Source: Verrucomicrobiales bacterium (GTDB lineage: Bacteria > Verrucomicrobiota > Verrucomicrobiia > Verrucomicrobiales > DEV007). Taken from it: 64,000 nt of DNA. Below the pieces are notes generated by a model that worked only from the letters and a program-made list of their open reading frames with translations, was not told where the DNA came from and did no database searches. Location: contig JAEUHH010000098.1 in assembly GCA_016795505.1 (NCBI GenBank), positions 1 through 64,000 on the forward strand, in the 5' to 3' direction. Made by a program: the position numbers and the translations under genes. This document shows positions 1-64,000 of the stretch, one piece after another (within the stretch, counting starts at the first letter, position 1; each line of letters starts with the position of its first letter).

Positions 1-66
1 TCCTGCATGATGGAAACCAGAAAGCCAACCAAAGGTCCGCTTCGCTCTGCGTGCGCGTCCTCTGAG

Positions 67-139
67 GAGCCCGGTGCGGTAATTCCGCACGCCGGGATCT
101 GTAAGGGGGGCACCGGGCAACCGGTGTCCCTACCTTGAT
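67..139 (+). ncRNA. 3' end of a group II intron (domains V and VI)
   Basis: Positions 67-99 fold as a group II domain V: GAGCCCGG pairs with CCGGGATC, a two-base bulge follows, then UGCGG pairs with CCGCA around a small loop, and the catalytic AGC triad is at 68-70. Positions 103-139 form a domain VI hairpin (GGGGCACCGG with CCGGUGUCCC, loop GCAA) with a candidate branch-point A at 132. Seven bases later the intron would end in the usual AY (A138 T139). Domains I-IV and any maturase gene lie before the window. The predicted 3' exon starts CTCCC, which matches the expected attC box. The subclass cannot be assigned from this fragment; class C introns that target attC are the obvious candidate. 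Confidence 0.8.
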
Positions 140-149
140 CTCCCTGAAA

Positions 150-599
150 ATGCAATTCGACGAACCGAAAGTAATCGAAGCGCTGACCGCCGAGTGGAGA
201 TGGATTCTACCCGGGATCGATACTGTGATCGCCGTGACCTCAATGGGGAACGTGATGCTGCGCGATTTGGAGGGGTGCCATTGGCGGGTTTGTCCCGAGG
301 AGCTTTCTGCGGAGATCTTCGCGAGGAACCTAGAGGAACTGCAAACCGCATTTACCGACGCCGAACGAAAGGCGGACTGGCAGATGAACGCCTTAGTCAC
401 CGAACTGGTGGAGGAATTCGGTGAGCCGGATATCGGTGAGTGCTTCGGCTTCGTCATTCCTGCCGTGCTCGGCGGTGAGTATTCGACCAGCAACATTCGT
501 CGACGAGGCCTCTACGAATATTTACGATTCACTGGTGACCTCGCGTATCAAACCAAGGGCTTAAAGGATGGAGAGATTATTAAGTTTGAAATCGTCTAG
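150..599 (+). CDS. DUF1851 / T6SS immunity Tdi1-like domain protein (cassette gene 1)
   Basis: A 149-residue soluble protein. The middle (WRWILPGIDTVIA, then a MLRD turn) and the C-terminal part (CFGFVIPAVLGGEY, then a NI-containing segment and a final KFEIV strand) follow the DUF1851 pattern, a domain found at the C terminus of T6SS immunity proteins such as Tdi1. That resemblance is from memory of the family. ATG 150 is preferred over TTG 135 because TTG 135 would lie inside the predicted intron end (139). No clear ribosome binding site is visible. The gene is the body of an integron-type cassette: an R''-like box GGGAGAAC at 615-622 follows its stop. A standalone immunity-like gene is typical of cassette arrays. 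The real target toxin is unknown. Confidence 0.75.
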   Translation: MQFDEPKVIEALTAEWRWILPGIDTVIAVTSMGNVMLRDLEGCHWRVCPEELSAEIFARNLEELQTAFTDAERKADWQMNALVTELVEEFGEPDIGECFGFVIPAVLGGEYSTSNIRRRGLYEYLRFTGDLAYQTKGLKDGEIIKFEIV

Positions 600-614
600 C
601 CGGAGACCACAATA

Positions 615-673
615 GGGAGAACAAGCCGCGACAGGGAAGGGCTTACAGCCCTCCCCTGCGCTCCACGTTCGGC
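615..673 (+). other. attC recombination site A
   Basis: An imperfect palindrome between cassette genes 1 and 2. The R'' side is GGGAGAAC at 615-622. An inner stem AGGG-A-AGGGC pairs with GCCCT-C-CCCT, with GCG/CGC outside it, and the R' box GTTCGGC is at 667-673, eleven bases before the next start codon. The R'' box is the exact reverse complement of GTTCTCCC, the box predicted at the start of its own cassette once the intron (ending at 139) is removed. Length 59 bp, inside the known attC range. Confidence 0.75.
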
Positions 674-683
674 AATAAAATCT

Positions 684-1079
684 GTGAGCATCGAGACAGC
701 AACTCAAGATCCTAAGAGCAGTCCAACTGGTGGCTGCTCAATCGGCTGTGCCAGCATTTTTGTGCTGATAGGACTTCTGTTTCCATTTCTGCACGTGCTT
801 GGAGGGACATGGGAGGGCGGAGAGATGATGCTGCTACCTATGTTCATTGGCCTTCCGTCGTTTATTGTCGCACACATCCTAGCTATTGTGGCAATGTGTT
901 CCGTTGCGCCTCCGACGCGACGAGCCGGTAAGCGGGCATTATTGCTCATTTGGTGCAGCATAGCTCTTGTTTCCGCTATCGGTTTCGTCGCCGATACCTT
1001 TTTCAGGAAGCCACGGTATGAGTTATCACCGAGAGGAACACAAGAAGCCGAACAAGACGTGCATGGCAACACCCACTAG
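684..1079 (+). CDS. Small membrane protein with three predicted TM segments (cassette gene 2)
   Basis: A 131-residue protein of unknown function. Three hydrophobic stretches are visible (about residues 23-42, 48-72 and 86-106), the first preceded by a Ser/Gly/Cys-rich N terminus; the C-terminal 25 residues are charged. The start is GTG 684, eleven bases after the R' box GTTCGGC; no other start keeps all three segments. Its last codons and its stop TAG at 1077-1079 lie inside the left arm of the following attC, common for cassette genes. I do not recognise the family. Being a single small membrane protein between attC sites, it may be an immunity or stress-type cassette, but nothing in the sequence proves that. 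Confidence 0.65.
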   Translation: MSIETATQDPKSSPTGGCSIGCASIFVLIGLLFPFLHVLGGTWEGGEMMLLPMFIGLPSFIVAHILAIVAMCSVAPPTRRAGKRALLLIWCSIALVSAIGFVADTFFRKPRYELSPRGTQEAEQDVHGNTH

Positions 1080-1175
1080 CCCCTCTGTTTTCGATGTTCT
1101 CACCTGATTTCAACCTCAACCCCGCGATCAACGTTGGCCCCCGCTAGTGGGTGCGCCATCACTTTGACGTTGTGC
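1047..1175 (+). other. attC recombination site B
   Basis: A 129-bp site with R'' GCCGAAC at 1047-1053, the exact reverse complement of GTTCGGC, the box at 667-673 that opens the same cassette. Long arms pair across a variable middle: ATGGC-aa-CACCCACTAGC (about 1062-1080) with GCTAGTGGGTG-c-GCCAT (about 1143-1159). R' is GTTGTGC at 1169-1175. The extra unpaired bases in one arm are typical of the bottom-strand asymmetry of attC. Confidence 0.8.
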
Positions 1176-1184
1176 CAATTTAGT

Positions 1185-1598
1185 ATGCAGCAATTCGTGA
1201 CCATTCTTGTTCTTTGCGGAGAATCGGGAAGACAACTCTTTGATGAGGCGGAGCCGAGACTTACGACCAATGGTTTCGATTGGGATCGCCAGCAGATGAT
1301 CCAGGGCTGTCAGCTAGCATACTGGTGCAGCTTTCTCGATGTGTGGTCGATGGGGGATTCATTTGATCGATTCCTGGGTCCCGAGAATGAACTCAGAACG
1401 GCATCTGCGGGTTCCCACCAGTTGGTGTGTTGCCGTCGTGAGAACATTAGAGTTGAAGGCAAGGCCAGGAATCAAGAAGAAGAACGGCTCAAGCAGATTC
1501 TGCTCCAAGCTAGAGATGCCTATCGAAGCTCGACTGATGAATCATACCTTTTTCAGATTCGGTCTGTTTTCGATGCATCTTCCGGTTTCAATCCATAA
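1185..1598 (+). CDS. Hypothetical protein (cassette gene 3)
   Basis: A 137-residue soluble protein starting at ATG 1185, ten bases after the R' box GTTGTGC; the frame is open further 5' but that part belongs to attC B. It begins MQQFVTILVLCGESG, has two acidic-aromatic stretches, and ends with a charged helix (EEERLKQILLQARDAYRSS) and a short SFVFDASSG-like tail. No domain is recognised. It is in the same orientation as the other cassette genes and is followed immediately by the R'' box GGCACAAC at 1601-1608, an exact reverse complement of the GTTGTGCC at its own 5' end. That match supports the cassette boundaries independently of the protein. Confidence 0.6.
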   Translation: MQQFVTILVLCGESGRQLFDEAEPRLTTNGFDWDRQQMIQGCQLAYWCSFLDVWSMGDSFDRFLGPENELRTASAGSHQLVCCRRENIRVEGKARNQEEERLKQILLQARDAYRSSTDESYLFQIRSVFDASSGFNP

Positions 1599-1600
1599 GA

Positions 1601-1625
1601 GGCACAACAAGTCGTGGCGCACCAG
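1601..1625 (+). other. Left half of attC site C
   Basis: GGCACAAC at 1601-1608 (R'') plus AAGTCGTGGCGC (L''-like) directly after the stop of cassette gene 3. R'' is the perfect 8-base reverse complement of GTTGTGCC at 1169-1176. I cannot find the matching right half within the next 130 bases, so the site seems cut by the repeat-rich stretch that follows. Confidence 0.6.
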
Positions 1626-1966
1626 TCGGCCATAAGCTTCTCTATTTCAATTCAACATCCCTTCAACGGCGCCGGTGGGAGCGAATAAAACGTCGTGATG
1701 GTCTGGCAAGCGGTGAAAACCGATGGTCAGTGCCCCGACCGGCACCGGTGACGCGTCACCTGACGGCGGTGACTTTCGGTTGCTCATCCTCGCCGCATCC
1801 TCCGCCATCCGCTCGCTCTCAGTCAGGCCCCTTCGATTCCGCCTGCCCCTCACCCGCAGGCTCCGTCGCCCGGCCGATTCAGCCAGGCAAGGCGCCTGAG
1901 ATCCGAAGGGCACGGATTCCGGCCGTTCGTCGCTCCGATCCGCTTGGGCGAGTCAAAGACGTACGA

Positions 1967-2051
1967 GCATCCCGGCAGGGATGCCAGATGGCGAGGGGAC
2001 GGGACAACGATTGATGACCCCTCCGGCTCGCTGGCATCCCTGCCGGGATGC
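1967..2051. repeat. REPIN-like doubled palindrome
   Basis: Two 21-bp perfect inverted arms (1967-1987 and 2031-2051) surround a 43-bp middle. Each arm is itself a hairpin: GCATCCC and GGGATGC around four bases. Two REP hairpins in inverted orientation are the layout of a REPIN/BIME, usually mobilised by a RAYT transposase. No such gene is in the window. Confidence 0.65.
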
Positions 2052-2303
2052 CTTCCGTTTTCCCAGATCGACCGGTGGTGCCGCTTTGCTCGACCACTGG
2101 CTTGCCTGCGATGCCTCCGGCATCCGGGTTGTCGAAAGGGCGATTCCGGGCCTTGTCCCGGGCATCTCCCCATCTCCTCCCGCCCGTCGCCCCTCCCGCT
2201 CCCCGCTTTCGCGCCGGGCCACGTCGGTGGGTCGGGCCGATTGCGCTGCGCTGAGGCCCGGCAGGCCTTTCGAGCCGCCCTTCACCGCTTTTCAGGTGCC
2301 CGG

Positions 2304-2450
2304 CACGGTGCCGGACGGTCCAGAAGTGCTGCCGGGCACTTCAACAGCGGTGTCGGGCACCAGCAAAGCGGTGAAGCGCCCCGGAGAAGCGGTGAAGGGC
2401 ACCGGAAAAGTGGTGAAGGGCAACGGAAAAGCAGTGTTATCGCGACAAAA
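2304..2450. repeat. 21-bp degenerate tandem repeat, about six to seven units
   Basis: Anchors of the AGCGGTG type recur exactly 21 bases apart at 2325, 2346, 2367, 2388, 2409 and 2430, with a weaker unit at 2304. Because 21 is a multiple of three, every frame reads a seven-residue repeat; the plus frame gives GTSKAVK and GTGKVVK-like peptides. Whether it is translated is unclear, since no domain or convincing start accompanies it. Confidence 0.6.
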
Positions 2451-2583
2451 TGGCGCATTTGGGCCGATGGGAGCGAAAGAGGCGCAGTGTCGGTCCAGCG
2501 TGAGATGTCTGTGACAAAGTGGCTCTCCGGGGCGGTCTGGAGTGATTTTGGCCTGCCTCGGGCCCCCCTGCCGGCGCGGGGAA

Positions 2584-2651
2584 TCCGATCCGACCGGGTT
2601 GGTTCTCCGATGGAACCGGGTTGCATCGGAGAAGTGACCGGGTTCGATCGG
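2584..2651. repeat. GATCGG palindromic repeat, copy 1
   Basis: A diverged copy with TCCGATC at 2584-2590 and three ACCGGGTT half-sites, the last running into CGATCGG at 2645-2651. It belongs to the family whose best half-site is ACCCTGTTTGATCGGA. Confidence 0.6.
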
Positions 2652-2670
2652 GGAGGCGGCGTCCAGAATG

Positions 2671-2764
2671 AAAGTAGCTTGGGCTTTAGCCCAAGGGCAG
2701 GTCGGGTGGAGTCAGGGCTGGTGCCGGCGGGTCTGGAGACTTGGGCTAAAGCCCAAGCTACTTT
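2671..2764. repeat. Palindromic MITE/REP-like element, copy 1
   Basis: Perfect 25-bp inverted arms at 2671-2695 and 2740-2764. Each contains the internal palindrome CTTGGGCT..AGCCCAAG and carries GTAGC at its outer end. The core includes GGCAGGTCG. A second copy is at 4645-4723. A peptide beginning MKVAWALAQ is merely the translation of the arm. Confidence 0.75.
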
Positions 2765-3033
2765 TTTGGGGGGATCGGACCGCTTTCTCTCCATGCCTTC
2801 TAAAAAGGCGGAATGTCTCACCCCGCCGCCGAACGCCCGGGTCGAGGCGCTTGATCCGGTCGTCTGGAGGCCGTGATATCCAGAGGGGAATCGTGAGCCG
2901 AAACCGACGAATCGACCGGAACTGATAGACGCACGCCTGCGGGGAAAATCCTTGTCAGTATGGGGTTTCACCGGCATTCTGCCCTTGGATCGTCCGGTGG
3001 ATATCACGGTGGGTGGTCATATGGATAAGAACT

Positions 3034-3040
3034 GTTCGGC
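3034..3040 (+). other. R' box of attC site D (right half)
   Basis: GTTCGGC, the same box as at 667-673 and 4166-4172, opens the cassette carrying the DUF1428 gene. A left half is not identifiable in the preceding 130 bases. Confidence 0.6.
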
Positions 3041-3063
3041 AACAAGCAACAACCAATACAACG

Positions 3064-3426
3064 ATGAGTAACTACATTGATGGATTCTTAATTCCGCTTC
3101 CGAAAGACAAAGTCGACCAATACGCCGCAATCGCCAGCAAGGCTGGCGACATTTGGAAAGAGCATGGTGCTCTCGAATATTGGGAGTGCGTGGCAGACGA
3201 CTTGGAAGTTAAGGATATGGTTTCATTTACGCGGTCGGCCAACGCAGGACCGGATGATACGGTTATCTTCGCTTGGGCGGTGTTCAAGTCGCGCGAGCAT
3301 CGCGATGAGGTGAATGCGAGGATTCATGCTGACCCTAGATTGATGGAAATCTGTGACCCAGCGAACCCGTCATTTGACTATAAGACAATGGCCTATGGCG
3401 GATTCAAAACTCTCATAAAAAAATAA
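3064..3426 (+). CDS. DUF1428 family protein (cassette gene 4)
   Basis: A 120-residue protein covering a complete DUF1428 (YbaA-like) domain, a ferredoxin-like alpha/beta fold of unknown function. Family features seen are the N-terminal YIDGFLIPLPKDK, the HGALEYWECVADD segment, SFTRSANAGPDDTVIFAW, and the C-terminal MAYGGFKTLI. ATG 3064 gives the normal family N terminus; the frame is open back to 3013 but that part overlaps the attC box. It is followed by attC E, whose R'' GCCGAAT (3428-3434) differs by one base from the reverse complement of the cassette's own GTTCGGC. DUF1428 genes are known cargo of environmental cassettes (recalled, not searched). Confidence 0.85.
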   Translation: MSNYIDGFLIPLPKDKVDQYAAIASKAGDIWKEHGALEYWECVADDLEVKDMVSFTRSANAGPDDTVIFAWAVFKSREHRDEVNARIHADPRLMEICDPANPSFDYKTMAYGGFKTLIKK

Positions 3427-3427
3427 A

Positions 3428-3538
3428 GCCGAATAAGGCGGTCCACCTAATCCCTACCCGCGTCACGCCGGATGCTTGCCGCTTCGCGATGGCATCCGTC
3501 GCGCCGCGGGCAGGTGTAGTTGAACTTGGACGTTGGCA
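3428..3538 (+). other. attC recombination site E
   Basis: R'' GCCGAAT at 3428-3434, an arm CACCTAatcCCTACCCGCG pairing with CGCGGGcAGGTG near 3513, and R' GTTGGCA at 3532-3538, twelve bases before the next start codon. Length 111 bp. Confidence 0.75.
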
Positions 3539-3550
3539 GAATAAAGACTC

Positions 3551-4120
3551 ATGAATCGTTGCGTTATGACGGGATATCCAGTGCAGGGTTCAAGCGATGC
3601 AATCTGGGATGACGGAGAATGGATCAGCTGGGATTACATTAACCGGCAGATCGAGGGCTCTCAACCAGAGGGAGGTCTGCTTGAGGACATGATCATTGTC
3701 GCGAAGGAATACCTAGAGGACACCGGACGGCATCTTCCGATTTACGGTGAGATAGGAGAGCACTATGCGGCCAGACGGTTTGGGATCGAACTTCACGAGG
3801 ATCCAAAAGCTCAGGGTTCAGATGGGCGGCTCGGAAACGCGCTTGTTGAGATCAAGACCATTTCCCCTATGCGGGACAGTCGGCATGTCCGCGTCAAGAA
3901 GAGCGGTAACTTTGGCTTCTTGGTGATTGTAAAGATCGATGCAGACTTCAGGATTGATGCGAAGCTGATCAGAAGGAGAAGATTGGCACAAGCGGGTGGT
4001 AGCTTTTTCACCGTTGGGTGGGACGACCACCGGAGCGAACACAGTCAAGCCAAACACGACGGTGGTGGACAACCTGCTGATCGCTCCGAGTCGGATTCGC
4101 AGGGTGGCGACAGACCTTAA
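3551..4120 (+). CDS. PD-(D/E)XK-like protein, possible nuclease (cassette gene 5)
   Basis: A 189-residue protein from ATG 3551, twelve bases after the R' box. Residues about 70-125 read GEIGEHYAARRFGI, then GSDGRLGNALVEIKTI, then VRVKKSGNFGFLVIVKI. The spacing of an N-terminal Glu, then Asp, then E-x-K on successive strands resembles the PD-(D/E)XK nuclease active site; this is inference from the motif, not a recognised family. The last 25 or so residues are low-complexity, rich in Ser, Gly and Asp, and encoded by the left arm of the following attC, so they are probably not part of the fold. A restriction or DNA-processing role would suit a cassette gene but is unproven. Confidence 0.6.
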   Translation: MNRCVMTGYPVQGSSDAIWDDGEWISWDYINRQIEGSQPEGGLLEDMIIVAKEYLEDTGRHLPIYGEIGEHYAARRFGIELHEDPKAQGSDGRLGNALVEIKTISPMRDSRHVRVKKSGNFGFLVIVKIDADFRIDAKLIRRRRLAQAGGSFFTVGWDDHRSEHSQAKHDGGGQPADRSESDSQGGDRP

Positions 4121-4172
4121 TCTGAAGCGGAGGGGTGCTCCCAGTAGTCGGTGCGAGGCCTATTGGTTCGGC
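4049..4172 (+). other. attC recombination site F
   Basis: R''-like GCCAAAC at 4049-4055 and R' GTTCGGC at 4166-4172. Internal arms pair imperfectly: CTGCTG with CAGTAG, CTCCG with CGGAG, and TCGGATT with AATCTGA. The left arm overlaps the end of the upstream gene. Confidence 0.55.
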
Positions 4173-4181
4173 AAAATATTC

Positions 4182-4592
4182 ATGAATGCACAAATCGTCA
4201 GCGAAGCATCCAAGGCCACTCTCGCGGGAACTATGCCTTTTCCGGAGATCGTGGGAAAACTCATCGAAGTAGGTGTGGAATACTACCACGTTGATTATGT
4301 GACTTTGCGGAAGACATTTTATAGTACCACAGGGGATGTGGTTATCTCTCCTATTACTTATGAGGGACTTCCGGAGGTCTCCAAGGATTTTGACCGCAAT
4401 AGCCTTCGAGCGGCCATTTACGACAGTCAGCACAATGGGCAACATTACCGAGACTTTACCATTCGAGCCATCAAGGCTGGTGTTCAGGGTTATATCGCTT
4501 TCCTGCGTGGCAGGCGCGTAACGTATTGGGGGCGAGTAGGAGATCAGCATACCGAGTGGTTTCCCGGGTTTGAGCCGACAGCTTCAGAATGA
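4182..4592 (+). CDS. DUF1398 family protein (cassette gene 6)
   Basis: A 136-residue protein matching the whole DUF1398 domain: GTMPFPEIVGKLIEVGVEYYHVDY, LRKTFYSTTGDVV, AAIYDSQHNGQHYRDFT (shown in parts), and the C-terminal VTYWGRVGDQHTEWFPG. Function is unknown; E. coli prophage proteins such as YbcV belong here. ATG 4182 lies ten bases after the R' box GTTCGGC. The reading frame is open further upstream only through the attC. Near its 3' end GAGCCGAC (4572-4579) resembles the R'' box expected for this cassette, but no right half follows, so this is the distal end of the array. Confidence 0.85.
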   Translation: MNAQIVSEASKATLAGTMPFPEIVGKLIEVGVEYYHVDYVTLRKTFYSTTGDVVISPITYEGLPEVSKDFDRNSLRAAIYDSQHNGQHYRDFTIRAIKAGVQGYIAFLRGRRVTYWGRVGDQHTEWFPGFEPTASE

Positions 4593-4644
4593 AGACGACG
4601 GAGAACCATCAGGGGTGTAGCCAAGGCAAGGAATGAGCCCTTGG

Positions 4645-4723
4645 AAAGTAGCTTGGGCTTCAGCCCAAGGGCAGGTCGTGCGGCTGCAGTTCCGGCGGAT
4701 TGGGCTAACGCCCAAACTACTTT
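4645..4723. repeat. Palindromic MITE/REP-like element, copy 2
   Basis: Arms at 4645-4669 and 4699-4723 match the arms of copy 1 (2671-2764) with a few changes (TTCAGCCCAAG, and CTAACGCCCAAACTAC). The core again starts GGCAGGTCG. It abuts the end of the cassette array. Confidence 0.75.
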
Positions 4724-4762
4724 TTCCTTTCCCTCACTCCACGTCTCCTCTCCTCACGCCAT

Positions 4763-6049
4763 TCACTCCGCACCGAGCCGATGATGCGGCATGGGGGCGG
4801 GATCGGCGAGGGCGTCGAGCAGGCCGGGGGCACTGCCCTGGCCGCGGGGGCGGATGATGCCGCGGGTCTCCTCGATGCCGTCGCGGTAGTCGGCGGAATC
4901 GGCGAGGAGCTGTCCATGGATGCCGCGCAGGGCATACTGGGGGACGTTGGGGTAGATGTGGTGGATGAGGTGGAAGTCGTTGCCGTATCCGAGCACGGCC
5001 CAGCGGGTGAAGGGATCGGCGTGAATGATGCGGGAATTGTCGAGGGTGCCCTGGCCGGCATTGGCGTGCTGATAGACTTCGCGCAGCAGCATGAGGTAGG
5101 GGAACACGTAGACGAGGGGGACGATCCAGAGGAGGATGAAGGCGAGGGTGGGATTCCACCCGGTGAAATGCCGGACGACGGCGAGGGCGCTGAAGACGAC
5201 GGTGTACCAGGTGAGCCGCAGCAGGGCGGCGGCTTTGACGGGGATGGAGAGCCGGGCGCCGCTGAAGAAGGCGCTCTCGGGCAGGATGGCCCACACGGCG
5301 ACGGCGAGCAGGTAGAGGCCGGCCACGGTGGGCCACAGGACGAGGGGGCCGGCGGGGAAGACGAACATCAGGACGAGGCTGATGGCGATGAAGTAGGTGA
5401 CGCCGAGGAGAGTGGCTTTGACGCGGAGGAACTTGGAATGGCGGCCGGTGGCGCGGCGCTCCTCGTCGGTGGTGTCGCGCACGGGCACGGGGGAGAGTCC
5501 GGAGCCGATGGTGATGACGTCGAGGAGGTCCATGAGATTGGCCAGGACGAAGGGGGGCCAGAAAAATTTGACGTAGTACTGGTAGATGAAGGAGCGCTTC
5601 GGCATGGGGAACTTGGCATAGAGGCGCTGGGCCTTGCCGTTGCCGAGGTTGGGGTCGAGGTCTGGATCGTTCGGGTAGAGGTGGTGGCGCAGGTGTTTGG
5701 CGCGGTATTGGATGAGGGAGCCGAAGACGGGGTAGAAGCAGAGGATCTCGGCGAGGATGTCATTCCATTTCCGGTTGGGCACGAGGAGGTGGTGGGAGGC
5801 CTCGTGGCCCATCAGGCCGATGCGGTGGGTGACGCAGCCGTTGATGATGATGGCGGCTCCCCAGACGGGAAGGTGCCAGAGCCAGTGCAGGCCCCAGTCC
5901 TGGTAGTGGAAGTGGAACCACAGGGCGAGGGCGGTGGACGCGGCGGCTACGAGGTAGTCGAGGGCGAGCCAGCCGAGATTGGTCCACTGGCGGACTCGGG
6001 ACCACCGGCGGATGGAGGCGGAATCGAGGAGGGCGGGGCTGCTGCTCAT
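4763..6049 (-). CDS. Membrane fatty acid desaturase
   Basis: A 428-residue integral membrane desaturase/hydroxylase. The three histidine clusters that bind the di-iron centre are present: GHEASHH (H82-H87), KHLRHH (H119-H123) and DFHLIHH (H360-H364), with long hydrophobic stretches around them. The third cluster is followed by YPNVPQY, typical of the family. It should introduce a double bond or hydroxyl into an acyl chain or a related lipid; the substrate cannot be read. The start is the ATG at 6049, directly before a normal N terminus; an upstream extension is low-complexity. It follows the sulfotransferase gene on the same strand with 98 bp between. Confidence 0.85.
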   Translation of the reverse strand: MSSSPALLDSASIRRWSRVRQWTNLGWLALDYLVAAASTALALWFHFHYQDWGLHWLWHLPVWGAAIIINGCVTHRIGLMGHEASHHLLVPNRKWNDILAEILCFYPVFGSLIQYRAKHLRHHLYPNDPDLDPNLGNGKAQRLYAKFPMPKRSFIYQYYVKFFWPPFVLANLMDLLDVITIGSGLSPVPVRDTTDEERRATGRHSKFLRVKATLLGVTYFIAISLVLMFVFPAGPLVLWPTVAGLYLLAVAVWAILPESAFFSGARLSIPVKAAALLRLTWYTVVFSALAVVRHFTGWNPTLAFILLWIVPLVYVFPYLMLLREVYQHANAGQGTLDNSRIIHADPFTRWAVLGYGNDFHLIHHIYPNVPQYALRGIHGQLLADSADYRDGIEETRGIIRPRGQGSAPGLLDALADPAPMPHHRLGAE

Positions 6050-6147
6050 GGGCGGTGCTGGGCGGGATGGGTGGCTTTTCCCGATGGATCTGGACGATAG
6101 GCAGGCTGGTCCGCGCGGCAAGTGGCCGCTTGTGGCTGGTATCGGGC

Positions 6148-7359
6148 TCAGTCCTCGATGCGTATGTTCGCGGGGGGCTCGATGGGGTAGCCAAAGTGGT
6201 CGAAGGCGAAGCGCCACCGGCTCTGGATCTCCTCGACGCGGGCGCGGGCGATGCGGTGCTCGTTCGGCTCGTAGTCGCGGATGGAATCGACGTAGCGGGC
6301 GATGTGGGCGAGGCCTTCGTCGCGGTGGCCGATGCCGAGGCGGTCGTAGATGCGGCCGATCTCGCCGAGGGGATCGGCGGTGAGGGCTTCGTAGCTGGTC
6401 TCGTAGAGGTCGCCGGGCGGGAGGCTTGCGCGGTCCTGCAGGTAGCGCTGCATGAGCTCGGCGTAGATGTCGATGGTGAGGCGGTGGGTATCGACGCCGG
6501 AGAAGTCCTGCCAGGCGAAGGCGTTGTAAAGGCGGGGGAATTTCCCGATGCTGCTGCGATACACGGGGTAGGGGTTCCGCACGATGTGGACGAACTTGGC
6601 GTCGGGATACAGGCGCTTGAGCAGGGGGATGCGGGCGGTGGAGGCGGGATTTTTGAAGAGGAGCTGGCGGCCGCCTTTGACGAAGCTGAGCTTGCGGATG
6701 AGGAAGTCGTAGGCCCGCTCGAAGGCCTCGCGCTCGGCATCGCTGACGCCGGTGAAGAAGAGGGCGCGGCGGCTGTAGTCGTCGCTGTGGCGGGGGAAGT
6801 AGTAAATGTTGAAGTAGCAGAGGGGATTCAGGTTTCCCAGGGCCATCTCCTCCTCCTGCGGCTCCTCGAGGGAGAGGCGGACGTTGTCATAACCGCGGGT
6901 GGTGGGAAGGATCTTCCGGATGACGGAGCGGCCGATCTCGACTTTGGGGCCGATCATGTCCCAGGGCATGGTCGTCTCGCCGAAGTCGATGAAGCCGAAC
7001 TGGGGATCGCGGCTGAGGAGATTGTGCAGGTGGGTGGTGCCGCTGCGCCAGTGGCCGATGAGGAAGATGGGGGGCTTTTCCACCCGATGCTCGCGGATGG
7101 CGCGGCCCCAGCGGGCGGACTCGTAGGCGGCCCAGGGGAGCCGGCCGAGAAAGGCGGCCCAGGTGACGAGGCGCTGGCGGCGGGAGCGGGCGGTGTAGCC
7201 GCCCTGGCGGTTCACCTGGGTGAAAAAGGTGCTGGGATTGGCACCGGCCAGCGGGTGCAGGATGGGGCCGCGCTCGGCGGCGGCGCGCTCGAGGGTCCAG
7301 CGGGTCTTGGGCACGGAGTCGGAGGCGGGATCGGAAGGGGCGGTCGCGGGGTGGGACAT
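6148..7359 (-). CDS. PAPS-dependent sulfotransferase family protein
   Basis: A 403-residue sulfotransferase. The 5'-phosphosulfate loop is IFLIGHWRSGTTHL (residues 98-111), with the Arg-Ser-Gly-Thr-Thr core. The 3'-phosphate region is VRNPYPVYRSSIGKF near residue 250, preceded by FKNPASTARIP. It should transfer sulfate from PAPS to an unknown acceptor. ATG 7359 is chosen; the frame continues upstream into the divergent proC promoter without a plausible domain. The gene may be co-transcribed with the desaturase downstream, suggesting a lipid or glycolipid acceptor, which is inference only. Confidence 0.8.
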   Translation of the reverse strand: MSHPATAPSDPASDSVPKTRWTLERAAAERGPILHPLAGANPSTFFTQVNRQGGYTARSRRQRLVTWAAFLGRLPWAAYESARWGRAIREHRVEKPPIFLIGHWRSGTTHLHNLLSRDPQFGFIDFGETTMPWDMIGPKVEIGRSVIRKILPTTRGYDNVRLSLEEPQEEEMALGNLNPLCYFNIYYFPRHSDDYSRRALFFTGVSDAEREAFERAYDFLIRKLSFVKGGRQLLFKNPASTARIPLLKRLYPDAKFVHIVRNPYPVYRSSIGKFPRLYNAFAWQDFSGVDTHRLTIDIYAELMQRYLQDRASLPPGDLYETSYEALTADPLGEIGRIYDRLGIGHRDEGLAHIARYVDSIRDYEPNEHRIARARVEEIQSRWRFAFDHFGYPIEPPANIRIED

Positions 7360-7474
7360 GGGAGGGACGGGAGCATAGCGCGGTTTCTCCGGGACGCGAG
7401 TGTCAGATGCGGGAGCCGGCGGGCGGCTCGCAATGGGGCTGGACGGACGGGCGTTTCGCGGCGAGATACGGGAC

Positions 7475-8272
7475 ATGACTTTAGGCATTATCGGCTGTGG
7501 CAAGATGGGCCGGGCGCTGCTCGGCGGCATACTCAGGGCGGGCATCGTGGAGCCCGGGTCGGTGTGGGTGCACGACGCCCATGCCGAGTCGGCGGCGGCC
7601 ACGGTGGCGGAACTCGGGGTGCGGAACGCGGGCGACAACGCGACGGTGATCGAGCGGGCCGATACGGTGCTGCTGTGTGTGAAGCCGCAGACTTTTCCCA
7701 GCATGCTGGCCGAGCTGGGCGGTGCCGGGGGGCGCTTGCTGATTTCCATCGCCGCGGGGATCCGGATCGGGACGATGGAGCAGGCCACCGGTGGGCGGCA
7801 CCGGGTGGTTCGGGTGATGCCCAACACGCCGGCGCTGGTCGGCCGCGGTGCCTCGGCCTACGCCCTCGGCGCCTCCGCGACGGAAGCCGATGCGGCGCTG
7901 ACGGAGCGGCTGCTGGGATCGGTGGGCTATGTGACGCGGGTGACGGAGGATCTTATCGATGCGGTGACGGCGGTGAGCGGCTCCGGGCCGGCCTATGTGT
8001 TCTTCCTGGTGGAGTCGATGGTGCGGGCCGGCGTGGACCTGGGGCTCGACGAGCGGACGGCGCTGGATCTTTCCATTCACACGGTGGCGGGCGCGGCGGA
8101 GCTGATGCTGGCCAGCCCGGAGAGTCCGGCGCAACTGCGGGAGAATGTGACCAGTCCGAATGGGACGACGTTCGCGGCGCTGGAGTCCTTCCGCGCCAAT
8201 GGATTCGACCGCATCGTCCGCGAGGCGCTGCGGGCGGCGCGGGACCGGGGGGTGGAGCTGGGAAAAGGCTAA
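7475..8272 (+). CDS. proC: Pyrroline-5-carboxylate reductase
   Basis: A 265-residue enzyme of normal length, catalysing the last step of proline synthesis (P5C plus NAD(P)H to L-proline). The N-terminal Rossmann motif is IIGCGKMGRALLGG. The C-terminal helical domain has the family signature with AVSGSGPAYVF, then the VTSPNGTTFAALESF segment close to the end. ATG 7475 gives the classical MTLGIIGCG start; an upstream in-frame start at 7400 would add an unrelated tail. The gene is divergent from the sulfotransferase with 115 bp between. Confidence 0.95.
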   Translation: MTLGIIGCGKMGRALLGGILRAGIVEPGSVWVHDAHAESAAATVAELGVRNAGDNATVIERADTVLLCVKPQTFPSMLAELGGAGGRLLISIAAGIRIGTMEQATGGRHRVVRVMPNTPALVGRGASAYALGASATEADAALTERLLGSVGYVTRVTEDLIDAVTAVSGSGPAYVFFLVESMVRAGVDLGLDERTALDLSIHTVAGAAELMLASPESPAQLRENVTSPNGTTFAALESFRANGFDRIVREALRAARDRGVELGKG

Positions 8273-8337
8273 AAAGAGCGGTCGGGCGAGCGAAGTCGGT
8301 TGGAAAACCATCTCCGGTGTGGCATCTTGGCGGCGGT

Positions 8338-8376
8338 CAGGCCGGTGCCCCTTCGGTAGAGGTGCCGGCCTGCTTT
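8338..8376 (+). terminator. GC-rich hairpin after proC
   Basis: CAGGCCGG (8338-8345) pairs with CCGGCCTG (8365-8372), with a further CC/GG pair inside, followed by CTTTCC. It may terminate proC, although the T run is short, or it may lie in the leader of the next gene, which starts at 8396. Confidence 0.4.
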
Positions 8377-8395
8377 CCATCCTGCCATCGCACCC

Positions 8396-9820
8396 ATGCA
8401 TTCGCTCCGCCAATCCTACGAAGCCCACGGTCAGGGCCATGTTTTCCGCCATTTCGACACCCTGGACGCCGCCGGTCAGGCTGAGCTGATCCGGCAGGCC
8501 GGCGAGATCGATCTGGACGAGGTGGACCACCTTTTCGACACGCTGGTGCGCCATCCCGGGGCCGGGAACGATGCCATTGCCGAGGGGCTGAGCCCGGCCG
8601 AGTTCATTCCGTTGCCCGACCGCGGCGGTGACGCGGCGCGCTGGGCAGAGGCCGCGGCGGCCGGCGAGGCGGCGCTGCGGGCGGGCCGGGTGGCGGCGTT
8701 CACGGTGGCGGGCGGGCAGGGGACCCGGCTCGGCTTTGATGGTCCGAAGGGCACCTTTCCCGTGACGCCGGTGCGGCACGCCTCGCTGTTCCAGGTGTTT
8801 GCGGAGAAAATCGCGGCCGCGGGCGAGCGCTACGGGCGAGCGGTGCCGTGGTTCATCATGACCTCGACCATCAATCACGCCGACACGGTGGCGTTCTTCG
8901 AGGCCAACGGCCATTTCGGGCTCGACCCGGAGCAGGTGCATTTCTTCAGCCAGGGACTGATGCCGGCGGTGGATGGCGACGGGCGCATCCTGATGAGCGG
9001 GCCGGGCGAGATTGCGCTGAGTCCGGACGGGCATGGCGGGTCCCTGCGGGCGCTGGTGCGCAGTGGGGCGGTCGCGACGATGGAGGCGGCCGGCATCGAC
9101 CTGATCAGTTACTTCCAGGTGGACAATCCCCTGGTGCGCTGCATCGACCCGGCCTTCATCGGCTTTCATTTGCTGGGCGGATCGGAGTTGTCGAGCAAGG
9201 CGCTGCCAAAGGCTTATCCCGAGGAGAAAGTCGGCATCTTCTGCCGCGATGCCGCGGGCCGCGACGTGGTCATCGAGTATTCCGACATGCCCGACCGGCT
9301 CACCCACGAGCGCGATGCCGACGGGCAATTGCGGTTCCGCGCCGGGAGCATCGCGATCCACCTGTTCGACCGCGACTTCGTGAAACGCCTCGGCACCGGC
9401 GGCGACGCCTCCGTGGCGCTGCCCTTCCACCGGGCGCACAAGAAAGTGCCGCATGTGGACGGGACCGGCGCCCGCGTCGAACCGACCGAGCCGAACGGCT
9501 GGAAGTTCGAGATGTTCGTTTTCGACGCCCTGCCTTTCGCGAAGAATCCCGTCATCATCGAGACGGCACGGGAGGACGACTTTTCGCCGGTGAAAAACGC
9601 CAGCGGCAACGATTCGCCGCAGACCTCGCGGGACGATCAACTGCGCCAGTATGCCCGCTGGGCGAAGGCCGCCGGGATCGACCTCGCCACCGATGGGACC
9701 GGGCTGCCGACCGTGGCTTTCGAAGTCACCCCGCGGTTTGCCGACACGACGGAGCGATTCGTCGCCGCCTGGCGAGCGCTGGCCGATCCGCCAGCCATCG
9801 GCGAGGGGACCATCCTCTGA
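8396..9820 (+). CDS. UTP-dependent sugar-1-phosphate uridylyltransferase (UDPGP/UAP family)
   Basis: A 474-residue nucleotidyltransferase of the eukaryotic-type UDPGP family (UDP-N-acetylglucosamine or UDP-glucose pyrophosphorylase). The nucleotide loop is VAGGQGTRLGFDGPKG (residues about 103-118); further family motifs are the VPWFIMTS segment, FFSQGLMPA, the GPGEIALSPDGHGG loop, the YFQVDNPLV strand and KFEMFVFDALP. UAP1-like features predominate, so UDP-GlcNAc or a related UDP-sugar is the likely product; specificity is not provable here. ATG 8396 follows a hairpin by about 20 bp. The proposed role is supplying activated sugars for envelope glycans. Confidence 0.85.
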   Translation: MHSLRQSYEAHGQGHVFRHFDTLDAAGQAELIRQAGEIDLDEVDHLFDTLVRHPGAGNDAIAEGLSPAEFIPLPDRGGDAARWAEAAAAGEAALRAGRVAAFTVAGGQGTRLGFDGPKGTFPVTPVRHASLFQVFAEKIAAAGERYGRAVPWFIMTSTINHADTVAFFEANGHFGLDPEQVHFFSQGLMPAVDGDGRILMSGPGEIALSPDGHGGSLRALVRSGAVATMEAAGIDLISYFQVDNPLVRCIDPAFIGFHLLGGSELSSKALPKAYPEEKVGIFCRDAAGRDVVIEYSDMPDRLTHERDADGQLRFRAGSIAIHLFDRDFVKRLGTGGDASVALPFHRAHKKVPHVDGTGARVEPTEPNGWKFEMFVFDALPFAKNPVIIETAREDDFSPVKNASGNDSPQTSRDDQLRQYARWAKAAGIDLATDGTGLPTVAFEVTPRFADTTERFVAAWRALADPPAIGEGTIL

Positions 9821-9916
9821 AAAGCACCGCCCCCACCGCGCTCACCCGGAAAAGAATCCGCTGGAGTCCGCGACCGGCCTCGTTATTTTGCCAGTCGTCG
9901 TATCGCCCCCTCCGTC

Positions 9917-10354
9917 ATGACCCTGTCCCGCTCCCTCTTCGCGACCGCCATCGGTCTGCTGTCCCTCGTCTGGACCTCCTGTCAGTCCGTGCCGAAGCTC
10001 CCACCGCCGGTGCCGGTGAAGATCGAGGGCCTGTCCGTCGTGTCGGGCGTGTTTCAGGGCCGCATCGAAGCCTACGCCGACGTGACCGGCTACCTGTCGA
10101 ACGGCGCCAGCCAGCTCCTCGAGCCGCGGCAGTGGCGGGAGGGCTACCGGCTCTACATCGAACTCACCGAGCAGCCGCCCGGCGATGGCGTCGTCGGCAC
10201 CACCGCCCTGGTGCCCTTTCAGCGCCGCATCCCCATCGAGATCGGCGGACTCGCGCCCGGCGTCTATTTGATCCATGTGAATGGCAAAGAGGAGCACCTC
10301 GAGATCGACGGCGCCGGTCTGCGGCCCGCCGCGGATCGCGGTCAATTCCTCTGA
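9917..10354 (+). CDS. Small secreted or lipoprotein of unknown function
   Basis: A 145-residue protein. An N-terminal hydrophobic segment (SLFATAIGLLSLVW) ends at TSC, which could be a lipidated cysteine at residue 22, although a Trp at -3 is not a standard lipobox. The rest is predominantly beta, with a GRIEAYADVTGYL segment and a C-terminal PGVYLIHVNGKEEHLEI hairpin, resembling an immunoglobulin-like or transthyretin-like sandwich; that is inference. It lies between the UDP-sugar pyrophosphorylase and the thioredoxin-like gene, 96 bp after the former. No family is recognised. Confidence 0.6.
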   Translation: MTLSRSLFATAIGLLSLVWTSCQSVPKLPPPVPVKIEGLSVVSGVFQGRIEAYADVTGYLSNGASQLLEPRQWREGYRLYIELTEQPPGDGVVGTTALVPFQRRIPIEIGGLAPGVYLIHVNGKEEHLEIDGAGLRPAADRGQFL

Positions 10355-10501
10355 TCGCCCCGCTCCCGCGCATCCGGCGTTGCCCTCGGGGCTGTCGGCT
10401 CTTAAGATCGGCCCCGGAGGCTGTGTCCCGGCCGGGTGTCACCGGCTTTCGTGCCTGAGAGGCCCGGCTCCTCCGTCTGATCGTTCACAACCGCTGCCTG
10501 T

Positions 10502-11374
10502 ATGAAAAAAATGCCGCTCACCTCCCTCCGCGCCCTCGCGGTCGTTGCCATCTCCCTCGGGACCGTCTCGGCGGAGACCGTGAAGGAGATCGTCCAAAAG
10601 TTCGAAAGCCAGAAAGCCGAGGCCCTCGCCGCCTATCTCGCGGCCAATGCCTCCGCTCCCGATGCCGCCGAGGCCGAGGACCTGCTCGTCGAAGCCTACG
10701 GTAAAGCCGGCGAAGTCGACAAGGCCTCCGCCATTTTCCAAAAACGCTACGACGCCCAGCCGAAAGGCGCCCAGGCCAATCTTCAGGCCCTGATCGGCGG
10801 CGTCATCCATCCGCAGTTCGAGTTGCTCGTCGGCGCCGGGAAAAAAGATGCCGCCCGCGCCCTGCTGGAGAAAGCCCAGGCCGATCTCGCCGCCCATCCC
10901 CAGGCCTCGCAGATCCAGCAGTTCTTCGACGGCCTGGCCGGCGAACTGAGCAAGCCGGCAGTCGGCGACTCCATGGAGATCGCCTTCACCGCCACCGACG
11001 GCAGCGCGGTCGATCTGGCCAAAATGAAGGGCAAAGTCGTGCTGGTCGACTTTTGGGCGACCTGGTGCGGCCCCTGCGTCGCCGAGATGCCAAACGTGAT
11101 CGCCGCCTACAGCAAGTTCAAGGACAAGGGCTTCGAAGTGGTCGGCATTTCCCTGGATCAGGACCGCGCCGCGCTGGATGGCTTCACCAAGCAGAACGGC
11201 ATGACTTGGCCGCAGCACTTTGATGGCATGGGCTGGGACAGCGAATTGGTGAAGAAGTTCGGCATCCGCGGCATTCCCGCCACCTTCCTCATTGGCAAGG
11301 ACGGCAAGATCGCCGCCAGCGACCTCCGGGGGGAGGAGTTGGAGTCGAATCTGGCCCGCCTGCTGGCCGAATGA
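10502..11374 (+). CDS. TlpA/ResA-like thiol-disulfide oxidoreductase
   Basis: A 290-residue exported protein. A signal peptide occupies residues 1-22. Residues 25-150 are helical and TPR-like (LVEAYGKAGEVDKASAIF), and residues 155-288 form a thioredoxin/AhpC-TSA domain with the WCGPC active site near residue 187. The GIPATFLIGKDGKI segment carries the cis-Pro typical of thioredoxins. It probably reduces or isomerises disulfides in the periplasm, for example during cytochrome c maturation; partners are not nearby. ATG 10502 is the only start giving a signal peptide. The OmpH-like gene follows on the same strand after 76 bp. Confidence 0.85.
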   Translation: MKKMPLTSLRALAVVAISLGTVSAETVKEIVQKFESQKAEALAAYLAANASAPDAAEAEDLLVEAYGKAGEVDKASAIFQKRYDAQPKGAQANLQALIGGVIHPQFELLVGAGKKDAARALLEKAQADLAAHPQASQIQQFFDGLAGELSKPAVGDSMEIAFTATDGSAVDLAKMKGKVVLVDFWATWCGPCVAEMPNVIAAYSKFKDKGFEVVGISLDQDRAALDGFTKQNGMTWPQHFDGMGWDSELVKKFGIRGIPATFLIGKDGKIAASDLRGEELESNLARLLAE

Positions 11375-11450
11375 GCCGTCACAGCCGGCTGCCGGGAGAC
11401 AACTCTCCCCGATTATCTCAACGATCTTAGCCAAACATCAGTCGCATCTC

Positions 11451-12071
11451 ATGAAAGTTCCCAGCTTTTTCGCCAGTCTGCTGCTCCTCGTGGCCGTGGC
11501 ACCCCATGCCGTTGCCCAGCAGGGCGGTGGGGTCGCCGTGCTCGACATCGACCGCGTCGCCAAGACCCTGCGCATCGACCAGAGCGTGCTCACCGAACTC
11601 AAGCAGGTCGAGACCAGCCTGAATTCCCAGCTCAGCCAGGTCCGGGCCAATCTGCAGCAGCAGATGAACCAGATCGAGGCCAAGTTCGGCCCCGAAAAGA
11701 CCCCCGAGGCCCAGGCGCAGATCGTCGAAGCCAACCGCAAGCTCAACGCCGACTTCAATGCCGTGCGCAACGAGGCGCAGACCCGCATGACGGCTGCCAA
11801 ATTGCAGAAGATCAATGAGTTCCGCGACCAGTTGCGGCCCATCGCCCAGGCGGCGGCTAAAGCCCGAGGCCTTCAGGTCGTCCTCACCGTGGCGCCGGAA
11901 GTCTACGCCTACGCGCCAGAGGTGGACATCACCGACGACGTGATCAAGGCGGCAAAGGAAGCCGGTCTCGAGCAGCCCGAGGCTCCCGCGCCCGATCCGC
12001 AGGCGGCCCCGGCGGCGACTCCGGCCCCTGCCGCGACCCCGGCGGCCGAAAAGGGCAAAGCCGGGCAGTGA
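11451..12071 (+). CDS. OmpH/Skp family periplasmic chaperone-like protein
   Basis: A 206-residue exported protein. A signal peptide (residues 1-22, ending AVAQQ) is followed by the OmpH pattern: a VAVLDIDRVAKTL strand, a long coiled coil (residues about 45-120) rich in Gln, Leu and Glu, and the conserved tail with GLQVVLTVAPEVYAYAPEVDITDDVIK-like content read in parts. The last 35 residues are Ala/Pro low complexity. Skp chaperones carry outer-membrane proteins across the periplasm. ATG 11451 is chosen because upstream codons in this frame overlap the thioredoxin gene. No BamA is nearby. Confidence 0.8.
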   Translation: MKVPSFFASLLLLVAVAPHAVAQQGGGVAVLDIDRVAKTLRIDQSVLTELKQVETSLNSQLSQVRANLQQQMNQIEAKFGPEKTPEAQAQIVEANRKLNADFNAVRNEAQTRMTAAKLQKINEFRDQLRPIAQAAAKARGLQVVLTVAPEVYAYAPEVDITDDVIKAAKEAGLEQPEAPAPDPQAAPAATPAPAATPAAEKGKAGQ

Positions 12072-12093
12072 CCGGCTCTCCGGTCCCGGACCC

Positions 12094-12543
12094 ATGGCCC
12101 GCGGCGGCATTTCCTGGCTCGGAGGCGGCCTCGTGACTGCCCAGGTGACCTGTTGCTGCCTGCTCATCTGGCTCGGTTGGCGGGGCGTGCTGGGAACGGT
12201 CTGGCTGTGGCCCGGCGTGATCGCCGGGATCGGCGTGAGTGTCGCTGGTGTGCGGGCGATGCGGCTTTCCCGGCTGAAAATCACCCCCGAACCCGGCGAG
12301 CAGGCCGCGCTGGTTGACTCGGGCATCTACAGCCACATCCGACACCCCATGTATGCCGGACTGCTGCTGGCTTTTGGCATGTTCGCCATCGGCGGCGGCA
12401 TTCCGGGCGGCGTGACGTGGCTGGTGCTGTTCCTCGTGTTGTGGGCCAAGCTCAGCATCGAGGAAAGACTCTGGATGCGGCGCGACCCCGCCTATGCCGG
12501 CTATTGTGCCCGCACCCGGCGCCTGATTCCCGGTCTCTGGTGA
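12094..12543 (+). CDS. Isoprenylcysteine carboxyl methyltransferase-like membrane protein
   Basis: A 149-residue membrane protein with four hydrophobic segments. The C-terminal half carries the ICMT/PEMT signature: SGIYSHIRHPMYAGLLL (about residues 80-97), then a hydrophobic helix, then the EERLWMRRDPAYAGYCARTRR motif with the conserved Glu-Glu-Arg. Such bacterial proteins are SAM-dependent methyltransferases of unclear substrate. It lies 22 bp downstream of the OmpH gene on the same strand and may share its transcript. Confidence 0.8.
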   Translation: MARGGISWLGGGLVTAQVTCCCLLIWLGWRGVLGTVWLWPGVIAGIGVSVAGVRAMRLSRLKITPEPGEQAALVDSGIYSHIRHPMYAGLLLAFGMFAIGGGIPGGVTWLVLFLVLWAKLSIEERLWMRRDPAYAGYCARTRRLIPGLW

Positions 12544-12580
12544 GCGGTGGCGGCTCAATGAGGCTTGCGGATGGGGGAAC

Positions 12581-12642
12581 AACAGGGTTGAATCGTCGAT
12601 GAAACCCTGTTTGATCGGAGATCAAACCCTGTTGCATCGGAA
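12581..12642. repeat. GATCGG palindromic repeat, copy 2
   Basis: Contains ACAGGGTTGAATCG, then AAACCCTGTTTGATCGGA (12602-12619) and AAACCCTGTTGCATCGGA (12624-12641). It lies between the methyltransferase and the sulfatase and makes a false upstream start (ATG 12599) in the sulfatase frame. Confidence 0.8.
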
Positions 12643-12652
12643 AAACGACCCC

Positions 12653-14146
12653 ATGAAAACGCTCCCGATTCTCGCCCTCCTCCTGGCCCTGGCCTGCCCG
12701 GCGCCTGCCCGATCCGAAGACCTCGCCGGCTCGCGGCCGAATGTGATCCTGGTCATCACCGACGATCAGGGCTATGGGCCGATCGGCCGGCACGGGCATC
12801 CGTGGCTGCGGACGCCGCATCTCGATGCGCTCTACGATGCCAGCACGCGTTTCACCGCGTTCCAGGTCGCGCCGACGTGTTCCCCGACGCGTTCGTCGAT
12901 CATGACCGGCCGGCATCCCGAGAAAAACGGCATCACCCACACCATCCTCGAGCGCGAGCGGTTGGCGCCCGGCGCGGTGACGCTGCCCCAGAGCCTGAGG
13001 GAGGCCGGCTATGCCACGGGTATTTTCGGCAAGTGGCACCTCGGGGACGAGGCGGAATATCAGCCGGAGCGGCGTGGATTCGACGAGGTGTTCATCCACG
13101 GCGCGGGCGGGATCGGGCAGAAGTACGACTGCTCCTGCGCCGACGCGCCGGACAACACCTACACGGACCCGGTGATCCGGCATAACGGCAAATTTGTGAA
13201 AACGCGCGGCTTTTGCACCGATGTCTTCTTCCAGGCGGCACTCGGCTGGATCAAAAGCCGGCGGGAGGAGGCGGGCAAGCCTTTCTTCGCCTACATTTCG
13301 ACGAACGCGCCGCACGGCCCCTTCATTGCCCCGGAGAAAAATGCCCGGCGCTTCACCGATCTCGGCTTTGGCAGGGAGCAGGCCGGCTTTTATGGGATGA
13401 TCGAGAACATCGACGAGAACATCGGCCTGATGACGGCCAAGCTGGGCGAGTGGGGATTGTTGGAGAAGACGGTGGTTATCTTCATGTCAGACAACGGCAT
13501 GACCGGCGGCGGGTCGGGCAAGCCGGGCCAGGCGATGGGCCGCGATGCCGAGGGGCGCGAGATGCTGCCCTACAACGCGGGGATGAAGGGGCTGAAGGGC
13601 GGCGTGGAAGAGGGCGGGGTGCGGGTGCCGTTTTTCGTTCGTTGGGATGGGCGGATCGCGGCGGGGCGCGATATCGGCACCCTGGCGGCGCACATCGACA
13701 TTTTTCCGACCCTGGCGGCGCTGGCGGGGGCGAAAGTCCCGGCTGCGCAGGTCGAGGGCCGCAGCCTGCTGCCGCTGATCGCCGATCCCAAGGCGCCGTG
13801 GGAAGACCGGGCGATTTTTGCCCACGTGTGCCGCTGGCCGAGCGGTTCCGAGCCGAACGACCACCAGTGGGAAAAGTTCTCGGTGCGCACGCAGCGCTAT
13901 CGTCTGGTGGGCACCGATGCGCTCTACGACATGGAGGCGGATCCGGGGCAGAAGACGAACGTGATCGATCGCCACCCGGAGGTGGCCGCGGAGATGAAGG
14001 CGGCCTTCGACCGGTATTGGAAGGAGGCCCGCCCGCTGATGGTCAACGAGACCGCCCCGATGTCTCCGACGCAACCCTACCACGAATGGTATGCCAGTCA
14101 GGCGGCGGCCGGCGGCATCCCGGACTGGGTGGCGCCGGAGTTGTGA
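12653..14146 (+). CDS. Secreted sulfatase (arylsulfatase family)
   Basis: A 497-residue sulfatase. A signal peptide covers residues 1-19 when ATG 12653 is used; the upstream ATG at 12599 lies in a repeat and would hide the signal, so it is rejected. The catalytic formylglycine motif CSPTRSSIMTGRHP is near residue 79, with the NVILVITDDQG metal-binding strand before it and GKWHLG after it. Further features are the VIFMSDNG strand and a LYDMEADPGQKTNV C-terminal signature. It should hydrolyse sulfate esters, probably on polysaccharides, as is common in Verrucomicrobiota and Planctomycetota. The activating FGly enzyme is not in the window. Confidence 0.9.
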   Translation: MKTLPILALLLALACPAPARSEDLAGSRPNVILVITDDQGYGPIGRHGHPWLRTPHLDALYDASTRFTAFQVAPTCSPTRSSIMTGRHPEKNGITHTILERERLAPGAVTLPQSLREAGYATGIFGKWHLGDEAEYQPERRGFDEVFIHGAGGIGQKYDCSCADAPDNTYTDPVIRHNGKFVKTRGFCTDVFFQAALGWIKSRREEAGKPFFAYISTNAPHGPFIAPEKNARRFTDLGFGREQAGFYGMIENIDENIGLMTAKLGEWGLLEKTVVIFMSDNGMTGGGSGKPGQAMGRDAEGREMLPYNAGMKGLKGGVEEGGVRVPFFVRWDGRIAAGRDIGTLAAHIDIFPTLAALAGAKVPAAQVEGRSLLPLIADPKAPWEDRAIFAHVCRWPSGSEPNDHQWEKFSVRTQRYRLVGTDALYDMEADPGQKTNVIDRHPEVAAEMKAAFDRYWKEARPLMVNETAPMSPTQPYHEWYASQAAAGGIPDWVAPEL

Positions 14147-14167
14147 ACCTGGTTGGGTGCCGTCCGG

Positions 14168-15376
14168 TCAATCCAGCTTCGGCGTGTAGAGTGGCAGCTC
14201 GAAGTTCGGCCTCAGATCATCCACCGTCTGCCAGGTCTGGAGGCTGCGGTAGGTGGAAAGGGGCACGAGGCGCAGGGTGACTTCTTCGCCGATCTGCTGG
14301 CTTGCGATGCTGGTGTATTTGCGGTTGAACACGATGCCGTGGGCGACGCGGATGCGGTCGTACGGGTAGTTGCCCATGGTGTCGCGGACGACGATGTACT
14401 CGAAGACGCCGAGGGCGTTGTTGTAGGGCACGTCGGCGAGGTTTTTCAGCTCCGACTTCTCGACCAGGCGCAGGGTGAGATCGACCACGGCCGGTTGCAG
14501 GTCGGTGACGACGGGAGTGTTGCCGGGTGAGTTGGTCATCTTCTCCATGCCGGGCGGAAGATCGGATTTGGCGGCGGCGGCTGGGGAAGCGGAGGAAACG
14601 ATCTGGCTCTTCACCGCCGGAGCGCGCTTCTCGGGCACGTGACCGACGTAGCTGCCGTGGATGCGCAGATACACGCCAAAATCGGCGGCGACCCGCTCGG
14701 CCCAGGCCTGGGAATCCTCGCTGCCGTAGTGGATGCCGTCGGTGGAGGGGTAGGGATCGGTGAACTTGGTGAATTTGCGGCTCTCGAAGACGGCGCCGTT
14801 GTATTCCTTGACCACGTCGGCCATCAGGGTGGCGAGTTCCTCCTGCAATTCCGGCGGGTAGCGGTTCTCATGCGAGTGGGGAGGCAGGATCCAGTATCCC
14901 TTGGCGCCGTTGCGGGTGATGGCGTAGCACATCTGGTCGATGAGGGAGCGGACTTCGGCGACGTTCTCCTCCTTCGGCCGTCGCTTGGAGCGCAGGGTGG
15001 CGTAGAGATTGACGCCGGTCTGGACGACGACGATGTCGGGGCGGATGTCGTCGATGAGGTTTTCGATTTTCGGCACGGCCTTGACGTAACCGAGGCGCTT
15101 TTCATCCTCGGGTGTCTTTTCCCAGTAGCCGATGGTGCTGGGAAGGGGTTGGAAACTGCTCAACCAGTAGTAGGGGCTGGCTCCGCCGGCGACGACGGTA
15201 TAGACATCAAGCCCATACTCGCGCAGTCGAGTGTCGAGCGTTTTGCCAAAGGCGCCAATGCTGAAGGAGTCGCCCAGGTAGAGGACTTTGTCCGCCGGTT
15301 CGCTGACGGCTTGTCCAGAGGTCGGACCGAGCGCCAGAAACAGGCCCAAAAGAGGAAGTGCTGTGTGTCTCCGCAT
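14168..15376 (-). CDS. Exported SGNH/GDSL-type hydrolase
   Basis: A 402-residue protein with an N-terminal signal peptide (residues 1-23). Block I is VLYLGDSFSIGAFG with the nucleophile Ser, block III lies near GVNLYATLRSK, and the C-terminal Asp-x-x-His is STDGIHYG. Residues about 250-402 form a second part after an Ala-rich linker with no recognised domain. SGNH enzymes of this type often act on acetyl groups of polysaccharide. It is convergent with the sulfatase (21 bp between stops). The upstream region 15377-15500 is AT-rich and probably holds its promoter. Confidence 0.75.
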   Translation of the reverse strand: MRRHTALPLLGLFLALGPTSGQAVSEPADKVLYLGDSFSIGAFGKTLDTRLREYGLDVYTVVAGGASPYYWLSSFQPLPSTIGYWEKTPEDEKRLGYVKAVPKIENLIDDIRPDIVVVQTGVNLYATLRSKRRPKEENVAEVRSLIDQMCYAITRNGAKGYWILPPHSHENRYPPELQEELATLMADVVKEYNGAVFESRKFTKFTDPYPSTDGIHYGSEDSQAWAERVAADFGVYLRIHGSYVGHVPEKRAPAVKSQIVSSASPAAAAKSDLPPGMEKMTNSPGNTPVVTDLQPAVVDLTLRLVEKSELKNLADVPYNNALGVFEYIVVRDTMGNYPYDRIRVAHGIVFNRKYTSIASQQIGEEVTLRLVPLSTYRSLQTWQTVDDLRPNFELPLYTPKLD

Positions 15377-15566
15377 GGTGAAGCGGGACGATTTTATAAA
15401 ATTTTGAGAGAATTACAAGTAATGATTTACACGATTAAGAATTTCGAGAAAAGAGCGCTGAAAGTTTTCGCAAAAATGAAATGATTGTCCCATTGGATGG
15501 GGTGGGGAGTGGTCGGAGGTTGGATCGGTCGGTCGAGGTGGGAGCGGAGCCTCGGCGCCCGGTCGA

Positions 15567-18074
15567 TCAAGTCGGCAGTCCCTGCGGGAAGAGCTTGGTC
15601 GCGTTTTCGGAGATTACGTTCTTGATGGCGTCGACGCTGATCGGCTTGGTGATGTAGCCGTCCATGCCCGAGCGGAGGCAGGACTCCCGGACTCCGGCGA
15701 GAGCGTGTCCGGTCATGGCGACGATGACGGGCTGGCGCTCCAGATGGAAACTCTCGCGGATCTTCAGCGTGGCATCGACCCCGCCCATCACGGGCATCTG
15801 GAGGTCCATGAAAACGACGTCGATGCCCCCGCGGGCGACCCGCTCGGCGCCTTCCAAGCCGTTGTCGGCGGTCTCGATGGAGGTGTATCCCATCTTCTTG
15901 AGCACCATGGTGGCGATCTTTTGGTTCATGGGCACGTCCTCGACGATGAGGATGCGGGCTGGGAAGCGCTCGGCAAAGGTCTCGGTGCTGCCAGCGGTCG
16001 AGGTGCGTCCGCGGAACTGTTGGATGCGTGCGGCGGCCTCAAGATTGCCGCGGCTGAGCTGGTCGAGTTCGATGAGGCCGAAGATGAGCTTTTCCCGGCT
16101 GACGGGCTTGTAGGCGATCCGCACCGGCCACGCGTCTCCGTGGCGGGTGATCCAGTCCGGCTTGGGCGTGCCGACCATGAACCACACCTGGGTCGGGATG
16201 CGCTGGGCGGCGAGGGCGTCGGCGAGGGCATTGACGGCCGGGGCGGGCTGAAAGCGCGAGTCGAGCACCACGAAGTCGGGCCGCGAAGCGACGATCTGGG
16301 GGACCATCGAGGCGTCGATCGTTTCGATGGCGGCGACCTGGATGTTGCCGATGGCGAGATGATGTTGGAGCAGACCGCGGAGGGAGTGGTTGCGGCACAC
16401 GACGATGGCGCGGCGACCAGCCAGGGCGTTGCGCACCTCGGGCGTATTGATCGGCTTGACGTCGCCCTGGGCGGGCACTTCGCGGATCTGGAGGGAGAAA
16501 TAGAAGCGCGAGCCCTTGCCGAGATCGCTGTCGACCTTCAGATCGCCGCCCATGAGCTGGCAGAGCACCTTGCTGATGGCCAGACCGAGGCCGGTGCCAC
16601 CGAAAAGCCGGGTGGTGGAGGCATCGGCCTGAGTGAAGGCCTCGAAGATGCGCTCGTGATTCTCCTTCGCGATGCCGATGCCGGTGTCGGCGACCGAGAA
16701 CTCGACCGACGGCAGGGCGCCATAGGAAGTGCTGGCCGAGCGGTTGGTGACGCTGACGATGATCTCGCCCTCCTGGGTGAATTTGACCGAATTCCCAATG
16801 AGGTTTACCAGGACCTGTTTGAGTCGCTCGCGGTCGCCGTAGATCGTCTCGGGTACGCCCTGGTCGATGTAGTAGAGCAACTCCAGACTGGCCTCGGCAG
16901 CGTAGTAGGCGAACATGTCGATGGTCTCCTCGATCAGCGCGATCAAGTTCACCGGGGCGATTTCCAGCTCGACCTTTTCGCTCTTGAGTTTCGAGAAGTC
17001 GAGCACGTCGTTGATGAGATGCACGAGCGACTGGCCGCTGCTGCGCATGATCTGAACCAGCTCCCGCTGCTCGGTGGAGAGGGTCGTCTCGAGGAGCAGG
17101 CTGGTGGTGCCGATGATGCCGTTCATCGGGGTGCGAATCTCGTGGCTCATGTTGGCGAGGAAGTCCGACTTCGCCTGTTGGGCGACGACGGCCTGCCTTT
17201 GGGCCACCTCGAGATTTTGGATGGCGAGATTCAGGTTTACCCGCTGTTCGGCGAGGGAGTTCGCGGTGGCATTGAACTGCTCGTTGATGTCCGTGATCTC
17301 GTAGATGCCGCTGCGGGGCAGGCTGACTTCGAATTTGCCGAAGCTGAGTTCCTGCATGCCCTCGCGAATCTCGCGCAGGCGGCGGGTGAGAAAGCGGGAG
17401 GAGAAGATGAGCAGGAACAGATTCGGCAGCAGGGCGCCGGCGGCGAGCATCCAGGAATGTCCCAGCATGGCGGAAAGGGTGAAGTCATGCGGTGACGGAG
17501 CCAGCTCGGCCCGGATCAGGGCGACGGTGCGGCCATCCGCATCGACCACCGGCACGACGGCGTCGGCTTTGGCGACCTCGAGGTCGCGCGCACGCCAGAT
17601 GTCGCCGGCCCAGGCGAGGACATCCTTGAACGGGTGGTTCAATGGCACCTGCTGGATGGCGCCGTCGCGGGCGGCTTCGACATGGCCGGGCACTTCCTCA
17701 TTGCCGATCACGGGCACCATGGCGCCGTCGAGCCGCAGCACATGGCGAAGGGCGGTGGGGCTGTTGCCCAGGCTCCAGTAGGCGGAGATGACCGGCGTGG
17801 TGTTGGCCGGCGCATTTCGGCGCATCCGGTCAAGGAGTTGGGGGCGATATTTACCAAAATGACTGTCCAGAATCTCCTTGTCGAGCGGATTGGGCAGCGG
17901 GTCGAGCGCTGATGCCGTGATGGTGGCCAACTGGACCGCGCTTTGATCGAGGGAGGATGTCAGCCGGCTCCATTCGAGAAAATAGATCCCCCCGGCGCCA
18001 ATGCCCGTGCCAAGGATGGACAGAAAGGCGCCAGTCACCAGAAGGACAATGGAGATCGGCAGGGAACGCTTCAT
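15567..18074 (-). CDS. Hybrid sensor histidine kinase with two receiver domains
   Basis: An 835-residue inner-membrane kinase. A TM helix (about residues 7-30) is followed by a periplasmic sensor region to about residue 175, a second TM helix, a HAMP-like linker, and HisKA with the H box [16 protein letters not shown]. The HATPase has N box [10 protein letters not shown]1 VADTGIGI and G2 [11 protein letters not shown] degenerate receiver follows (VVLDSRF, AYKPVSR), then a canonical receiver ([29 protein letters not shown]). GTG 18089 is an alternative start five codons earlier. A response regulator lies upstream on the same strand, but a terminator separates them. Confidence 0.9.
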
Positions 18075-18208
18075 TCGGGAGGATGACACTTCGGAAAAAG
18101 AGAGGGAGTAAAAATTCCATAATTTTAATAAAAGTCAATTGATCCCACCCCTTGATTTTGTGCTCTTTTTCCGAGGTTGAACCGTCCAGCGATCAAGGAT
18201 GCGGGTGC

Positions 18209-18238
18209 AAAAAAGCCCTCCCGGATGAAGGGAGAGCT
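18209..18238 (-). terminator. Rho-independent terminator after the response regulator
   Basis: On the minus strand GCTCTCCC and GGGAGGGC pair around a seven-base loop and are followed by a run of six T. It lies 35 bp after the stop of the response-regulator gene and before the kinase gene. Confidence 0.8.
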
Positions 18239-18272
18239 CTGCGAACCGACTGCCGCGACCGGTGACGCCGGT

Positions 18273-18713
18273 TTAGCGCCGGTTGAGCACCCAGCGGAGC
18301 TCTGCGGTGAGCCGTTCCGGCGAGTAGGGCTTGGGCAAGATGCCGGCAAAGCCACGCTCGAGCGCGGCGGCACGGGCATTCTGTTGCAGGTAGCCGCTGC
18401 TGGCGATGACGGCGACGCGGGGATCGATGGCACGGAGCAGATCGGTCGTTTCGAGGCCGGACATGCCGCCGGGCAGGGCGAGGTCCATGATGATGGCTGC
18501 GATCGGCTCATTTCGGTGCAGGTGGTTGCGGAAGATATCGATGCATTCCTCGCCGGTGTTCGCGGCGATGGCCTGGTATCCCATCGACTGGACGATGGCA
18601 CAGCCGAGGGCGCGCATGCTGACCTCATCATCGACGACGAGGACGCGGGTGACCCCGGCGGGCGCCTGCCGGGCGCTCTCTGGGGGGGTGAAAGTGGTGG
18701 GACCGGGGATCAT
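18273..18713 (-). CDS. Single-domain response regulator
   Basis: A 146-residue protein consisting of one receiver domain after a 20-residue Pro-rich tail. Acidic residues VLVVDDEVSM, the phospho-acceptor in IIMDLALPGGM, the Ser in ASSGY and the Lys in ILPKPYS are all present. No output domain is attached, so it probably acts by protein contact or phosphorelay. It is 69 bp downstream of gspE on the same strand and could be read from the pilus operon, and just upstream of the hybrid kinase, which is a plausible phosphodonor. Confidence 0.85.
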   Translation of the reverse strand: MIPGPTTFTPPESARQAPAGVTRVLVVDDEVSMRALGCAIVQSMGYQAIAANTGEECIDIFRNHLHRNEPIAAIIMDLALPGGMSGLETTDLLRAIDPRVAVIASSGYLQQNARAAALERGFAGILPKPYSPERLTAELRWVLNRR

Positions 18714-18782
18714 GACTTTGGGTTGGCGGCGGGTTGGGCGTGTGGTGAACAGCGGTGGTCAAAGGAAAGGGGGCAATCCAGG

Positions 18783-20975
18783 TCAGCAAGCAGTATAGCT
18801 TACTTGGGCAATCTCATCCAGAGTGGTATTGCCGGCCAGCGTTTGGACGAGGCCTTCCTGGTAGAGGGTTTGGAATCCGGTGCGCAGGGCGGCAGCCCGG
18901 AGTTCAGTCTGCGGCGCGTGGCGCTCGATCAGGTCGGTGATCTCGGCATTTGTCTCGAGCATCTCCATCAGGGCGACACGACCGCGGTAGCCGGTGCCGT
19001 GGCACTCGGGGCAGCCGACGGCCATGTAAATGGGATCGCGGAGCGCCTCCTGGATCACCCCCTGGCGGTACATCATCTGCTGCACGTCCGCCGGCGCTTC
19101 GTAGGGCCGTTTGCAGTAGTTGCAAAGCCGGCGCACCAGTCGCTGGGCCTGCGTCATGGCGATGGAATCGGCCACGAGGTGTGGCTCGACGTTCATCGAG
19201 AGCAGGCGGGAAATGGCTCGCAGCGAATCGTTCGCATGCAAAGTGGTGAGCACCAGATGGCCGGTGAGGGCGGCGTTCACAGCCGCGTTGGCCGTTTCCT
19301 CGTCGCGACACTCCCCGATCAGGATCACATCCGGGTCGGACCGCAGCAGGGAACGCAAGCCCGCGCTGAAGCTGAGCCCGTGGGTCGGGTCAGTCTGCGT
19401 CTGGTTGATGCCCTCGATCTCGTACTCGATGGGATCCTCGATGGTGTGGATGTTGGTCCCCTCCTCGTTGACGCTGTTGATCAGCGCGTAAAGCGTGGTC
19501 GTCTTGCCCGATCCGGTGGGGCCGGTGATGAGGATGAGCCCTTGGTCGCGTGACATGACCCGCTTGACGATGGCGGACTGGCGGCGGGAAAAATTCAAGT
19601 CGGCGAGTTCCTTCAGGCCATCCTGCTTGTCGAGGAATCGCATGATGACCTTCTGCAACTCGCGGCGGCAGGGCACCGCGGCGACGCGCACGTCGATGCG
19701 GCGCTTCCGGATCGCCATCGCAAAGCGGCCGTCGAGGGCCTCCTGCCGGCTTTGGTTCATGTTCGAGTAGTTCTTGATCAGCGCAATGAAGCGCGGCAGC
19801 ATCTCCTCGGGGGCCGTGTAGAGTGTCTTGAGGTTGCCATCGATCCGGGCGCGGAAGCGGGCGACATTGTAGTACTTCTCCAGGTGGAGGTCGCTGGCCC
19901 GCGCACTGATGGCGGTATAGAGCACCCAGTGGATCAACTCCTCGGCCGAGTGATTCAGGTTTTGCGGATTGACGCGGCTGACATCGTCGGGATCGATCTC
20001 GACGAGTCCCTCGTTTTGGGAGAGGCTCAGGGTCGATGTCTTGATTTCGATGCCGCTCTGGGCATTCAACGCCGAGCCGCAGCGGTTGATCGCCTGGCGG
20101 ATCTGGCGGGCATCGGCCAGCACGGGGATGAACTCGACCGGGTCGTTGCCCGACGAGAGATACTCATCCTCGAACGCATAGTTGCTGCCGTCCGGGGTCA
20201 GCAGGTAGACATGATTGTCACCTCGGTAGAGAGGGTAGACATTGTGCTTTTCCAGCAGGGGGACGGAAAAGCCCTCCTGCCGACAGACCTCGTCGGCGTT
20301 GAAGCAGAGACGGGTGGGACCATCGATCAGATACTGGAGCGCCACGCCCAGGCCGGGCATCATGGTGTCGTAGTCGGCCCTTTCCAGCGAGCGCTGCTTC
20401 TCGACCATTTCACCGTGCAGCATCTCCAGGCGATCACGGTCCTTCTGATCAAAGGGATAGTGCTGCAGCAGCCAGAAAAATGCCTCCTCGATCGCATCCG
20501 ATGGGATCTCGGGGGGCCGCAGGGCCTCCAGGGGATTGGTGCGGGGCAGCGGGTTGCTTTGCAGCCGCATCACCAGGTCTTTGCGGATGGCCTCGTATTG
20601 CTCCGACGAGATGGCGATCTTGACCGCGAAGCAGGCGGGCACACCCCAGAGATCGTCTGTCTTCGGGTTGTGATGGGCAAAGATCAGCAGGGGGCCGAGA
20701 TTCGCGACCGGCAGCCAGGGAGCGTTGGTGTTGGGAAAGCGGCCCAGTTTTCTGAGCGTGGCTTCGGCTTCGACCGAGCAGGTCTCGCGGGGCAGGCGCA
20801 CCGGGACGATGCCGAACTGCACCGCCGTGCCCTCCAGCGAGATCAGCCCCGCGCCAAAGGCGTCCATCCCGCCAAAAGAAGGCGCCGCGGCTGGCGGCGG
20901 GACCGCCACCGTCGGCGTTGCGCCCGGCTGGGCCTGCGGATAGGCGGCTACCGGGGGCTCGAGGGTGACGGACAT
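18783..20975 (-). CDS. gspE: GspE/PilB-type assembly ATPase
   Basis: A 730-residue secretion ATPase. The C-terminal half has Walker A ITGPTGSGKTTTLY (near residue 485), Asp box, Walker B and HLVLTTLHANDS, plus a tetracysteine zinc motif CNYCKRPYE...CPECHGTGYRGR (near 620-645), normal for GspE/PilB. The first 300 residues are longer than usual, begin with a Pro-rich stretch, and do not resemble a standard T2SSE_N domain. It should power pseudopilus or pilus extension with the GspF protein of this locus. It is the last gene of the minus-strand run, 45 bp after the preceding pseudopilin. Confidence 0.9.
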   Translation of the reverse strand: MSVTLEPPVAAYPQAQPGATPTVAVPPPAAAPSFGGMDAFGAGLISLEGTAVQFGIVPVRLPRETCSVEAEATLRKLGRFPNTNAPWLPVANLGPLLIFAHHNPKTDDLWGVPACFAVKIAISSEQYEAIRKDLVMRLQSNPLPRTNPLEALRPPEIPSDAIEEAFFWLLQHYPFDQKDRDRLEMLHGEMVEKQRSLERADYDTMMPGLGVALQYLIDGPTRLCFNADEVCRQEGFSVPLLEKHNVYPLYRGDNHVYLLTPDGSNYAFEDEYLSSGNDPVEFIPVLADARQIRQAINRCGSALNAQSGIEIKTSTLSLSQNEGLVEIDPDDVSRVNPQNLNHSAEELIHWVLYTAISARASDLHLEKYYNVARFRARIDGNLKTLYTAPEEMLPRFIALIKNYSNMNQSRQEALDGRFAMAIRKRRIDVRVAAVPCRRELQKVIMRFLDKQDGLKELADLNFSRRQSAIVKRVMSRDQGLILITGPTGSGKTTTLYALINSVNEEGTNIHTIEDPIEYEIEGINQTQTDPTHGLSFSAGLRSLLRSDPDVILIGECRDEETANAAVNAALTGHLVLTTLHANDSLRAISRLLSMNVEPHLVADSIAMTQAQRLVRRLCNYCKRPYEAPADVQQMMYRQGVIQEALRDPIYMAVGCPECHGTGYRGRVALMEMLETNAEITDLIERHAPQTELRAAALRTGFQTLYQEGLVQTLAGNTTLDEIAQVSYTAC

Positions 20976-21020
20976 GGGAATGGAAGTGCGGGGGATGCGC
21001 TGAGTTTTTTGGGATGAAAC

Positions 21021-21536
21021 TCAGCGAGAGCCGACCGGCGTGAAATTGTTGGGGAAAACGTAGGGAGTCCCCAGGTCGGTGGCGTCGAAGTTCACCTTCA
21101 GCCCAGCACCCGCCGCGCCCGGTTTGAGCAGGCTCCAGGACGAGCCCGTCCACTGGATGCGCCAGTCGTCCGTGTCGCTGGAGGTGGCCGGATTCCAGTC
21201 CGCGCGCATGTAGGGGCCCTTGTAAAAGATTTCCTTCTGGTTGGCCGCGCCGTCCGGTTCGCGCCATTGCAGGGAGCGCAGCACCATCATCTCATCGCCG
21301 GCCGAGGTGGCGACGGCGTTGAAGCGAAGATCCCAATTGGCATGGGAAAAGTTGCGGGTCGCCTTGTTCAGCGTGTCCACTAGGTTCGCCGCCACGGTGT
21401 CGCGGGAGCGGTCGGAGATATTGCCAAAAGCCGAGATGCCGATAGCGGCCACGATGCCCATCACCGCGACGGTGGTGATGACCTCCATCAGGCTGAAGCC
21501 GGCACGGGAGCAGCGGATGGTGTGGACACAGTTCAT
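21021..21536 (-). CDS. Type II/IV pseudopilin (GspG/H-like)
   Basis: A 171-residue protein with a class III prepilin signal: RAGFSLMEVITTVAVMGIVAAIG, where cleavage before Phe leaves Glu at mature position 5. The mature hydrophobic helix leads into a Ser/Asp-rich globular part (SSDTDDWRIQWTG). It lies 19 bp downstream of the next pseudopilin and 45 bp upstream of gspE. It would be a structural or minor subunit of the filament. No transport or metal-binding motif is visible. Confidence 0.85.
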   Translation of the reverse strand: MNCVHTIRCSRAGFSLMEVITTVAVMGIVAAIGISAFGNISDRSRDTVAANLVDTLNKATRNFSHANWDLRFNAVATSAGDEMMVLRSLQWREPDGAANQKEIFYKGPYMRADWNPATSSDTDDWRIQWTGSSWSLLKPGAAGAGLKVNFDATDLGTPYVFPNNFTPVGSR

Positions 21537-21555
21537 GGTGGCGGGGTGGTGGGGC

Positions 21556-21951
21556 TTAGTAGGAAATGGTGGCGGTGCCTTCTTTGAGCACGGACTTGGT
21601 CAGTTTGGTGATGTCGTCCGGGATGTCGATGGTGAAGCCTCCGGGTTGAAAATCCGTGAAGTTGTCGGGAGCGAAGGCCAGATACGGGGCAATCTCCGCG
21701 TAGCGGGCACTGTCATTGGCGAGGGTCGACCAGGTGGAGACGGCGGCGGTGCGGCCCTTCGACTGGACATAGGAGGCGATGGCCATGTTGACCGACTCGG
21801 CCCGTGAGATGGCGAGGTTGCGCTCGCTGTCCTGCTTGATGGCGATGATGTTGGGCAGGGCTAGGAAGGCGATGATGCCGATGATGCCCACGGCGGCGAG
21901 GACTTCTACGAGGGAGAATCCGCGGGATTGGGGTTGGGAGGTCGTTTTCAC
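21556..21951 (-). CDS. Type II/IV pseudopilin
   Basis: A 131-residue protein. The prepilin signal is SRGFSLVEVLAAVGIIGIIAF with Glu at mature position 5. The globular part (residues 45-131) is small and ends GTATISY. The start is GTG 21951 (MKTTSQPQSRGFSL); the frame is open farther upstream, but those codons run through a palindromic repeat and the previous gene, so an earlier start is unlikely. A TTG two codons upstream is possible. The gene follows a repeat copy that separates it by 97 bp from the preceding pseudopilin. Confidence 0.75.
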   Translation of the reverse strand: MKTTSQPQSRGFSLVEVLAAVGIIGIIAFLALPNIIAIKQDSERNLAISRAESVNMAIASYVQSKGRTAAVSTWSTLANDSARYAEIAPYLAFAPDNFTDFQPGGFTIDIPDDITKLTKSVLKEGTATISY

Positions 21952-21989
21952 GGGCAAAAATTCTGAGGGGGTGGAGTTTGGCTTTCCGT

Positions 21990-22039
21990 TTCCGATGAGA
22001 CAGGGTTGGATCGGAGATGAAACAGGGTCTGATCGGAAA
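21990..22039. repeat. GATCGG palindromic repeat, copy 3
   Basis: Read on the minus strand it is TTTCCGATCAGACCCTG, TTTCATCTCCGATCCAACC and CTGTCTCATCGGAAA. It lies between two pseudopilin genes of one run and could affect their relative expression. Confidence 0.8.
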
Positions 22040-22048
22040 GCCGGTGGA

Positions 22049-22477
22049 TTACTTGAGATCCACCTTGGGGTAGGACGAGGCAGACCAGGTGGGGAGTTCG
22101 AGGTACTGATTGGTTTTCTTGAGGGCCTCGCTGAGGACCTGGCCGGTGTTGGTGGTGTTGGCGCGGAAGTGATCGACGGTCTTTTCGTCGAGGTAGTTGG
22201 CGACCAGGTTGAGCCGCGCCAGGCTGGTGGGCTGGTTATTGTAGGCGGTGCGGGCGGCGGCGAGGCTGCCGGTGCCGCTCGACTGGGAGGCGACCCAGGC
22301 ATTGACGGCGGACTGGACGGCCGCCTGTTGCTGGCGGGCGACGACGCGGCGGGTATCCTGCGCAGCGTTGGAGAAGGCGCTGATGACCAGCGCGGCCATG
22401 ATGGCGATCACCGAGATGACGATCAGCATTTCCACCATCGTGAAGGCTCGCGCGCGGCGAAGGGTATGGTGGGTCAT
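22049..22477 (-). CDS. Type II/IV pseudopilin
   Basis: A 142-residue protein beginning MTHHTLRRARAFTMVEMLIVI; the peptidase site precedes Phe, and the hydrophobic helix MVEMLIVISVIAIMAALVI has Glu at mature position 5. The globular part is helical (ARQQQAAVQSAVNAWV, LNLVANYLDEKTVDHF). It starts 155 bp after the stop of the probable major pilin, with a strong hairpin between them. Confidence 0.85.
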   Translation of the reverse strand: MTHHTLRRARAFTMVEMLIVISVIAIMAALVISAFSNAAQDTRRVVARQQQAAVQSAVNAWVASQSSGTGSLAAARTAYNNQPTSLARLNLVANYLDEKTVDHFRANTTNTGQVLSEALKKTNQYLELPTWSASSYPKVDLK

Positions 22478-22509
22478 GGGTGAAGAGGGGGCGAGGGGGG
22501 TGGAGGAGC

Positions 22510-22546
22510 GTCCCGCCGGGAACCGGGGTGCGATTCCCGGCGGGAC
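22510..22546. promoter_or_regulatory. Strong intergenic hairpin downstream of the probable major pseudopilin
   Basis: GTCCCGCCGGGAA (22510-22522) and TTCCCGGCGGGAC (22534-22546) are perfectly complementary, with an 11-base loop. A TTTT run follows on the plus strand only. Since all genes here are on the minus strand, it is better read as an mRNA-stabilising or attenuating hairpin after the 22633-23028 gene than as a normal terminator. Confidence 0.6.
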
Positions 22547-22632
22547 TTTTGATCAGTTCACACTGAGCTTTGGCGAGAGTGCATCGCCAAGCATCCGAAA
22601 CGGGCTCCTGGAAGGTTCAGTTTCGAATGGGT

Positions 22633-23028
22633 TCAGTTACCGCCGGCGCCGGTGTAAACCAGCATGCCGTTCGCGATAGACAGGAAGGCGGCGGCGCTGG
22701 TCTGCTCTTCCTGATCGAGGCCGGGGACGCCGAAGAAGGTGCCCTGGAAGGGACCGTCGGCGGCGGTGGCACCGGTCACGATGTCGGCGACGACATCAGC
22801 AGCGGTCGCGTTGCCTGTGACGAAGTCATGGCCGGCGGCCTGGGCCGAGGCGCAGACGGATGCCAGATTCTGGGCGTTGCGGCGGTCCTTCGAGTCTTCG
22901 GCGGTGTCGTTGATCTTGCCGATGTTCGGGATCGCGATGGCGGCGATGATGCCGATCACGGCGATCACGACGAGCATTTCAACAAGGCTGAAGCCAGCCT
23001 TCATCATCTTGCGGGTAGTCACTTTCAT
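22633..23028 (-). CDS. Probable major pseudopilin (GspG/PilA-like)
   Basis: A 131-residue protein with an excellent class III signal, MKVTTRKMMKAGFSLVEMLVV, followed by a continuous hydrophobic helix ending IGKIN. The rest is a short globular domain rich in Ala, Gly and Thr, ending YTGAGGN. Pseudopilins of this sequence type are widespread in Verrucomicrobiota (recalled). Its own AT-rich 275-bp upstream region with a good promoter, and the strong hairpin downstream, suggest it is expressed separately and more highly than its neighbours, as expected for the main filament subunit. Confidence 0.85.
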   Translation of the reverse strand: MKVTTRKMMKAGFSLVEMLVVIAVIGIIAAIAIPNIGKINDTAEDSKDRRNAQNLASVCASAQAAGHDFVTGNATAADVVADIVTGATAADGPFQGTFFGVPGLDQEEQTSAAAFLSIANGMLVYTGAGGN

Positions 23029-23122
23029 CTGTTGTCTTTGGTTGGTGTTGTTTCAGTTGCTTGGTTTGTGGTTTGTCCGTTGTCGCTCTCGCCTGTGGAG
23101 GACAGAAGCTTCAACAGAAATC

Positions 23123-23151
23123 ATACTAATCATAAAAACCATAATATCAAA
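23123..23151 (-). promoter_or_regulatory. Promoter of the probable major pseudopilin gene
   Basis: On the minus strand TTTGAT (23151-23146) and TAGTAT (23128-23123) are 17 bp apart, close to sigma-70 -35 and -10 boxes, in an AT-rich island about 95 bp before the start codon. Confidence 0.5.
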
Positions 23152-23303
23152 CGAAAACTAAGCCTTTTTTTCGCTTTTTCTCAGTTTTGGTGTGGTGGGA
23201 TGGGGTTTTCTCGCGAGTGCGAGATGGGAGAGGGGTGTCTCCTGATTTTGGCGCGGTTCTGAGAAGTGGGGGGTGGCGCGACTGGGGACGGAACGGTGGC
23301 AGC

Positions 23304-24527
23304 TTACTTTTTGAAGAGTGCGTCGCCCAGGCTGAAGACGGGGGCGTAGATGGCGTAGATCAGGCCGCCGACCATGCCGCCCAGAATCACGATGGTGAAG
23401 GGCTCGATGAGCTTGTCGATCTGGCTGGCGATGCCGTCGAGTTCCTCCTCGTAGTCTTCGGCGATCTCGTTGAGCAATTCGGTGCCGGCGCCGGTCTCGG
23501 CGGCCACCTCCATGAGACCGCAGATGACGCGGCCGTCATTGCCGAGACGGTGTGACTCGATGAGGAAGGCATCGGGCAGGGTGAGACCGTTGAGGATGTG
23601 GTTTTTCACCCGGTCGAAAAAAGTCTTGTAGTAAATATGCCACGAGGTGTCGCGGGTGATCTCGAGGGCGGTGGTGAGGCGCACGTTGGCTTCGATGAGC
23701 AGGGCGAGGGTGCGGAAGCCGACGGCGGCGGCGGACTTGCGGACGATGTTTCCGACGACGGGGGTGTTGGCGAGGAGGACCTGGACTCGGGGAATGGCGG
23801 TGATACGGCCGAAGTTCTTGAAAAGGAGAAAAAGACCGAGCACGGGCAGGGCGGCCATCCAGGGCTGTTTGAGCAGCACGTCGGAGACCTTCATGAGGGC
23901 CTTGGTCGGGGCCGGGAGGTCGCTGCCGAGGGAGGTGTAAAGCTTCGACATGGCGGGCACGAGCGTGAAGCTCATGGTGATGACAACTCCGATGGCGAGG
24001 CTGATGACGAGACCGGGGTAGATCATCCCGGACTTCAGCTTTTTGAGAATGCGGGAGGTCTTTTTCTGGCTGTTGGCGATGCGGCGGAAGATCTCGGGCA
24101 GGCGACCCGCCTCCTCTCCGGCGCGGATGAGAGCGATGATGTCGGGAGTAAAAAGATCCGCTTGCTTGGCCATGGCATCGCTCATTTTCTCGCCCTGGGT
24201 GAGGGACTCCGAGATGTCGGCGATGGCTCCTCGGTAGCGGGCGGATTTCACCCGGTTGGCCTGGAGGTGGAAGCTCTTGATGATGGGGATATTCCGGTCG
24301 AAGCACTTGGCGAGACCGGTGAAGAGGGCGACGCGGTCGGTCTGGCCTCCCTTGAGCGTAGTGAGGCGCTGCAACTGCTCGTCGATGCCGGTGATGTCGG
24401 AGATGCTCGCGGTCTCGACTTCGTTCTTGCCGGCTCCGATGAGGGCTTTCTCATTGGTATTGGTATCCACGAGCGCGGTGGTGTTCCGGCCGGTGTGGAC
24501 ATTGTTGAGAACGACTTTCTTGAGCAT
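23304..24527 (-). CDS. gspF: GspF/PilC-type inner-membrane platform protein
   Basis: A 407-residue protein with two T2SSF repeats and the standard three TM helices (around residues 165-200, 215-235 and 375-400). An N-terminal extension of about 65 residues precedes the first repeat. Typical motifs are FTGLAKCFDRNIPI, QGEKMSDAMAKQADLF and the near-C-terminal ELDGIASQIDKLIEPFTIV segment in parts. It anchors the ATPases to the pseudopilus base. Upstream is the PilV-like pseudopilin (48 bp); downstream, 275 bp with a promoter lead to the major pseudopilin. Confidence 0.9.
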   Translation of the reverse strand: MLKKVVLNNVHTGRNTTALVDTNTNEKALIGAGKNEVETASISDITGIDEQLQRLTTLKGGQTDRVALFTGLAKCFDRNIPIIKSFHLQANRVKSARYRGAIADISESLTQGEKMSDAMAKQADLFTPDIIALIRAGEEAGRLPEIFRRIANSQKKTSRILKKLKSGMIYPGLVISLAIGVVITMSFTLVPAMSKLYTSLGSDLPAPTKALMKVSDVLLKQPWMAALPVLGLFLLFKNFGRITAIPRVQVLLANTPVVGNIVRKSAAAVGFRTLALLIEANVRLTTALEITRDTSWHIYYKTFFDRVKNHILNGLTLPDAFLIESHRLGNDGRVICGLMEVAAETGAGTELLNEIAEDYEEELDGIASQIDKLIEPFTIVILGGMVGGLIYAIYAPVFSLGDALFKK

Positions 24528-24575
24528 GATGGGGGGAAGGTGGGGTGGTTGGTAGGAGCCAGGGCGACGGTGGCT

Positions 24576-25022
24576 TCACTGGATGGTCCGGGACAGGCTG
24601 GACCGGTAGGCAACGACGGTGGAGGTCCGGGTCGCGTCCTTGTGGCCGGCCGTCCAGGAGTGGGCGGTCCAGGTCTTGGTGGAGGGGACGGGTTTGAACG
24701 TGACGGAGATGGTGGCGGCCTCCATGTCGCCGAGCCCGGTCACGGCGGGAGTCGATGGGGTGATGGTCAGGTTGGTGACAACGGGGTCGTCCGGCACGAT
24801 GAGCCGGATGTCGGCTTCATCGAGGCCGCCCTGATAGAGCCGGGCGACGGTCTCGAGATAGTTCAGCGCGGTGGCGCTGCGCTGGTTGACCTCGTCCTGG
24901 GTGATGAGGGTCAGCGACAACTGGGACGCGGCGCTGATGCCGATCATGAGGACCACCCCGGCGACGAGCGCTTCGACGAGGGTGTAGCCTCGGTTGCTGC
25001 GGCGATGGAGGTGGGGAATCAT
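24576..25022 (-). CDS. Minor pseudopilin (GspI/PilV-like)
   Basis: A 148-residue protein starting at ATG 25022. It has HRRSNRGYTLVEALVAGVV as prepilin signal, with Tyr at the first mature position and Glu at +5, then a hydrophobic helix and a mainly beta region (LTITPSTPAVTGLG, ISVTFKPV). Longer upstream starts read through the end of the preceding gene. It sits between the GspK/PilX-like gene and gspF, where GspI or PilV equivalents usually lie, which supports a role in the tip complex. Confidence 0.75.
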   Translation of the reverse strand: MIPHLHRRSNRGYTLVEALVAGVVLMIGISAASQLSLTLITQDEVNQRSATALNYLETVARLYQGGLDEADIRLIVPDDPVVTNLTITPSTPAVTGLGDMEAATISVTFKPVPSTKTWTAHSWTAGHKDATRTSTVVAYRSSLSRTIQ

Positions 25023-25047
25023 TTTGGGAAGTTGTGGCGACGGGCAA

Positions 25048-26715
25048 TCAGTTGACATTGACCATTTCGAGCCAGGCGTTCCGGCAGGCGACGCCCTGAA
25101 GAGCGGAAATGGTGGCGGCATCGGTTTCGCGGTCCAATGTCAGTGTGCCGGCGGTGATGTTGAGGGAACGGTCGGTTCGGATTCCGCCGACCAGTGTGGC
25201 GGCACTGACGGCCGACGTGTTCACAGCGAGTACGTAGTTTTCCACTTCGAGAAGGCCGCGCCAGGTGGGGAATCCCGAGGTGTGGGTGAACGTGGTGGTC
25301 ACGGTGCCAGCGCTGCCCTTGTTCGACAGCGCGAGGATCAGGGGGCGGCCATTCTCTCCCTCCAACTGGAGCGATGTCAGGGTGGGGGCGGAACTGATGC
25401 CATCCTGATAGCCGATGACGATCGGGGTCATGGATGCGGCGGCGGTGGCGGCAGCGGACGTCTCCTGTCCCCTCAGGATGATCGACGTGATGCCTTCGGT
25501 GACGGCAAGAGACCGGGCTTGAGTGTGGTCGAGATCGACATAGAGCAAGCCGGTATTGTCGACGGCGAAGGCGACCGGGTTGTTGCGGATGATGTGCCAC
25601 TTGTGGGCGGGAGTCAGGGGTGCCGTGCCGTTGACCACCTGAATCAGGACATCGCGGGGCAACGGGCTGTTCGAGATCAGGATCGCAGTCAGCACCGTGG
25701 AATCGACCAGGGTGGCTTTGGAAATCAGACTCGTCAGGATGCTCGAACTGAGGAGGCCCTGAGTGCTCAAGGTGGCGGGCAGTGACCCGGGCAGCGGGCT
25801 CGTCAGCGGATCCAGGATGGCGAGCAACGCCGCATCATTGATTCCGGCGGCGACCGTGGCCGCCGCGCTCGTGACCACCTCGGCGGTGCCGCCAGCCAGG
25901 GAAAGGCCGCCCAGGATGCCGACTTTTTCGTCGTAGTCGTTGATCGTCGAGTTCGGATTGCCGAACACGCTCATCTGATTGCTCAGATTGGGTGCGCCGG
26001 CCACGTACCCGGTCGTGGTGGGTGGCAGGGGGCCGTTTTCCGGCAGGATGGCGGTACCTGCGACATTGAGGAGCGCGATTTTCGGGCCAGCATGATTGGC
26101 CATGATGACCCGATCTGTGCGGATGGGTGAGGTGGTGGTCGAGTAAGTGGCTCCGTAGAGGACCGCCCGGCCTTTGACGTGCAGGTTGCCGGCAAGTTCG
26201 GTAGGGGCGGTGCCAGTTCCCCAGGGGCGATTGACCACCAGAAGATCGCCGCCGAGGGCGGGGTGCAGGCTTTTGGCCTGAGCTTGAAACGAGATCGAGG
26301 CGTCGCCGTCGCCGAGCGTCACGGAGATGTCCTGGGTGAAGGATGACAGAGGCAATGCGCCTGTCTTATGAAGACGCAGGGAACTGCTGGCGGCCAGGGG
26401 AGCGGTGGGATAGGTCGCGATCGTGATGCCACCCCAGGAGTCGGCGAGGGATAGGGTGCGGGCGCCTCCGGCAGGTGAGGCGATGGCTCCGAGATCCTGG
26501 CGGAGGAGGGCCTCCTTTGCCAGAGCCCGGCTGTTGGCCAGCTTGGTGCGGCGTTGCAGGGCCACTTCGCGCTCGGCGGTTTCCTGGGTTTTTGCCTGCA
26601 TGAGGGAGAAGAAAGCCGCCGCCCCGATGGTGCCGAGTCCGGCGAGGACCATGCAGATGACGAGGATGCTGCCCCGCTGATGCGCGGCGCGGATGCGATG
26701 GGGGGAGAGTTTCAT
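25048..26715 (-). CDS. PilX/GspK-like large minor pseudopilin
   Basis: A 555-residue protein. The N terminus HQRGSILVICMVLAGLGTIGAAAFF resembles the PilX/GspK signal (RGSxLVxxM...), with a hydrophobic helix but no Glu at the usual place, as in GspK. A coiled stretch AEREVALQRRTKLANSRALAKEALL follows, and the remainder is Ala/Thr/Ser-rich beta sequence. It starts two bases after the stop of the PilW/GspJ-like gene, so the two are translationally linked. At about twice the length of GspK it may display an extra tip domain. Confidence 0.65.
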   Translation of the reverse strand: MKLSPHRIRAAHQRGSILVICMVLAGLGTIGAAAFFSLMQAKTQETAEREVALQRRTKLANSRALAKEALLRQDLGAIASPAGGARTLSLADSWGGITIATYPTAPLAASSSLRLHKTGALPLSSFTQDISVTLGDGDASISFQAQAKSLHPALGGDLLVVNRPWGTGTAPTELAGNLHVKGRAVLYGATYSTTTSPIRTDRVIMANHAGPKIALLNVAGTAILPENGPLPPTTTGYVAGAPNLSNQMSVFGNPNSTINDYDEKVGILGGLSLAGGTAEVVTSAAATVAAGINDAALLAILDPLTSPLPGSLPATLSTQGLLSSSILTSLISKATLVDSTVLTAILISNSPLPRDVLIQVVNGTAPLTPAHKWHIIRNNPVAFAVDNTGLLYVDLDHTQARSLAVTEGITSIILRGQETSAAATAAASMTPIVIGYQDGISSAPTLTSLQLEGENGRPLILALSNKGSAGTVTTTFTHTSGFPTWRGLLEVENYVLAVNTSAVSAATLVGGIRTDRSLNITAGTLTLDRETDAATISALQGVACRNAWLEMVNVN

Positions 26716-26717
26716 CG

Positions 26718-27692
26718 TCAGAGGGAGGGGAACAGGGGGGCGGTGAGCAGGAAGCCGGTCTTGCCAGCCAACTGTCCATAGGCCTGCCGCGGATCGGTGG
26801 CGGCAGCCGGCAGGGCGGCGGTCTCGACCCGCATCGGATTGATGGAGGGGTCGGGCAGCCAGATGAGGTAGAACGGGCTGCTGCGGCCCTTTTTGAACCG
26901 GTCGATGGCATCGCCCTCCGTCCGGGCGAGGCGGGCCCGACTCTCGAAGGTCACGAAGGTGGGCAGCAGGGCCGATTCGGGGCCTTCCTCGTAAAAGATG
27001 TCGTAGTAATGGGTCAGGGCGCCGTTCTTGTAGCGGCGGACGGAGGCGTAGATGCCCGCAGGCGAGGTGATGTTGACGTAGTCGATCTCGTAAACGGCCT
27101 GGACCTTGAGATAATCCGCCTGATTGGTGGGAGCGATGAGAAAGATGGTGGTATTGGGAGTCGAGGTGGCGGGGACGTTCCGGCAGGCAGCGAAGATGGA
27201 AGCCGAAGCGGGCTCGGCGGTGGCGAGGTATTGACGGAAGGCTTCGGGAGAATCGAGCACCGGCTTTGTGGCGGCGGGATCGGAGTAGGGCCAGGCCAGC
27301 CACTCGGGACGAATGGTGTTCAGGCCGGACCGGGCGAGGCAGTAGACGCCCTCCGAGCGGCTCACGTCCTCGTAGAACTGGTCGCGCATCTCATTGACGA
27401 AGGCGAGGCGCCCGTAGTTGGGGGCTCCGGAGACCTGGACTTTTGAGGATGAGAGGCTGTAGAAGTTGCTGTTGTTGGCTGTGCCGATGGTCAGGTCGTG
27501 GATCGACGAGAAATGACGTGAGTTCTGCGTGATCGCGCTGAGGGCCATCGCCGCGGTCCCGATGAACATCGCGGACAGGGACATGGCCACGAGCATCTCC
27601 ACAAAGGTAAAGCCCTGCCCCGTGGGCGGGCTGTGCCGGAGGGAGATCTGACGGGAAGGGCGCATCAATCCGGTGGGGGCTAAGAGGGTCAC
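26718..27692 (-). CDS. PilW/GspJ-like minor pseudopilin
   Basis: A 324-residue protein. The prepilin signal TGQGFTFVEMLVAMSLSAMFIG has Glu at mature position 5. The long globular region has Tyr-rich beta strands (YASVRRYKNGALTHYYDIFYEEG in parts). GTG 27692 overlaps the stop of the preceding gene (GTGA), indicating coupling; the ATG nine codons later is an alternative. It is followed after two bases by the PilX/GspK-like gene, so J-like, K-like and I-like minor subunits form one block. Confidence 0.75.
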   Translation of the reverse strand: MTLLAPTGLMRPSRQISLRHSPPTGQGFTFVEMLVAMSLSAMFIGTAAMALSAITQNSRHFSSIHDLTIGTANNSNFYSLSSSKVQVSGAPNYGRLAFVNEMRDQFYEDVSRSEGVYCLARSGLNTIRPEWLAWPYSDPAATKPVLDSPEAFRQYLATAEPASASIFAACRNVPATSTPNTTIFLIAPTNQADYLKVQAVYEIDYVNITSPAGIYASVRRYKNGALTHYYDIFYEEGPESALLPTFVTFESRARLARTEGDAIDRFKKGRSSPFYLIWLPDPSINPMRVETAALPAAATDPRQAYGQLAGKTGFLLTAPLFPSL

Positions 27693-28396
27693 TGACCTTC
27701 GGTGAAAGCTTCGACCGGGATGTTGTTCGGCCGTTTGTCGGCGGCGATCTGGTCCGCATTGGGTGCGGCCGGACCATTCGGTCGGAAGACGCCGAAGCGG
27801 ATCGTTTCACTGTCCTCCTCGGATTCGGTCTGGCCTTTGAGGACAAAGTGCACCTTGGGAGACAGGTCGTAGGGCAGGATGAGACGTTTGCCGGTAAGTT
27901 TTCCCGTCTCGAGATCAATCCAGGCCAGTTCGATGGCATTATCTTTCACATTCTCGACGATCAAATTCTCGGTCTGATCCTCGATCACCTGATCGACGAG
28001 TTTTCCCCGTTCGAAAATGATCTCGCCGGCGAGGACGCGCAGGCCCTTCGGTCCGTAGCTGCGTCCGGTAATGGGTAGGGCCATCAGCATGTCGCGGATC
28101 AGATCGGCCTCGGTCTCCTGCTCGGAGTTTTCCGTGATGAGATCGACATCCGGGTTGCGTCGGGCAAAAGGATTGCGCTCTTCGGGTTTCAGGACGAGGG
28201 CACGCTTGTCGTCGGGCATCAGGGTGACGACCCGGTTGCGGGTGAAGGAAGCCGGAGGCGGTGTGCCCGGTGCGCCGGGGACTGCCGGAGTGCCGGGAGC
28301 CGCCGGTTGAGCGGCAGGCGCCGGCGTTTGGCCGTTGGCCTGGGCCAGGATCCCGGTCAGGCAGAGGAGGGTGGCGAGGCAGGAAGGCGCTTTCAT
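27689..28396 (-). CDS. PilP-like assembly protein
   Basis: A 235-residue exported protein. A signal peptide (residues 1-22) is followed by an Ala/Pro linker, then a domain (residues about 95-200) with GPKGLRVLAGEIIFERGKL, an ENVKDNAIELAWID segment and a C-terminal PYDLSPKVHFVLKG. The position after PilM-, PilN- and PilO-like genes argues for the PilP/GspC role of linking the inner-membrane complex to the secretin; sequence similarity to classic PilP is not obvious. Its start overlaps the PilO-like stop (ATGA). Confidence 0.55.
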   Translation of the reverse strand: MKAPSCLATLLCLTGILAQANGQTPAPAAQPAAPGTPAVPGAPGTPPPASFTRNRVVTLMPDDKRALVLKPEERNPFARRNPDVDLITENSEQETEADLIRDMLMALPITGRSYGPKGLRVLAGEIIFERGKLVDQVIEDQTENLIVENVKDNAIELAWIDLETGKLTGKRLILPYDLSPKVHFVLKGQTESEEDSETIRFGVFRPNGPAAPNADQIAADKRPNNIPVEAFTEGQ

Positions 28397-28974
28397 GACT
28401 TGGCGAGTTCAGCTGCGGTGGCTTCGGCAATGGTGGGGCTCATGATGGGCATCTCCAGCTTGAGCTTGACGCGAATGTTGTTGGCGCGGTCGCCGCGGAT
28501 GATGTTGCAGCCGGTGATGCGGCAGTTGGGGACGGTTTCCTCGAGTTTTCCGAGCCAGTTGAGGGTCTTGACGTAATCGTCCTCGAACTCGAGTTCGCCC
28601 TCCAGAGCCCCGATGAGAATGCCTTTGTCTTCGGGGGCGAATTCCTTCATTTGGAAACGATTCGAAAGCAGGAAGACCTTGCCTTCGCGGACGGCGTCGC
28701 TGATGCGCTGCTCGCCTTCCTGCGGCGTGGTGGCCGCCCGAAAATGGGGGAACCACTTTTTGTAGCCTTCGCGCAGCTCGAACGTCTCGCGTTCCAGGGC
28801 GATCAGGCCGGTTTCGGCGATGCCGCGTTGGAACTGGGCCGTCTCGGCTTCGGCCTGGGCGGCTTCGGCCGCTTGTTGGGCCTTGGTGGTGCGGTTGCGC
28901 ATTTCCTGTGTGCCATAGAGCAACCCGCCGATGACGACGAGCAGGAAGAAGCAGGCCATTTTGTGGTTGTTCAT
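28393..28974 (-). CDS. PilO-like inner-membrane assembly protein
   Basis: A 193-residue protein with one N-terminal TM helix (MACFFLLVVIGGLLYG), a coiled coil rich in Ala, Gln and Glu (residues 30-60), and a small alpha/beta domain at the C terminus with VKTLNWLGKLEETVPNCRI. This is the bitopic-helix, coiled-coil, ferredoxin-like layout of PilO/GspM. It overlaps the PilP-like gene by four bases and follows the PilN-like gene after 40 bp. Confidence 0.6.
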   Translation of the reverse strand: MNNHKMACFFLLVVIGGLLYGTQEMRNRTTKAQQAAEAAQAEAETAQFQRGIAETGLIALERETFELREGYKKWFPHFRAATTPQEGEQRISDAVREGKVFLLSNRFQMKEFAPEDKGILIGALEGELEFEDDYVKTLNWLGKLEETVPNCRITGCNIIRGDRANNIRVKLKLEMPIMSPTIAEATAAELAKS

Positions 28975-29014
28975 GGATGCGGAGTGGGTGGGGTAGCGGG
29001 TTTGCGGATAGGGA

Positions 29015-29566
29015 TCACTCGCCTTTGCGCCAGATGAGGGTCGCCTGGAAGTCGAGGGCGTTTTCCGCCTTCACCTGTTGGGCCGAGTAGGTTTGGTAAT
29101 CGATCGCGGCGAGGGCATCGAGGGTGGATTCCAACTGTTCGGTGCCGGCGTTGTTGATCTTGAGCGACAGGAACAGGTGGGCGGGCATCTGGGGATTTCG
29201 GTCGAGATTGAGCTCGGCGATGGTGGCATTGGCCTGCATGCTGCGGGAAATGGTGGAGCTGATCGGCTGCACCGCGCGCGATCCCTCGACCCAGTTGGCA
29301 ATACGCTCGGCGGACTGGGCTTCCGACACGACCTGGGCCTGCTTCGCCGTGATGCTGTCCTGCTGGGACTTGGCGTCCGCGATCTCCAACTGCCAGGATT
29401 TCTCCTCCTGTTGGTAGGCGCGATAACTGGTGTAGAGGTAAAGATTGAAGAAGATGGCTACGATGGTGGTGGCATAGAAGCCGATCGGAACCAGCCGATA
29501 AACGCTGGGCAGGCCGCCCGAGATGTTCGGCCGGTCGGTCTTGATGTCCTGAACGATGAAGTGCAT
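29015..29566 (-). CDS. PilN-like inner-membrane assembly protein
   Basis: A 183-residue bitopic protein. A cytoplasmic tail (residues 1-27) is followed by one TM helix (IGFYATTIVAIFFNLYLY), a coiled coil (YRAYQQEEKSWQLEIADAK) and a C-terminal domain with a Leu-rich helix (LESTLDALAAIDY). The layout and order PilM-like, this gene, PilO-like match pilMNOP operons. The PilN N-terminal motif that binds PilM is not clear here. Confidence 0.6.
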   Translation of the reverse strand: MHFIVQDIKTDRPNISGGLPSVYRLVPIGFYATTIVAIFFNLYLYTSYRAYQQEEKSWQLEIADAKSQQDSITAKQAQVVSEAQSAERIANWVEGSRAVQPISSTISRSMQANATIAELNLDRNPQMPAHLFLSLKINNAGTEQLESTLDALAAIDYQTYSAQQVKAENALDFQATLIWRKGE

Positions 29567-29612
29567 GGCAGTGAGAGTGGAAGGGGGCGGGACCGTGAAG
29601 GGGAACGGGAGA

Positions 29613-30479
29613 TCAGTGGCGGGCCATCAGATTCCAGAGGTGATGTTGTTCCGTCAGGTTGGTGACCGAGAAATTGCCGAGCTGGGGCAGGTAGTCGCGT
29701 TCGAACTCCGTGCCCGGCTCGTCGGCCATGAACAGGATGCGGGTGTGGGGGGTGGCATCCTTCAGAAACGGTTTCACCACCTGTGAGATGGCATTGGCAT
29801 CCTGAGGCGGCAGCCCGCTGCGGCAGCGTGCGTCCTGCCACTGGCCACCTTTCTGGCGCATGACAAAGAGGGATTGATTGACCCAGGTGATGAGCAGGAT
29901 GTCCTGTCCCTTCAGCGCATTGTCGGAGTGGATGCGGGTCAGGGCCTGGGTGGTGAGGGCGAAGAGCCCGCAGCAGATCCGGGCGGGCCGGAGATTGTGG
30001 TTGCGCAGGGAATCCTCGATCGACTGGATCAGCGAACTGTCGCAGGCCATCAGGAGACTGGAACTGGTCTCGGAGCTGTGGTAGAGGGCGTAGCGCTTGG
30101 CCCGGTCGTACTTGGTACCGAGGACGCTCTTGGGGTTGTTCCGGATGGTCTCCTCCCAACCGGCCTTGCGACTGAGGTTGTGCTCCATGGTGATGATGAA
30201 GCGGGAGTTTACCGAGATGCCCAGCCAGCCATCGTCGGTGCGGCTGCGCCATTCGTCGGCCATGCTGGCGGACACGTCGATGAATTCGCCATCGGCGTAG
30301 CCGGTGTCCTCGACTTTCTGCTTCTTCGAAAGCATGCACCAGTCCACCCGGCCGCGGCTCACGTTGACGAGCACGGACCGGCGGTTCGGAAAGCGCCGGG
30401 ACCACGGGGCCGATGCGTTGTCCGGCTCCGGCCGGAAGGCGGCAAAGGTGAGGACGTCTTTGATGTCGCGGAATTCCAT
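29613..30479 (-). CDS. PilM-position protein of the pilus locus
   Basis: A 288-residue soluble protein. No TM segment or signal peptide. It starts six bases after the stop of the PilT-like ATPase gene. Position, size and an actin-like alternation of strands and helices (RSVLVNVSRGRVDWCML, DILLITWVNQSLFVMRQ) suggest the PilM/GspL cytoplasmic role; the actin-fold phosphate loops are not recognisable, so this is contextual inference. It could instead be a lineage-specific adaptor between the ATPase and the PilN-like protein. Confidence 0.5.
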   Translation of the reverse strand: MEFRDIKDVLTFAAFRPEPDNASAPWSRRFPNRRSVLVNVSRGRVDWCMLSKKQKVEDTGYADGEFIDVSASMADEWRSRTDDGWLGISVNSRFIITMEHNLSRKAGWEETIRNNPKSVLGTKYDRAKRYALYHSSETSSSLLMACDSSLIQSIEDSLRNHNLRPARICCGLFALTTQALTRIHSDNALKGQDILLITWVNQSLFVMRQKGGQWQDARCRSGLPPQDANAISQVVKPFLKDATPHTRILFMADEPGTEFERDYLPQLGNFSVTNLTEQHHLWNLMARH

Positions 30480-30484
30480 AACGG

Positions 30485-31549
30485 TCAGGAGTTGAGTTGA
30501 TTGTTCTCCGCGGCTTCCTCGTAGAGGAACTCGGAGACTTCATGTTCGCTGAATCCGGTCTTGCGTTTCACGCTGGGGATCCAGCCTTCGTATTCGCGTT
30601 GCTTGATGCTGTGGTCGAAGTTCTGCATGCCCTTGGTGGTGCCGGTCTCCAACTCATGCTCGAGGCGTTTGAAGTCACCGCGGCGGATCATGCCGGTTAC
30701 CGAATCGTAGGGGAAAAGGACCTCGTGGACGGGGAAGCGGCGGTCCCTCGTCTTGTCAAACAACAGCCGCTGGCAGAGGATCATGCGCATGGAGTCGGCG
30801 AAGGAGTGCATTGCATTCTCCAGCCGGTCACTCGGGATGAGTTTGAGGAACCGCTGCACCGTCTGGGCGGCGGACGAGGTATGCATGGTTGCGACGACGA
30901 CGTGGCCGGTCTCGGAGGCCTGGAGGGCGATCTCGGCGGTTTCGCCGTCGCGGATTTCCCCGATCACGATGACATCAGGCGCCTGCCGGAGGGCGGCTCG
31001 CAGTGACATCCCGAAGTCCAGCTCGTCCGAGCCGATCTCGCGCTGTGTGATCAGGGAGGGCAGGTTGGTGGGCAGGATGTACTCGATCGGATCCTCGAAG
31101 GTGATGACATGCTCGCGCCGGCGGGAGGCGCGGGATGTCACCAGCGATGCGATGGTGGTCGATTTACCCGATCCGGTTGCCCCGCAGACGAGGATCAGAC
31201 CGTTGGTCGCCTCGAGGAAGGCCTTCATCGCCGCCGGTGGCAGGGAGATCTGTTCCGGAGTCGGGATGTTGGAGGGCAACAGTCGGAAGACCCAACGCAG
31301 ACGGCCGCGGGTGACCAGCTTGTTGACACGGAACCGCAGAGGACCGATCTGCCAGGCATAGTCCTCGCATCCCGGGGTCACCGGCATGGCGTGCTCCGGC
31401 TGAAAGACAAAGGAATCGGAGATCAGTTCGCCATTTTTCCGGTAGAGCAGGCGCTCCCAGGGCGTGATGTAAAAATCGCTGATGCCGCTCTGCTGCGAGA
31501 GATGCATGATGCGATTGCCCAGCGGGCTTCTTTCGTCCAGTCCTTCCAT
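30485..31549 (-). CDS. PilT-like ATPase
   Basis: A 354-residue ATPase of PilT length, without zinc cysteines. Walker A is VCGATGSGKSTT (near residue 128). Other typical boxes are FEDPIEYIL, ALRQAPDVIVIGEIRDGETAE and HVVVATMHTSSAAQTVQRFL. The C-terminal helix PYDSVTGMIRRGDFKRLE is at the position of the PilT AIRNLIRE motif but diverged. It probably powers filament retraction or an alternative motor state alongside GspE. It follows the giant pseudopilin by 42 bp and precedes the PilM-position gene by five bases. Confidence 0.85.
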   Translation of the reverse strand: MEGLDERSPLGNRIMHLSQQSGISDFYITPWERLLYRKNGELISDSFVFQPEHAMPVTPGCEDYAWQIGPLRFRVNKLVTRGRLRWVFRLLPSNIPTPEQISLPPAAMKAFLEATNGLILVCGATGSGKSTTIASLVTSRASRRREHVITFEDPIEYILPTNLPSLITQREIGSDELDFGMSLRAALRQAPDVIVIGEIRDGETAEIALQASETGHVVVATMHTSSAAQTVQRFLKLIPSDRLENAMHSFADSMRMILCQRLLFDKTRDRRFPVHEVLFPYDSVTGMIRRGDFKRLEHELETGTTKGMQNFDHSIKQREYEGWIPSVKRKTGFSEHEVSEFLYEEAAENNQLNS

Positions 31550-31591
31550 GGTGTGGAATCGATGAGGGGTGTTGGCTTGGTGGGGCGGGGG

Positions 31592-33394
31592 TCAGGGATT
31601 GGCGATGAACCGTCCGTTGATGGTGCCGGTCCCGGTCGCGCCTTCGTAAACGTGGAATTCGTTCGAGGTGGAGAAGCCGAAGGAGTCCGATCCGCCGAAC
31701 TCGAGGGCCAGGGTGTATTTGATGCCGTCGATGTTCAGTCCGATATTCTGAGTCAGGTTGGTGATGCGCACAAAGTCCGCGCTGGAGCGGGCGTCGCCGG
31801 TGTTCTCGGTGTTGATGAGCTCGAAATTGAGCGCGAACTGGATGGACTGGGCCGGATCGGCCAGGGCGATGTCGATGCGCAACTGCACGCCGCTCGCGTG
31901 GGAGTCGTTGAAGGTGGTGCCATTGTGATAGGCCAATTCGCCGATCTTGAAGGGCGTGTTCGTCGCGATGGCGGCGAAGTTGTCAGGCGTGAACCGCAGG
32001 GTATTTGGCACGCCCGCATCGACGATCTCACCGTTGAGATCGATCGTGGGATCACCGTGGGAAAAGAATCGACCGCTGTCCTCGAACTTGTGGACCAGAG
32101 TGGGGCCGCCAGTGGCGTTCTGGAAGGTCCCATTCACGGTGCCGTTGAGGTCGGTGGCGATGGGGTAGTAGAAATCGGAGCGGATGGTGGAGCTTTCGAA
32201 CGCGTCCCCGTTTTTCGACACATACTGGGCGCTGAGCGTCTGGTTCTTGTTCACCGTGATGGAGCCGCTGTAGGCTGTCCAGGCGCCCGAATCGATGCGA
32301 TACAGCGCATCGGCCAAGCCGGGGGCCGGCACATTGTTCAAAGACACGGTGAGGGGAAAGCTGGACCGCGGATAGGAGCCGCCGGGCAGACTGAAGATCG
32401 GCGTCGGGAGCTTCGGCGGAGTCGGGATCGAGTAGTAGCCGTAGCTCTGATAGCTGTCCTGATAGTTGACCGTATCCGTGGCGATGGAGCGGGCCCAGAC
32501 AGAGCCATTCTTGGGCACTGAAAGCGTCTGCCCGCCATAATCAGCCCAGTCGGTCCACACATTGTTGAAATAGGTGGCGAATTGGGTCTTCCCGACTGCC
32601 GGAGAGGCGAGATTCCCGATCTTTACTGGCAGGGGGAAGGCGCTGTGGGCGTAGTAGCCACCCGGCGGATCCAGAGTCGGCGTGGCCAGCCGCAGGCGGG
32701 GGTCGACGACGGGAGGCTCCGGCTCGGGTTCGGGCTCCGGCTCGGGCTCTGGTTCCGGAGTCGTGGTCGGCGGCGGGATGGAATCGGCGGGAGCCTTGGA
32801 GACAGGCACCTGGGTCAGATTGGGCAAGTTGGTGGGATTGGTCAGGGAGTTGTTGTAATCCCACACCCAGCCGTCGCTGCCGGAGTAGACGACCGCCCCC
32901 TGGGCTCGCGTCTCGTTGGCGATGTTCATCTCGTTGAGGGCGGGGTCGATGGCGAAGCGCACCCCGTCGCCGGCATTCACCACGTTGAAACGACGGTTTC
33001 CCGCATCGTAAACCGCGCGCAGTTCCTTCGCACCGGCGGTCACGGGCACCGCCACGATGCGGGGATCGATCATGCGTCCGGAAGGTCCGCCCGTGTGGCG
33101 CTTGGCGTCTGCCTTGTCCCGCTGGGTCTTGAGCTTCGCCAGGACATCGCCGGCCGACGTGGCGGTATCGAGCGAGCCGCCATTGGCGAGATAGGTGTCG
33201 ATCGCCGAGTTCAGGGTGGCGACATCGGACCGCAGCTTCTCTCCCTTGGCGACATTCGAGATGCTCCCGGTCGCTACCATGGCCACGGCGCCGAGGATCC
33301 CGATGACGGTGATGGTGATCATCACCTCCATCAGCGAGAAGCCTCTCCGGGATTGAGGAGGGGCCAGTAAGGGGAGTGTGGCAGGTTTTTCCAT
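31592..33394 (-). CDS. Giant pseudopilin with adhesin-like C-terminal domains
   Basis: A 600-residue protein starting at ATG 33394. Residues about 17-45 are a type IV prepilin signal (RRGFSLMEVMITITVIGILGA, read in parts). After a pilin-like region to about 200, an Glu-Pro repeat linker (TPEPEPEPEPEPEP) leads to two repeats resembling the chitobiase C-terminal domain (LDPPGGYYAHSAFPLPV, and FSLPGGSYPRSSFPLTVSL), then a C-terminal domain resembling choice-of-anchor K (VNGTFQNATGGPTLVH, FFSHGDPTIDLNG, GGSDSFGFSTSNEF). I infer a tip-located, carbohydrate-oriented adhesin. First gene of the run, transcribed from the divergent promoter region. Confidence 0.75.
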   Translation of the reverse strand: MEKPATLPLLAPPQSRRGFSLMEVMITITVIGILGAVAMVATGSISNVAKGEKLRSDVATLNSAIDTYLANGGSLDTATSAGDVLAKLKTQRDKADAKRHTGGPSGRMIDPRIVAVPVTAGAKELRAVYDAGNRRFNVVNAGDGVRFAIDPALNEMNIANETRAQGAVVYSGSDGWVWDYNNSLTNPTNLPNLTQVPVSKAPADSIPPPTTTPEPEPEPEPEPEPEPPVVDPRLRLATPTLDPPGGYYAHSAFPLPVKIGNLASPAVGKTQFATYFNNVWTDWADYGGQTLSVPKNGSVWARSIATDTVNYQDSYQSYGYYSIPTPPKLPTPIFSLPGGSYPRSSFPLTVSLNNVPAPGLADALYRIDSGAWTAYSGSITVNKNQTLSAQYVSKNGDAFESSTIRSDFYYPIATDLNGTVNGTFQNATGGPTLVHKFEDSGRFFSHGDPTIDLNGEIVDAGVPNTLRFTPDNFAAIATNTPFKIGELAYHNGTTFNDSHASGVQLRIDIALADPAQSIQFALNFELINTENTGDARSSADFVRITNLTQNIGLNIDGIKYTLALEFGGSDSFGFSTSNEFHVYEGATGTGTINGRFIANP

Positions 33395-33419
33395 TGGAGG
33401 ACGGGCTATAATTGCAAAA

Positions 33420-33446
33420 ATTATCATAACTACTCGACGGGTCAAA
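33420..33446 (-). promoter_or_regulatory. Promoter of the pseudopilin/PilT/PilMNOP run
   Basis: On the minus strand TTTGAC (33446-33441), 15 bp, then GATAATTTTTGC (33425-33414). The downstream 13 bases TGATAATTTTTGC are identical to those at the bactofilin promoter (37526-37538). Confidence 0.6.
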
Positions 33447-33478
33447 GAAAAAAGATTTAGAAATCGTGATAATTTTTC

Positions 33479-33506
33479 TTGATCTTATTTTTATGAAAAT
33501 TATAAT
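33479..33506 (+). promoter_or_regulatory. Promoter of the secretin gene
   Basis: TTGATC (33479-33484), 16 bp, then TATAAT (33501-33506), about 25 bp before the start codon. A further TGATAATTTTT at 33467-33477 mirrors AAAAATTATCA at 33416-33426 and could be a regulator site or a second -10. Confidence 0.6.
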
Positions 33507-33530
33507 TACGCATCATCGACCCCTTTTCTG

Positions 33531-35900
33531 ATGAAGCCAATCCAATCCATCCTCCTCGTTCTCTGCTTCGCCGCGGCCATCAATGCTTCGGCGCAGGGAG
33601 TCAAAGTAGCCACTCAACTGGCCGTCCCGAATTCGCCAGCCTATGAGCAGGCTGCCGCCACCCTGAGGATGGCTCCGCCGCGGCAGTACGACTTTCAGAA
33701 AGCCAAGATGACCGAGGTCATGCAGCTCATGGCGCTCGATTCCGGCATTTCCTTCTTCGGCCTGCCCGAGGGAGCCACCGGGGCCGACCGGCTGGTCACG
33801 TTCTCGATCAATGCCAGCCCCTTCACCGCTTTGGAGACCCTGGCCAAGGCCAACGGCATCTCGCTCATCGTCGAAAACGGCATCTGGTACATCCGCCCCG
33901 CCGATGATCGGGAGCTGGTCGGCCGGATCTATGAGATCAGCTACAACGCCCAGGAAATGGTCAAGAAAAACGACCAGGGTGGCGGCTCTCTCACCGGGCA
34001 GTCCGGGATGGGCGGAGGGTCCGGCACGGGCGGCATCGGCATGAGCCTGCAGGGGCCGCCGGATTTCTTTGTCACGGAGCCGAGCCGGCTGCTGGAAGAC
34101 ATCAGAGGCATCCTGGACATCCCGACCACGGGACGGAATGCGACTTTTGCCCCGGTGGGGTCGGTCGATACCGTCGGCCAGTTGTCGCTCGGTGGATTGC
34201 AGGCTCAACCCGACATTTTCGTGCGCACCGGCCAGAACGGTGGTGCCCCGGGCGCCAATGGCACCGCCGACGGCTCCGGCTCCGGCAATCAGGCCAAAGT
34301 GATCTGGAACTCGGATTCCAATTCCCTCTATGTCGTCGCCACGCGGCAGCAGCATCAATGGATCGAGGGCTACCTGGCCGCCGCCGACAAGCCGCAGCCC
34401 CTCGTCGCAGTCGAAGTGAAGTTCCTCGAAATGAGCAAGGACCCCGAGTCCGAACTCGGCATCGACTGGACCGGCACACTCAGCGGCGGCTGGGGCGCCA
34501 CGGTCGAAGGCGTCGACGGATCGATCTCCAGCCCGATCAATCTCGACAGGGTGGGGGACTACACGCTGCCCACCGCCATTCTCAGCTATGATGACGTGAA
34601 CGTGCGGCTCCGGGCCCTGTTCAGCGACCGGCGCAACCGCAGCGTGTCCTACCCGCGCATGCTCACCCTGGACAATCGCGAAGTCAGCTTCCGCTCCGTG
34701 CGGAACATCCCGGTGCTCTCCTCGCAGGCCTCCACCAGCCTCGGCGCCGGCGCCACGGAGACGAACTCCGTCGAGTACGTTCCGATCGGCACCGTGATCA
34801 ACATCCTGCCCAAGACGATGAACGACGGCAAAGTGCTGCTCAACGTCTCCCTGACCGTGTCCGACATCGTCGGCACCGAGGAGATCAATGGCAATCCCTA
34901 CCCGATCGCCTCGTCCCGCGTTTACACGGCTCCCATCACCGTCGAGAGCGGCTACACCGTCGCCATCAGCGGTCTCGATGCGGCCGAGGACGATCGCAAC
35001 GACCAGGGCGTGCCCGTGCTCGGCAAGATCCCGATCCTCGGATACGCTTTTAAATACAAGGGCGAGAGCAAATCCCGCCAACATCTCATGATGCTCATCA
35101 CGCCGACCCTGCTCAATCCCCGCGACCCGGGCGTGCACGAGCGGCCGACCATCCGCAGCCCGTGGGGCAATGCCAGTCCGCCTCCCTTCGTGCCCTTCGG
35201 CCCCGATCCGAGCCCGACCATTCCCAAGCCCGCCCAGCCCGGAGCCGCTCCGGCCCCGGCTCCCATCGTGGCTTTCTCCGAGTCCGGCCAGGCCGCCGGC
35301 GGTGCCATCCCGTCGCCGGTCGTTGCCGGGGCGGACACCGTCCAGCCCATGCCGCAGCCGGCACAAAAGCAGCCGCTGCTCTCGAAGCTCTTCAAGCGCA
35401 ACGAGGCTGCCCGCGAAGCTCCCGCCACCGTCGCCCCCGGCTTGCCGGCTTGGGAAGGATCGGCAGAAGTCACTCCCGCGGCACCTGTGGCCGTTTCGCG
35501 ACCCGCCAATGCCGTCGCTGCCGCTCCCCAGCCCAGCCCTGCGCCAGCTCCGGCATCCGCCCCGGTCATCAAGCCCGAGTCCGCTCCAGCTCCGGCCAAA
35601 GCCGGCATTCGCTGGGATGGTGGCTCGCTCGCCGGGGGCGCCTCGGCCCTGCCCGGTGCCGTGAATGAACTCCAGAATCGCCTCCAGAATCCCGCCGATC
35701 CCGAAGCCGCCGCCGATGTCGCCTCCCAGGCCAACCGTCTGCTCAGTTACATGAACGAGCTGCGCGCCGACGGCACCCTCGCGGTGGGCGGCCAGTACAG
35801 TGACGAATGGTGGACCCTGATCAAGATCAAGACTCAGGCCAATGCCATGATGCGTGGCAGCGGCACCGCCGTGGTCGAAAGCCGCGGTGACGAGGAATGA
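33531..35900 (+). CDS. Secretin (GspD/PilQ family)
   Basis: A 789-residue outer-membrane secretin. Signal peptide residues 1-22 (ending ASAQG), N-terminal domains to about 290 with a Gly-rich insert near 150-165, a second one near 235-260, and the secretin core about residues 290-530: VAVEVKFLEMSKD, SYPRMLTLDNREVSFRS, and VPVLGKIPILGYAFKYK. The last 240 residues are an unusually long Pro/Ala-rich tail with a conserved-looking end (NELRADGTLAVGGQY). The only secretin in the window, it should form the exit channel for the filament or exoproteins of the divergent operon. Its stop codon falls in a GATCGG repeat. Confidence 0.9.
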   Translation: MKPIQSILLVLCFAAAINASAQGVKVATQLAVPNSPAYEQAAATLRMAPPRQYDFQKAKMTEVMQLMALDSGISFFGLPEGATGADRLVTFSINASPFTALETLAKANGISLIVENGIWYIRPADDRELVGRIYEISYNAQEMVKKNDQGGGSLTGQSGMGGGSGTGGIGMSLQGPPDFFVTEPSRLLEDIRGILDIPTTGRNATFAPVGSVDTVGQLSLGGLQAQPDIFVRTGQNGGAPGANGTADGSGSGNQAKVIWNSDSNSLYVVATRQQHQWIEGYLAAADKPQPLVAVEVKFLEMSKDPESELGIDWTGTLSGGWGATVEGVDGSISSPINLDRVGDYTLPTAILSYDDVNVRLRALFSDRRNRSVSYPRMLTLDNREVSFRSVRNIPVLSSQASTSLGAGATETNSVEYVPIGTVINILPKTMNDGKVLLNVSLTVSDIVGTEEINGNPYPIASSRVYTAPITVESGYTVAISGLDAAEDDRNDQGVPVLGKIPILGYAFKYKGESKSRQHLMMLITPTLLNPRDPGVHERPTIRSPWGNASPPPFVPFGPDPSPTIPKPAQPGAAPAPAPIVAFSESGQAAGGAIPSPVVAGADTVQPMPQPAQKQPLLSKLFKRNEAAREAPATVAPGLPAWEGSAEVTPAAPVAVSRPANAVAAAPQPSPAPAPASAPVIKPESAPAPAKAGIRWDGGSLAGGASALPGAVNELQNRLQNPADPEAAADVASQANRLLSYMNELRADGTLAVGGQYSDEWWTLIKIKTQANAMMRGSGTAVVESRGDEE

Positions 35901-35964
35901 TCAGACCCGGTCGGATCTCCGGAGAGACAGGGTCTCATCGGAGTGACGACCCTGTCTCATCGGA
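35898..35964. repeat. GATCGG palindromic repeat, copy 4
   Basis: Starts with TGATCAGACCCGGTCGG, whose TGA is the stop codon of the secretin gene, then GAGACAGGGTCTCATCGGA and ACCCTGTCTCATCGGAA. Confidence 0.75.
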
Positions 35965-36027
35965 AAAGCCGGCGACCGCCATTCGCGACATTTGCGCCCA
36001 CCGGAGCACCGGGCGACACTCGGGGGC

Positions 36028-37467
36028 TTGAATACCCCATCCTCACCCGACTCCTACGACTTCATCGTCCTCGGTGGCGGCAGCGCCGGCTACGCCGCCG
36101 CACGCACCGCCCACTCGCTTGGCTTGCGCACGGCGGTCATCGATGGCGCCGAGACTCTGGGCGGCCTGTGCATTCTGCGTGGCTGCATGCCCAGCAAGGC
36201 GCTGATCGAGTCCGCCAACCGCGCGCGCACCATTCGCCGGGCCCCTGAATTCGGGCTCCGGGCCTCCGGCTTCGAAGTGCGGGGCGACGAGATCGTGGCG
36301 CGGAAACGGGCGCTGATCGACGATTTCGCCGGATACCGCCAGGGACAGCTCGCCGACGGCCGCTTTGACCTGATTCGAGGCCGGGCGCAGTTCGAAAGCC
36401 CTCGGGAAGTGATCGTCACCACCCGCGACGGGGCGGGGGATCGGCGCATCCGCTTTGACAGCGCCTGCATCGCGACGGGATCGGTCATTCAGCGACTCGA
36501 CCTGCCCGGCTTGGACGGCTCCGGCTACTGGACCAGTGACGACGCGCTGGAGGCGACCGAGATCCCGCCGTCGATCATCGTGCTGGGCGGCGGGGCCATC
36601 GCTCTGGAGATGGCGTGTTACTTCGAGGGGCTCGGCAGTGAAGTCACGGTCATCCAGCGCAGCGCCCACGTCCTCACCGGCACCGACCCCGATGTGGCCG
36701 GCGCGCTGGAGGTGGCGCTGCGGGCGAAGCCCGGCCTGACCCTGCATACCGGCACCCGACTGGAGCGGGTGGAAAAATGCGCCGCCGATGGCGAGTTCGT
36801 CGTGCATTACCAGATGGACGGCCGGCCGAATGTGGCCAAAGCCAGCCGCCTGCTCCTCGCCCTGGGCCGTCGCCCCGCCCTCGATGGGCTCGCGCTCGAC
36901 CGGGCCGGCGTCGATCTGGACGCCGATGGCCGGCGCATCGCCGTCGATGAGTGGATGGCGACCTCGCAGGGCCACATTTTTGCTGCCGGCGACGTGTGCA
37001 GCCGGGTGGAGGTCGTGCATGTGGCCATCCAGCAGGGCGAGATCGCCGCCCGCGAGGCCGCCCGGCGACTGGGACGTCCGGTGATCCCGGCGCCCAAGCC
37101 GATGGATTACCGGCTCAAGTTGTTCGGCGTGTTCACCGACCCGCAGGTGGCCACCGTGGGCCTGAGCGAGGCCGAAGCCGCCGCCGCAGGCCGGGCGGTC
37201 GTCTCTGCCAGCTATCCCTTTGACGATCACGGCAAGTCGATGGTCATGGGCGAGACCCACGGATTGGTCAAACTCATCGCCGACGCCCAAACCAAGGAGT
37301 TGCTCGGTGGCGCCGCGGTGGGTCCGGAGGCGGCCGAAATCATCCACGAGATCGCCGTCGCGCTCCATTTCCGCTCCACGGCGGCGGAGTTTCTGGAGAT
37401 TCCGCATTATCACCCGACTTTGAGCGAAATTTGGACCTATCCGGCAGAGGAAATCTTGGATTTATGA
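36028..37467 (+). CDS. FAD-dependent pyridine nucleotide-disulfide oxidoreductase (LPD/MerA-like)
   Basis: A 479-residue flavoprotein. FAD loop FIVLGGGSAGYAAAR; redox-active disulfide GGLCILRGCMPSKAL (Cys-x4-Cys near residues 46 and 51); NAD(P) loop IIVLGGGAIALEMA; second FAD contact HIFAAGDVCS; and the C-terminal His-Glu pair in HYHPTLSE of the dimer interface. These fit dihydrolipoamide dehydrogenase, mercuric reductase or soluble transhydrogenase-like enzymes. No lipoyl or heavy-metal domain is fused, and no 2-oxoacid dehydrogenase or mer gene is near, so the substrate is open. TTG 36028 is the start nearest the fold; TTG 35992 is an alternative. Confidence 0.85.
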   Translation: MNTPSSPDSYDFIVLGGGSAGYAAARTAHSLGLRTAVIDGAETLGGLCILRGCMPSKALIESANRARTIRRAPEFGLRASGFEVRGDEIVARKRALIDDFAGYRQGQLADGRFDLIRGRAQFESPREVIVTTRDGAGDRRIRFDSACIATGSVIQRLDLPGLDGSGYWTSDDALEATEIPPSIIVLGGGAIALEMACYFEGLGSEVTVIQRSAHVLTGTDPDVAGALEVALRAKPGLTLHTGTRLERVEKCAADGEFVVHYQMDGRPNVAKASRLLLALGRRPALDGLALDRAGVDLDADGRRIAVDEWMATSQGHIFAAGDVCSRVEVVHVAIQQGEIAAREAARRLGRPVIPAPKPMDYRLKLFGVFTDPQVATVGLSEAEAAAAGRAVVSASYPFDDHGKSMVMGETHGLVKLIADAQTKELLGGAAVGPEAAEIIHEIAVALHFRSTAAEFLEIPHYHPTLSEIWTYPAEEILDL

Positions 37468-37504
37468 TCAGAATAAAAGTTAACGCCAAATGCGGATCAT
37501 TTGT

Positions 37505-37538
37505 TTTGACTTGATCCGCAAAAATTGATAATTTTTGC
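37505..37538 (+). promoter_or_regulatory. Promoter and palindrome before the bactofilin gene
   Basis: TTTGAC (37505-37510), 16 bp, then GATAAT (37527-37532). The -10 lies in a perfect palindrome with arms GCAAAAATT and AATTTTTGC around GAT. The GTG start at 37542 is only 10 bp after the -10, so the transcript would be leaderless or the true start is later. Confidence 0.6.
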
Positions 37539-37541
37539 GCT

Positions 37542-38117
37542 GTGCTAAAGCAAATCATCAATCAAGACCCGTCCGACCCGTCGAAAAAAGACTCGGCGGC
37601 CACCCCCTTTGGCGGTGGCAACAAGGACATCACCCCTGCGAAATCTGCACCTCTGTCTTCCTCCAAAATGAACGCCAGCAAGAATATCCTATCCAATGAT
37701 GTTGAGATCAAAGGCACTTTGAAGTTCGCCAATGATCTGATCATCGACGGCCGGATCGAAGGCGAGATCATGTCCGAGGGTGATCTGACGGTTGGAGAGA
37801 ATGCGAACCTCAAAGCCGACATCCGCACCCGATCGGTGACGGTGTTCGGCAAGGTCCACGGCAATATCTACGTCACCGACCGGTGCGAGTTGAAGCAGAA
37901 CGCGGAACTCCACGGCGATGTCACCGCCGGCAAACTCGCCATTGAGGAGGGAGCCACCTTCATGGGTTCGTCCACCGTCGGTGCGGCAGCCCGCAATCAG
38001 GCGAAGCCGGGGGCGTCCGGTTCATCGTCGGCTCCGGCCGGCAGTCCAGCCCCGGCTGCCGCCGGTGGCAATCCGCCCGCCGGTGGCGGTGGCGCGCCGT
38101 CCGACCAATCGAAGTGA
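37542..38117 (+). CDS. Bactofilin
   Basis: A 191-residue polymer-forming cytoskeletal protein. The beta-helical bactofilin core is at residues about 48-145 (ILSNDVEIKGTLKFANDLII, DGRIEGEIMSEGDLTVGENA, SVTVFGKVHGNIYVTDRCEL), flanked by a Ser/Lys-rich N-terminal tail and a Gly/Ala/Pro C-terminal tail, as usual. GTG 37542 is the annotated start; ATG 37668 would begin just before the core and leaves a normal leader after the promoter. Bactofilins scaffold cell-shape or pilus-related proteins. A perfect terminator follows, and a second bactofilin gene comes next. Confidence 0.9.
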   Translation: MLKQIINQDPSDPSKKDSAATPFGGGNKDITPAKSAPLSSSKMNASKNILSNDVEIKGTLKFANDLIIDGRIEGEIMSEGDLTVGENANLKADIRTRSVTVFGKVHGNIYVTDRCELKQNAELHGDVTAGKLAIEEGATFMGSSTVGAAARNQAKPGASGSSSAPAGSPAPAAAGGNPPAGGGGAPSDQSK

Positions 38118-38182
38118 GTTGATCACCGATTGCAGGCCGTCCTCCGGCTTCCCAACTGGTGAAAGACCGACTGCTTTTCCCG

Positions 38183-38218
38183 GGCGCGCCCAGTCGTATG
38201 GGCGCGCCTTTGTTTTTT
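38183..38218 (+). terminator. Rho-independent terminator after bactofilin
   Basis: GGCGCGCCC and GGGCGCGCC pair perfectly around an eight-base loop and are followed by TTTGTTTTTT. Confidence 0.9.
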
Positions 38219-38251
38219 CCCTGACAACCATCGTTTCCCGCATTTCCCGCC

Positions 38252-39484
38252 GTGTTCGGATCCTTCAGCCAGCGCCGCCGCCAGATCCAGGTGAACTGCC
38301 CGGCCTGTGGTCATGAGCAGACCGAGCCGGGCCTGGCCGTGTCGAGCTTTTGCCGGTCCTGCGGCCAGCATTTCCGCATCGAAAAAGGCGTGGCCATCCT
38401 GCCGCCCGGCATCCGGCCATCCGGCATCGTGCCTGTCTCCGAGCCCGAGGAGACGCGGTCCCTGGGACTCGCGGAGACGATTCGCGCCCGCACGGGGGGG
38501 AGCGTTCCGACTTCATCAGCAGATGGTGAGGCCTCCGGACAGACCTGGCTCAAAGGTGCCCGCGATCGCCGGCAGGAGACCAAGCGCGAACAGTCGACCG
38601 CCACGGCGGGCAAGAAGAACCGCTCCAAAAAAGGCGGAAAACGCGACTCTCAACCCGCCGAGCCGGTGGCTGCCGCGCCGTCGACCGCACCCGCGGAGGA
38701 TCTCGCCGGACCGGATGCCGATCCATTGGCCAATCTGGGAAAGGATGCCCAACCAGCCGAAGCCTTGAAGCATGGCAGCATGAGCGCGATGCTCGGCGGT
38801 GTCATCGAGCGCCTGGCCTCTGGAGCCGGTCCCGAGACTGAGGAAAGCCAGACTTTCCGGCCGAAATTGCCCCCCGGCTTCCAGCCCGTCGAGCCGCGCC
38901 GCCGCGGGGCTGCCCAGACGCGTCCGGTGCGGTGCTTCGAGTGCAATCACCTCCAGCTGGTGCCTCTGGTGGCCACGTCCACGCAGTGTGCCCGGTGCAG
39001 CATCTACATCAGCCTCGTCGATCATGTCATCACCGGGCCATGGTCGCAGAATATCCGCACCCGGGGCAACGTGACGGTGAAGCGACGGGGAAACGTGTCC
39101 GGCTGCGACATCGCCTGCCACAATCTGGAAGTCGAGGGCAAGATCAATGCCTCGGTCGATTGCTCCGGCGATGCGGTCTTTCGTAATTCGGGCCGGGTGA
39201 TGGGCAGTATGCACTGTCGTCATCTGGAGGTGGCGAAGAAGTGCGATGTCATTTTCCCCCAGGGCGTCATGACCGAATCCGCCGACATCGAGGGCACCGT
39301 GCTCGGCAACATCACCTGCTCCGGCACCATCCGCATCCACAAGACCGGCCGGGTCGAGGGCAATGCCACCGCCCGGTCCGTCGATCTCAAGGACGGTGGC
39401 GTCCTCTCCGGCCGCATGTCGATCCAGCCGAACATCGATGTCACCCTGCCGGAGAAAAAAGGCTATCTCCGCGACGACGATTGA
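38252..39484 (+). CDS. Zinc-ribbon bactofilin fusion protein
   Basis: A 410-residue protein. An N-terminal zinc ribbon uses C16, C19, C34 and C37 (CPAC...CRSC). A charged linker (residues 60-220) contains a Lys/Arg stretch. A second ribbon, CFECNHLQLV...CARCS, lies near residues 229-250, and the C-terminal 150 residues repeat the bactofilin beta-helix: NIRTRGNVTVKRRGNVSGCD, VEGKINASVDCSGDAVFRN, ESADIEGTVLGNITCSGTI and VDLKDGGVLSGRM. The start is GTG 38252, 34 bp after the terminator. The ribbons could bind a client or nucleic acid, or sense metal; function is unknown. Confidence 0.8.
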   Translation: MFGSFSQRRRQIQVNCPACGHEQTEPGLAVSSFCRSCGQHFRIEKGVAILPPGIRPSGIVPVSEPEETRSLGLAETIRARTGGSVPTSSADGEASGQTWLKGARDRRQETKREQSTATAGKKNRSKKGGKRDSQPAEPVAAAPSTAPAEDLAGPDADPLANLGKDAQPAEALKHGSMSAMLGGVIERLASGAGPETEESQTFRPKLPPGFQPVEPRRRGAAQTRPVRCFECNHLQLVPLVATSTQCARCSIYISLVDHVITGPWSQNIRTRGNVTVKRRGNVSGCDIACHNLEVEGKINASVDCSGDAVFRNSGRVMGSMHCRHLEVAKKCDVIFPQGVMTESADIEGTVLGNITCSGTIRIHKTGRVEGNATARSVDLKDGGVLSGRMSIQPNIDVTLPEKKGYLRDDD

Positions 39485-39550
39485 GCGGGGCGCGGCCGTC
39501 GCCGGTCGCGGCGTTTGACAAGCCGGTCTGCTTGGCGTTGTCTCACTCAG

Positions 39551-40495
39551 ATGCCCACCACCCTCCCCAGCACCGACTTGCGCGAGGAGATCCTCGCGCT
39601 GAAAAAGGAACGCAACGCCGTCATCCTCGCCCACAACTATCAGTCCGGCGACATCCAGGATCTCGCGGACTACGTCGGTGACTCCCTCGGGCTGTCCTAC
39701 CGCGCCAAGGAGACCGATGCCGACGTGATCGCCTTTTGCGGCGTGCATTTCATGGCCGAGACGGCCAAGATCGTGAATCCGCACAAGACCGTCGTCCTGC
39801 CCGACCGGGATGCCGGATGCTCGCTGGAGCAGAGCTGTCCCGCCGATGAACTGGAGGGATTTCTCCGCGAGAATGCCGACCGGAACTACTACGTGATCGC
39901 CTACATCAACTGCTCCGCCGGGGTGAAGGCGCTCAGCGACGTCATCTGCACCAGCGGCAATGCCGTGCGCATCGTCGAAGCCGCCCCGGACGACCGGCCC
40001 ATCCTGTTCGTGCCCGATCAGAATCTCGGCGAGTGGGTCATGTCCCAGACCGGCCGCGAGATGGACCTGTGGCAGGGGGCGTGCTACGTCCACGTCGAGT
40101 TCACCCGCGAAAGCATCGCCCGCATCAAGGCGCAGCATCCCGACGCCGTCGTCGTCGCGCATCCCGAATGCACCTCAGCCGTCCGTCTGCTCGCCGACGA
40201 GGTGTGCTCGACGGAGAAAATGGTGCATTTCTGCCGCGACACCCCGGCGCAGAACATCATCGTCGTCACCGAGTCGGGCATGCTGCACCGCCTGCGCAAG
40301 GAGGCGCCGGGCAAGAATCTCATCGCCGGTCCCACCGACCGCTGCGCCTGCGCAGACTGTCGCTACATGAAGATGAACACGCTGGAGAAACTCTATCGCT
40401 GCCTGCGCGACCTCACCCCCGAGATCGTGATGCCCGAGGAGATCCGGCGCCGGGCCGAGGCGCCCATCCTGCGCATGCTGGAGCTGAGCCGCTGA
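39551..40495 (+). CDS. nadA: Quinolinate synthase A
   Basis: A 314-residue enzyme condensing iminoaspartate with DHAP to quinolinate for NAD synthesis, using a 4Fe-4S cluster. Family motifs: VILAHNYQSGDIQDLADYVG, GVHFMAETAKI, INCSAGVKALSD, HPECT and the C-terminal CACADCRYMKMNTLEKLY. Cluster cysteines are in the INCSAG, HPEC and DRCAC segments. ATG 39551 restores the usual short N terminus; TTGACA at 39515-39520 could be its -35 box. nadB and nadC are not in the window. Confidence 0.95.
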   Translation: MPTTLPSTDLREEILALKKERNAVILAHNYQSGDIQDLADYVGDSLGLSYRAKETDADVIAFCGVHFMAETAKIVNPHKTVVLPDRDAGCSLEQSCPADELEGFLRENADRNYYVIAYINCSAGVKALSDVICTSGNAVRIVEAAPDDRPILFVPDQNLGEWVMSQTGREMDLWQGACYVHVEFTRESIARIKAQHPDAVVVAHPECTSAVRLLADEVCSTEKMVHFCRDTPAQNIIVVTESGMLHRLRKEAPGKNLIAGPTDRCACADCRYMKMNTLEKLYRCLRDLTPEIVMPEEIRRRAEAPILRMLELSR

Positions 40496-40565
40496 GTCAC
40501 CACGCCGGCGCAGAGTTTCGCAATTCCTGCGCGGTGCCCGGTGCGCCGGTGGGGCAGGATGTGAG

Positions 40566-40985
40566 ATGAGAAAAAACCAGTCCATCTCCCACATCATGAC
40601 CGCGGCTCCGATCACCGTGCACCACGGCGAGCCGATTTCGCAGATCCGCCGCATTTTTCAGGAACATCGGCTGCATCACCTGCCGGTGGTGAATGGTGAT
40701 GAACTCGTCGGCATGATCAGTTGGACCGACCTGATGCGCTTCAGCTACGGCGATGCCTTCGGCGAGGATACCCGCGCAGTCGATGCCACCCTCGATCACA
40801 CCCACAAACTCGAGGACCTGATGAGCACCAGTCCCGTCACCATCGACGTGAATGCCGGCATCCGCGATGCCGCCCAGATCCTCGCCGATGCCGATTTCCA
40901 CGCCCTGCCCGTCGTCGATGGCAAAAAGCTCGTCGGCATCGTGACGAGCCGGGACCTGATCCGGTTCCTCCTCGACCTGTTCTGA
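40566..40985 (+). CDS. CBS-domain pair protein
   Basis: A 139-residue protein made of two CBS domains (residues about 8-65 and 75-135). Motifs: ISHIMTAAPITVHHGEPISQI, LPVVNGDELVGMISWTDLMRF and LPVVDGKKLVGIVTSRDLI. CBS pairs bind adenosyl ligands such as AMP or ATP and regulate a partner; as a free module it may act on nearby NAD synthesis or on a distant enzyme. It follows nadA by 70 bp on the same strand. Confidence 0.9.
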   Translation: MRKNQSISHIMTAAPITVHHGEPISQIRRIFQEHRLHHLPVVNGDELVGMISWTDLMRFSYGDAFGEDTRAVDATLDHTHKLEDLMSTSPVTIDVNAGIRDAAQILADADFHALPVVDGKKLVGIVTSRDLIRFLLDLF

Positions 40986-41002
40986 GCCGGCTTCGGGCGG
41001 TT

Positions 41003-41052
41003 TTCCGATCGAACAGGGTATCATCTCCGATCCTACCCTGTTTGATCGGAAA
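41003..41052. repeat. GATCGG palindromic repeat, copy 5 (best palindrome)
   Basis: TTCCGATC, then ACAGGGT on the left; ACCCTG, then TTTGATCGGAA on the right; the middle is ATCATCTCCGATCCT. The arms are nearly perfect inverted repeats. It sits between convergent genes (CBS protein and sigma factor). Confidence 0.85.
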
Positions 41053-41058
41053 TCGGCA

Positions 41059-41766
41059 TCAGTCGATCCGGTCCATCACCGAGGCGATTTCCTTTTTCAG
41101 CAGACCGCCGACGCGGTGCTTGGCCAGATAGACCTGGGCCATGCTGACGCCGAGTTCGCGCTTCACGCGATCGGCCTCCCAGCCTTTCATCACGTAGGCG
41201 TCGAAAATCTGGAATTGTTTGGGGGAGACCTTGAGCTTCACCTTGTCCAGCGCGACACGGGTCAGGTTGGCTTTCCACTCGGCGTCCCAGAGCCGCTCCA
41301 GGGGATCGCCGTTTTCATCCTCGATCCGCTCGATGGTGGCGGTGTCGCGCGCCTCGCCGTCGGAGCCGCGGCTGCCGCCGGATTGATGCCGGGCGGCCGG
41401 GTTACGCAGTTTCTTGCGGTGCTGGTCGGCGATGCGCCAACGGGTTACGTTCATGAGCCAGGTCTTGAAGGAGCCCTTGGCGGGGTCGTATTTCTGGCCC
41501 GATCGCCACTGCTTGGCGATGGTCAGCACGGTCTCCTGCACGGCATCCATGGCCTCGTCGCGGCCGAGCCCGGCTTTCACCGAGACGCTGTAGATGAGGC
41601 GCCAGTAGGTCTGGTAAAATTCATCCCAGGTCCGCTGGTCCTCCCAGTCGGCCAGACGGTCGATCAGGCTCATCCGGGTGCGGTCGTAGACGCGCCGCAG
41701 GTCGGGTTCGGCGGCATCGGCATTGTCGGCGTCGGACATGGCGGGGGAGGGGGCAGTGAGTGTCAT
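41059..41766 (-). CDS. ECF-type RNA polymerase sigma factor
   Basis: A 235-residue sigma-70 family protein. Region 2 includes WDEFYQTYWRLIYSVSVKAG and the RDEAMDAVQETVLTIAKQW motif; the GSFKTWLMNVTRWRIADQHRK segment is at the core-binding and -10 contact region, and region 4 ends VSMAQVYLAKHRVGGLLKKE. Start ATG 41766 or 41739 is equally likely. It is divergent from the alpha-2-macroglobulin gene across 225 bp; autoregulation or control of the a2M/pbpC pair is possible but no anti-sigma factor is adjacent. Confidence 0.85.
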   Translation of the reverse strand: MTLTAPSPAMSDADNADAAEPDLRRVYDRTRMSLIDRLADWEDQRTWDEFYQTYWRLIYSVSVKAGLGRDEAMDAVQETVLTIAKQWRSGQKYDPAKGSFKTWLMNVTRWRIADQHRKKLRNPAARHQSGGSRGSDGEARDTATIERIEDENGDPLERLWDAEWKANLTRVALDKVKLKVSPKQFQIFDAYVMKGWEADRVKRELGVSMAQVYLAKHRVGGLLKKEIASVMDRID

Positions 41767-41991
41767 GGACGCCGGATACGACGGGCCGGTGACGATCCTA
41801 TCACGATTTTTCTGCCCGGCGGGGCATTTTTCTGGCAGAATGTCGCAAGAAATCAGCATGAATGGGCGTAATTAACGTCCATAGAGAGGTGCCGGGGCCG
41901 ATTGTGGAACCGATCCCGCGCACTTTCTCGGTCGATCACTGATCGCCCCGGTCTTTTTCGCCCCGGGGCGGAGACTCCCTGCACACCTGTC

Positions 41992-44900
41992 ATGAAAAAA
42001 GCCGCTTGTTCGATCCTGGCCCTGTTTCTGGCCACCGCCTGCCTCCTCCCGGCGCGCCTCGGCGCGCAAGACGCCCCCGAGGGTGACGATCCCGCTGCGA
42101 CTCCGCTGCGGGTGGACCGTTTCCCTTCCTACTATCACAGTGAGCTGCCGCTCACGCCCGAGCCACGCATCACCCTGCGGTTCAACGCCCCGGTCAGCGT
42201 GGATGCGGTCCGTGAGGCGGCTTCCTTCACGGATGAGAAGGGCGAGCGGCGCATCGCGGTGACGGCCGAGCGTCCCGAGGCGGACGAGGTCGCCGAGATC
42301 CAACCCTGGGGTGATGATGGGCAGCGCCTGTCCCTGCCTGGCGAGCATTTCGTGGTCATCCGGCCGACCGCGCCGCTGGCGACGGAGAAGTCGTGGCGGC
42401 TGCGCCTCGCCGGCAAGCTGGCGTCCACTGATGGCAAGCGATCGCTGGGCGCGGAGCGGCTGGATACGCTGGGCACGCTCTACGCCTACAAGGTGGCGGA
42501 CATCGAGCCGGTCAACGCCTACGACTCGCCCCGCGGCATCCTCATTTCCCTGAACAAGCCGCCGCAGGAGGACATCGGCGATGACGAACTCGCCGGCTTT
42601 GTCGGCGTGAACCCGAAGCCGGCCAATCTCACGGTGGAGAAAAACTACAGCTCGATCCAACTGGGCGGCGATTTTGAGTACGGCCAGGAGTATGAAGTCA
42701 CCGTCTGGCCCGGCCTGACGGCCAACGATGGCACCCAACTCGCTGGGGAAACGAAGCAGAAGGTCATCATCACGCCGAACGATGGCTTCATCGCGCTGCC
42801 GGCATTTAGCACGGCGCAGAACGCGGCGGGCGCGCAGCGTTTTGAGATCCAGACGGGTAACCTGAAAGGTGTCCGGGTGCGGGTGAAGCAGCTCTCCGAC
42901 CGGGACCTGGCTTTTGCGATCCGCGGCTATGCGGAACTCTACGGCGGCTACGGTGACAAGCAGGAGATCCCGTTTGCCATGGTGCCAGGCCGGGTGGTGT
43001 TCGATCAGGAGTTCGTCCCGACGGCGGATATCGACAAGACGGAGAAAATCGAGCTGAAATGGGCAGATATCCTCAAGGACGGGCCGCACGGCGCCCTGTA
43101 TCTGTGTGCCGAGGGAGAGTCCTCCACTACGGAGGGGCATGCCGTGGGGGCGCAGTCCATCATCCAGCTCACCGACATCGGCCTGGCGTGGAAGCAGGAC
43201 CGCGGGGAGACGCTGCTGTTCGCCTTTTCCCTGAAGACGGGGCAGCCGCACGCCAATCTCGGCGTGGAACTGCTGGATGATCAGGCTGAGCCGATCGGGG
43301 AGGTGAAAACCGATGCCGATGGGTTGGTCCGCATCGATCGTCAGCGTCTCGACCGGTCGAAGTGGATCGCGACCCAAGCCGGGAAGGACCGCCATCTGGT
43401 GGAGACGCCGGGCCGCTACGATTCGATCGGGCTGTGGCAGTTCGCCATTCCCTATCGCTACGAGGAATTGACCGATCACGAGCGCCGGATGGTGCTGTTC
43501 TCCGATCGCGGGGTCTACAAACCCGGTGACACGGTCCATCTGAAGGGCATTTCACGGATGACGGATGGAGATCAGCTCCTCCCCGCCCCGCAGGCTGCCG
43601 GCCGGGCGCGCGTCACGGTCAGCGACGCCCGCGGCCGCACCGTGGTGGACCGCGAGGTGGAGCTGACGGAGCGCGGCAGCTTCGACGTGAGCTTTCAGGT
43701 GCCGGAGGAGAAGACGCTCGGCTATTACTCGGTCGAGGTCGATTTCAACGATCCGGAGAAAGAGGTCGACGAGCCGTGGGCGCTGAAATTCCACCACGGC
43801 TTCCAGGTGGCGGACTACCGTCCGAACACCTTTGCGGTTAGTATCGACGCCGCGGCGGCGGCCGGAGCGACGAAGGATTTCCAGATCCCGGTGACGGCGA
43901 ACTACTACATGGGCAAGCCGCTGTCGAAGGCCCAACTGGCCTGGCACGTGTCGGCCTATCCGACATGGCCCGAGGTGCGGGGCTTCGACGAGTTCCGCTT
44001 CGGCGACTCCATCGAGGAAGGCGGCGGCTTTTCCGCCAGCCAGACGGTCCATCTGAATGAGAAGGGCGAGGCCCGGATCGATTTCACCCTGCCCGACCGC
44101 GAGGGAGGACCGGCGCCGATGCGGGTGCAGGTGAACGGCGAGATCACCGACATCAACCAGCAGACCGTGGCGGACTCCACTTCGTTCACGGTGGATAGCT
44201 CGGCTTACTACCTCGGGGTGCGCCTGCCCGATGGCGTGGTGCGCGCCGGTGAGGCGGCGGAACTGTCGCTCGCCGCCGTCGCCGCGGATGGGGCCGTCCA
44301 CGAGGCGGCCGTGCAGGCGACCATGACCGTGCAGAAGCGGCTTTACAACACGGTGAAGGTCAAGGGCGCTGGTGGTCGCATCACCACGCGCACCGAGACG
44401 GAATTGGTGCCCGCGATGGAGCAGCCCGTCACGGTGCAGACCCGTCGCCATCCCGAGACCGGCGTGCCGGTGGCGGGGACCGTGCCGCTGACTTTGGCCG
44501 AAGCCGGCGACTACGAGGTGACCTTCTCCGCGAAGGATGCCGATGGCCGCGAGGTGCGCACCCGGTCCCTGCTGCGGGTCGCCGGGGCTGACGAACCGGC
44601 CTGGACCTGGCATGACGGCGTCCGCATCGACGTGACGCCGGACAAGGAAGAATACCGGATCGGCGAGACAGCCAAGCTGCTGGTGCGGAGTCCCGTCTTC
44701 GGCCGCGCCCTCGTCACCACCGAGCGTGGCGGGGTGCGGGAGACCCGCTCCCAGGCCATCGCCGAGCATGAGACGGTGATCGAGGTGCCGGTGGGCGAGG
44801 GGAGTGCGCCGAACCTGTTCGTTTCCGTGCTGATCGTGCGCGGATCGGCCGACAGCCCGCACGAGCATCCTGAGACGGACTACCGGATCGGCTATTGCCA

Positions 44901-47436
44901 ACTCTTGGTGGAGGACCCGAAGGCCGCCCTGACGGTCGCGGTGAACAAGCCTGACGCCCCGTGGCAACTGCCCGGTGCCGAGGTCACCGTCGGCGCCACG
45001 GTCACCGACCACGCCGGTCAGCCGGTGAAGGACGCCGAGGTCACCCTCTACGCTGTCGATGAAGGCGTGCTGAGCCTGACCGGGTATGATACGCCGGAAC
45101 CGGGCGAGACCTTCCACGCGCCGTTCCCGCTGGCGGTTCACACCGGCCAGAATCTGACCGACCTCCTGCCGGAAAATCCCGAGTCCCGGTCCTTTGACAA
45201 CAAGGGCTACGTGATCGGCGGAGGCGGCGAGGACGGCCTCGACCCCTCGCGGGTGCGGAAGAATTTCCAGGCGCTGGCCTTCTGGTCCGGCGCCCTGGTG
45301 ACCGATGCGGCCGGGAAGGTGACGTCGACTTTCACCGCGCCGGACAACCTGACGACCTACCGGATCATCGCCGTGGCGGCGGGCGAGAACCGCTTCGGAT
45401 CGGCGGACGACAAGCTGATCGTGAACAAACCGCTCATCTTCGAGCCGGCTCTGCCCGCCTTCGGCAATGCCGGCGACGTGATGGACCTGTCCGCCGTGCT
45501 GCACAACAACACCGAAAAGCCCCTCGATCTCGAGATCCGGGTGCAGCTCGATCCGCATGCCGAGTTCATGCCCGTCGCCGAGGGGCTCGTCCCGACCTCC
45601 TTGACGAAAGCGGACGAAGCCGACCGGCCCGATCTCCGGGTGCGTCGCGTCACCCTCGCCGCCGGGGAGACGAACAAGATTTCGTTTCCCGCCATGTTCA
45701 CCCGACTCGGAGAGGCGACCTGGAACTGGCAGGCGACCGCCCGCGGGGAGGCCGCGCTCACCGACGCCGTCGAGTCGAAGCTGACCATCGGCTACCCGGT
45801 GCCACTCCTGCGTGAGGCCCGCTCGGTGACTCTGACGGATCCCGCCAAGGGCGCCGACTTGCTGGCCAAGGTCGATCCGAAGCTGCTCAACGGCAAAGGC
45901 CGGGTGCGGGTGACGCTGTCGAATTCCCGCGCCATCGAGGCGCTCGACGCGATCGACTACCTCCTGCACTATCCCTATGGCTGCGTCGAGCAGACCACTT
46001 CGTCCACGCTGCCCTGGCTGAGCACCCAGCACCTCCGGGAGGCCCTCCCGCAGTTGAAGGCCACCGACGCCGAGATCGAGCGCGCCATCGCTACGGGAGC
46101 CCGCCGCCTGCTTTCCATGCAGACGGCCAAGGGAGGCCTGAGCTACTGGCCCGGTGGCGACGAGCCGATCCTCTGGGGCAGCGCCTATGGCGGTCTCGCC
46201 CTGGCTCTGGCGGAGCGCTCCGGCACGGAGATGCCGGCTGAGCGGCTGGATGCCCTGTGGGATTATTTGTCGGAGCAGCTTCGGGAAACCGCCAAAGTCA
46301 CCCACGCCGGAGATCTCTACGACCGCTGCCTCGCCCTCTACACCCTCGCCCTGGCGGGTCGCGCCGAGCCGGCCTATCACGACGTGATTTTTAACAAGCG
46401 CGCCCAGCTTTCCCGCGATTCCCGCGCCCTCCTGGCGCTCGCCATGATCGAGGCCGCCGGCGGCGAACGCGACGAGGCGCTGACGCAACGGGTGACGAGC
46501 CTGCTGTCAGTCGGCAAGCAGAAGGATCTCGCCAACCCGAGCCACTGGTATCGCGACCACTACGCCACCGCTCTGGAGTTGCTCGCCTGGAGCCGCTGGG
46601 ACGCCCAAAGTGACCGGGCCAACCAACTGCTCGACAGCCTGCTGGGCGTGCCGAAAGGCCGCGCCGCCTGGGGAAGCACCTACCTGAACAGCTGGGGCCT
46701 CATGGCCGTGGCCGAGCACAGCGCCGCCTCTGCCGATGCCCTCGCCGACACCGTCTGCCACGTCACCTTCGGCGATCAGACGCGTCAGGTCGCGTTCGGC
46801 AAGACACTGGGCGGCGAGTTGCTGTCCTTCGATTTCGAAGGAGATCGCCGCGGACAGAAGCTGGACGTGAAAATCGACTCATCTTCGCGGGTTTTTGCCC
46901 ACGTCGAGGTCGAGTCACAGCCGGAGATCGCGCCGCGAAAGGCCGAGAACCACGGATTCGGCATCGAGCGCACCTATCATCGGCTCAGCTCCGACGGCAA
47001 GGTCGAAGCGGTCGAGTCGCTCGAGGTCGGCGACCTGGTGCTGGTGACCCTGCACCTCAGCATTCCCGAGAAGGAGAAGTTCAACTACCTCGCCATCGAC
47101 GATCCGCTGCCGGCGGTGTTCGAAGCGGTGAATCCGGAGTTCAAGACCCAGGCTGGCGATCAACAGCACGCCTTCCACGGGGATTGGAAGCGACTTTACT
47201 GCAATCACACCGAACTCCGCACCGACCGGGCGCTGTTCTTCTGCGATTACCTCCATGAGGGTGGCGACTACGCCGTGCAGTATCTGGCCCGTGTCGTTGC
47301 TCCCGGCGAAGCCACCGCCGCCCCGGCCAAAATCGAGGCCATGTATGAACCCCAGCGCTACGGGCTCAGCGGCACGCTGCGGGTCACTGCCAAGTCGCTG
47401 AATGTGGCTCCCAAAGACCGGGTGGCTGAAAACTGA
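41992..47436 (+). CDS. Bacterial alpha-2-macroglobulin with thioester motif
   Basis: An 1814-residue protein, longer than E. coli YfhM. Signal peptide residues 1-27; a Cys at about 17 could be lipidated but the lipobox is weak. MG domains follow (DRGVYKPGDTVHLKG, LYAVDEGVLSLTGY, DNLTTYRIIAVAA), then the reactive thioester GCVEQTTSS with Cys at residue 1331 and the helical toroid to about 1600. Bacterial a2M traps proteases that penetrate the envelope and works with PBP1C, which repairs peptidoglycan; that partner gene follows 12 bp later. ATG 41992 is the only start giving a signal peptide. Confidence 0.9.
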   Translation: MKKAACSILALFLATACLLPARLGAQDAPEGDDPAATPLRVDRFPSYYHSELPLTPEPRITLRFNAPVSVDAVREAASFTDEKGERRIAVTAERPEADEVAEIQPWGDDGQRLSLPGEHFVVIRPTAPLATEKSWRLRLAGKLASTDGKRSLGAERLDTLGTLYAYKVADIEPVNAYDSPRGILISLNKPPQEDIGDDELAGFVGVNPKPANLTVEKNYSSIQLGGDFEYGQEYEVTVWPGLTANDGTQLAGETKQKVIITPNDGFIALPAFSTAQNAAGAQRFEIQTGNLKGVRVRVKQLSDRDLAFAIRGYAELYGGYGDKQEIPFAMVPGRVVFDQEFVPTADIDKTEKIELKWADILKDGPHGALYLCAEGESSTTEGHAVGAQSIIQLTDIGLAWKQDRGETLLFAFSLKTGQPHANLGVELLDDQAEPIGEVKTDADGLVRIDRQRLDRSKWIATQAGKDRHLVETPGRYDSIGLWQFAIPYRYEELTDHERRMVLFSDRGVYKPGDTVHLKGISRMTDGDQLLPAPQAAGRARVTVSDARGRTVVDREVELTERGSFDVSFQVPEEKTLGYYSVEVDFNDPEKEVDEPWALKFHHGFQVADYRPNTFAVSIDAAAAAGATKDFQIPVTANYYMGKPLSKAQLAWHVSAYPTWPEVRGFDEFRFGDSIEEGGGFSASQTVHLNEKGEARIDFTLPDREGGPAPMRVQVNGEITDINQQTVADSTSFTVDSSAYYLGVRLPDGVVRAGEAAELSLAAVAADGAVHEAAVQATMTVQKRLYNTVKVKGAGGRITTRTETELVPAMEQPVTVQTRRHPETGVPVAGTVPLTLAEAGDYEVTFSAKDADGREVRTRSLLRVAGADEPAWTWHDGVRIDVTPDKEEYRIGETAKLLVRSPVFGRALVTTERGGVRETRSQAIAEHETVIEVPVGEGSAPNLFVSVLIVRGSADSPHEHPETDYRIGYCQLLVEDPKAALTVAVNKPDAPWQLPGAEVTVGATVTDHAGQPVKDAEVTLYAVDEGVLSLTGYDTPEPGETFHAPFPLAVHTGQNLTDLLPENPESRSFDNKGYVIGGGGEDGLDPSRVRKNFQALAFWSGALVTDAAGKVTSTFTAPDNLTTYRIIAVAAGENRFGSADDKLIVNKPLIFEPALPAFGNAGDVMDLSAVLHNNTEKPLDLEIRVQLDPHAEFMPVAEGLVPTSLTKADEADRPDLRVRRVTLAAGETNKISFPAMFTRLGEATWNWQATARGEAALTDAVESKLTIGYPVPLLREARSVTLTDPAKGADLLAKVDPKLLNGKGRVRVTLSNSRAIEALDAIDYLLHYPYGCVEQTTSSTLPWLSTQHLREALPQLKATDAEIERAIATGARRLLSMQTAKGGLSYWPGGDEPILWGSAYGGLALALAERSGTEMPAERLDALWDYLSEQLRETAKVTHAGDLYDRCLALYTLALAGRAEPAYHDVIFNKRAQLSRDSRALLALAMIEAAGGERDEALTQRVTSLLSVGKQKDLANPSHWYRDHYATALELLAWSRWDAQSDRANQLLDSLLGVPKGRAAWGSTYLNSWGLMAVAEHSAASADALADTVCHVTFGDQTRQVAFGKTLGGELLSFDFEGDRRGQKLDVKIDSSSRVFAHVEVESQPEIAPRKAENHGFGIERTYHRLSSDGKVEAVESLEVGDLVLVTLHLSIPEKEKFNYLAIDDPLPAVFEAVNPEFKTQAGDQQHAFHGDWKRLYCNHTELRTDRALFFCDYLHEGGDYAVQYLARVVAPGEATAAPAKIEAMYEPQRYGLSGTLRVTAKSLNVAPKDRVAEN

Positions 47437-47447
47437 GGAGCCCCGCC

Positions 47448-49766
47448 ATGCGGCGTCGATTGACCAGAATCCTGTGCTGGATTGGCGCCGCGTGGTTGCT
47501 TGGCTATTACGCTTTTCCCGCGGCGCTCCCGCTGCCCGGTGGGCTGGTCGGCGAGGCTTCCTTTGCGCCCGGAGTCACCTACACCGATCGGGAGGGGCGA
47601 CCGCTGCGGCGCCTGCTGGCCGATGGTGAACTGCGGATCGATGCCCCGGTGACGATGGACGAAGTGCCGCGGCATCTGATCGATGCCACCCTGGCGGCGG
47701 AGGACAGCCGGTTTCGTTTTCACGGCGGCATCGATTTCCTGGGCCTTGCGCGGGCGATTCGTGACGCCGTGCTGCATCGGGAATTTGTCTCCGGAGCCTC
47801 CACCGTCACCCAGCAACTCGTCAAGATCAGCTCGCCGCCCCGGCCACGTGATTTGCGAGCCAAGGTCGTCGAGATGGCCTTCGCCCGGAAGTTGGAGATG
47901 ATCTGGGACAAGGACGCCATCCTGGTGGCTTACCTGAACCGGCTTCCTTACGGCAATCAGCTCACCGGTTGCCGGGCGGCGGCCCGCGGCTATTTCGACA
48001 AGCCGATCGGGGATCTGTCGATGGCTGAGAGCGCTTTCCTTGCCGCCCTGCCCAACAAGCCGACGCGATTCAATCCCTACCGCAATTTCGACGGCGCGCG
48101 CCAGCGGCAGCTCTGGATTCTCGATCGCATGCGGGAAGAGAGCTGGATCACCGATGCCGAGCACGCTGCAGCGGTCGGGGAGCCGCTCCGGCTGGTGGCG
48201 GGCGGGCCGGCGGGAGAGTTTGAGGCGCCGCATTTCATCGAACTGATCCGGAGCCGCGAGGCCGAGACCGGGCGGGTGGCGGAGTCGACCACCCTTGATC
48301 TCTCCCTGCAGCGGTTTGTCGAGGGGGCGATCGATCAGCAACTGACCGCCCTCGACGCGCAGATCGGGCACCGGCTCAGCACCCAGGCTTCCGTGGTCGT
48401 GATCGAGAATGCCACCGGCGGGGTCGTCGCCCTGGCCGGCTCGCGTGGCTTTCACGATTCGGCCGGAGGCCAGAACAACGGCGCCTGGACGCCCCGATCG
48501 CCGGGTTCGGCGCTGAAGCCGTTTACCTACCTGCTCGCCCTCGAGCGCGGTCTCGGTCCGGGCTCGGTCTTTGCCGATGTCCCGGTCGAGTATCCCACGC
48601 CCACCGGCGCCTATCGGCCGGTGAACTACGACCGGCGCTTCCGCGGACCGGTGACGATGCGGCACGCTCTCGCCAATTCTCTCAATGTGCCCGCCATCCG
48701 TGCCCTCGACGGCATCGGCGGCCCGGCTCGGCTCCACGAGGCGCTGACGAGGCAGTTGGGATTCACCGGGCTCGATCCGAATTACGCCACCTACGGCCTC
48801 GGGCTCACCCTCGGGACCGCCGAGGTGCGGCTGCTGGAACTGACCAATGCCTACGCCTGCCTCGCCCGGCTGGGAATCGCCGCGCCATACCGGCTGACGC
48901 GGGAGAAACCGATGGAACCGGGTCTGATCGGAGGAGAGACCCTGTTTGATCGGAATGCCTGCTGGCTGGTGGCCGACATGCTGAGCGACAATCTCGCCCG
49001 GGCGGCCGAGTTCGGCCTGCATTCGCCGCTGCGGTTTCCGTTTCGCGTCGCGGCGAAGACGGGGACCAGCACGGACTACCGGGACAATTGGACTCTCGGC
49101 TTCACCCCCGCGCACACTGTCGGGGTCTGGGTGGGACATTTTGGCAATCAGCCGCTCCAGAATGTCTCCGGTGTCAGCGGCGCGGGGCCGATTTTCCATG
49201 CCGTGATGACCGAGCTGAACCGCCGCCAGCCGGCTGGCTGGTACGAGCGGCCCGAGTCCCTGGTGGAGGTCGAGATCGATCCCCGCACCGGGCGACGGGT
49301 GGTCGAGGGCTCCGGCTTTCGTCCCCGGCACACGGTGCGTGAGTGGTGTCTGCGGGATCGCCTGCCGTCGCCGACGCGGGCGGAGGACTATGACGAGGCG
49401 GGGCGGGTGCGGCTGGAGCCCATCTATGCCGCGTGGCTCACGGGAGAGGGGAAATCCTTTGCCGACCGATACGTCGCCGATGCCGCCGCGGCGGCAGAGC
49501 CCAGGCTGAGGATCGTGAGCCCGCTGCCCGGCACGGTGGCCTATCTGGACCCCGATCTGCCGGGCGGTGGGCGTCGCTTTCCGCTGAAAGCCGAGAGCTA
49601 TGGCATCGCGGAGGTTCGCTGGTCCAGCGAAACGCTGAAAATCGAGTCCGAGTCCGCCACCGGCCGGTCCTGGCTCATCCTCGTGCCGGGCTCGCATGAG
49701 ATCGTCGCCACCGACCCGCGCACTGGCTTGCGCTCCGCCGCGACGATCGCGGTGGAGGCTCTGTGA
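47448..49766 (+). CDS. pbpC: Penicillin-binding protein 1C
   Basis: A 772-residue bifunctional peptidoglycan enzyme anchored by an N-terminal helix (ILCWIGAAWLLGYYAF). GT51 domain: AAEDSRFRFHGGID (catalytic Glu near residue 86), GASTVTQQLVKIS and KARE-like motif. Transpeptidase: SPGSALKPF (SxxK near 350), LANSLNVPA (SxN) and AAKTGTSTD (KTG near 534). A C-terminal beta domain follows from about 680. Residues 487-503 (KPMEPGLIGGETLFDRN) are encoded by an inserted GATCGG repeat, in frame, between the SxN and KTG motifs. It forms a two-gene unit with the a2M gene. Confidence 0.92.
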   Translation: MRRRLTRILCWIGAAWLLGYYAFPAALPLPGGLVGEASFAPGVTYTDREGRPLRRLLADGELRIDAPVTMDEVPRHLIDATLAAEDSRFRFHGGIDFLGLARAIRDAVLHREFVSGASTVTQQLVKISSPPRPRDLRAKVVEMAFARKLEMIWDKDAILVAYLNRLPYGNQLTGCRAAARGYFDKPIGDLSMAESAFLAALPNKPTRFNPYRNFDGARQRQLWILDRMREESWITDAEHAAAVGEPLRLVAGGPAGEFEAPHFIELIRSREAETGRVAESTTLDLSLQRFVEGAIDQQLTALDAQIGHRLSTQASVVVIENATGGVVALAGSRGFHDSAGGQNNGAWTPRSPGSALKPFTYLLALERGLGPGSVFADVPVEYPTPTGAYRPVNYDRRFRGPVTMRHALANSLNVPAIRALDGIGGPARLHEALTRQLGFTGLDPNYATYGLGLTLGTAEVRLLELTNAYACLARLGIAAPYRLTREKPMEPGLIGGETLFDRNACWLVADMLSDNLARAAEFGLHSPLRFPFRVAAKTGTSTDYRDNWTLGFTPAHTVGVWVGHFGNQPLQNVSGVSGAGPIFHAVMTELNRRQPAGWYERPESLVEVEIDPRTGRRVVEGSGFRPRHTVREWCLRDRLPSPTRAEDYDEAGRVRLEPIYAAWLTGEGKSFADRYVADAAAAAEPRLRIVSPLPGTVAYLDPDLPGGGRRFPLKAESYGIAEVRWSSETLKIESESATGRSWLILVPGSHEIVATDPRTGLRSAATIAVEAL
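48908..48955. repeat. GATCGG palindromic repeat, copy 6 (inside pbpC)
   Basis: ACCGATGGAACCGGG, then TCTGATCGGAGGAGAG, then ACCCTGTTTGATCGGAA. It keeps the pbpC frame open and encodes about 16 residues between the SxN and KTG boxes. Confidence 0.85.
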
Positions 49767-49773
49767 GGGCCGC

Positions 49774-50346
49774 TCACTTATCCCCCAATTTTCCCCCCGG
49801 AGCCGGCAGGCTCGCGAGCAGGGTCTGCATCGCTAGCTGAGTGTCCGGATTGTCGGGGCCGGAGATGACGAATTCCCGTCCGGTGTGCGGCGCCGTGATG
49901 AATGGCATGGCCACGTCCTGCCCGCCCATCCGGACCAGCATGATCGAGCCGACGGCGGCGGATGTGAAGGTCTCCAGGCGCTTTTGATCGCGACGCAGCA
50001 GTGTCAGGCGGGCGAAGCGGTGCGCTTGCTTGCCCACGCTGCGACCGCGCGAGAGCACCGGCATCGATTGGATCTCAAATTGGACATCCTGCACCCGTGT
50101 CAGCGTCAGGCCGGGCTGCTCGGAGCGGAAACCGTGGATTTCGCCCGTGGCATCGCGGTAGGGCAGGGGAGTGGCGGCGCTCTGATGGTCGGACAGCACG
50201 TAAAACTCCAGTGGTTGGGCGAAATGCACCGTCCGCACCAACTCGCAGGTCGGCAGCAGGGCCAGAGTCAGCGCCGCGAGCAGGAGACCGGCGAGTCCGG
50301 CCATCTGCGGGCGGTTCAAAAACGGCTTGGGGGTGGCGGGTTCCAT
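49774..50346 (-). CDS. Small membrane-anchored protein, possibly SecD P1-like
   Basis: A 190-residue protein with one N-terminal TM helix (MAGLAGLLLAALTLALLP) and an extracytoplasmic domain. Residues about 140-188 (TFTSAAVGSIMLVRMGGQDVA, PFITAPHTGREFVISG, and a final AMQTLLASLPAP helix) resemble the P1 head domain of SecD, where a strand pair carries 'saP.i' and 'g.f'. That is a weak resemblance. No other Sec genes are near. Convergent with pbpC, seven bases between the stop codons. Confidence 0.5.
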   Translation of the reverse strand: MEPATPKPFLNRPQMAGLAGLLLAALTLALLPTCELVRTVHFAQPLEFYVLSDHQSAATPLPYRDATGEIHGFRSEQPGLTLTRVQDVQFEIQSMPVLSRGRSVGKQAHRFARLTLLRRDQKRLETFTSAAVGSIMLVRMGGQDVAMPFITAPHTGREFVISGPDNPDTQLAMQTLLASLPAPGGKLGDK

Positions 50347-50591
50347 CGAAAAACTACAAAAGCCAAGGAATTGATATTATGGAAAAGCGAACTTTTCTAA
50401 GACCTCCAGTTTCGTCGCTTGGCTCGAATTTGCAAACGCCGAGGGCGACGAAGGCGGGAAGAAAGGCCTCCGTCTGCGAGGGCGGGCCTTTTGGTGGGCG
50501 CGACGGACGACTTCCGGGGGCTTGCCGGGGCGTCGGAGCGTCGTAAGATGACGTATCCTTTATCCGACGCACTCACCGCCGACCTGCTGAC

Positions 50592-52046
50592 ATGAATCCC
50601 TATCTGGAAATGACCTCCCGTCGCGAACTCCTGCGCCAAATCGGCATGGGGATGGGCACTCTCGGGCTCGGCGCCCTGCTGGGCCATGAAACCCAGGCCG
50701 CCGGGGCGAAATCGCCGCTTTCAGAGGACCGGCTGAACCCCCTGGCTGGCCGCTACTCGCAGTACCGCGCCCGGGCCAAACGGGTGATCCACATTTTCGC
50801 CAATGGCGGCCCGTCCCAGGTCGATACCTTCGACTACAAGCCGATGCTCGCCAAATACGACGGCAAGGAGCTGCCCGGCGAGCACCTCGCCACCGAGCGC
50901 AAGACCGGCGCGGCCATGGGGTCGCCCTTCGCTTTCCGCCAATACGGCGAGTCGGGCCACTGGATCAGCGACCTCTTTCCCCATGTCGCGGAATCGGCCG
51001 ATGAGCTGTGCATCATCAACTCGATGCACGCCAACGTGCCGAATCACGAGCCGTCCCTGATGCTGATGAATTGCGGCGCTCCGCGGGTGAACACGGTGAC
51101 GCCCAGCATGGGCTCGTGGATCACCTACGGTCTCGGCACGGAAAATGAAAATTTGCCCGGCTTCGTCTCGTTGTGTCCCGGTGGGGTGCCCATCGTCGAG
51201 ACGCAGAACTGGCGCTCCGCCTTCCTGCCCGGTGCCTACCAGGGCACTCACATCGACACGAAAAACACCGAGATCGAGAAGCTCATCGCCCATATTGAAA
51301 ATCGACGCACGCCCCGCGAGGTCCAGCGCCAGCAGCTCGACCTGATGCAGGCGCTGAACCGCCGCCACCAAGCCGCGCGTACCGGCGATCCTGCCCTGGA
51401 GGCCCGCATCCAGAGCTTTGAGTTGGCTTACCGCATGCAGATGGAGGCTACCGATGCCTTCGATGTCAGCCAGGAGCCGGAGTCGATCCGCTCGCTGTAT
51501 GGGGACGACCTGCAGGGGCGCCAGATGCTCATCGCCCGCCGCCTCGTCGAGCGCGGGGTGCGCTTTGTGCAAGTCTGGCACGGCGCTGGCCAGCCGTGGG
51601 ACAGCCACGAGCAGATTGAGAAAAATCACGGCCGCCTCGCCCAGGAGTCCGATCGGGCTATCGGTGCCCTGTTGAAAGACCTGAAGATGCGCGGTCTCCT
51701 CGACGAGACCCTGGTAATCTGGGGAGGCGAATTCGGCCGCACTCCCACGGTCGAACTGCCCACCCCCGGCGCCAACAGTCCGGACACGAAACTCGGCCGC
51801 GACCACAATCACCACGGCTTCACCATGTGGATGGCCGGTGGCGGGGCGAAAGGCGGCTACCGACACGGCTCGACCGACGATTTCGGCTTCCGCGCGCAGG
51901 AAAAGCCCGTCCACGTCCACGACCTGCATGCCACGATCCTCCACCTCCTCGGCTTCGATCACGAGCACCTCACCTACCGCTACGCGGGCCGCGATTTCCG
52001 CCTGACCGACGTGCACGGCACGGTGATCCACGATCTGGTGGCTTGA
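50592..52046 (+). CDS. DUF1501 family protein with Tat-type signal
   Basis: A 484-residue protein. The N terminus TSRRELLRQIGMGMGTLGLGALL is a twin-arginine signal. DUF1501 features: KRVIHIFANGGPSQVDTFD, NSMHANVPNHEPSLMLMNCG, LPGFVSLCPGG, LLDETLVIWGGEFGRTP and DHNHHGFTMWMAGGGAKGG, ending in a DLHATILHLLGFDHEHLTYRYAGRDFRLT-type tail. DUF1501 proteins are sulfatase-superfamily relatives, usually paired with a DUF1549/DUF1553 cytochrome-type protein in Planctomycetota and Verrucomicrobiota. That partner is absent: upstream is a divergent gene, downstream a transposase remnant. Confidence 0.9.
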   Translation: MNPYLEMTSRRELLRQIGMGMGTLGLGALLGHETQAAGAKSPLSEDRLNPLAGRYSQYRARAKRVIHIFANGGPSQVDTFDYKPMLAKYDGKELPGEHLATERKTGAAMGSPFAFRQYGESGHWISDLFPHVAESADELCIINSMHANVPNHEPSLMLMNCGAPRVNTVTPSMGSWITYGLGTENENLPGFVSLCPGGVPIVETQNWRSAFLPGAYQGTHIDTKNTEIEKLIAHIENRRTPREVQRQQLDLMQALNRRHQAARTGDPALEARIQSFELAYRMQMEATDAFDVSQEPESIRSLYGDDLQGRQMLIARRLVERGVRFVQVWHGAGQPWDSHEQIEKNHGRLAQESDRAIGALLKDLKMRGLLDETLVIWGGEFGRTPTVELPTPGANSPDTKLGRDHNHHGFTMWMAGGGAKGGYRHGSTDDFGFRAQEKPVHVHDLHATILHLLGFDHEHLTYRYAGRDFRLTDVHGTVIHDLVA

Positions 52047-52052
52047 CGCATC

Positions 52053-52334
52053 GGCTGGGAAAGGGAGTCCAGACCGAGTGGTTGCCAAGAAGCCGAACGG
52101 GAGGTGGCTCGGAGAGTGGTCGAGCAGCCAGAAATGTACGCGCAAGGCACGACCCTGGCGGAGCATCCCTTTGGGACGATGAAATCAGTGTGGGGCTACC
52201 GGCAGTTCATGGTGAACGGAACTGAAGGCTGCGAAGGTGATTTGAATTGCAATGCCTTTGCCTACAATTGGAAAAGAGCCGTCGCGTTGGTGGGGCTGAA
52301 GGCGCTGATGGAGGCGCTTTTGCGGCTTTTTTGA
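52053..52334 (+). pseudogene. C-terminal remnant of an IS1182-type transposase
   Basis: About 75-90 codons in one frame read EREVARRVVEQPEMYAQ, then TLAEHPFGTMKSVWGYRQFMV, then CNAFAYNWKRAVAL. This corresponds to the C terminus of IS1182-family transposases (VEHPFGTIKRWMGY, LAYNLKR). The catalytic part is missing, because the frame meets the end of the DUF1501 gene at 52046. No terminal inverted repeat was recognised. Confidence 0.75.
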
Positions 52335-52593
52335 TGGAAATGGGCTTCTCCTGAGGTGTCTGCGGGGCAGTTGAGCTTTGGGGGAAGAGAATTGAGGAAA
52401 AATGGCACTTCCCATGTGCCAGAGCAGGGACTCTCCTCTGGTCACGCCTCGATGAGGCGTTTAAGCGAATTGCCACGCAGTCTCCGGCGACGGCGGCATA
52501 TCTCAAATCGCTCTCAACGAGCACATGCGCCTCCCTCACCAACTCCGGTCACTCCCAACTCATCCACCTCACCCCAATCAACTCATCCCCCTT

Positions 52594-53592
52594 TCACGGC
52601 GTCGTCCAGAAATGCAGGATCTGCCGCATCCACTCGGGCTGGGTGTAGGTGAGGTGCATGTTCGTCCCGAAATAGTATCCCGTCAGATGAAAGAACACCG
52701 GCGCCGCGAACAACAGGGAATCCAGCCGGTCCAGCACCCCGCCGTGTCCGGGAATGCCGCGGCCCCAGTCCTTGGTTCCCAGGGAACGTTTCACCGCCGA
52801 CATCACGAGTCCGCCGAGAAATCCGGCCAGCACCAGCACGGCCGCCATCGCCGCCGCCCCGCTAGGACCGAAGGGCGTCGCCCACCACAGCCCCGTCCCG
52901 ATCGCCACGGCCGCGGCACCTCCGTAGAGAAAGCCTTCCACCGTCTTGCCCGGACTCACCGTCGGCGCGATGGGCCGCCGTCCCAGCCATTTGCCGAAGA
53001 CATACTGCATCACATCGCTGATCTGGGTGACGAGCACGGCGAAGAACAGCAGCTTGGCATTCTGCCCCTCGTAGCCGTCGATCGGGAGGTAGAGCAGCAT
53101 GGGTAGATGGCTCAGGAAATACACGCAGGTCAGCACGCCCCACTGGAGCCGGGCCGAGCGCTCCAGAAAGCGCTCCGTGTCGCCCGCCAGCGCGCTGCGG
53201 ACGGGGATGAAGACGAAGGCATAGACCGGGATCCAGATCAGGAACATCCCATACCACGGCGCCCAGGCGAACAGGTAGTGCAGGGGCAGGATGATGAAGA
53301 AGACCCACATAAGGGTGCGGTGATCCCCTCGCGGCGTCGGCGACAGGGTGACGAACTCGCGCAGCGCGAGAAAGCTCAGGATCAGGTAGAAGCCGAACAC
53401 TCCGTTGCGCCCCAGCGCCAGCGAGACGCTGAAGACCGCGACCATCCACCACCAGGCATTCACCCGCTGCCGCAGATTGTCGATCACGGGTCCCGGCCCT
53501 TTGCGTCGGGCCAGCAGGCGGGTGATCACGGTGGCGAGGCACAGCAAGGCCAGCACGCCGCCGACGAGAGCGAGGAGTTCGGGGTCGTTCAT
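52594..53592 (-). CDS. Phosphatidate cytidylyltransferase (CdsA family)
   Basis: A 332-residue polytopic membrane enzyme converting phosphatidate and CTP to CDP-diacylglycerol. The family signature near the C terminus is SAVKRSLGTKDWGRGIPGHGGVLDRLDS (read in parts), preceded by VTQISDVMQYVFGKWLGRRP and SPGKTVEGFLYG. Roughly eight TM helices. Its start overlaps the upstream acyltransferase stop by four bases. The set acyltransferase, CdsA and CDP-alcohol transferase forms a compact phospholipid-synthesis operon. Confidence 0.9.
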   Translation of the reverse strand: MNDPELLALVGGVLALLCLATVITRLLARRKGPGPVIDNLRQRVNAWWWMVAVFSVSLALGRNGVFGFYLILSFLALREFVTLSPTPRGDHRTLMWVFFIILPLHYLFAWAPWYGMFLIWIPVYAFVFIPVRSALAGDTERFLERSARLQWGVLTCVYFLSHLPMLLYLPIDGYEGQNAKLLFFAVLVTQISDVMQYVFGKWLGRRPIAPTVSPGKTVEGFLYGGAAAVAIGTGLWWATPFGPSGAAAMAAVLVLAGFLGGLVMSAVKRSLGTKDWGRGIPGHGGVLDRLDSLLFAAPVFFHLTGYYFGTNMHLTYTQPEWMRQILHFWTTP

Positions 53593-54224
53593 GGATCTTC
53601 AGGTTCGGACTCTAGTGTGCCGTGTGCCAGCGCCAGGATGGCCGCGCGGGCACGGTCGAGAAAGGCGGCTTTCGGCTCATCATCCGCGGGGGCTGCCAGC
53701 GGATAACCGAACAGGACATTGCCCATCAGCGGCACCGGCATCGCTTCGCCCTTGGGCAGGATGCGGTTCAGGTTTTCCAGGTAAACTGGCACCAGGATCA
53801 CCCCGGGATGTCGCGTGGCGAGGTGAAACAAGCCGGGTTTGAAGCTGCCGAGTCGCCCGGTCTCGCTGCGGGTGCCTTCGGGGAAGACGATCAGGTCGCT
53901 CCCGGCTTCCAACGCCTCACCCATCCGCTCCAGCGGCGGGCAGGCGCGCATTTTCGCCGGATCGCGGGGAATCAGGACCGCCTGAAACAGCCGTCGCGCC
54001 AGCCAGCGCCGCAGCGGGCCGCTCTCCCAGTACTCCGCCGCCGCCACCGGCCGCACCCGGCGCCGCGCGGCGTCCGGCAGCGCGGCCCAGATGACGACGA
54101 AGTCGAGGTGCGACGCGTGGTTGGCATAGTAGATCCGCCGGCCACCATCCGACGGCACCTGCCGCGGATCGAGCCTCACTCCGGTGACGAGCCGGATCAG
54201 AAAAGCGAGCGCGCCGGCCTTCAT
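53589..54224 (-). CDS. 1-acyl-sn-glycerol-3-phosphate acyltransferase (PlsC-like)
   Basis: A 211-residue acyltransferase. Catalytic HxxxxD motif NHASHLD near residue 35, and the glycerol-phosphate site VFPEGTRSETGRLGSFKPG near residue 110. It should make phosphatidate, the CdsA substrate. ATG 54224 overlaps the CDP-alcohol transferase stop by four bases, and its own stop overlaps cdsA by four: three genes with translational coupling. Confidence 0.85.
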   Translation of the reverse strand: MKAGALAFLIRLVTGVRLDPRQVPSDGGRRIYYANHASHLDFVVIWAALPDAARRRVRPVAAAEYWESGPLRRWLARRLFQAVLIPRDPAKMRACPPLERMGEALEAGSDLIVFPEGTRSETGRLGSFKPGLFHLATRHPGVILVPVYLENLNRILPKGEAMPVPLMGNVLFGYPLAAPADDEPKAAFLDRARAAILALAHGTLESEPEDP

Positions 54225-54862
54225 TCGTGAGATTGTCCCAGCCGCTTCGCCAGCCGGCGTCCGCGCCTCACCGCCGTGATCAGGGTGCCCGCCGCGATGA
54301 GCACCAGCGCGGCTTTCATCACCCACGGCTCGTCGGTCCAGAGTGGCTCAGCCGCGGCGATCAATGCCGCCGCCGTCAGTGCCGCCATGCGCTGGGGTTT
54401 GGCAAAAGGCCCCGAGAAATCCTGCACTCCGGTCAGGGACGCACCGAACGCGCGCAGGTAAGCCGTCATCACCGCCCCCCAGGCCGCCGCCGCGCCGATC
54501 CAGGGGACCCCGGCTGCGACCGCCGCGCCCATCAGCAGCGCCGTGTCGGCGAGCCGGTCCGGGATCTCGTTCCACAGATCGCCGGTCGGCGTCTTGCGGC
54601 CGCCCTCGATCGCGACCATGCCATCGAGCAGATTGCAGATCAGCCGTGCCTGCACGAAGACCGCGCCCGCCACCCAGCCGACCGCCGTCGGCAGCCAGCC
54701 CTGTCCCGCCGCCACAAAGGCCGCCGCACCCAGCACCGCCATCACCACGCTCGCGCCCGAAATCGCATTCGGCGTCGCTCCGCATCGGCACAGCAGCGCT
54801 GCCGCGCGCCCCGCCCAGGCAGCGGAGCGGGATTTCAAAGGACGACGACCGGAGGGTTCCAT
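54221..54862 (-). CDS. CDP-alcohol phosphatidyltransferase family protein with variant motif
   Basis: A 213-residue membrane protein with about six TM helices. The CDP-alcohol motif is present in variant form: NLLDGMVA near the centre, then GDLWNEIPDRLAD; the first Asp of the DxxDG motif is Asn and one of the later Asp positions is also Asn. This Asn-containing form, next to acyltransferase and CdsA genes, matches a widespread subfamily (recalled). Product and acceptor alcohol are unknown. ATG 54862 is chosen; a longer start at 54931 is possible. Confidence 0.75.
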   Translation of the reverse strand: MEPSGRRPLKSRSAAWAGRAAALLCRCGATPNAISGASVVMAVLGAAAFVAAGQGWLPTAVGWVAGAVFVQARLICNLLDGMVAIEGGRKTPTGDLWNEIPDRLADTALLMGAAVAAGVPWIGAAAAWGAVMTAYLRAFGASLTGVQDFSGPFAKPQRMAALTAAALIAAAEPLWTDEPWVMKAALVLIAAGTLITAVRRGRRLAKRLGQSHE

Positions 54863-54998
54863 GGGGGTGGCGTGGGCGCGGGGCGGTATAGCGACGTGAG
54901 TCAATGGGAAGCCCTTTTGACGCCCAACCACCCCACATTATGCCCACTGAATGCCGACCAAGATCTCAGGCCGCTGGCCCCGAAACACTGAACTCGGA

Positions 54999-55033
54999 CT
55001 TTGAACTTTGAACTTTGAACTTTGAACTTTGAA
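54999..55033. repeat. Heptamer microsatellite CTTTGAA x5
   Basis: Five perfect copies of CTTTGAA at 54999-55033, ending three bases before the stop codon of the epimerase gene. Copy number could vary by slippage. Confidence 0.9.
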
Positions 55034-55035
55034 CT

Positions 55036-56028
55036 TCAACCCGCCTTCTCCACCGCCGCCTTCATCTTCTCCAGCCCGATCTTGGCACATTCCAGCGCAT
55101 CCATCGCCCAGTAGCTCTTGTTGAACAGCTCCAGAGACAGCACCGGGTAGGCGCCGACGCTCTTGAAGTTCTTTAGAATGTCCGTCAGCGGGGCAATGCC
55201 GTCGCCGGGGAAGACGCGATGCTCATCCTTGATCGTCTCGCGCGGCGGATCGGCCGGATAGTCGTTCATGTGATAGGTCTGGAGCGCCCCGGGGCCGAGC
55301 AGGCGGATCGACTCAAAGGAACAGCCGCCCTTGTAAGTGTGGTACACATCCCCGAGGAAACAGGCGCGCGGGTGCCCCGCCCGGATGGCGACGTAGAGCG
55401 CCTTTTCCACCGTGCCGATGGTGGGATTGCCGCCCCACATCTCCACCTGCGGGATGACGCCCATGGATTCGCCCAGTTCGAGCAACTGACGGTAGCGGTC
55501 CGCGGCATCATCAAGGTTCACCACCTCACCCTGCCCGACTCCGGCCGGCGGGGCGGCAATGCGGGTGCCGCCGAGCTGGGCGATCATGTCCATGTCGCGC
55601 TTGGCTTCTTCAAATCCCGCCGCGCGTTTCGCATCGTCGTTGACCACCCAGGCCGCGAAGCCGATCGCGCTCGTCACCTTCAGCCCGTGGTCGTCGATGC
55701 GTTTTTTAAGGTCCTTCAGACTGCCGCCCTTGGAGACATAGTCGTTGAGCTTGCGGAACCACGGCTCGATGGCTTCGTAGCCGGCTTTGCCCGCGATCTC
55801 GATCTCCTGCGCGGCATCCAGCTCCTGTCCGCGGATGGTCGACATGTTCAGACCGAGCATGAACCGCTTCTCCGTCGCCGCTCCCGACTCAGCCGCTTGG
55901 GCGGAGCCACCGGTCAGGGTCGCGAGTCCGGCCCCGGCCAGCGTCATGCCGGTGAGGGAAAGCAGATCGCGGCGGTCGAGCGCGGCGGTGGCGAGGGAGG
56001 CATCGGCGGGAGTGTCGGTGGCTTGCAT
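55036..56028 (-). CDS. Exported xylose-isomerase-like TIM-barrel sugar isomerase/epimerase
   Basis: A 330-residue protein. Signal region residues 1-46 has DRRDLLSLTGMTLAGAGLATLTGG, twin-arginine like. The barrel core carries EAIEPWFRKL, IPQVEMWGG (metal-ligand Glu), CFLGDVYHTYKGG (Asp, His) and QTYHMNDYPAD, FPGDGIAPL, LSLELF. It should be a sugar phosphate isomerase/epimerase-type enzyme exported to the periplasm, common in Planctomycetota and Verrucomicrobiota sugar metabolism. ATG 56028 is chosen because it gives a Tat signal of normal length. It is preceded upstream by the small membrane-protein gene. Confidence 0.85.
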   Translation of the reverse strand: MQATDTPADASLATAALDRRDLLSLTGMTLAGAGLATLTGGSAQAAESGAATEKRFMLGLNMSTIRGQELDAAQEIEIAGKAGYEAIEPWFRKLNDYVSKGGSLKDLKKRIDDHGLKVTSAIGFAAWVVNDDAKRAAGFEEAKRDMDMIAQLGGTRIAAPPAGVGQGEVVNLDDAADRYRQLLELGESMGVIPQVEMWGGNPTIGTVEKALYVAIRAGHPRACFLGDVYHTYKGGCSFESIRLLGPGALQTYHMNDYPADPPRETIKDEHRVFPGDGIAPLTDILKNFKSVGAYPVLSLELFNKSYWAMDALECAKIGLEKMKAAVEKAG

Positions 56029-56082
56029 GGGCTGTCCTGTGCCACGAATCGGCCCTCCGATCAAGCCCGGCGTGCGCCGTCA

Positions 56083-56376
56083 TCAGGGAAGCCGCGACAC
56101 GTAGTCGAACAGCAGCGTCATTCCCTTCGCCGCCAGCATGAAAAGCAAGCCGAGCGCGAGGGTGAAAAAGCCACCCAGTCCGAAAATGAGCTGATTCCCC
56201 CGCCCAGTGAAGATATTGCGCACCCAGCCGGCTCGGAATCGCTCGTAAAGCCCCGGTTTTATCTCGCCGACGGCAAAGACGATCACCTTGAAAAAGCCCA
56301 GCACCGCGAGGAAGGCCCCTCCCCACCAGACCGCGGCCACGGCCCACAATTGCCAGCTCTGGGATTCCGGATCCAT
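56083..56376 (-). CDS. Small membrane protein of unknown function
   Basis: A 97-residue protein with two hydrophobic helices (AVAAVWWGGAFLAVLGFFKVIVF and LIFGLGGFFTLALGLLFMLAA read in parts), separated by a basic loop KPGLYERFRAGWVRNIF. It starts 11 bp after the stop of the DUF1460 gene, on the same strand, and may be co-transcribed. No family recognised. Confidence 0.65.
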   Translation of the reverse strand: MDPESQSWQLWAVAAVWWGGAFLAVLGFFKVIVFAVGEIKPGLYERFRAGWVRNIFTGRGNQLIFGLGGFFTLALGLLFMLAAKGMTLLFDYVSRLP

Positions 56377-56387
56377 GGGAAAATCGG

Positions 56388-57365
56388 TCAGGGCACCTGG
56401 CGCAGCGCATCCAGCCGGGCACGGTAGGCTGCCTCGTCCGTCACCGCCTGTGCCGGATCGAGAGGCCGGCCCACGAGGATGCCGGCGTGGTAGCGGAACT
56501 CCGCCAGATACTCCGAGATCGGCTTGTCGATGACGACCTTCTTGTGATTCGACGACGCATGCATCAGCCGCATTTTGCCATCGTCCGTGCGCAGCGCGAT
56601 GCCGACATGGGAGCAAAAGCCACCGGGCTGATTCGTGGCGATGCCGATGATGTCGCCACTCTGCAGCTTCGGCTCGATCGCGGCCACCTGGTCCTTGGGC
56701 ACATGCGAGACGGGCAGGGCCGCGACGTAGGCCTCCCAGGTTTTCATCGGCGCCCGCAGCTCCGGATTTTCCCGCAGGTAGCGGTAGCTCTTCCAGAGCA
56801 CCGTCATCTCCTGGATCTTCCGCCCCCGGATGCGCTGGGCTCCGGGAAAGGTGTCGGTGAGGTGATCGATGTTTCCCCGCGCCTCATTGTCGAAAAACCA
56901 CTCCCCGAGATAGTGAATGCGCTCCAGATAGTCGCCCGAGCAACGACCGCCCCGGTAGCGGGTCCAGCGGATCTGATCCAGCAAATCCTGCGGCGTGTAG
57001 GCCGGCTTTTCCGTGCCGATCATCCGGGCCAGCCCCAGCGAAATCTCGAAAAACGTCCAGCAATCCAGCCCGTTGAGATTCACCGAGGGCGCCTCGATGT
57101 GGTCGTCGATCTCCAGGGTGAAGCTCTTGTAGGGCACGTGATGGAACTCCCGGCCAAACCGCGCCACCCGCTCGCCCATCGGCAGCGCCCGCCAGTCCTC
57201 CGCCCGCGCCTTGGCCACCACCGCGTCGAAGCGATCCTGACCGACGAACGTGCGCTCCAGCGGCAGCGTCCGCGGCACGGCCGGCGTCTCCTGAGCCACG
57301 CCGGCCCCGATCCAGGCCAGCCCGGCTCCCCACAGCGTCAGTGCGAGGCAAAAAGGTCGTCTCAT
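56388..57365 (-). CDS. DUF1460 family exported amidase-like protein (NlpC/P60-type fold)
   Basis: A 325-residue protein with a signal peptide (residues 1-25). DUF1460 features: FVGQDRFDAVVAKA, the catalytic-Cys segment NLNGLDCWTFFEISLGLAR, and later GFCSHVGIALRTDDGK with the His, then LMHASSNHKKVVID. The fold is papain-like, and family members cleave peptidoglycan peptide or amide bonds (recalled). ATG 57365 or 57374 is the start. It is divergent from the MauE-like gene, 85 bp between. Confidence 0.85.
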   Translation of the reverse strand: MRRPFCLALTLWGAGLAWIGAGVAQETPAVPRTLPLERTFVGQDRFDAVVAKARAEDWRALPMGERVARFGREFHHVPYKSFTLEIDDHIEAPSVNLNGLDCWTFFEISLGLARMIGTEKPAYTPQDLLDQIRWTRYRGGRCSGDYLERIHYLGEWFFDNEARGNIDHLTDTFPGAQRIRGRKIQEMTVLWKSYRYLRENPELRAPMKTWEAYVAALPVSHVPKDQVAAIEPKLQSGDIIGIATNQPGGFCSHVGIALRTDDGKMRLMHASSNHKKVVIDKPISEYLAEFRYHAGILVGRPLDPAQAVTDEAAYRARLDALRQVP

Positions 57366-57450
57366 GGCGCGCATTGTAACCTTTTCACCGCACCACCGCC
57401 AGTCCGTCCGTGGAAAAAGCCGGCGCCTGTGCCAGATTGGCTCCAGCCCC

Positions 57451-57927
57451 ATGACCGCCCGCCACGCCACCCGCCTCCTCGCCATCGCCTACGGCCTGTT
57501 CTGGCTGTGGAGCGGCGTGGCCAAGTGGAAAGACCCCGGCGCCTTCGCCGTGGCGGTGCGGAATTTCCAACTGCTCGTCGATCCCTTCATCGCCGCCGCC
57601 GCGCTGTTCATCCCCGTGCTGGAGATCGTCTGCGCCCTCGCCATCATCTTCCGCCGGGCCTCCCTCGGCGCACAGGCGCTGCTGTGGCTGAGCCTGGTGG
57701 TTTTCACCGCCGCCATCGCCGTGTCCTGGGCGCGCGGGCTCGACATCTCCTGCGGCTGCTTCGGCACCGGCGACGGCTCGACGGTCAATTACCCGGTCAA
57801 ACTCGCCCAAAACCTCGCCCTCCTCGCCGTCGGCGGCTGGCTGCTGTGGCAGGAGTGGAAACGCCCGGCAGCGAGCCTCCCTCCCGCCGCCTCCCCGAGC
57901 GAGCCGGTGCGAAGCAACCCTGTTTGA
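57451..57927 (+). CDS. MauE/DoxX-like membrane protein
   Basis: A 158-residue protein with four TM helices: LFWLWSGVAKWKDPGAFAVAV (N-terminal signature), FIAAAALFIPVLEIVCALAII, LWLSLVVFTAAIAVSWARGL and LALLAVGGWLLW. The GLDISCGCFG motif holds a Cys pair typical of MauE, which with thioredoxin-like partners helps periplasmic disulfide formation. Its stop codon TGA (57925-57927) is supplied by a GATCGG repeat, so the C terminus was probably altered by that insertion. Confidence 0.8.
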   Translation: MTARHATRLLAIAYGLFWLWSGVAKWKDPGAFAVAVRNFQLLVDPFIAAAALFIPVLEIVCALAIIFRRASLGAQALLWLSLVVFTAAIAVSWARGLDISCGCFGTGDGSTVNYPVKLAQNLALLAVGGWLLWQEWKRPAASLPPAASPSEPVRSNPV

Positions 57928-57975
57928 TCGGAGAGGCTACCCTGTTTGATCGGAAACCCGACCCGGTCTCATCGG
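57916..57975. repeat. GATCGG palindromic repeat, copy 7
   Basis: AACCCTGTTTGATCGGAGAG, then CTACCCTGTTTGATCGGAAA, then ACCCGGTCTCATCGG. The TGA at 57925 ends the MauE-like gene, and TCA at 57969-57971 ends the amidase gene on the other strand. Confidence 0.85.
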
Positions 57976-58607
57976 TATTTGACGATCCCCTGCGCGATCT
58001 CCTCAGCCAGCACTTGGCGCAGCCAGGGCGAGGCGCAGCGCTGGCATTCCCAGCGGTTCGATAAAAAGCCGCACTCCACCAGTGCGGCGGTGCCTTTGGT
58101 GGACTCCAGCACCTTCAGCCGCTTCGGTTTGATGCCGCGATTCCGCGTCAGGATGCGGGAGCCCAACTCCGTCTGGATGGCCGATGCCAGATCGCGCGAG
58201 GCGGTGCTGCCGGGATAGTAAAAGCTCTCGATGCCGCGGATACTGCGATCCTGATGCCCGTTGAAATGCAGGCTGACGAAAATGGTGCGCGCCGAGGCAT
58301 TGGCCACTTCCGCCCGGTCCACCAGCTCGACAAACACGTCGGACTCGCGGGTGAGCCGCGTGGGAATGCCCTTGGCCTTGAGGATGGTCTCCAGCCGCCG
58401 CGCGAGATCGAGCGTCAGCGTCTTTTCCTTCACCCCATACCAGATCGAGCCGGGGTCCTTGCCACCGTGGCCAGGGTCGATGACGACGCGGTCGAACTTC
58501 GTGGCCGCCTGTGTCGGGACGGGCATCTCGGTCAGGGCGACTGGCACGAGGGCGGCGAGTGAGGTGCGGAGGAAATGACGGCGGGACGGGGCGGCAGGAA
58601 GAGACAT
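57969..58607 (-). CDS. N-acetylmuramoyl-L-alanine amidase (Amidase_3)
   Basis: A 212-residue exported zinc amidase. The signal SRRHFLRTSLAALVPVALTE is twin-arginine like. Catalytic-domain motifs: VVIDPGHGGKDPG (first zinc His), TRESDVFVELVDRAEVAN, IFVSLHFNGHQ (second His) and ALVECGFLSNRWE (zinc/catalytic Glu). It cleaves between MurNAc and the stem peptide at cell separation or recycling. The frame continues 5' to 58835 but ATG 58607 gives the signal. Convergent with the MauE-like gene and divergent from hppA. Confidence 0.9.
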   Translation of the reverse strand: MSLPAAPSRRHFLRTSLAALVPVALTEMPVPTQAATKFDRVVIDPGHGGKDPGSIWYGVKEKTLTLDLARRLETILKAKGIPTRLTRESDVFVELVDRAEVANASARTIFVSLHFNGHQDRSIRGIESFYYPGSTASRDLASAIQTELGSRILTRNRGIKPKRLKVLESTKGTAALVECGFLSNRWECQRCASPWLRQVLAEEIAQGIVKYR

Positions 58608-58849
58608 GACGGGAAAGGCAGGAGATTTTTCCGCAAATGCCAGAATTTTGGGAAAATACTGCGAGTTATTTAAGAAATCCAAGATAAAAAGCAGTTGAAA
58701 CGGAATCAAAGACCCGCTTTTCAGAAGCGCGCGTCTTCCACCACGCCTGACTGGCTCGATTGTGGCCTTGCGCAATCGGGAAAAAAGCCGCATGGAAGGC
58801 GTTTCCCCCCGATTTTCCGTTTGAGCCCTCACCAAAAAACCGTAACCAC

Positions 58850-61045
58850 ATGACTCCCATCCTGTATTTGATTCCCCTGTTCGGCGTCCTGGCGCTGGCT
58901 TTTACCTTCTGGCGCGCCGCCTGGATTTCCCGTCAGGATCCCGGCACGGAGAAGATGCAGCGGATCGGCAATGCGATCGCAGTGGGAGCGATGGCTTTCC
59001 TGAAGGCGGAATACAAGGTGCTGTCCATCTTTGTCGTCAGCATCGCGATCCTGTTGTTCGTCAGCGGTCTGAAATCGGAGAACAGCCATCCGATGACCGC
59101 GGCGGCTTTCATCGTCGGGGCGCTGTGCTCGGCCCTGGCCGGCTTCATCGGCATGCGCGTGGCGACCAAGGCCAACGTCCGCACCACCAACGCCGCCCGG
59201 AAGAGTCTCGGTGACGGTCTGGCCATCGCCTTCGCCGGGGGCTCGGTGATGGGCATGGGCGTGGTCGGTCTCGGCTTGCTCGGTCTGGGCGTTCTGTTCG
59301 CCATTTTCGGTCCCTCCATCCAGGACGGCGCCTCGGCGGCGAAGGTGATGAACATCATCACGGGCTTTTCCTTCGGCGCCTCGTCGATCGCGCTGTTCGC
59401 CCGCGTGGGGGGCGGCATTTACACCAAGGCCGCCGATGTCGGCGCCGACCTGGTGGGCAAGGTGGAAGCGGGCATCCCGGAAGACCATCCGCTCAATCCG
59501 GCGACCATCGCGGACAACGTCGGCGACAATGTCGGCGACGTGGCGGGCATGGGCGCGGACCTGTTCGAGTCCTACGTGGGCGCGATCATCGGCACCATGG
59601 TGCTGGGCGTGCCCTTCATCGGCCTGGCCGGCTTTGACGCTTTCAACGGCCTCGGCCCCATCCTGTTGCCGCTGATGCTGGCCGGTCTGGGCATCGTGGC
59701 CTCGATCATCGGCACCTTTTTGGTGAAAGTGAAGGAGGGCGGCAGTCCGCACCGCGCCCTGAACACCGGCGAGATCGTGGCCGGCGTGCTGATGCTGGTG
59801 GGCAGCTTCATCCTGGTGAAGCAGATGCTGCCGGCCCAGTGGGAGATCGACGGCAAGACCTTCACCTCGATGGGTGTCTTCATCGCCATGGCGCTGGGTC
59901 TGGCGTCGGGCATCGCGATCGGCTACATCACCGAGCACTACACCGGCACCGGCACGAAACCCGTCATCGGCATCGTCCGCCAGTCGGTGACCGGCTCGGC
60001 TACCAACATCATCGCCGGCCTCGGGGTCGGGATGCTTTCCACCGCCCTGCCCATCCTGGTGCTGGCGGTCGCCATCCTCGGCTCCTATCACTTCGCCGGC
60101 CTCTACGGCATCGCCCTGGCTGCCGTCGGGATGCTGGCCAATACCGGCATCCAACTCGCCGTGGACGCCTACGGCCCGATCTCCGACAACGCCGGTGGCA
60201 TCGCCGAGATGAGCGAGCTGCCCAAGGAAGTGCGCCAGCGCACCGACAAGCTCGACGCCGTCGGCAACACCACGGCCGCCATCGGCAAGGGCTTCGCGAT
60301 CGGCTCGGCCGCGCTGACGGCTCTGGCTTTGTTCGCCGCCTTCAAAACCACCTGGGAAGCGACCCATGGCAAGACGCTGGAGATTCAGGTGACCGATCCC
60401 AAAGTGGTGGCCGCGCTGTTCGTCGGCGGCATGCTGCCATTCCTGTTCTCGGCTTTTTCGATGGAAGCCGTGGGCCGCGCCGCCATGTCGATGATCGAGG
60501 AAGTGCGCCGTCAGTTCCGCGAGATTCCGGGCCTGAAGGCCGGTCTCGATGCCATGAACCGCAACTCGGGCAAGGAACTGGAAACCTGGTCGGCGGAAGA
60601 CCGCAAGGCCTTCGAAGACGCCCACGGCCAGGCCGAATACGACACCTGTGTCGCCATTTCCACCAAGGCCGCGATCCGTGAGATGGTCAAACCCGGCCTG
60701 CTCGCCGTCGCCGCGCCCGTGATCGTCGGCTTCGGCGGCAATGTCTTCGGCCCGACCGGCGGCGCGGAAATGCTCGGCGGTCTGCTCGCCGGCGTGACCG
60801 TCACCGGCGTACTGCTCGCGCTGTTCCAGTCGAATGCCGGCGGTGCGTGGGACAATGCCAAGAAGATGATCGAAGAGGGCTTCGAACACAATGGCACCCT
60901 GCTCAAGAAAGGCAGCGAGGCGCACAAGGCCGCCGTCGTCGGCGATACCGTGGGCGATCCCTTCAAGGACACCTCCGGCCCCTCGCTGAACATCCTGCTG
61001 AAGCTGATGAGCGTGGTGGCGCTGATCATCGCCTCGCTGATTTGA
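58850..61045 (+). CDS. hppA: Membrane-bound K+-dependent-type pyrophosphatase
   Basis: A 731-residue, 15-16 TM ion-pumping pyrophosphatase. Signature segments: [19 protein letters not shown] and [21 protein letters not shown], with the Asp-rich PPi/Mg site; the C-terminal [17 protein letters not shown]. The [18 protein letters not shown] segment has Ala where K+-independent enzymes have Lys, so K+ dependence is predicted; whether it pumps H+ or Na+ cannot be told. ATG 58850 is preferred. Energy conservation from biosynthetic PPi is the usual role. It lies 242 bp from the divergent amidase gene. Confidence 0.93.
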
Positions 61046-61896
61046 GCCTGCTGGATCGTGTGTGGTCTTGGGTTTCCGATCCAGGACCACTGATCAGAGG
61101 TCGCTTGGGGTGGGCGGAATGGCTGCGGCTTCCGAGTCTGGAGCAGCTTTAAGATACCCCGCGTCATCGAGTGGGGGCTTTCCCGCAGATTCACGCTGGC
61201 CCGCAGAACCATCGTCCCAGAGGACTATCTGGAAGTTTTCCTGAATCGGTGGGCAAAAGCCTGACTCACCAAAAGGGATGACGTCGAGAAACTCTCGTGG
61301 ATCACTCCCCATTGCGACGCCCGTTTCCCTGTTGCTCCATTTTACCATTCGCGTCATTCGTTTCATTCCTTTCCATTCGCGTTAGACCATTCCGGCGAGG
61401 CTCCGCCTCCCTTGTTCCTTGCCGTCCCGCGACCACCAATCGCCGAAACAAAGCGCCAACGGCCCGTCGCATACCAGCCCAGGGCAACGCTCTGGGAACC
61501 GGAGTCAGGGCATGTGGCGCGCCTTGAAGGGGCGCCGCATCCATCGCCGGCAGAGATGCCGGCGCTCCCAGGCTCGGCCAATGGCGGCGGGTGGTGGGGA
61601 AGGGTGCCATTTTCTTGGCAATGCCTCCCTGAGTGAGAAAGGCTGGGAGACTCAGCCCCGATGATTTCACCCTCCATGATTTTGCCCTCCTTGGTGCTGC
61701 CCCGATGCAACCGGCCTCAATCGGAGTCGGCACCCTCCCCGGTGAAAAAAGGGGTGCCGAGACCGCACGACTGCCATCACCCCGGGGCTGCTTTGGGATT
61801 GCGGCGGCGGCTGGAGATGGGCATACTCCATGGCAGTGCCGAAATGAAAGGGAATCGATTGCTCATTCCGGCGAAACAACGACCTCTCCACAAAAC
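61046..61896. other. Gene-poor stretch with several hairpin repeats
   Basis: No convincing gene. Holds a 37-bp repeat at 61347-61383 (inverted copy at 63396-63432), a hairpin CCCAG..CTGGG around 61478-61496, a 21-bp palindrome GGCGC-CCTT-AAGG-GCGCC around 61516-61536 and CGCCGGCA..TGCCGGCG at 61545-61564. An 80-codon minus-strand frame (about 61094-61312) has no recognised domain. Confidence 0.55.
61347..61383. repeat. 37-bp repeat, left copy (CATTCGCGTCATTCG type)
   Basis: ATTCGCGTCATTCGTTTCAT followed by TCCTTTCCATTCGCGTT; the reverse complement occurs at 63396-63432 with one mismatch. Confidence 0.8.
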
Positions 61897-63189
61897 ATGA
61901 AAGCCAGACACCTGATGGGATTGCTATTCGGATTCGCCCTGGGGACTGCGATGGCCCAGGGCGATCTGTTGGAATGGACCAACCGGAAGGGGCAGACGAT
62001 GTCGGCCCGGTTCGTGAAGTTCGAGGGCGGGGTGGTGACGTTTCAAAAGCCGGACGGGCAGATCTTCACCTATCCGGCGGCGGATCTGGATCTCAACAGT
62101 CAGGCGCGGCTGGCCGGGCTGATGAAGAACCCGGTGGCGACGGCGATGCCGCCCGCCTACCGGTCGCGGTGTTCGGCCGAGGCGCGGGCGCAGGCGTTCG
62201 CCGACGGGGGTGGCGTAGCGGAGGAGGAAGCGGCGCTGGAGCGGGCGCTGACATGGCTGGCCACGAGGCAGAATGCCGACGGGTCCTTTGGCGATGAATT
62301 TCACTCGGCCATGACCGGACTGGCAATGCTGGCGATGCTGGGCCGCTGCGAGATGCCGGGCGGCTCGGCGCTGGGGGAATCCGTGGCCAAAGGGGGCCTC
62401 TATCTCATGGAGACGGCGAAGACGAACCGGGGGCTCATGTGGAATGGGGAGACGGGGTTGCATTTGAGCTACGAGCACGCCATCGCCACGCACGCGTTGG
62501 CGGAACTGCTGGGGATGACCCGCGGGTCGAACCGGGAGGTGCCGGGACTTGAGACCACGGTCAAACGGGCGGCGGAACACATCGTGGACGGTCAGACCCG
62601 GACGGGCGGGTGGTTCTATGGCTACGACTCCAGTCTGGAAGGGGGCGACATGTCGCTGAGCCTCTGGCAGATGGGCGCCCTGCGAGCGGTGCGACGGAGT
62701 GGGATCGACTCGGAAAGAGTGCCGCGGGCGTTGGATCGTGCGGTGTCCTATCTGGGCCGGGCGCAGGATGGTGAAGGTGCCTACAAGTACCGGCTGACGG
62801 ACGACAAGGGCAAGGCGACGCTGACGGGTGGCGCGCTGTATCAACTGCACCGGTGGGGCGAGGGTGGCTCGACCGACTTTGAAAAGGGCATGGTCTATCT
62901 GACGCAGACCTACGCCAATCCGCGACCGGGCTTGTCTCTCTACACGCCGTATTTCAATACCCAGATTTTTCATGTGAAGGGCGGCGATCCCTGGCGGAAC
63001 TACCGCACCCGGTTCATACCCGAATTGCTGGCCAAGCAGAATGGCGACGGATCGTTCATGGAGCCGGTGGGAACGGGAATGATCACGGCGGACAACCAAC
63101 TGATGAATACGGCGTGGGCGGCGCTGATCCTGGAGGTCTATTACCGCGAGCCGGTCGAGCCTGAGAACGGAGGGAGCGGTAGCCGCTGA
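61897..63189 (+). CDS. Exported SHD1-plus-toroid protein (squalene-cyclase-like fold)
   Basis: A 430-residue protein. Signal peptide residues 1-20. Residues about 25-75 (WTNRKGQTMSARFVKFEGGVV, FTYPAADLD) form an SLA1-homology-domain-like beta module. Residues about 105-425 form an alpha-alpha toroid: LTWLATRQNADGSFGDEF, AGLMLYL-type helices, ALDRAVSYLGRAQDGEGAYKY and LLAKQNGDGSF repeats of the QxxDGSW type. No DxDD or DDxxD catalytic motif is visible, so it is not an obvious cyclase; a secreted binding role is possible. Such fusions are frequent in Verrucomicrobiota and Planctomycetota. Flanked by the inverted 37-bp repeats. Confidence 0.8.
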   Translation: MKARHLMGLLFGFALGTAMAQGDLLEWTNRKGQTMSARFVKFEGGVVTFQKPDGQIFTYPAADLDLNSQARLAGLMKNPVATAMPPAYRSRCSAEARAQAFADGGGVAEEEAALERALTWLATRQNADGSFGDEFHSAMTGLAMLAMLGRCEMPGGSALGESVAKGGLYLMETAKTNRGLMWNGETGLHLSYEHAIATHALAELLGMTRGSNREVPGLETTVKRAAEHIVDGQTRTGGWFYGYDSSLEGGDMSLSLWQMGALRAVRRSGIDSERVPRALDRAVSYLGRAQDGEGAYKYRLTDDKGKATLTGGALYQLHRWGEGGSTDFEKGMVYLTQTYANPRPGLSLYTPYFNTQIFHVKGGDPWRNYRTRFIPELLAKQNGDGSFMEPVGTGMITADNQLMNTAWAALILEVYYREPVEPENGGSGSR

Positions 63190-63618
63190 TGGTGGCGGGT
63201 AAGGGCTGAAGGCCGAGCGACTTTTGTCGGGGGGCTGGTGGATATTGGAGCATCGATTGTATCCCGGAGGGACGACGGAAATCAGCCGGGGGTGGACCGA
63301 GTGAAAAATGGGGGAACCCCGGATGGGAATCGCCTCCAAATACCTGCGCCTCGGCAGGGGCGCGAGGCGGATAAAGGGCTCGGCTGGAATGGGTGAACGC
63401 GAATGGAAAGGAATGGAACGAATGACGCGAATCGAATGGGCACGAATGGGATCGAATCGCTCCGCACAGGCTCTGACTGGGGCGTCATCATTGTCCGGTG
63501 CCGCGAGGTTGGCCTCGGACGGGGAGGCGGGGATTGACCCCGCCAGAGTGGCAACTCGAATTTTCCCCGCAATTTCTCATCGCCGAACGGTCCGGTTGGC
63601 GGCACAATACCGGCTGTC
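63190..63618. other. Gene-free stretch with repeats
   Basis: No gene is supported. It contains the right copy of the 37-bp repeat and a run of GAATGG-type words at about 63385-63460. Confidence 0.6.
63396..63432. repeat. 37-bp repeat, right copy (inverted)
   Basis: Inverted relative to 61347-61383, 36 of 37 bases alike, about 2 kb apart, bracketing the toroid gene. Confidence 0.8.
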
Positions 63619-64000
63619 ATGGCCGATACCGAAAAGAAGCAGCCGGAATTTCCCAACCGTTTCCAGAAGCAGACCCTGTGGACGGCGATCACGGCCGTGG
63701 CGGTGGTGGTGATCGCGGCAATCGCGGTGGGGACGGTGATGATGACGAGCTGGGTGCTCGGCTACCTGAACCCCATCCTGGTGCCGGTGGCGGTGGCGGG
63801 CATCCTCGCCTATCTGCTGGAGCCGGTGATCGGCTTCCTGACGCGCCGCGGCATGCAGCGCAAGCCGGCTTTCTATGTGGTCTTCCTCGCCTTCAACGGG
63901 CTGGCGGTCCTACTGGCCTTTCTGGTGATCAAGCCGGCGGTGAGCGAGGGGCGGCATTTCTGGAACCGCTACCTGACGCCGGATGCGGTGGCCGAGGTGG
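63619..64000 (+). CDS. AI-2E family transporter (PerM-like), partial
   Basis: Starts at ATG 63619 and runs past the window end; 127 residues seen. N-terminal MADTEKKQPEFPNRFQKQTL, then two TM helices (AVAVVVIAAIAVGTVMM) and the family pattern YLNPILVPVAVAGILAYLLEPVIGFLTRRGMQRKPA, typical of AI-2E/PerM permeases. Substrate is unknown for most members. Only the first quarter of the protein is present. Confidence 0.8.
   Translation, partial: MADTEKKQPEFPNRFQKQTLWTAITAVAVVVIAAIAVGTVMMTSWVLGYLNPILVPVAVAGILAYLLEPVIGFLTRRGMQRKPAFYVVFLAFNGLAVLLAFLVIKPAVSEGRHFWNRYLTPDAVAEV

Follow-up and report, generated by a model that had tools for sequence, protein, structure and literature searches.

A short two-unit repeat embedded in the PBP1C-type penicillin-binding protein gene of the window (the whole 64,000-nucleotide stretch of DNA analysed here) appears, from a comparison of 36 related genes, to be a DNA site preserved as such in a tolerant protein loop rather than a new protein insert. 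The chromosome-wide DNA site, of which PBP1C holds a single copy, would be an array in which 22-bp units are repeated twice, three times or, rarely, more often. The best reading of these sites, to which we give about an even chance, is that they are bound by a putative multimerising DNA-binding protein, plausibly one that organises the chromosome.

The host gene (47448..49766, forward strand) is an ORF of 772 aa encoding a class A penicillin-binding protein with the Pfam domains Transgly (residues 65-228), Transpeptidase (315-587) and BiPBP_C (679-757). Its best NCBIfam model is TIGR02073 (PBP_1c), with a score of 471 bits that lies slightly under the cut-off of 494, and the PBP1C proteins of the nearest named loci are 70-71% identical to it. 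The repeat element, a member of direct-repeat family D1, occupies 48910..48955 (residues about 488-503) and consists of arms and cores in two 22-nt units, which are in frame between the catalytic motifs SxN (411-413) and KTG (537-539). Core 1 (ACCGGGT, 48917..48923) falls in the codons of E-P-G-L, a spot at which orthologs carry CAACAGGGT, or QQG, while core 2 (ACCCTGT, 48939..48945) lies exactly 22 nt further on, in the codons of T-L-F. A preliminary description of this DNA had placed a repeat copy between SxN and KTG and proposed that it encodes part of the transpeptidase domain, with the frame staying open and the KTG box intact behind it. All of this was borne out: codons 487-503 overlap the two units, and S411/N413 and K537-T538-G539 are invariant across 25 PBP1C orthologs. 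When the segment is mapped on an AlphaFold2 model, as that description had proposed, it forms a coil of low confidence (pLDDT <50 at residues 490-493), followed by a helix from residue 502 and the KTG strand at 535-540.

The same description took the element for an insertion of about 16 residues in this lineage, and here the alignment of relatives gave a different answer. Measured from the end of ARLG to the W/Y with which the following helix begins, the loop has 29 residues in the window gene, 29, 24 and 24 in three congeners, and 25-29 in nine outgroups. It measures 24-30 residues in six motif-free clade members (G021, G086, G004, G078, G087 and G082), defined as those in which the best core pair has at least four mismatches and the loop lacks any QQG/TLF remnant. 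Thus, although the repeat encodes some 16 residues, the net gain is at most about five, and the repeat largely occupies loop-coding DNA that was already there. The length of this loop between ARLG and the pre-KTG helix is variable across the order, and the alignment did uncover repeat-rich expansions in three relatives, G083 (56 residues), G092 (53) and G076 (48). All three are real, those of G083 and G092 amounting to about 25-30 residues, and the G083 loop contains three cores and, in the form AGAGGGT, a fourth. These expansions favour a rival explanation, namely that the repeats are a mobile or self-copying family (RPE-, REP- or MITE-like) that is intergenic and sometimes in frame, with the PBP1C copy as an old insertion. 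Against it, the loops of G003 and G085 carry a full core pair and are no longer than those of relatives without one. In G059 (L106), a simple repeat, (AAATCCG)n, encoding KSEIRNPKSE, is inserted in the same loop beside the core, which indicates that the loop tolerates unrelated inserts.

Core pairs with at most two mismatches occur at the PBP1C site in 20 of the 28 members of a three-genus clade (support 94/88) and in none of the nine outgroups. A recent insertion in the lineage of the window was rejected, since congeners and the sister genus carry the repeat at the same site. An eroded copy with three mismatches is found in G013, and in G069 the residues QRG are kept at the expected place though the best pair has five mismatches. 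Where copies are few, the PBP1C site is in several genomes the sole one detected within 28-40 kb, and several element-rich genomes (G078, G082) have no copy there. A look for similar peptides in other proteins had also been suggested, and QQG-x-TLF and DRV-x-QQG are indeed encoded in other ORFs of the same genome and in the PBP1C genes of relatives.

A second rival holds that the PBP1C residues are protein-level features and that their DNA resemblance to the repeat reflects chance or codon bias. Part of the segment accords with this, as T-L-F-D-R is common to the PBP1C of congeners and the FD-x-x-A-C/W of TLFDRNACW is ancestral in the order, given that the outgroups have FDPDAC and FDEDAC. The preliminary description had expected relatives without the repeat family to lack the repeat-encoded residues. 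This proved true of QQG/TLF, which is absent from G021 and G086, the two clade genomes (both of the neighbouring genus g2) with no more than background levels of the family, but not of the ancestral FD-x-x-A-C/W. The DNA itself argues the other way. Among relatives the one motif is translated in three different frames, giving DRV, QQG or TLF, since 22 nt do not divide into whole codons. Of the 11 QQG orthologs listed, 10 code the tripeptide as CAA CAG GGT (CAACAGGGT), and G013 alone departs from this, with CAACAGGGC. In a codon test in which amino acids were fixed and codons were drawn from the usage of each gene, 11 core pairs were observed among 30 PBP1C orthologs against 0.07 expected, an excess of about 150-fold on which chance or protein-level conservation of the motif was rejected; elsewhere in PBP1C, codon identity at identical residues was 0.42, against 0.37 at saturation. 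The protein-level or chance reading is thus strongly disfavoured, and we regard it as very improbable. The preserved site in PBP1C is probably a protein-binding mark on the chromosome.

The copy in PBP1C belongs to a large family. In the 6.55-Mb genome from which the window derives (G000), core pairs of the form ACMSKGT-N15-ACMSKGT number 699, against 1 for the reversed pattern, and a 16-mer allowed at most two mismatches finds 726 matches against 2. Statistics for this genome come from 863 kb (13%) read base by base and from pattern counts over the whole genome; the genomes are drafts, with gene calls from a simple codon model. The 863 kb contain 88 elements, of which 68 have two units and 20 have three, all at 22-nt steps. 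They are 50-75 bp in length, are composed of 22-bp units, have ends of the type TTTCCGAT/ATCGGAAA in a column profile of 68 elements, and share the consensus TTTCCGATSArACAGGGTYTSATCGGAGATSArACCCTGTYTSATCGGAAA. The core (AC-CCT/AGG/CGG/CCG-GT) and the spacer (TC-nnn-GA) each hold a dyad centre, and the two are separated by 11 bp. The core ACAGGGT/ACCCTGT and the TC..GA spacer are common to the genera, and the arms are lineage-specific, with GATC-type arms in G000, ACAGTC/TTGAAT-type arms in G085 and GTTCG-type arms in G025. The motif, strongly over-represented in relatives as well, is carried by genera g1, g2 and g11 of one Verrucomicrobiia family, with the other genera of the family and order at background. 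Copy density among relatives ranges, at one mismatch or fewer, from 91 to 1107 pairs, with G021 and G086 at background.

The element had also been described as palindromic, a term that is not supported in the hairpin sense. Compensatory pairing at symmetric positions showed no excess over the base-composition expectation in 68 elements of G000 or in 50 core pairs each from G085 and G088, and the window has no Rfam match. The absence of covariation in three genomes speaks against a hairpin and for independent half-sites, as would be expected for protein binding; a hairpin or RNA element was rejected on this basis. Linkage between columns among elements is mostly local (<=5 nt), within half-sites.

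Six further copies are spread along the window: three-unit copies at 2593..2643 (cores at 2593, 2615 and 2637), at 12582..12632 (likely just upstream of a gene whose ORF the simple caller starts within the copy), at 35905..35955 (intergenic) and at 57917..57967, 9.0 kb after the PBP1C copy; and two-unit copies at 22000..22028 (intergenic, with ends TTTCCGAT...ATCGGAAA) and at 41013..41041, 7.9 kb before it. Around the PBP1C copy, the DNA is largely taken up by two long genes. In the 863 kb of G000, 62 of the 88 elements are intergenic, though intergenic DNA makes up 15% of the sequence, and convergent gene gaps are favoured (19/53, odds ratio 3.2, P = 0.0007). Only about 13 of the 88 are located deeper than 150 nt within an ORF. 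The ORF-internal copies in other real genes are mostly outside Pfam domains, and some ORF-internal matches appear to be fortuitous or to result from ORF starts called too far upstream, an example on our reading being the match at C100:41031 in a PolA-like motif. Protein insertion, put forward earlier as the element's behaviour, is not supported as its main one, given this intergenic majority and the fact that PBP1C conserves the core as DNA and not as a peptide.

Elements are spaced about 8-10 kb apart along the chromosome, and more evenly than random placement would give. The coefficient of variation (CV) of the spacing in G000 is 0.53, against 0.91 +/- 0.09 where distinct intergenic gaps are chosen at random, and none of 5000 shuffles was as even; gaps under 3 kb number 1 against 20 expected. 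When one-mismatch copies are included, the CV in G000 is 0.48, and gaps above 16 kb number 4 against 12 expected. At this one-mismatch setting spacing is also even in G085 and G078 (another genus), with P = 0.024 and P = 0.004, respectively; under strict matching in G085, evenness by CV is not significant (P = 0.54), and close pairs are still too few (P = 0.017). Regular spacing is strong in G000 and nominal in G085 and G078. On contigs C498 and C278 of G025 (L161, L162), the two that carry several copies, gaps are 1.6-3.5 kb, a denser arrangement than in G000.

The same data bear on the mobile-family explanation, and in part favour it. Hundreds of dispersed copies, an intergenic bias and an excess in convergent gaps such as has been reported for REPs are all in keeping with it, as are restriction to one clade and greatly differing copy numbers. 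Near-identical element pairs are in excess (80 against 45 +/- 9 from block shuffles), and near-identical four-unit arrays with ACCGGGT/ACCCGGT cores occur on three contigs of G000 (C17:9718, C43:65910 and C91:31549), which suggests recent copying of at least some arrays. Random insertion, by contrast, would not produce even spacing, the flanks of the most similar element pairs share nothing, and no GTAG/CGTC tag was found at the element ends in the column profile of 68 elements. Hairpin covariation is absent, unlike in REPINs, where compensatory changes are common (PMC3116915). A link to Y1_Tnp transposases was rejected, as elements are found in 5 of 17 Y1 loci (~2-3 kb each), about what density predicts. 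All considered, we judge a mobile family, the main rival to the best reading, to be rather unlikely. Another candidate for positional conservation may be the almost identical element ACAGGGTCGGGTYCCATCCCCGACCCTGT, seen in species of genus g2 at G028 C99:15776, G067 C18:16924 and G088 C26:3037 and C27:4279.

Comparison with described repeats sharpens these distinctions. Rickettsia RPEs are scattered repeats that lie in frame within unrelated genes, whose protein products tolerate the added peptides (PMC10969869), and the present family resembles them as a dispersed repeat that can lie in frame within a gene and encode tolerated residues. RPEs, however, are about 150 bp, while the present elements are 50-75 bp, mostly intergenic and evenly spaced, and the window PBP1C shows no net 16-aa insertion and conserves the DNA core, not the peptide. 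In-frame genic copies that add residues, the hallmark of RPEs, are not a feature of the family overall and were seen only in the few relatives with expanded loops (G083, G092, G076). REP, BIME and REPIN families are likewise hundreds of short symmetric repeats, mostly intergenic, with a convergent-gap excess and a minority in ORFs; the present elements differ in lacking the GTAG/CGTC tag, compensatory pairing and any Y1 transposase link, and in their exact 22-bp tandem phasing and even spacing. REPs are known in Verrucomicrobia, and in a 2013 survey GTAG repeats within genes were most numerous in Opitutus terrae (PMC3733652), so intragenic repeats are not new to the phylum.

Several other sequences were seen in passing. 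The window contains two pairs of a classical GTAG repeat (GTAGCTTGGGCTTTAGCCCAAG and its inverse) at 2671-2764 and 4645-4720; these belong to a REP/REPIN family separate from that of the 22-nt units. The gene at about 61632-63189 is flanked by a 50-nt inverted repeat (90%) at 61347-61396 and 63383-63432, which may delimit a mobile unit. Elsewhere in G000, whose genome has 17 Y1_Tnp matches, in the region C20:9098-9904 (L067, L186) a five-unit array lies ~400 nt beyond a Y1 transposase gene that bears a stop codon.

A further explanation is that the motif serves as a DNA uptake or self-recognition sequence, kept because competence or other self-marking machinery reads it. The large number of copies, their regular spacing and a constant core set in dialects that differ by lineage all recall the DUS/USS sequences, dialects of which are documented for Neisseriaceae (PMC3630211). 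Their frequency is a point of difference, as there is about one array per 8-10 kb here, against about one uptake sequence per kb in Haemophilus (PMC7811141). The phased multi-unit dyad arrays of the present family form another difference from DUS/USS. To our knowledge, strict 22-nt phased arrays of two to three dyads are not the layout of any known uptake sequence, and we hold this explanation to be improbable.

Even spacing, independent half-sites, fixed phasing and in-gene conservation of DNA accord with a protein-binding site more readily than with a mobile hairpin. Iterons are sites phased at about two helical turns, and parS-, MatP- and SlmA-type sites are dyad-symmetric, dispersed chromosome marks; the present family resembles iterons or multi-dyad operators in its phasing and the latter in its dispersal, dyad symmetry and independent half-sites, features expected of a chromosome-organising site. 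It departs from both in comprising hundreds of arrays at near-regular intervals. In such a scheme, a clade-specific DNA-binding protein would multimerise on the phased half-sites, and the sites would be kept about 8-10 kb apart because of a role in organising or marking the chromosome. The copy in PBP1C would have arisen before or early in the split of the three genera, in a surface loop ahead of the pre-KTG helix, and would have been maintained by selection, or repeated homogenisation, acting on the DNA, with the protein tolerating whatever residues the frame gives. A search for an autoregulated binding protein guided by the four-unit arrays turned up no clear candidate. Several observations tell against this scheme: the excess of near-identical pairs leaves room for loci to copy or homogenise one another; relatives differ strongly in copy density, from background to 1107 pairs, which is odd for an essential organiser; element-rich G078 and G082 lack the PBP1C copy; gaps on the two multi-copy contigs of G025 are only 1.6-3.5 kb; and the evenness in G085 loses significance by CV once matching is strict.

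It is conceivable, though we would call it doubtful, that these arrays represent a new class of architectural site, in which selection places 22-bp-phased dyad arrays roughly every 8-10 kb, in genus-specific dialects and with enough importance for a coding sequence, that of PBP1C, to hold one at a single position across three genera. For the gene itself, the case shows how a DNA site can override codon choice within a protein-coding sequence, and residues encoded by a repeat need not mean an inserted element, the loop being hardly longer than in motif-free relatives. Bacterial chromosome domains usually lack sequence marks. If the sites do organise the chromosome, their 8-10 kb spacing would amount to a sequence-defined ruler for such domains, and would offer a test case from a phylum that has received little study.
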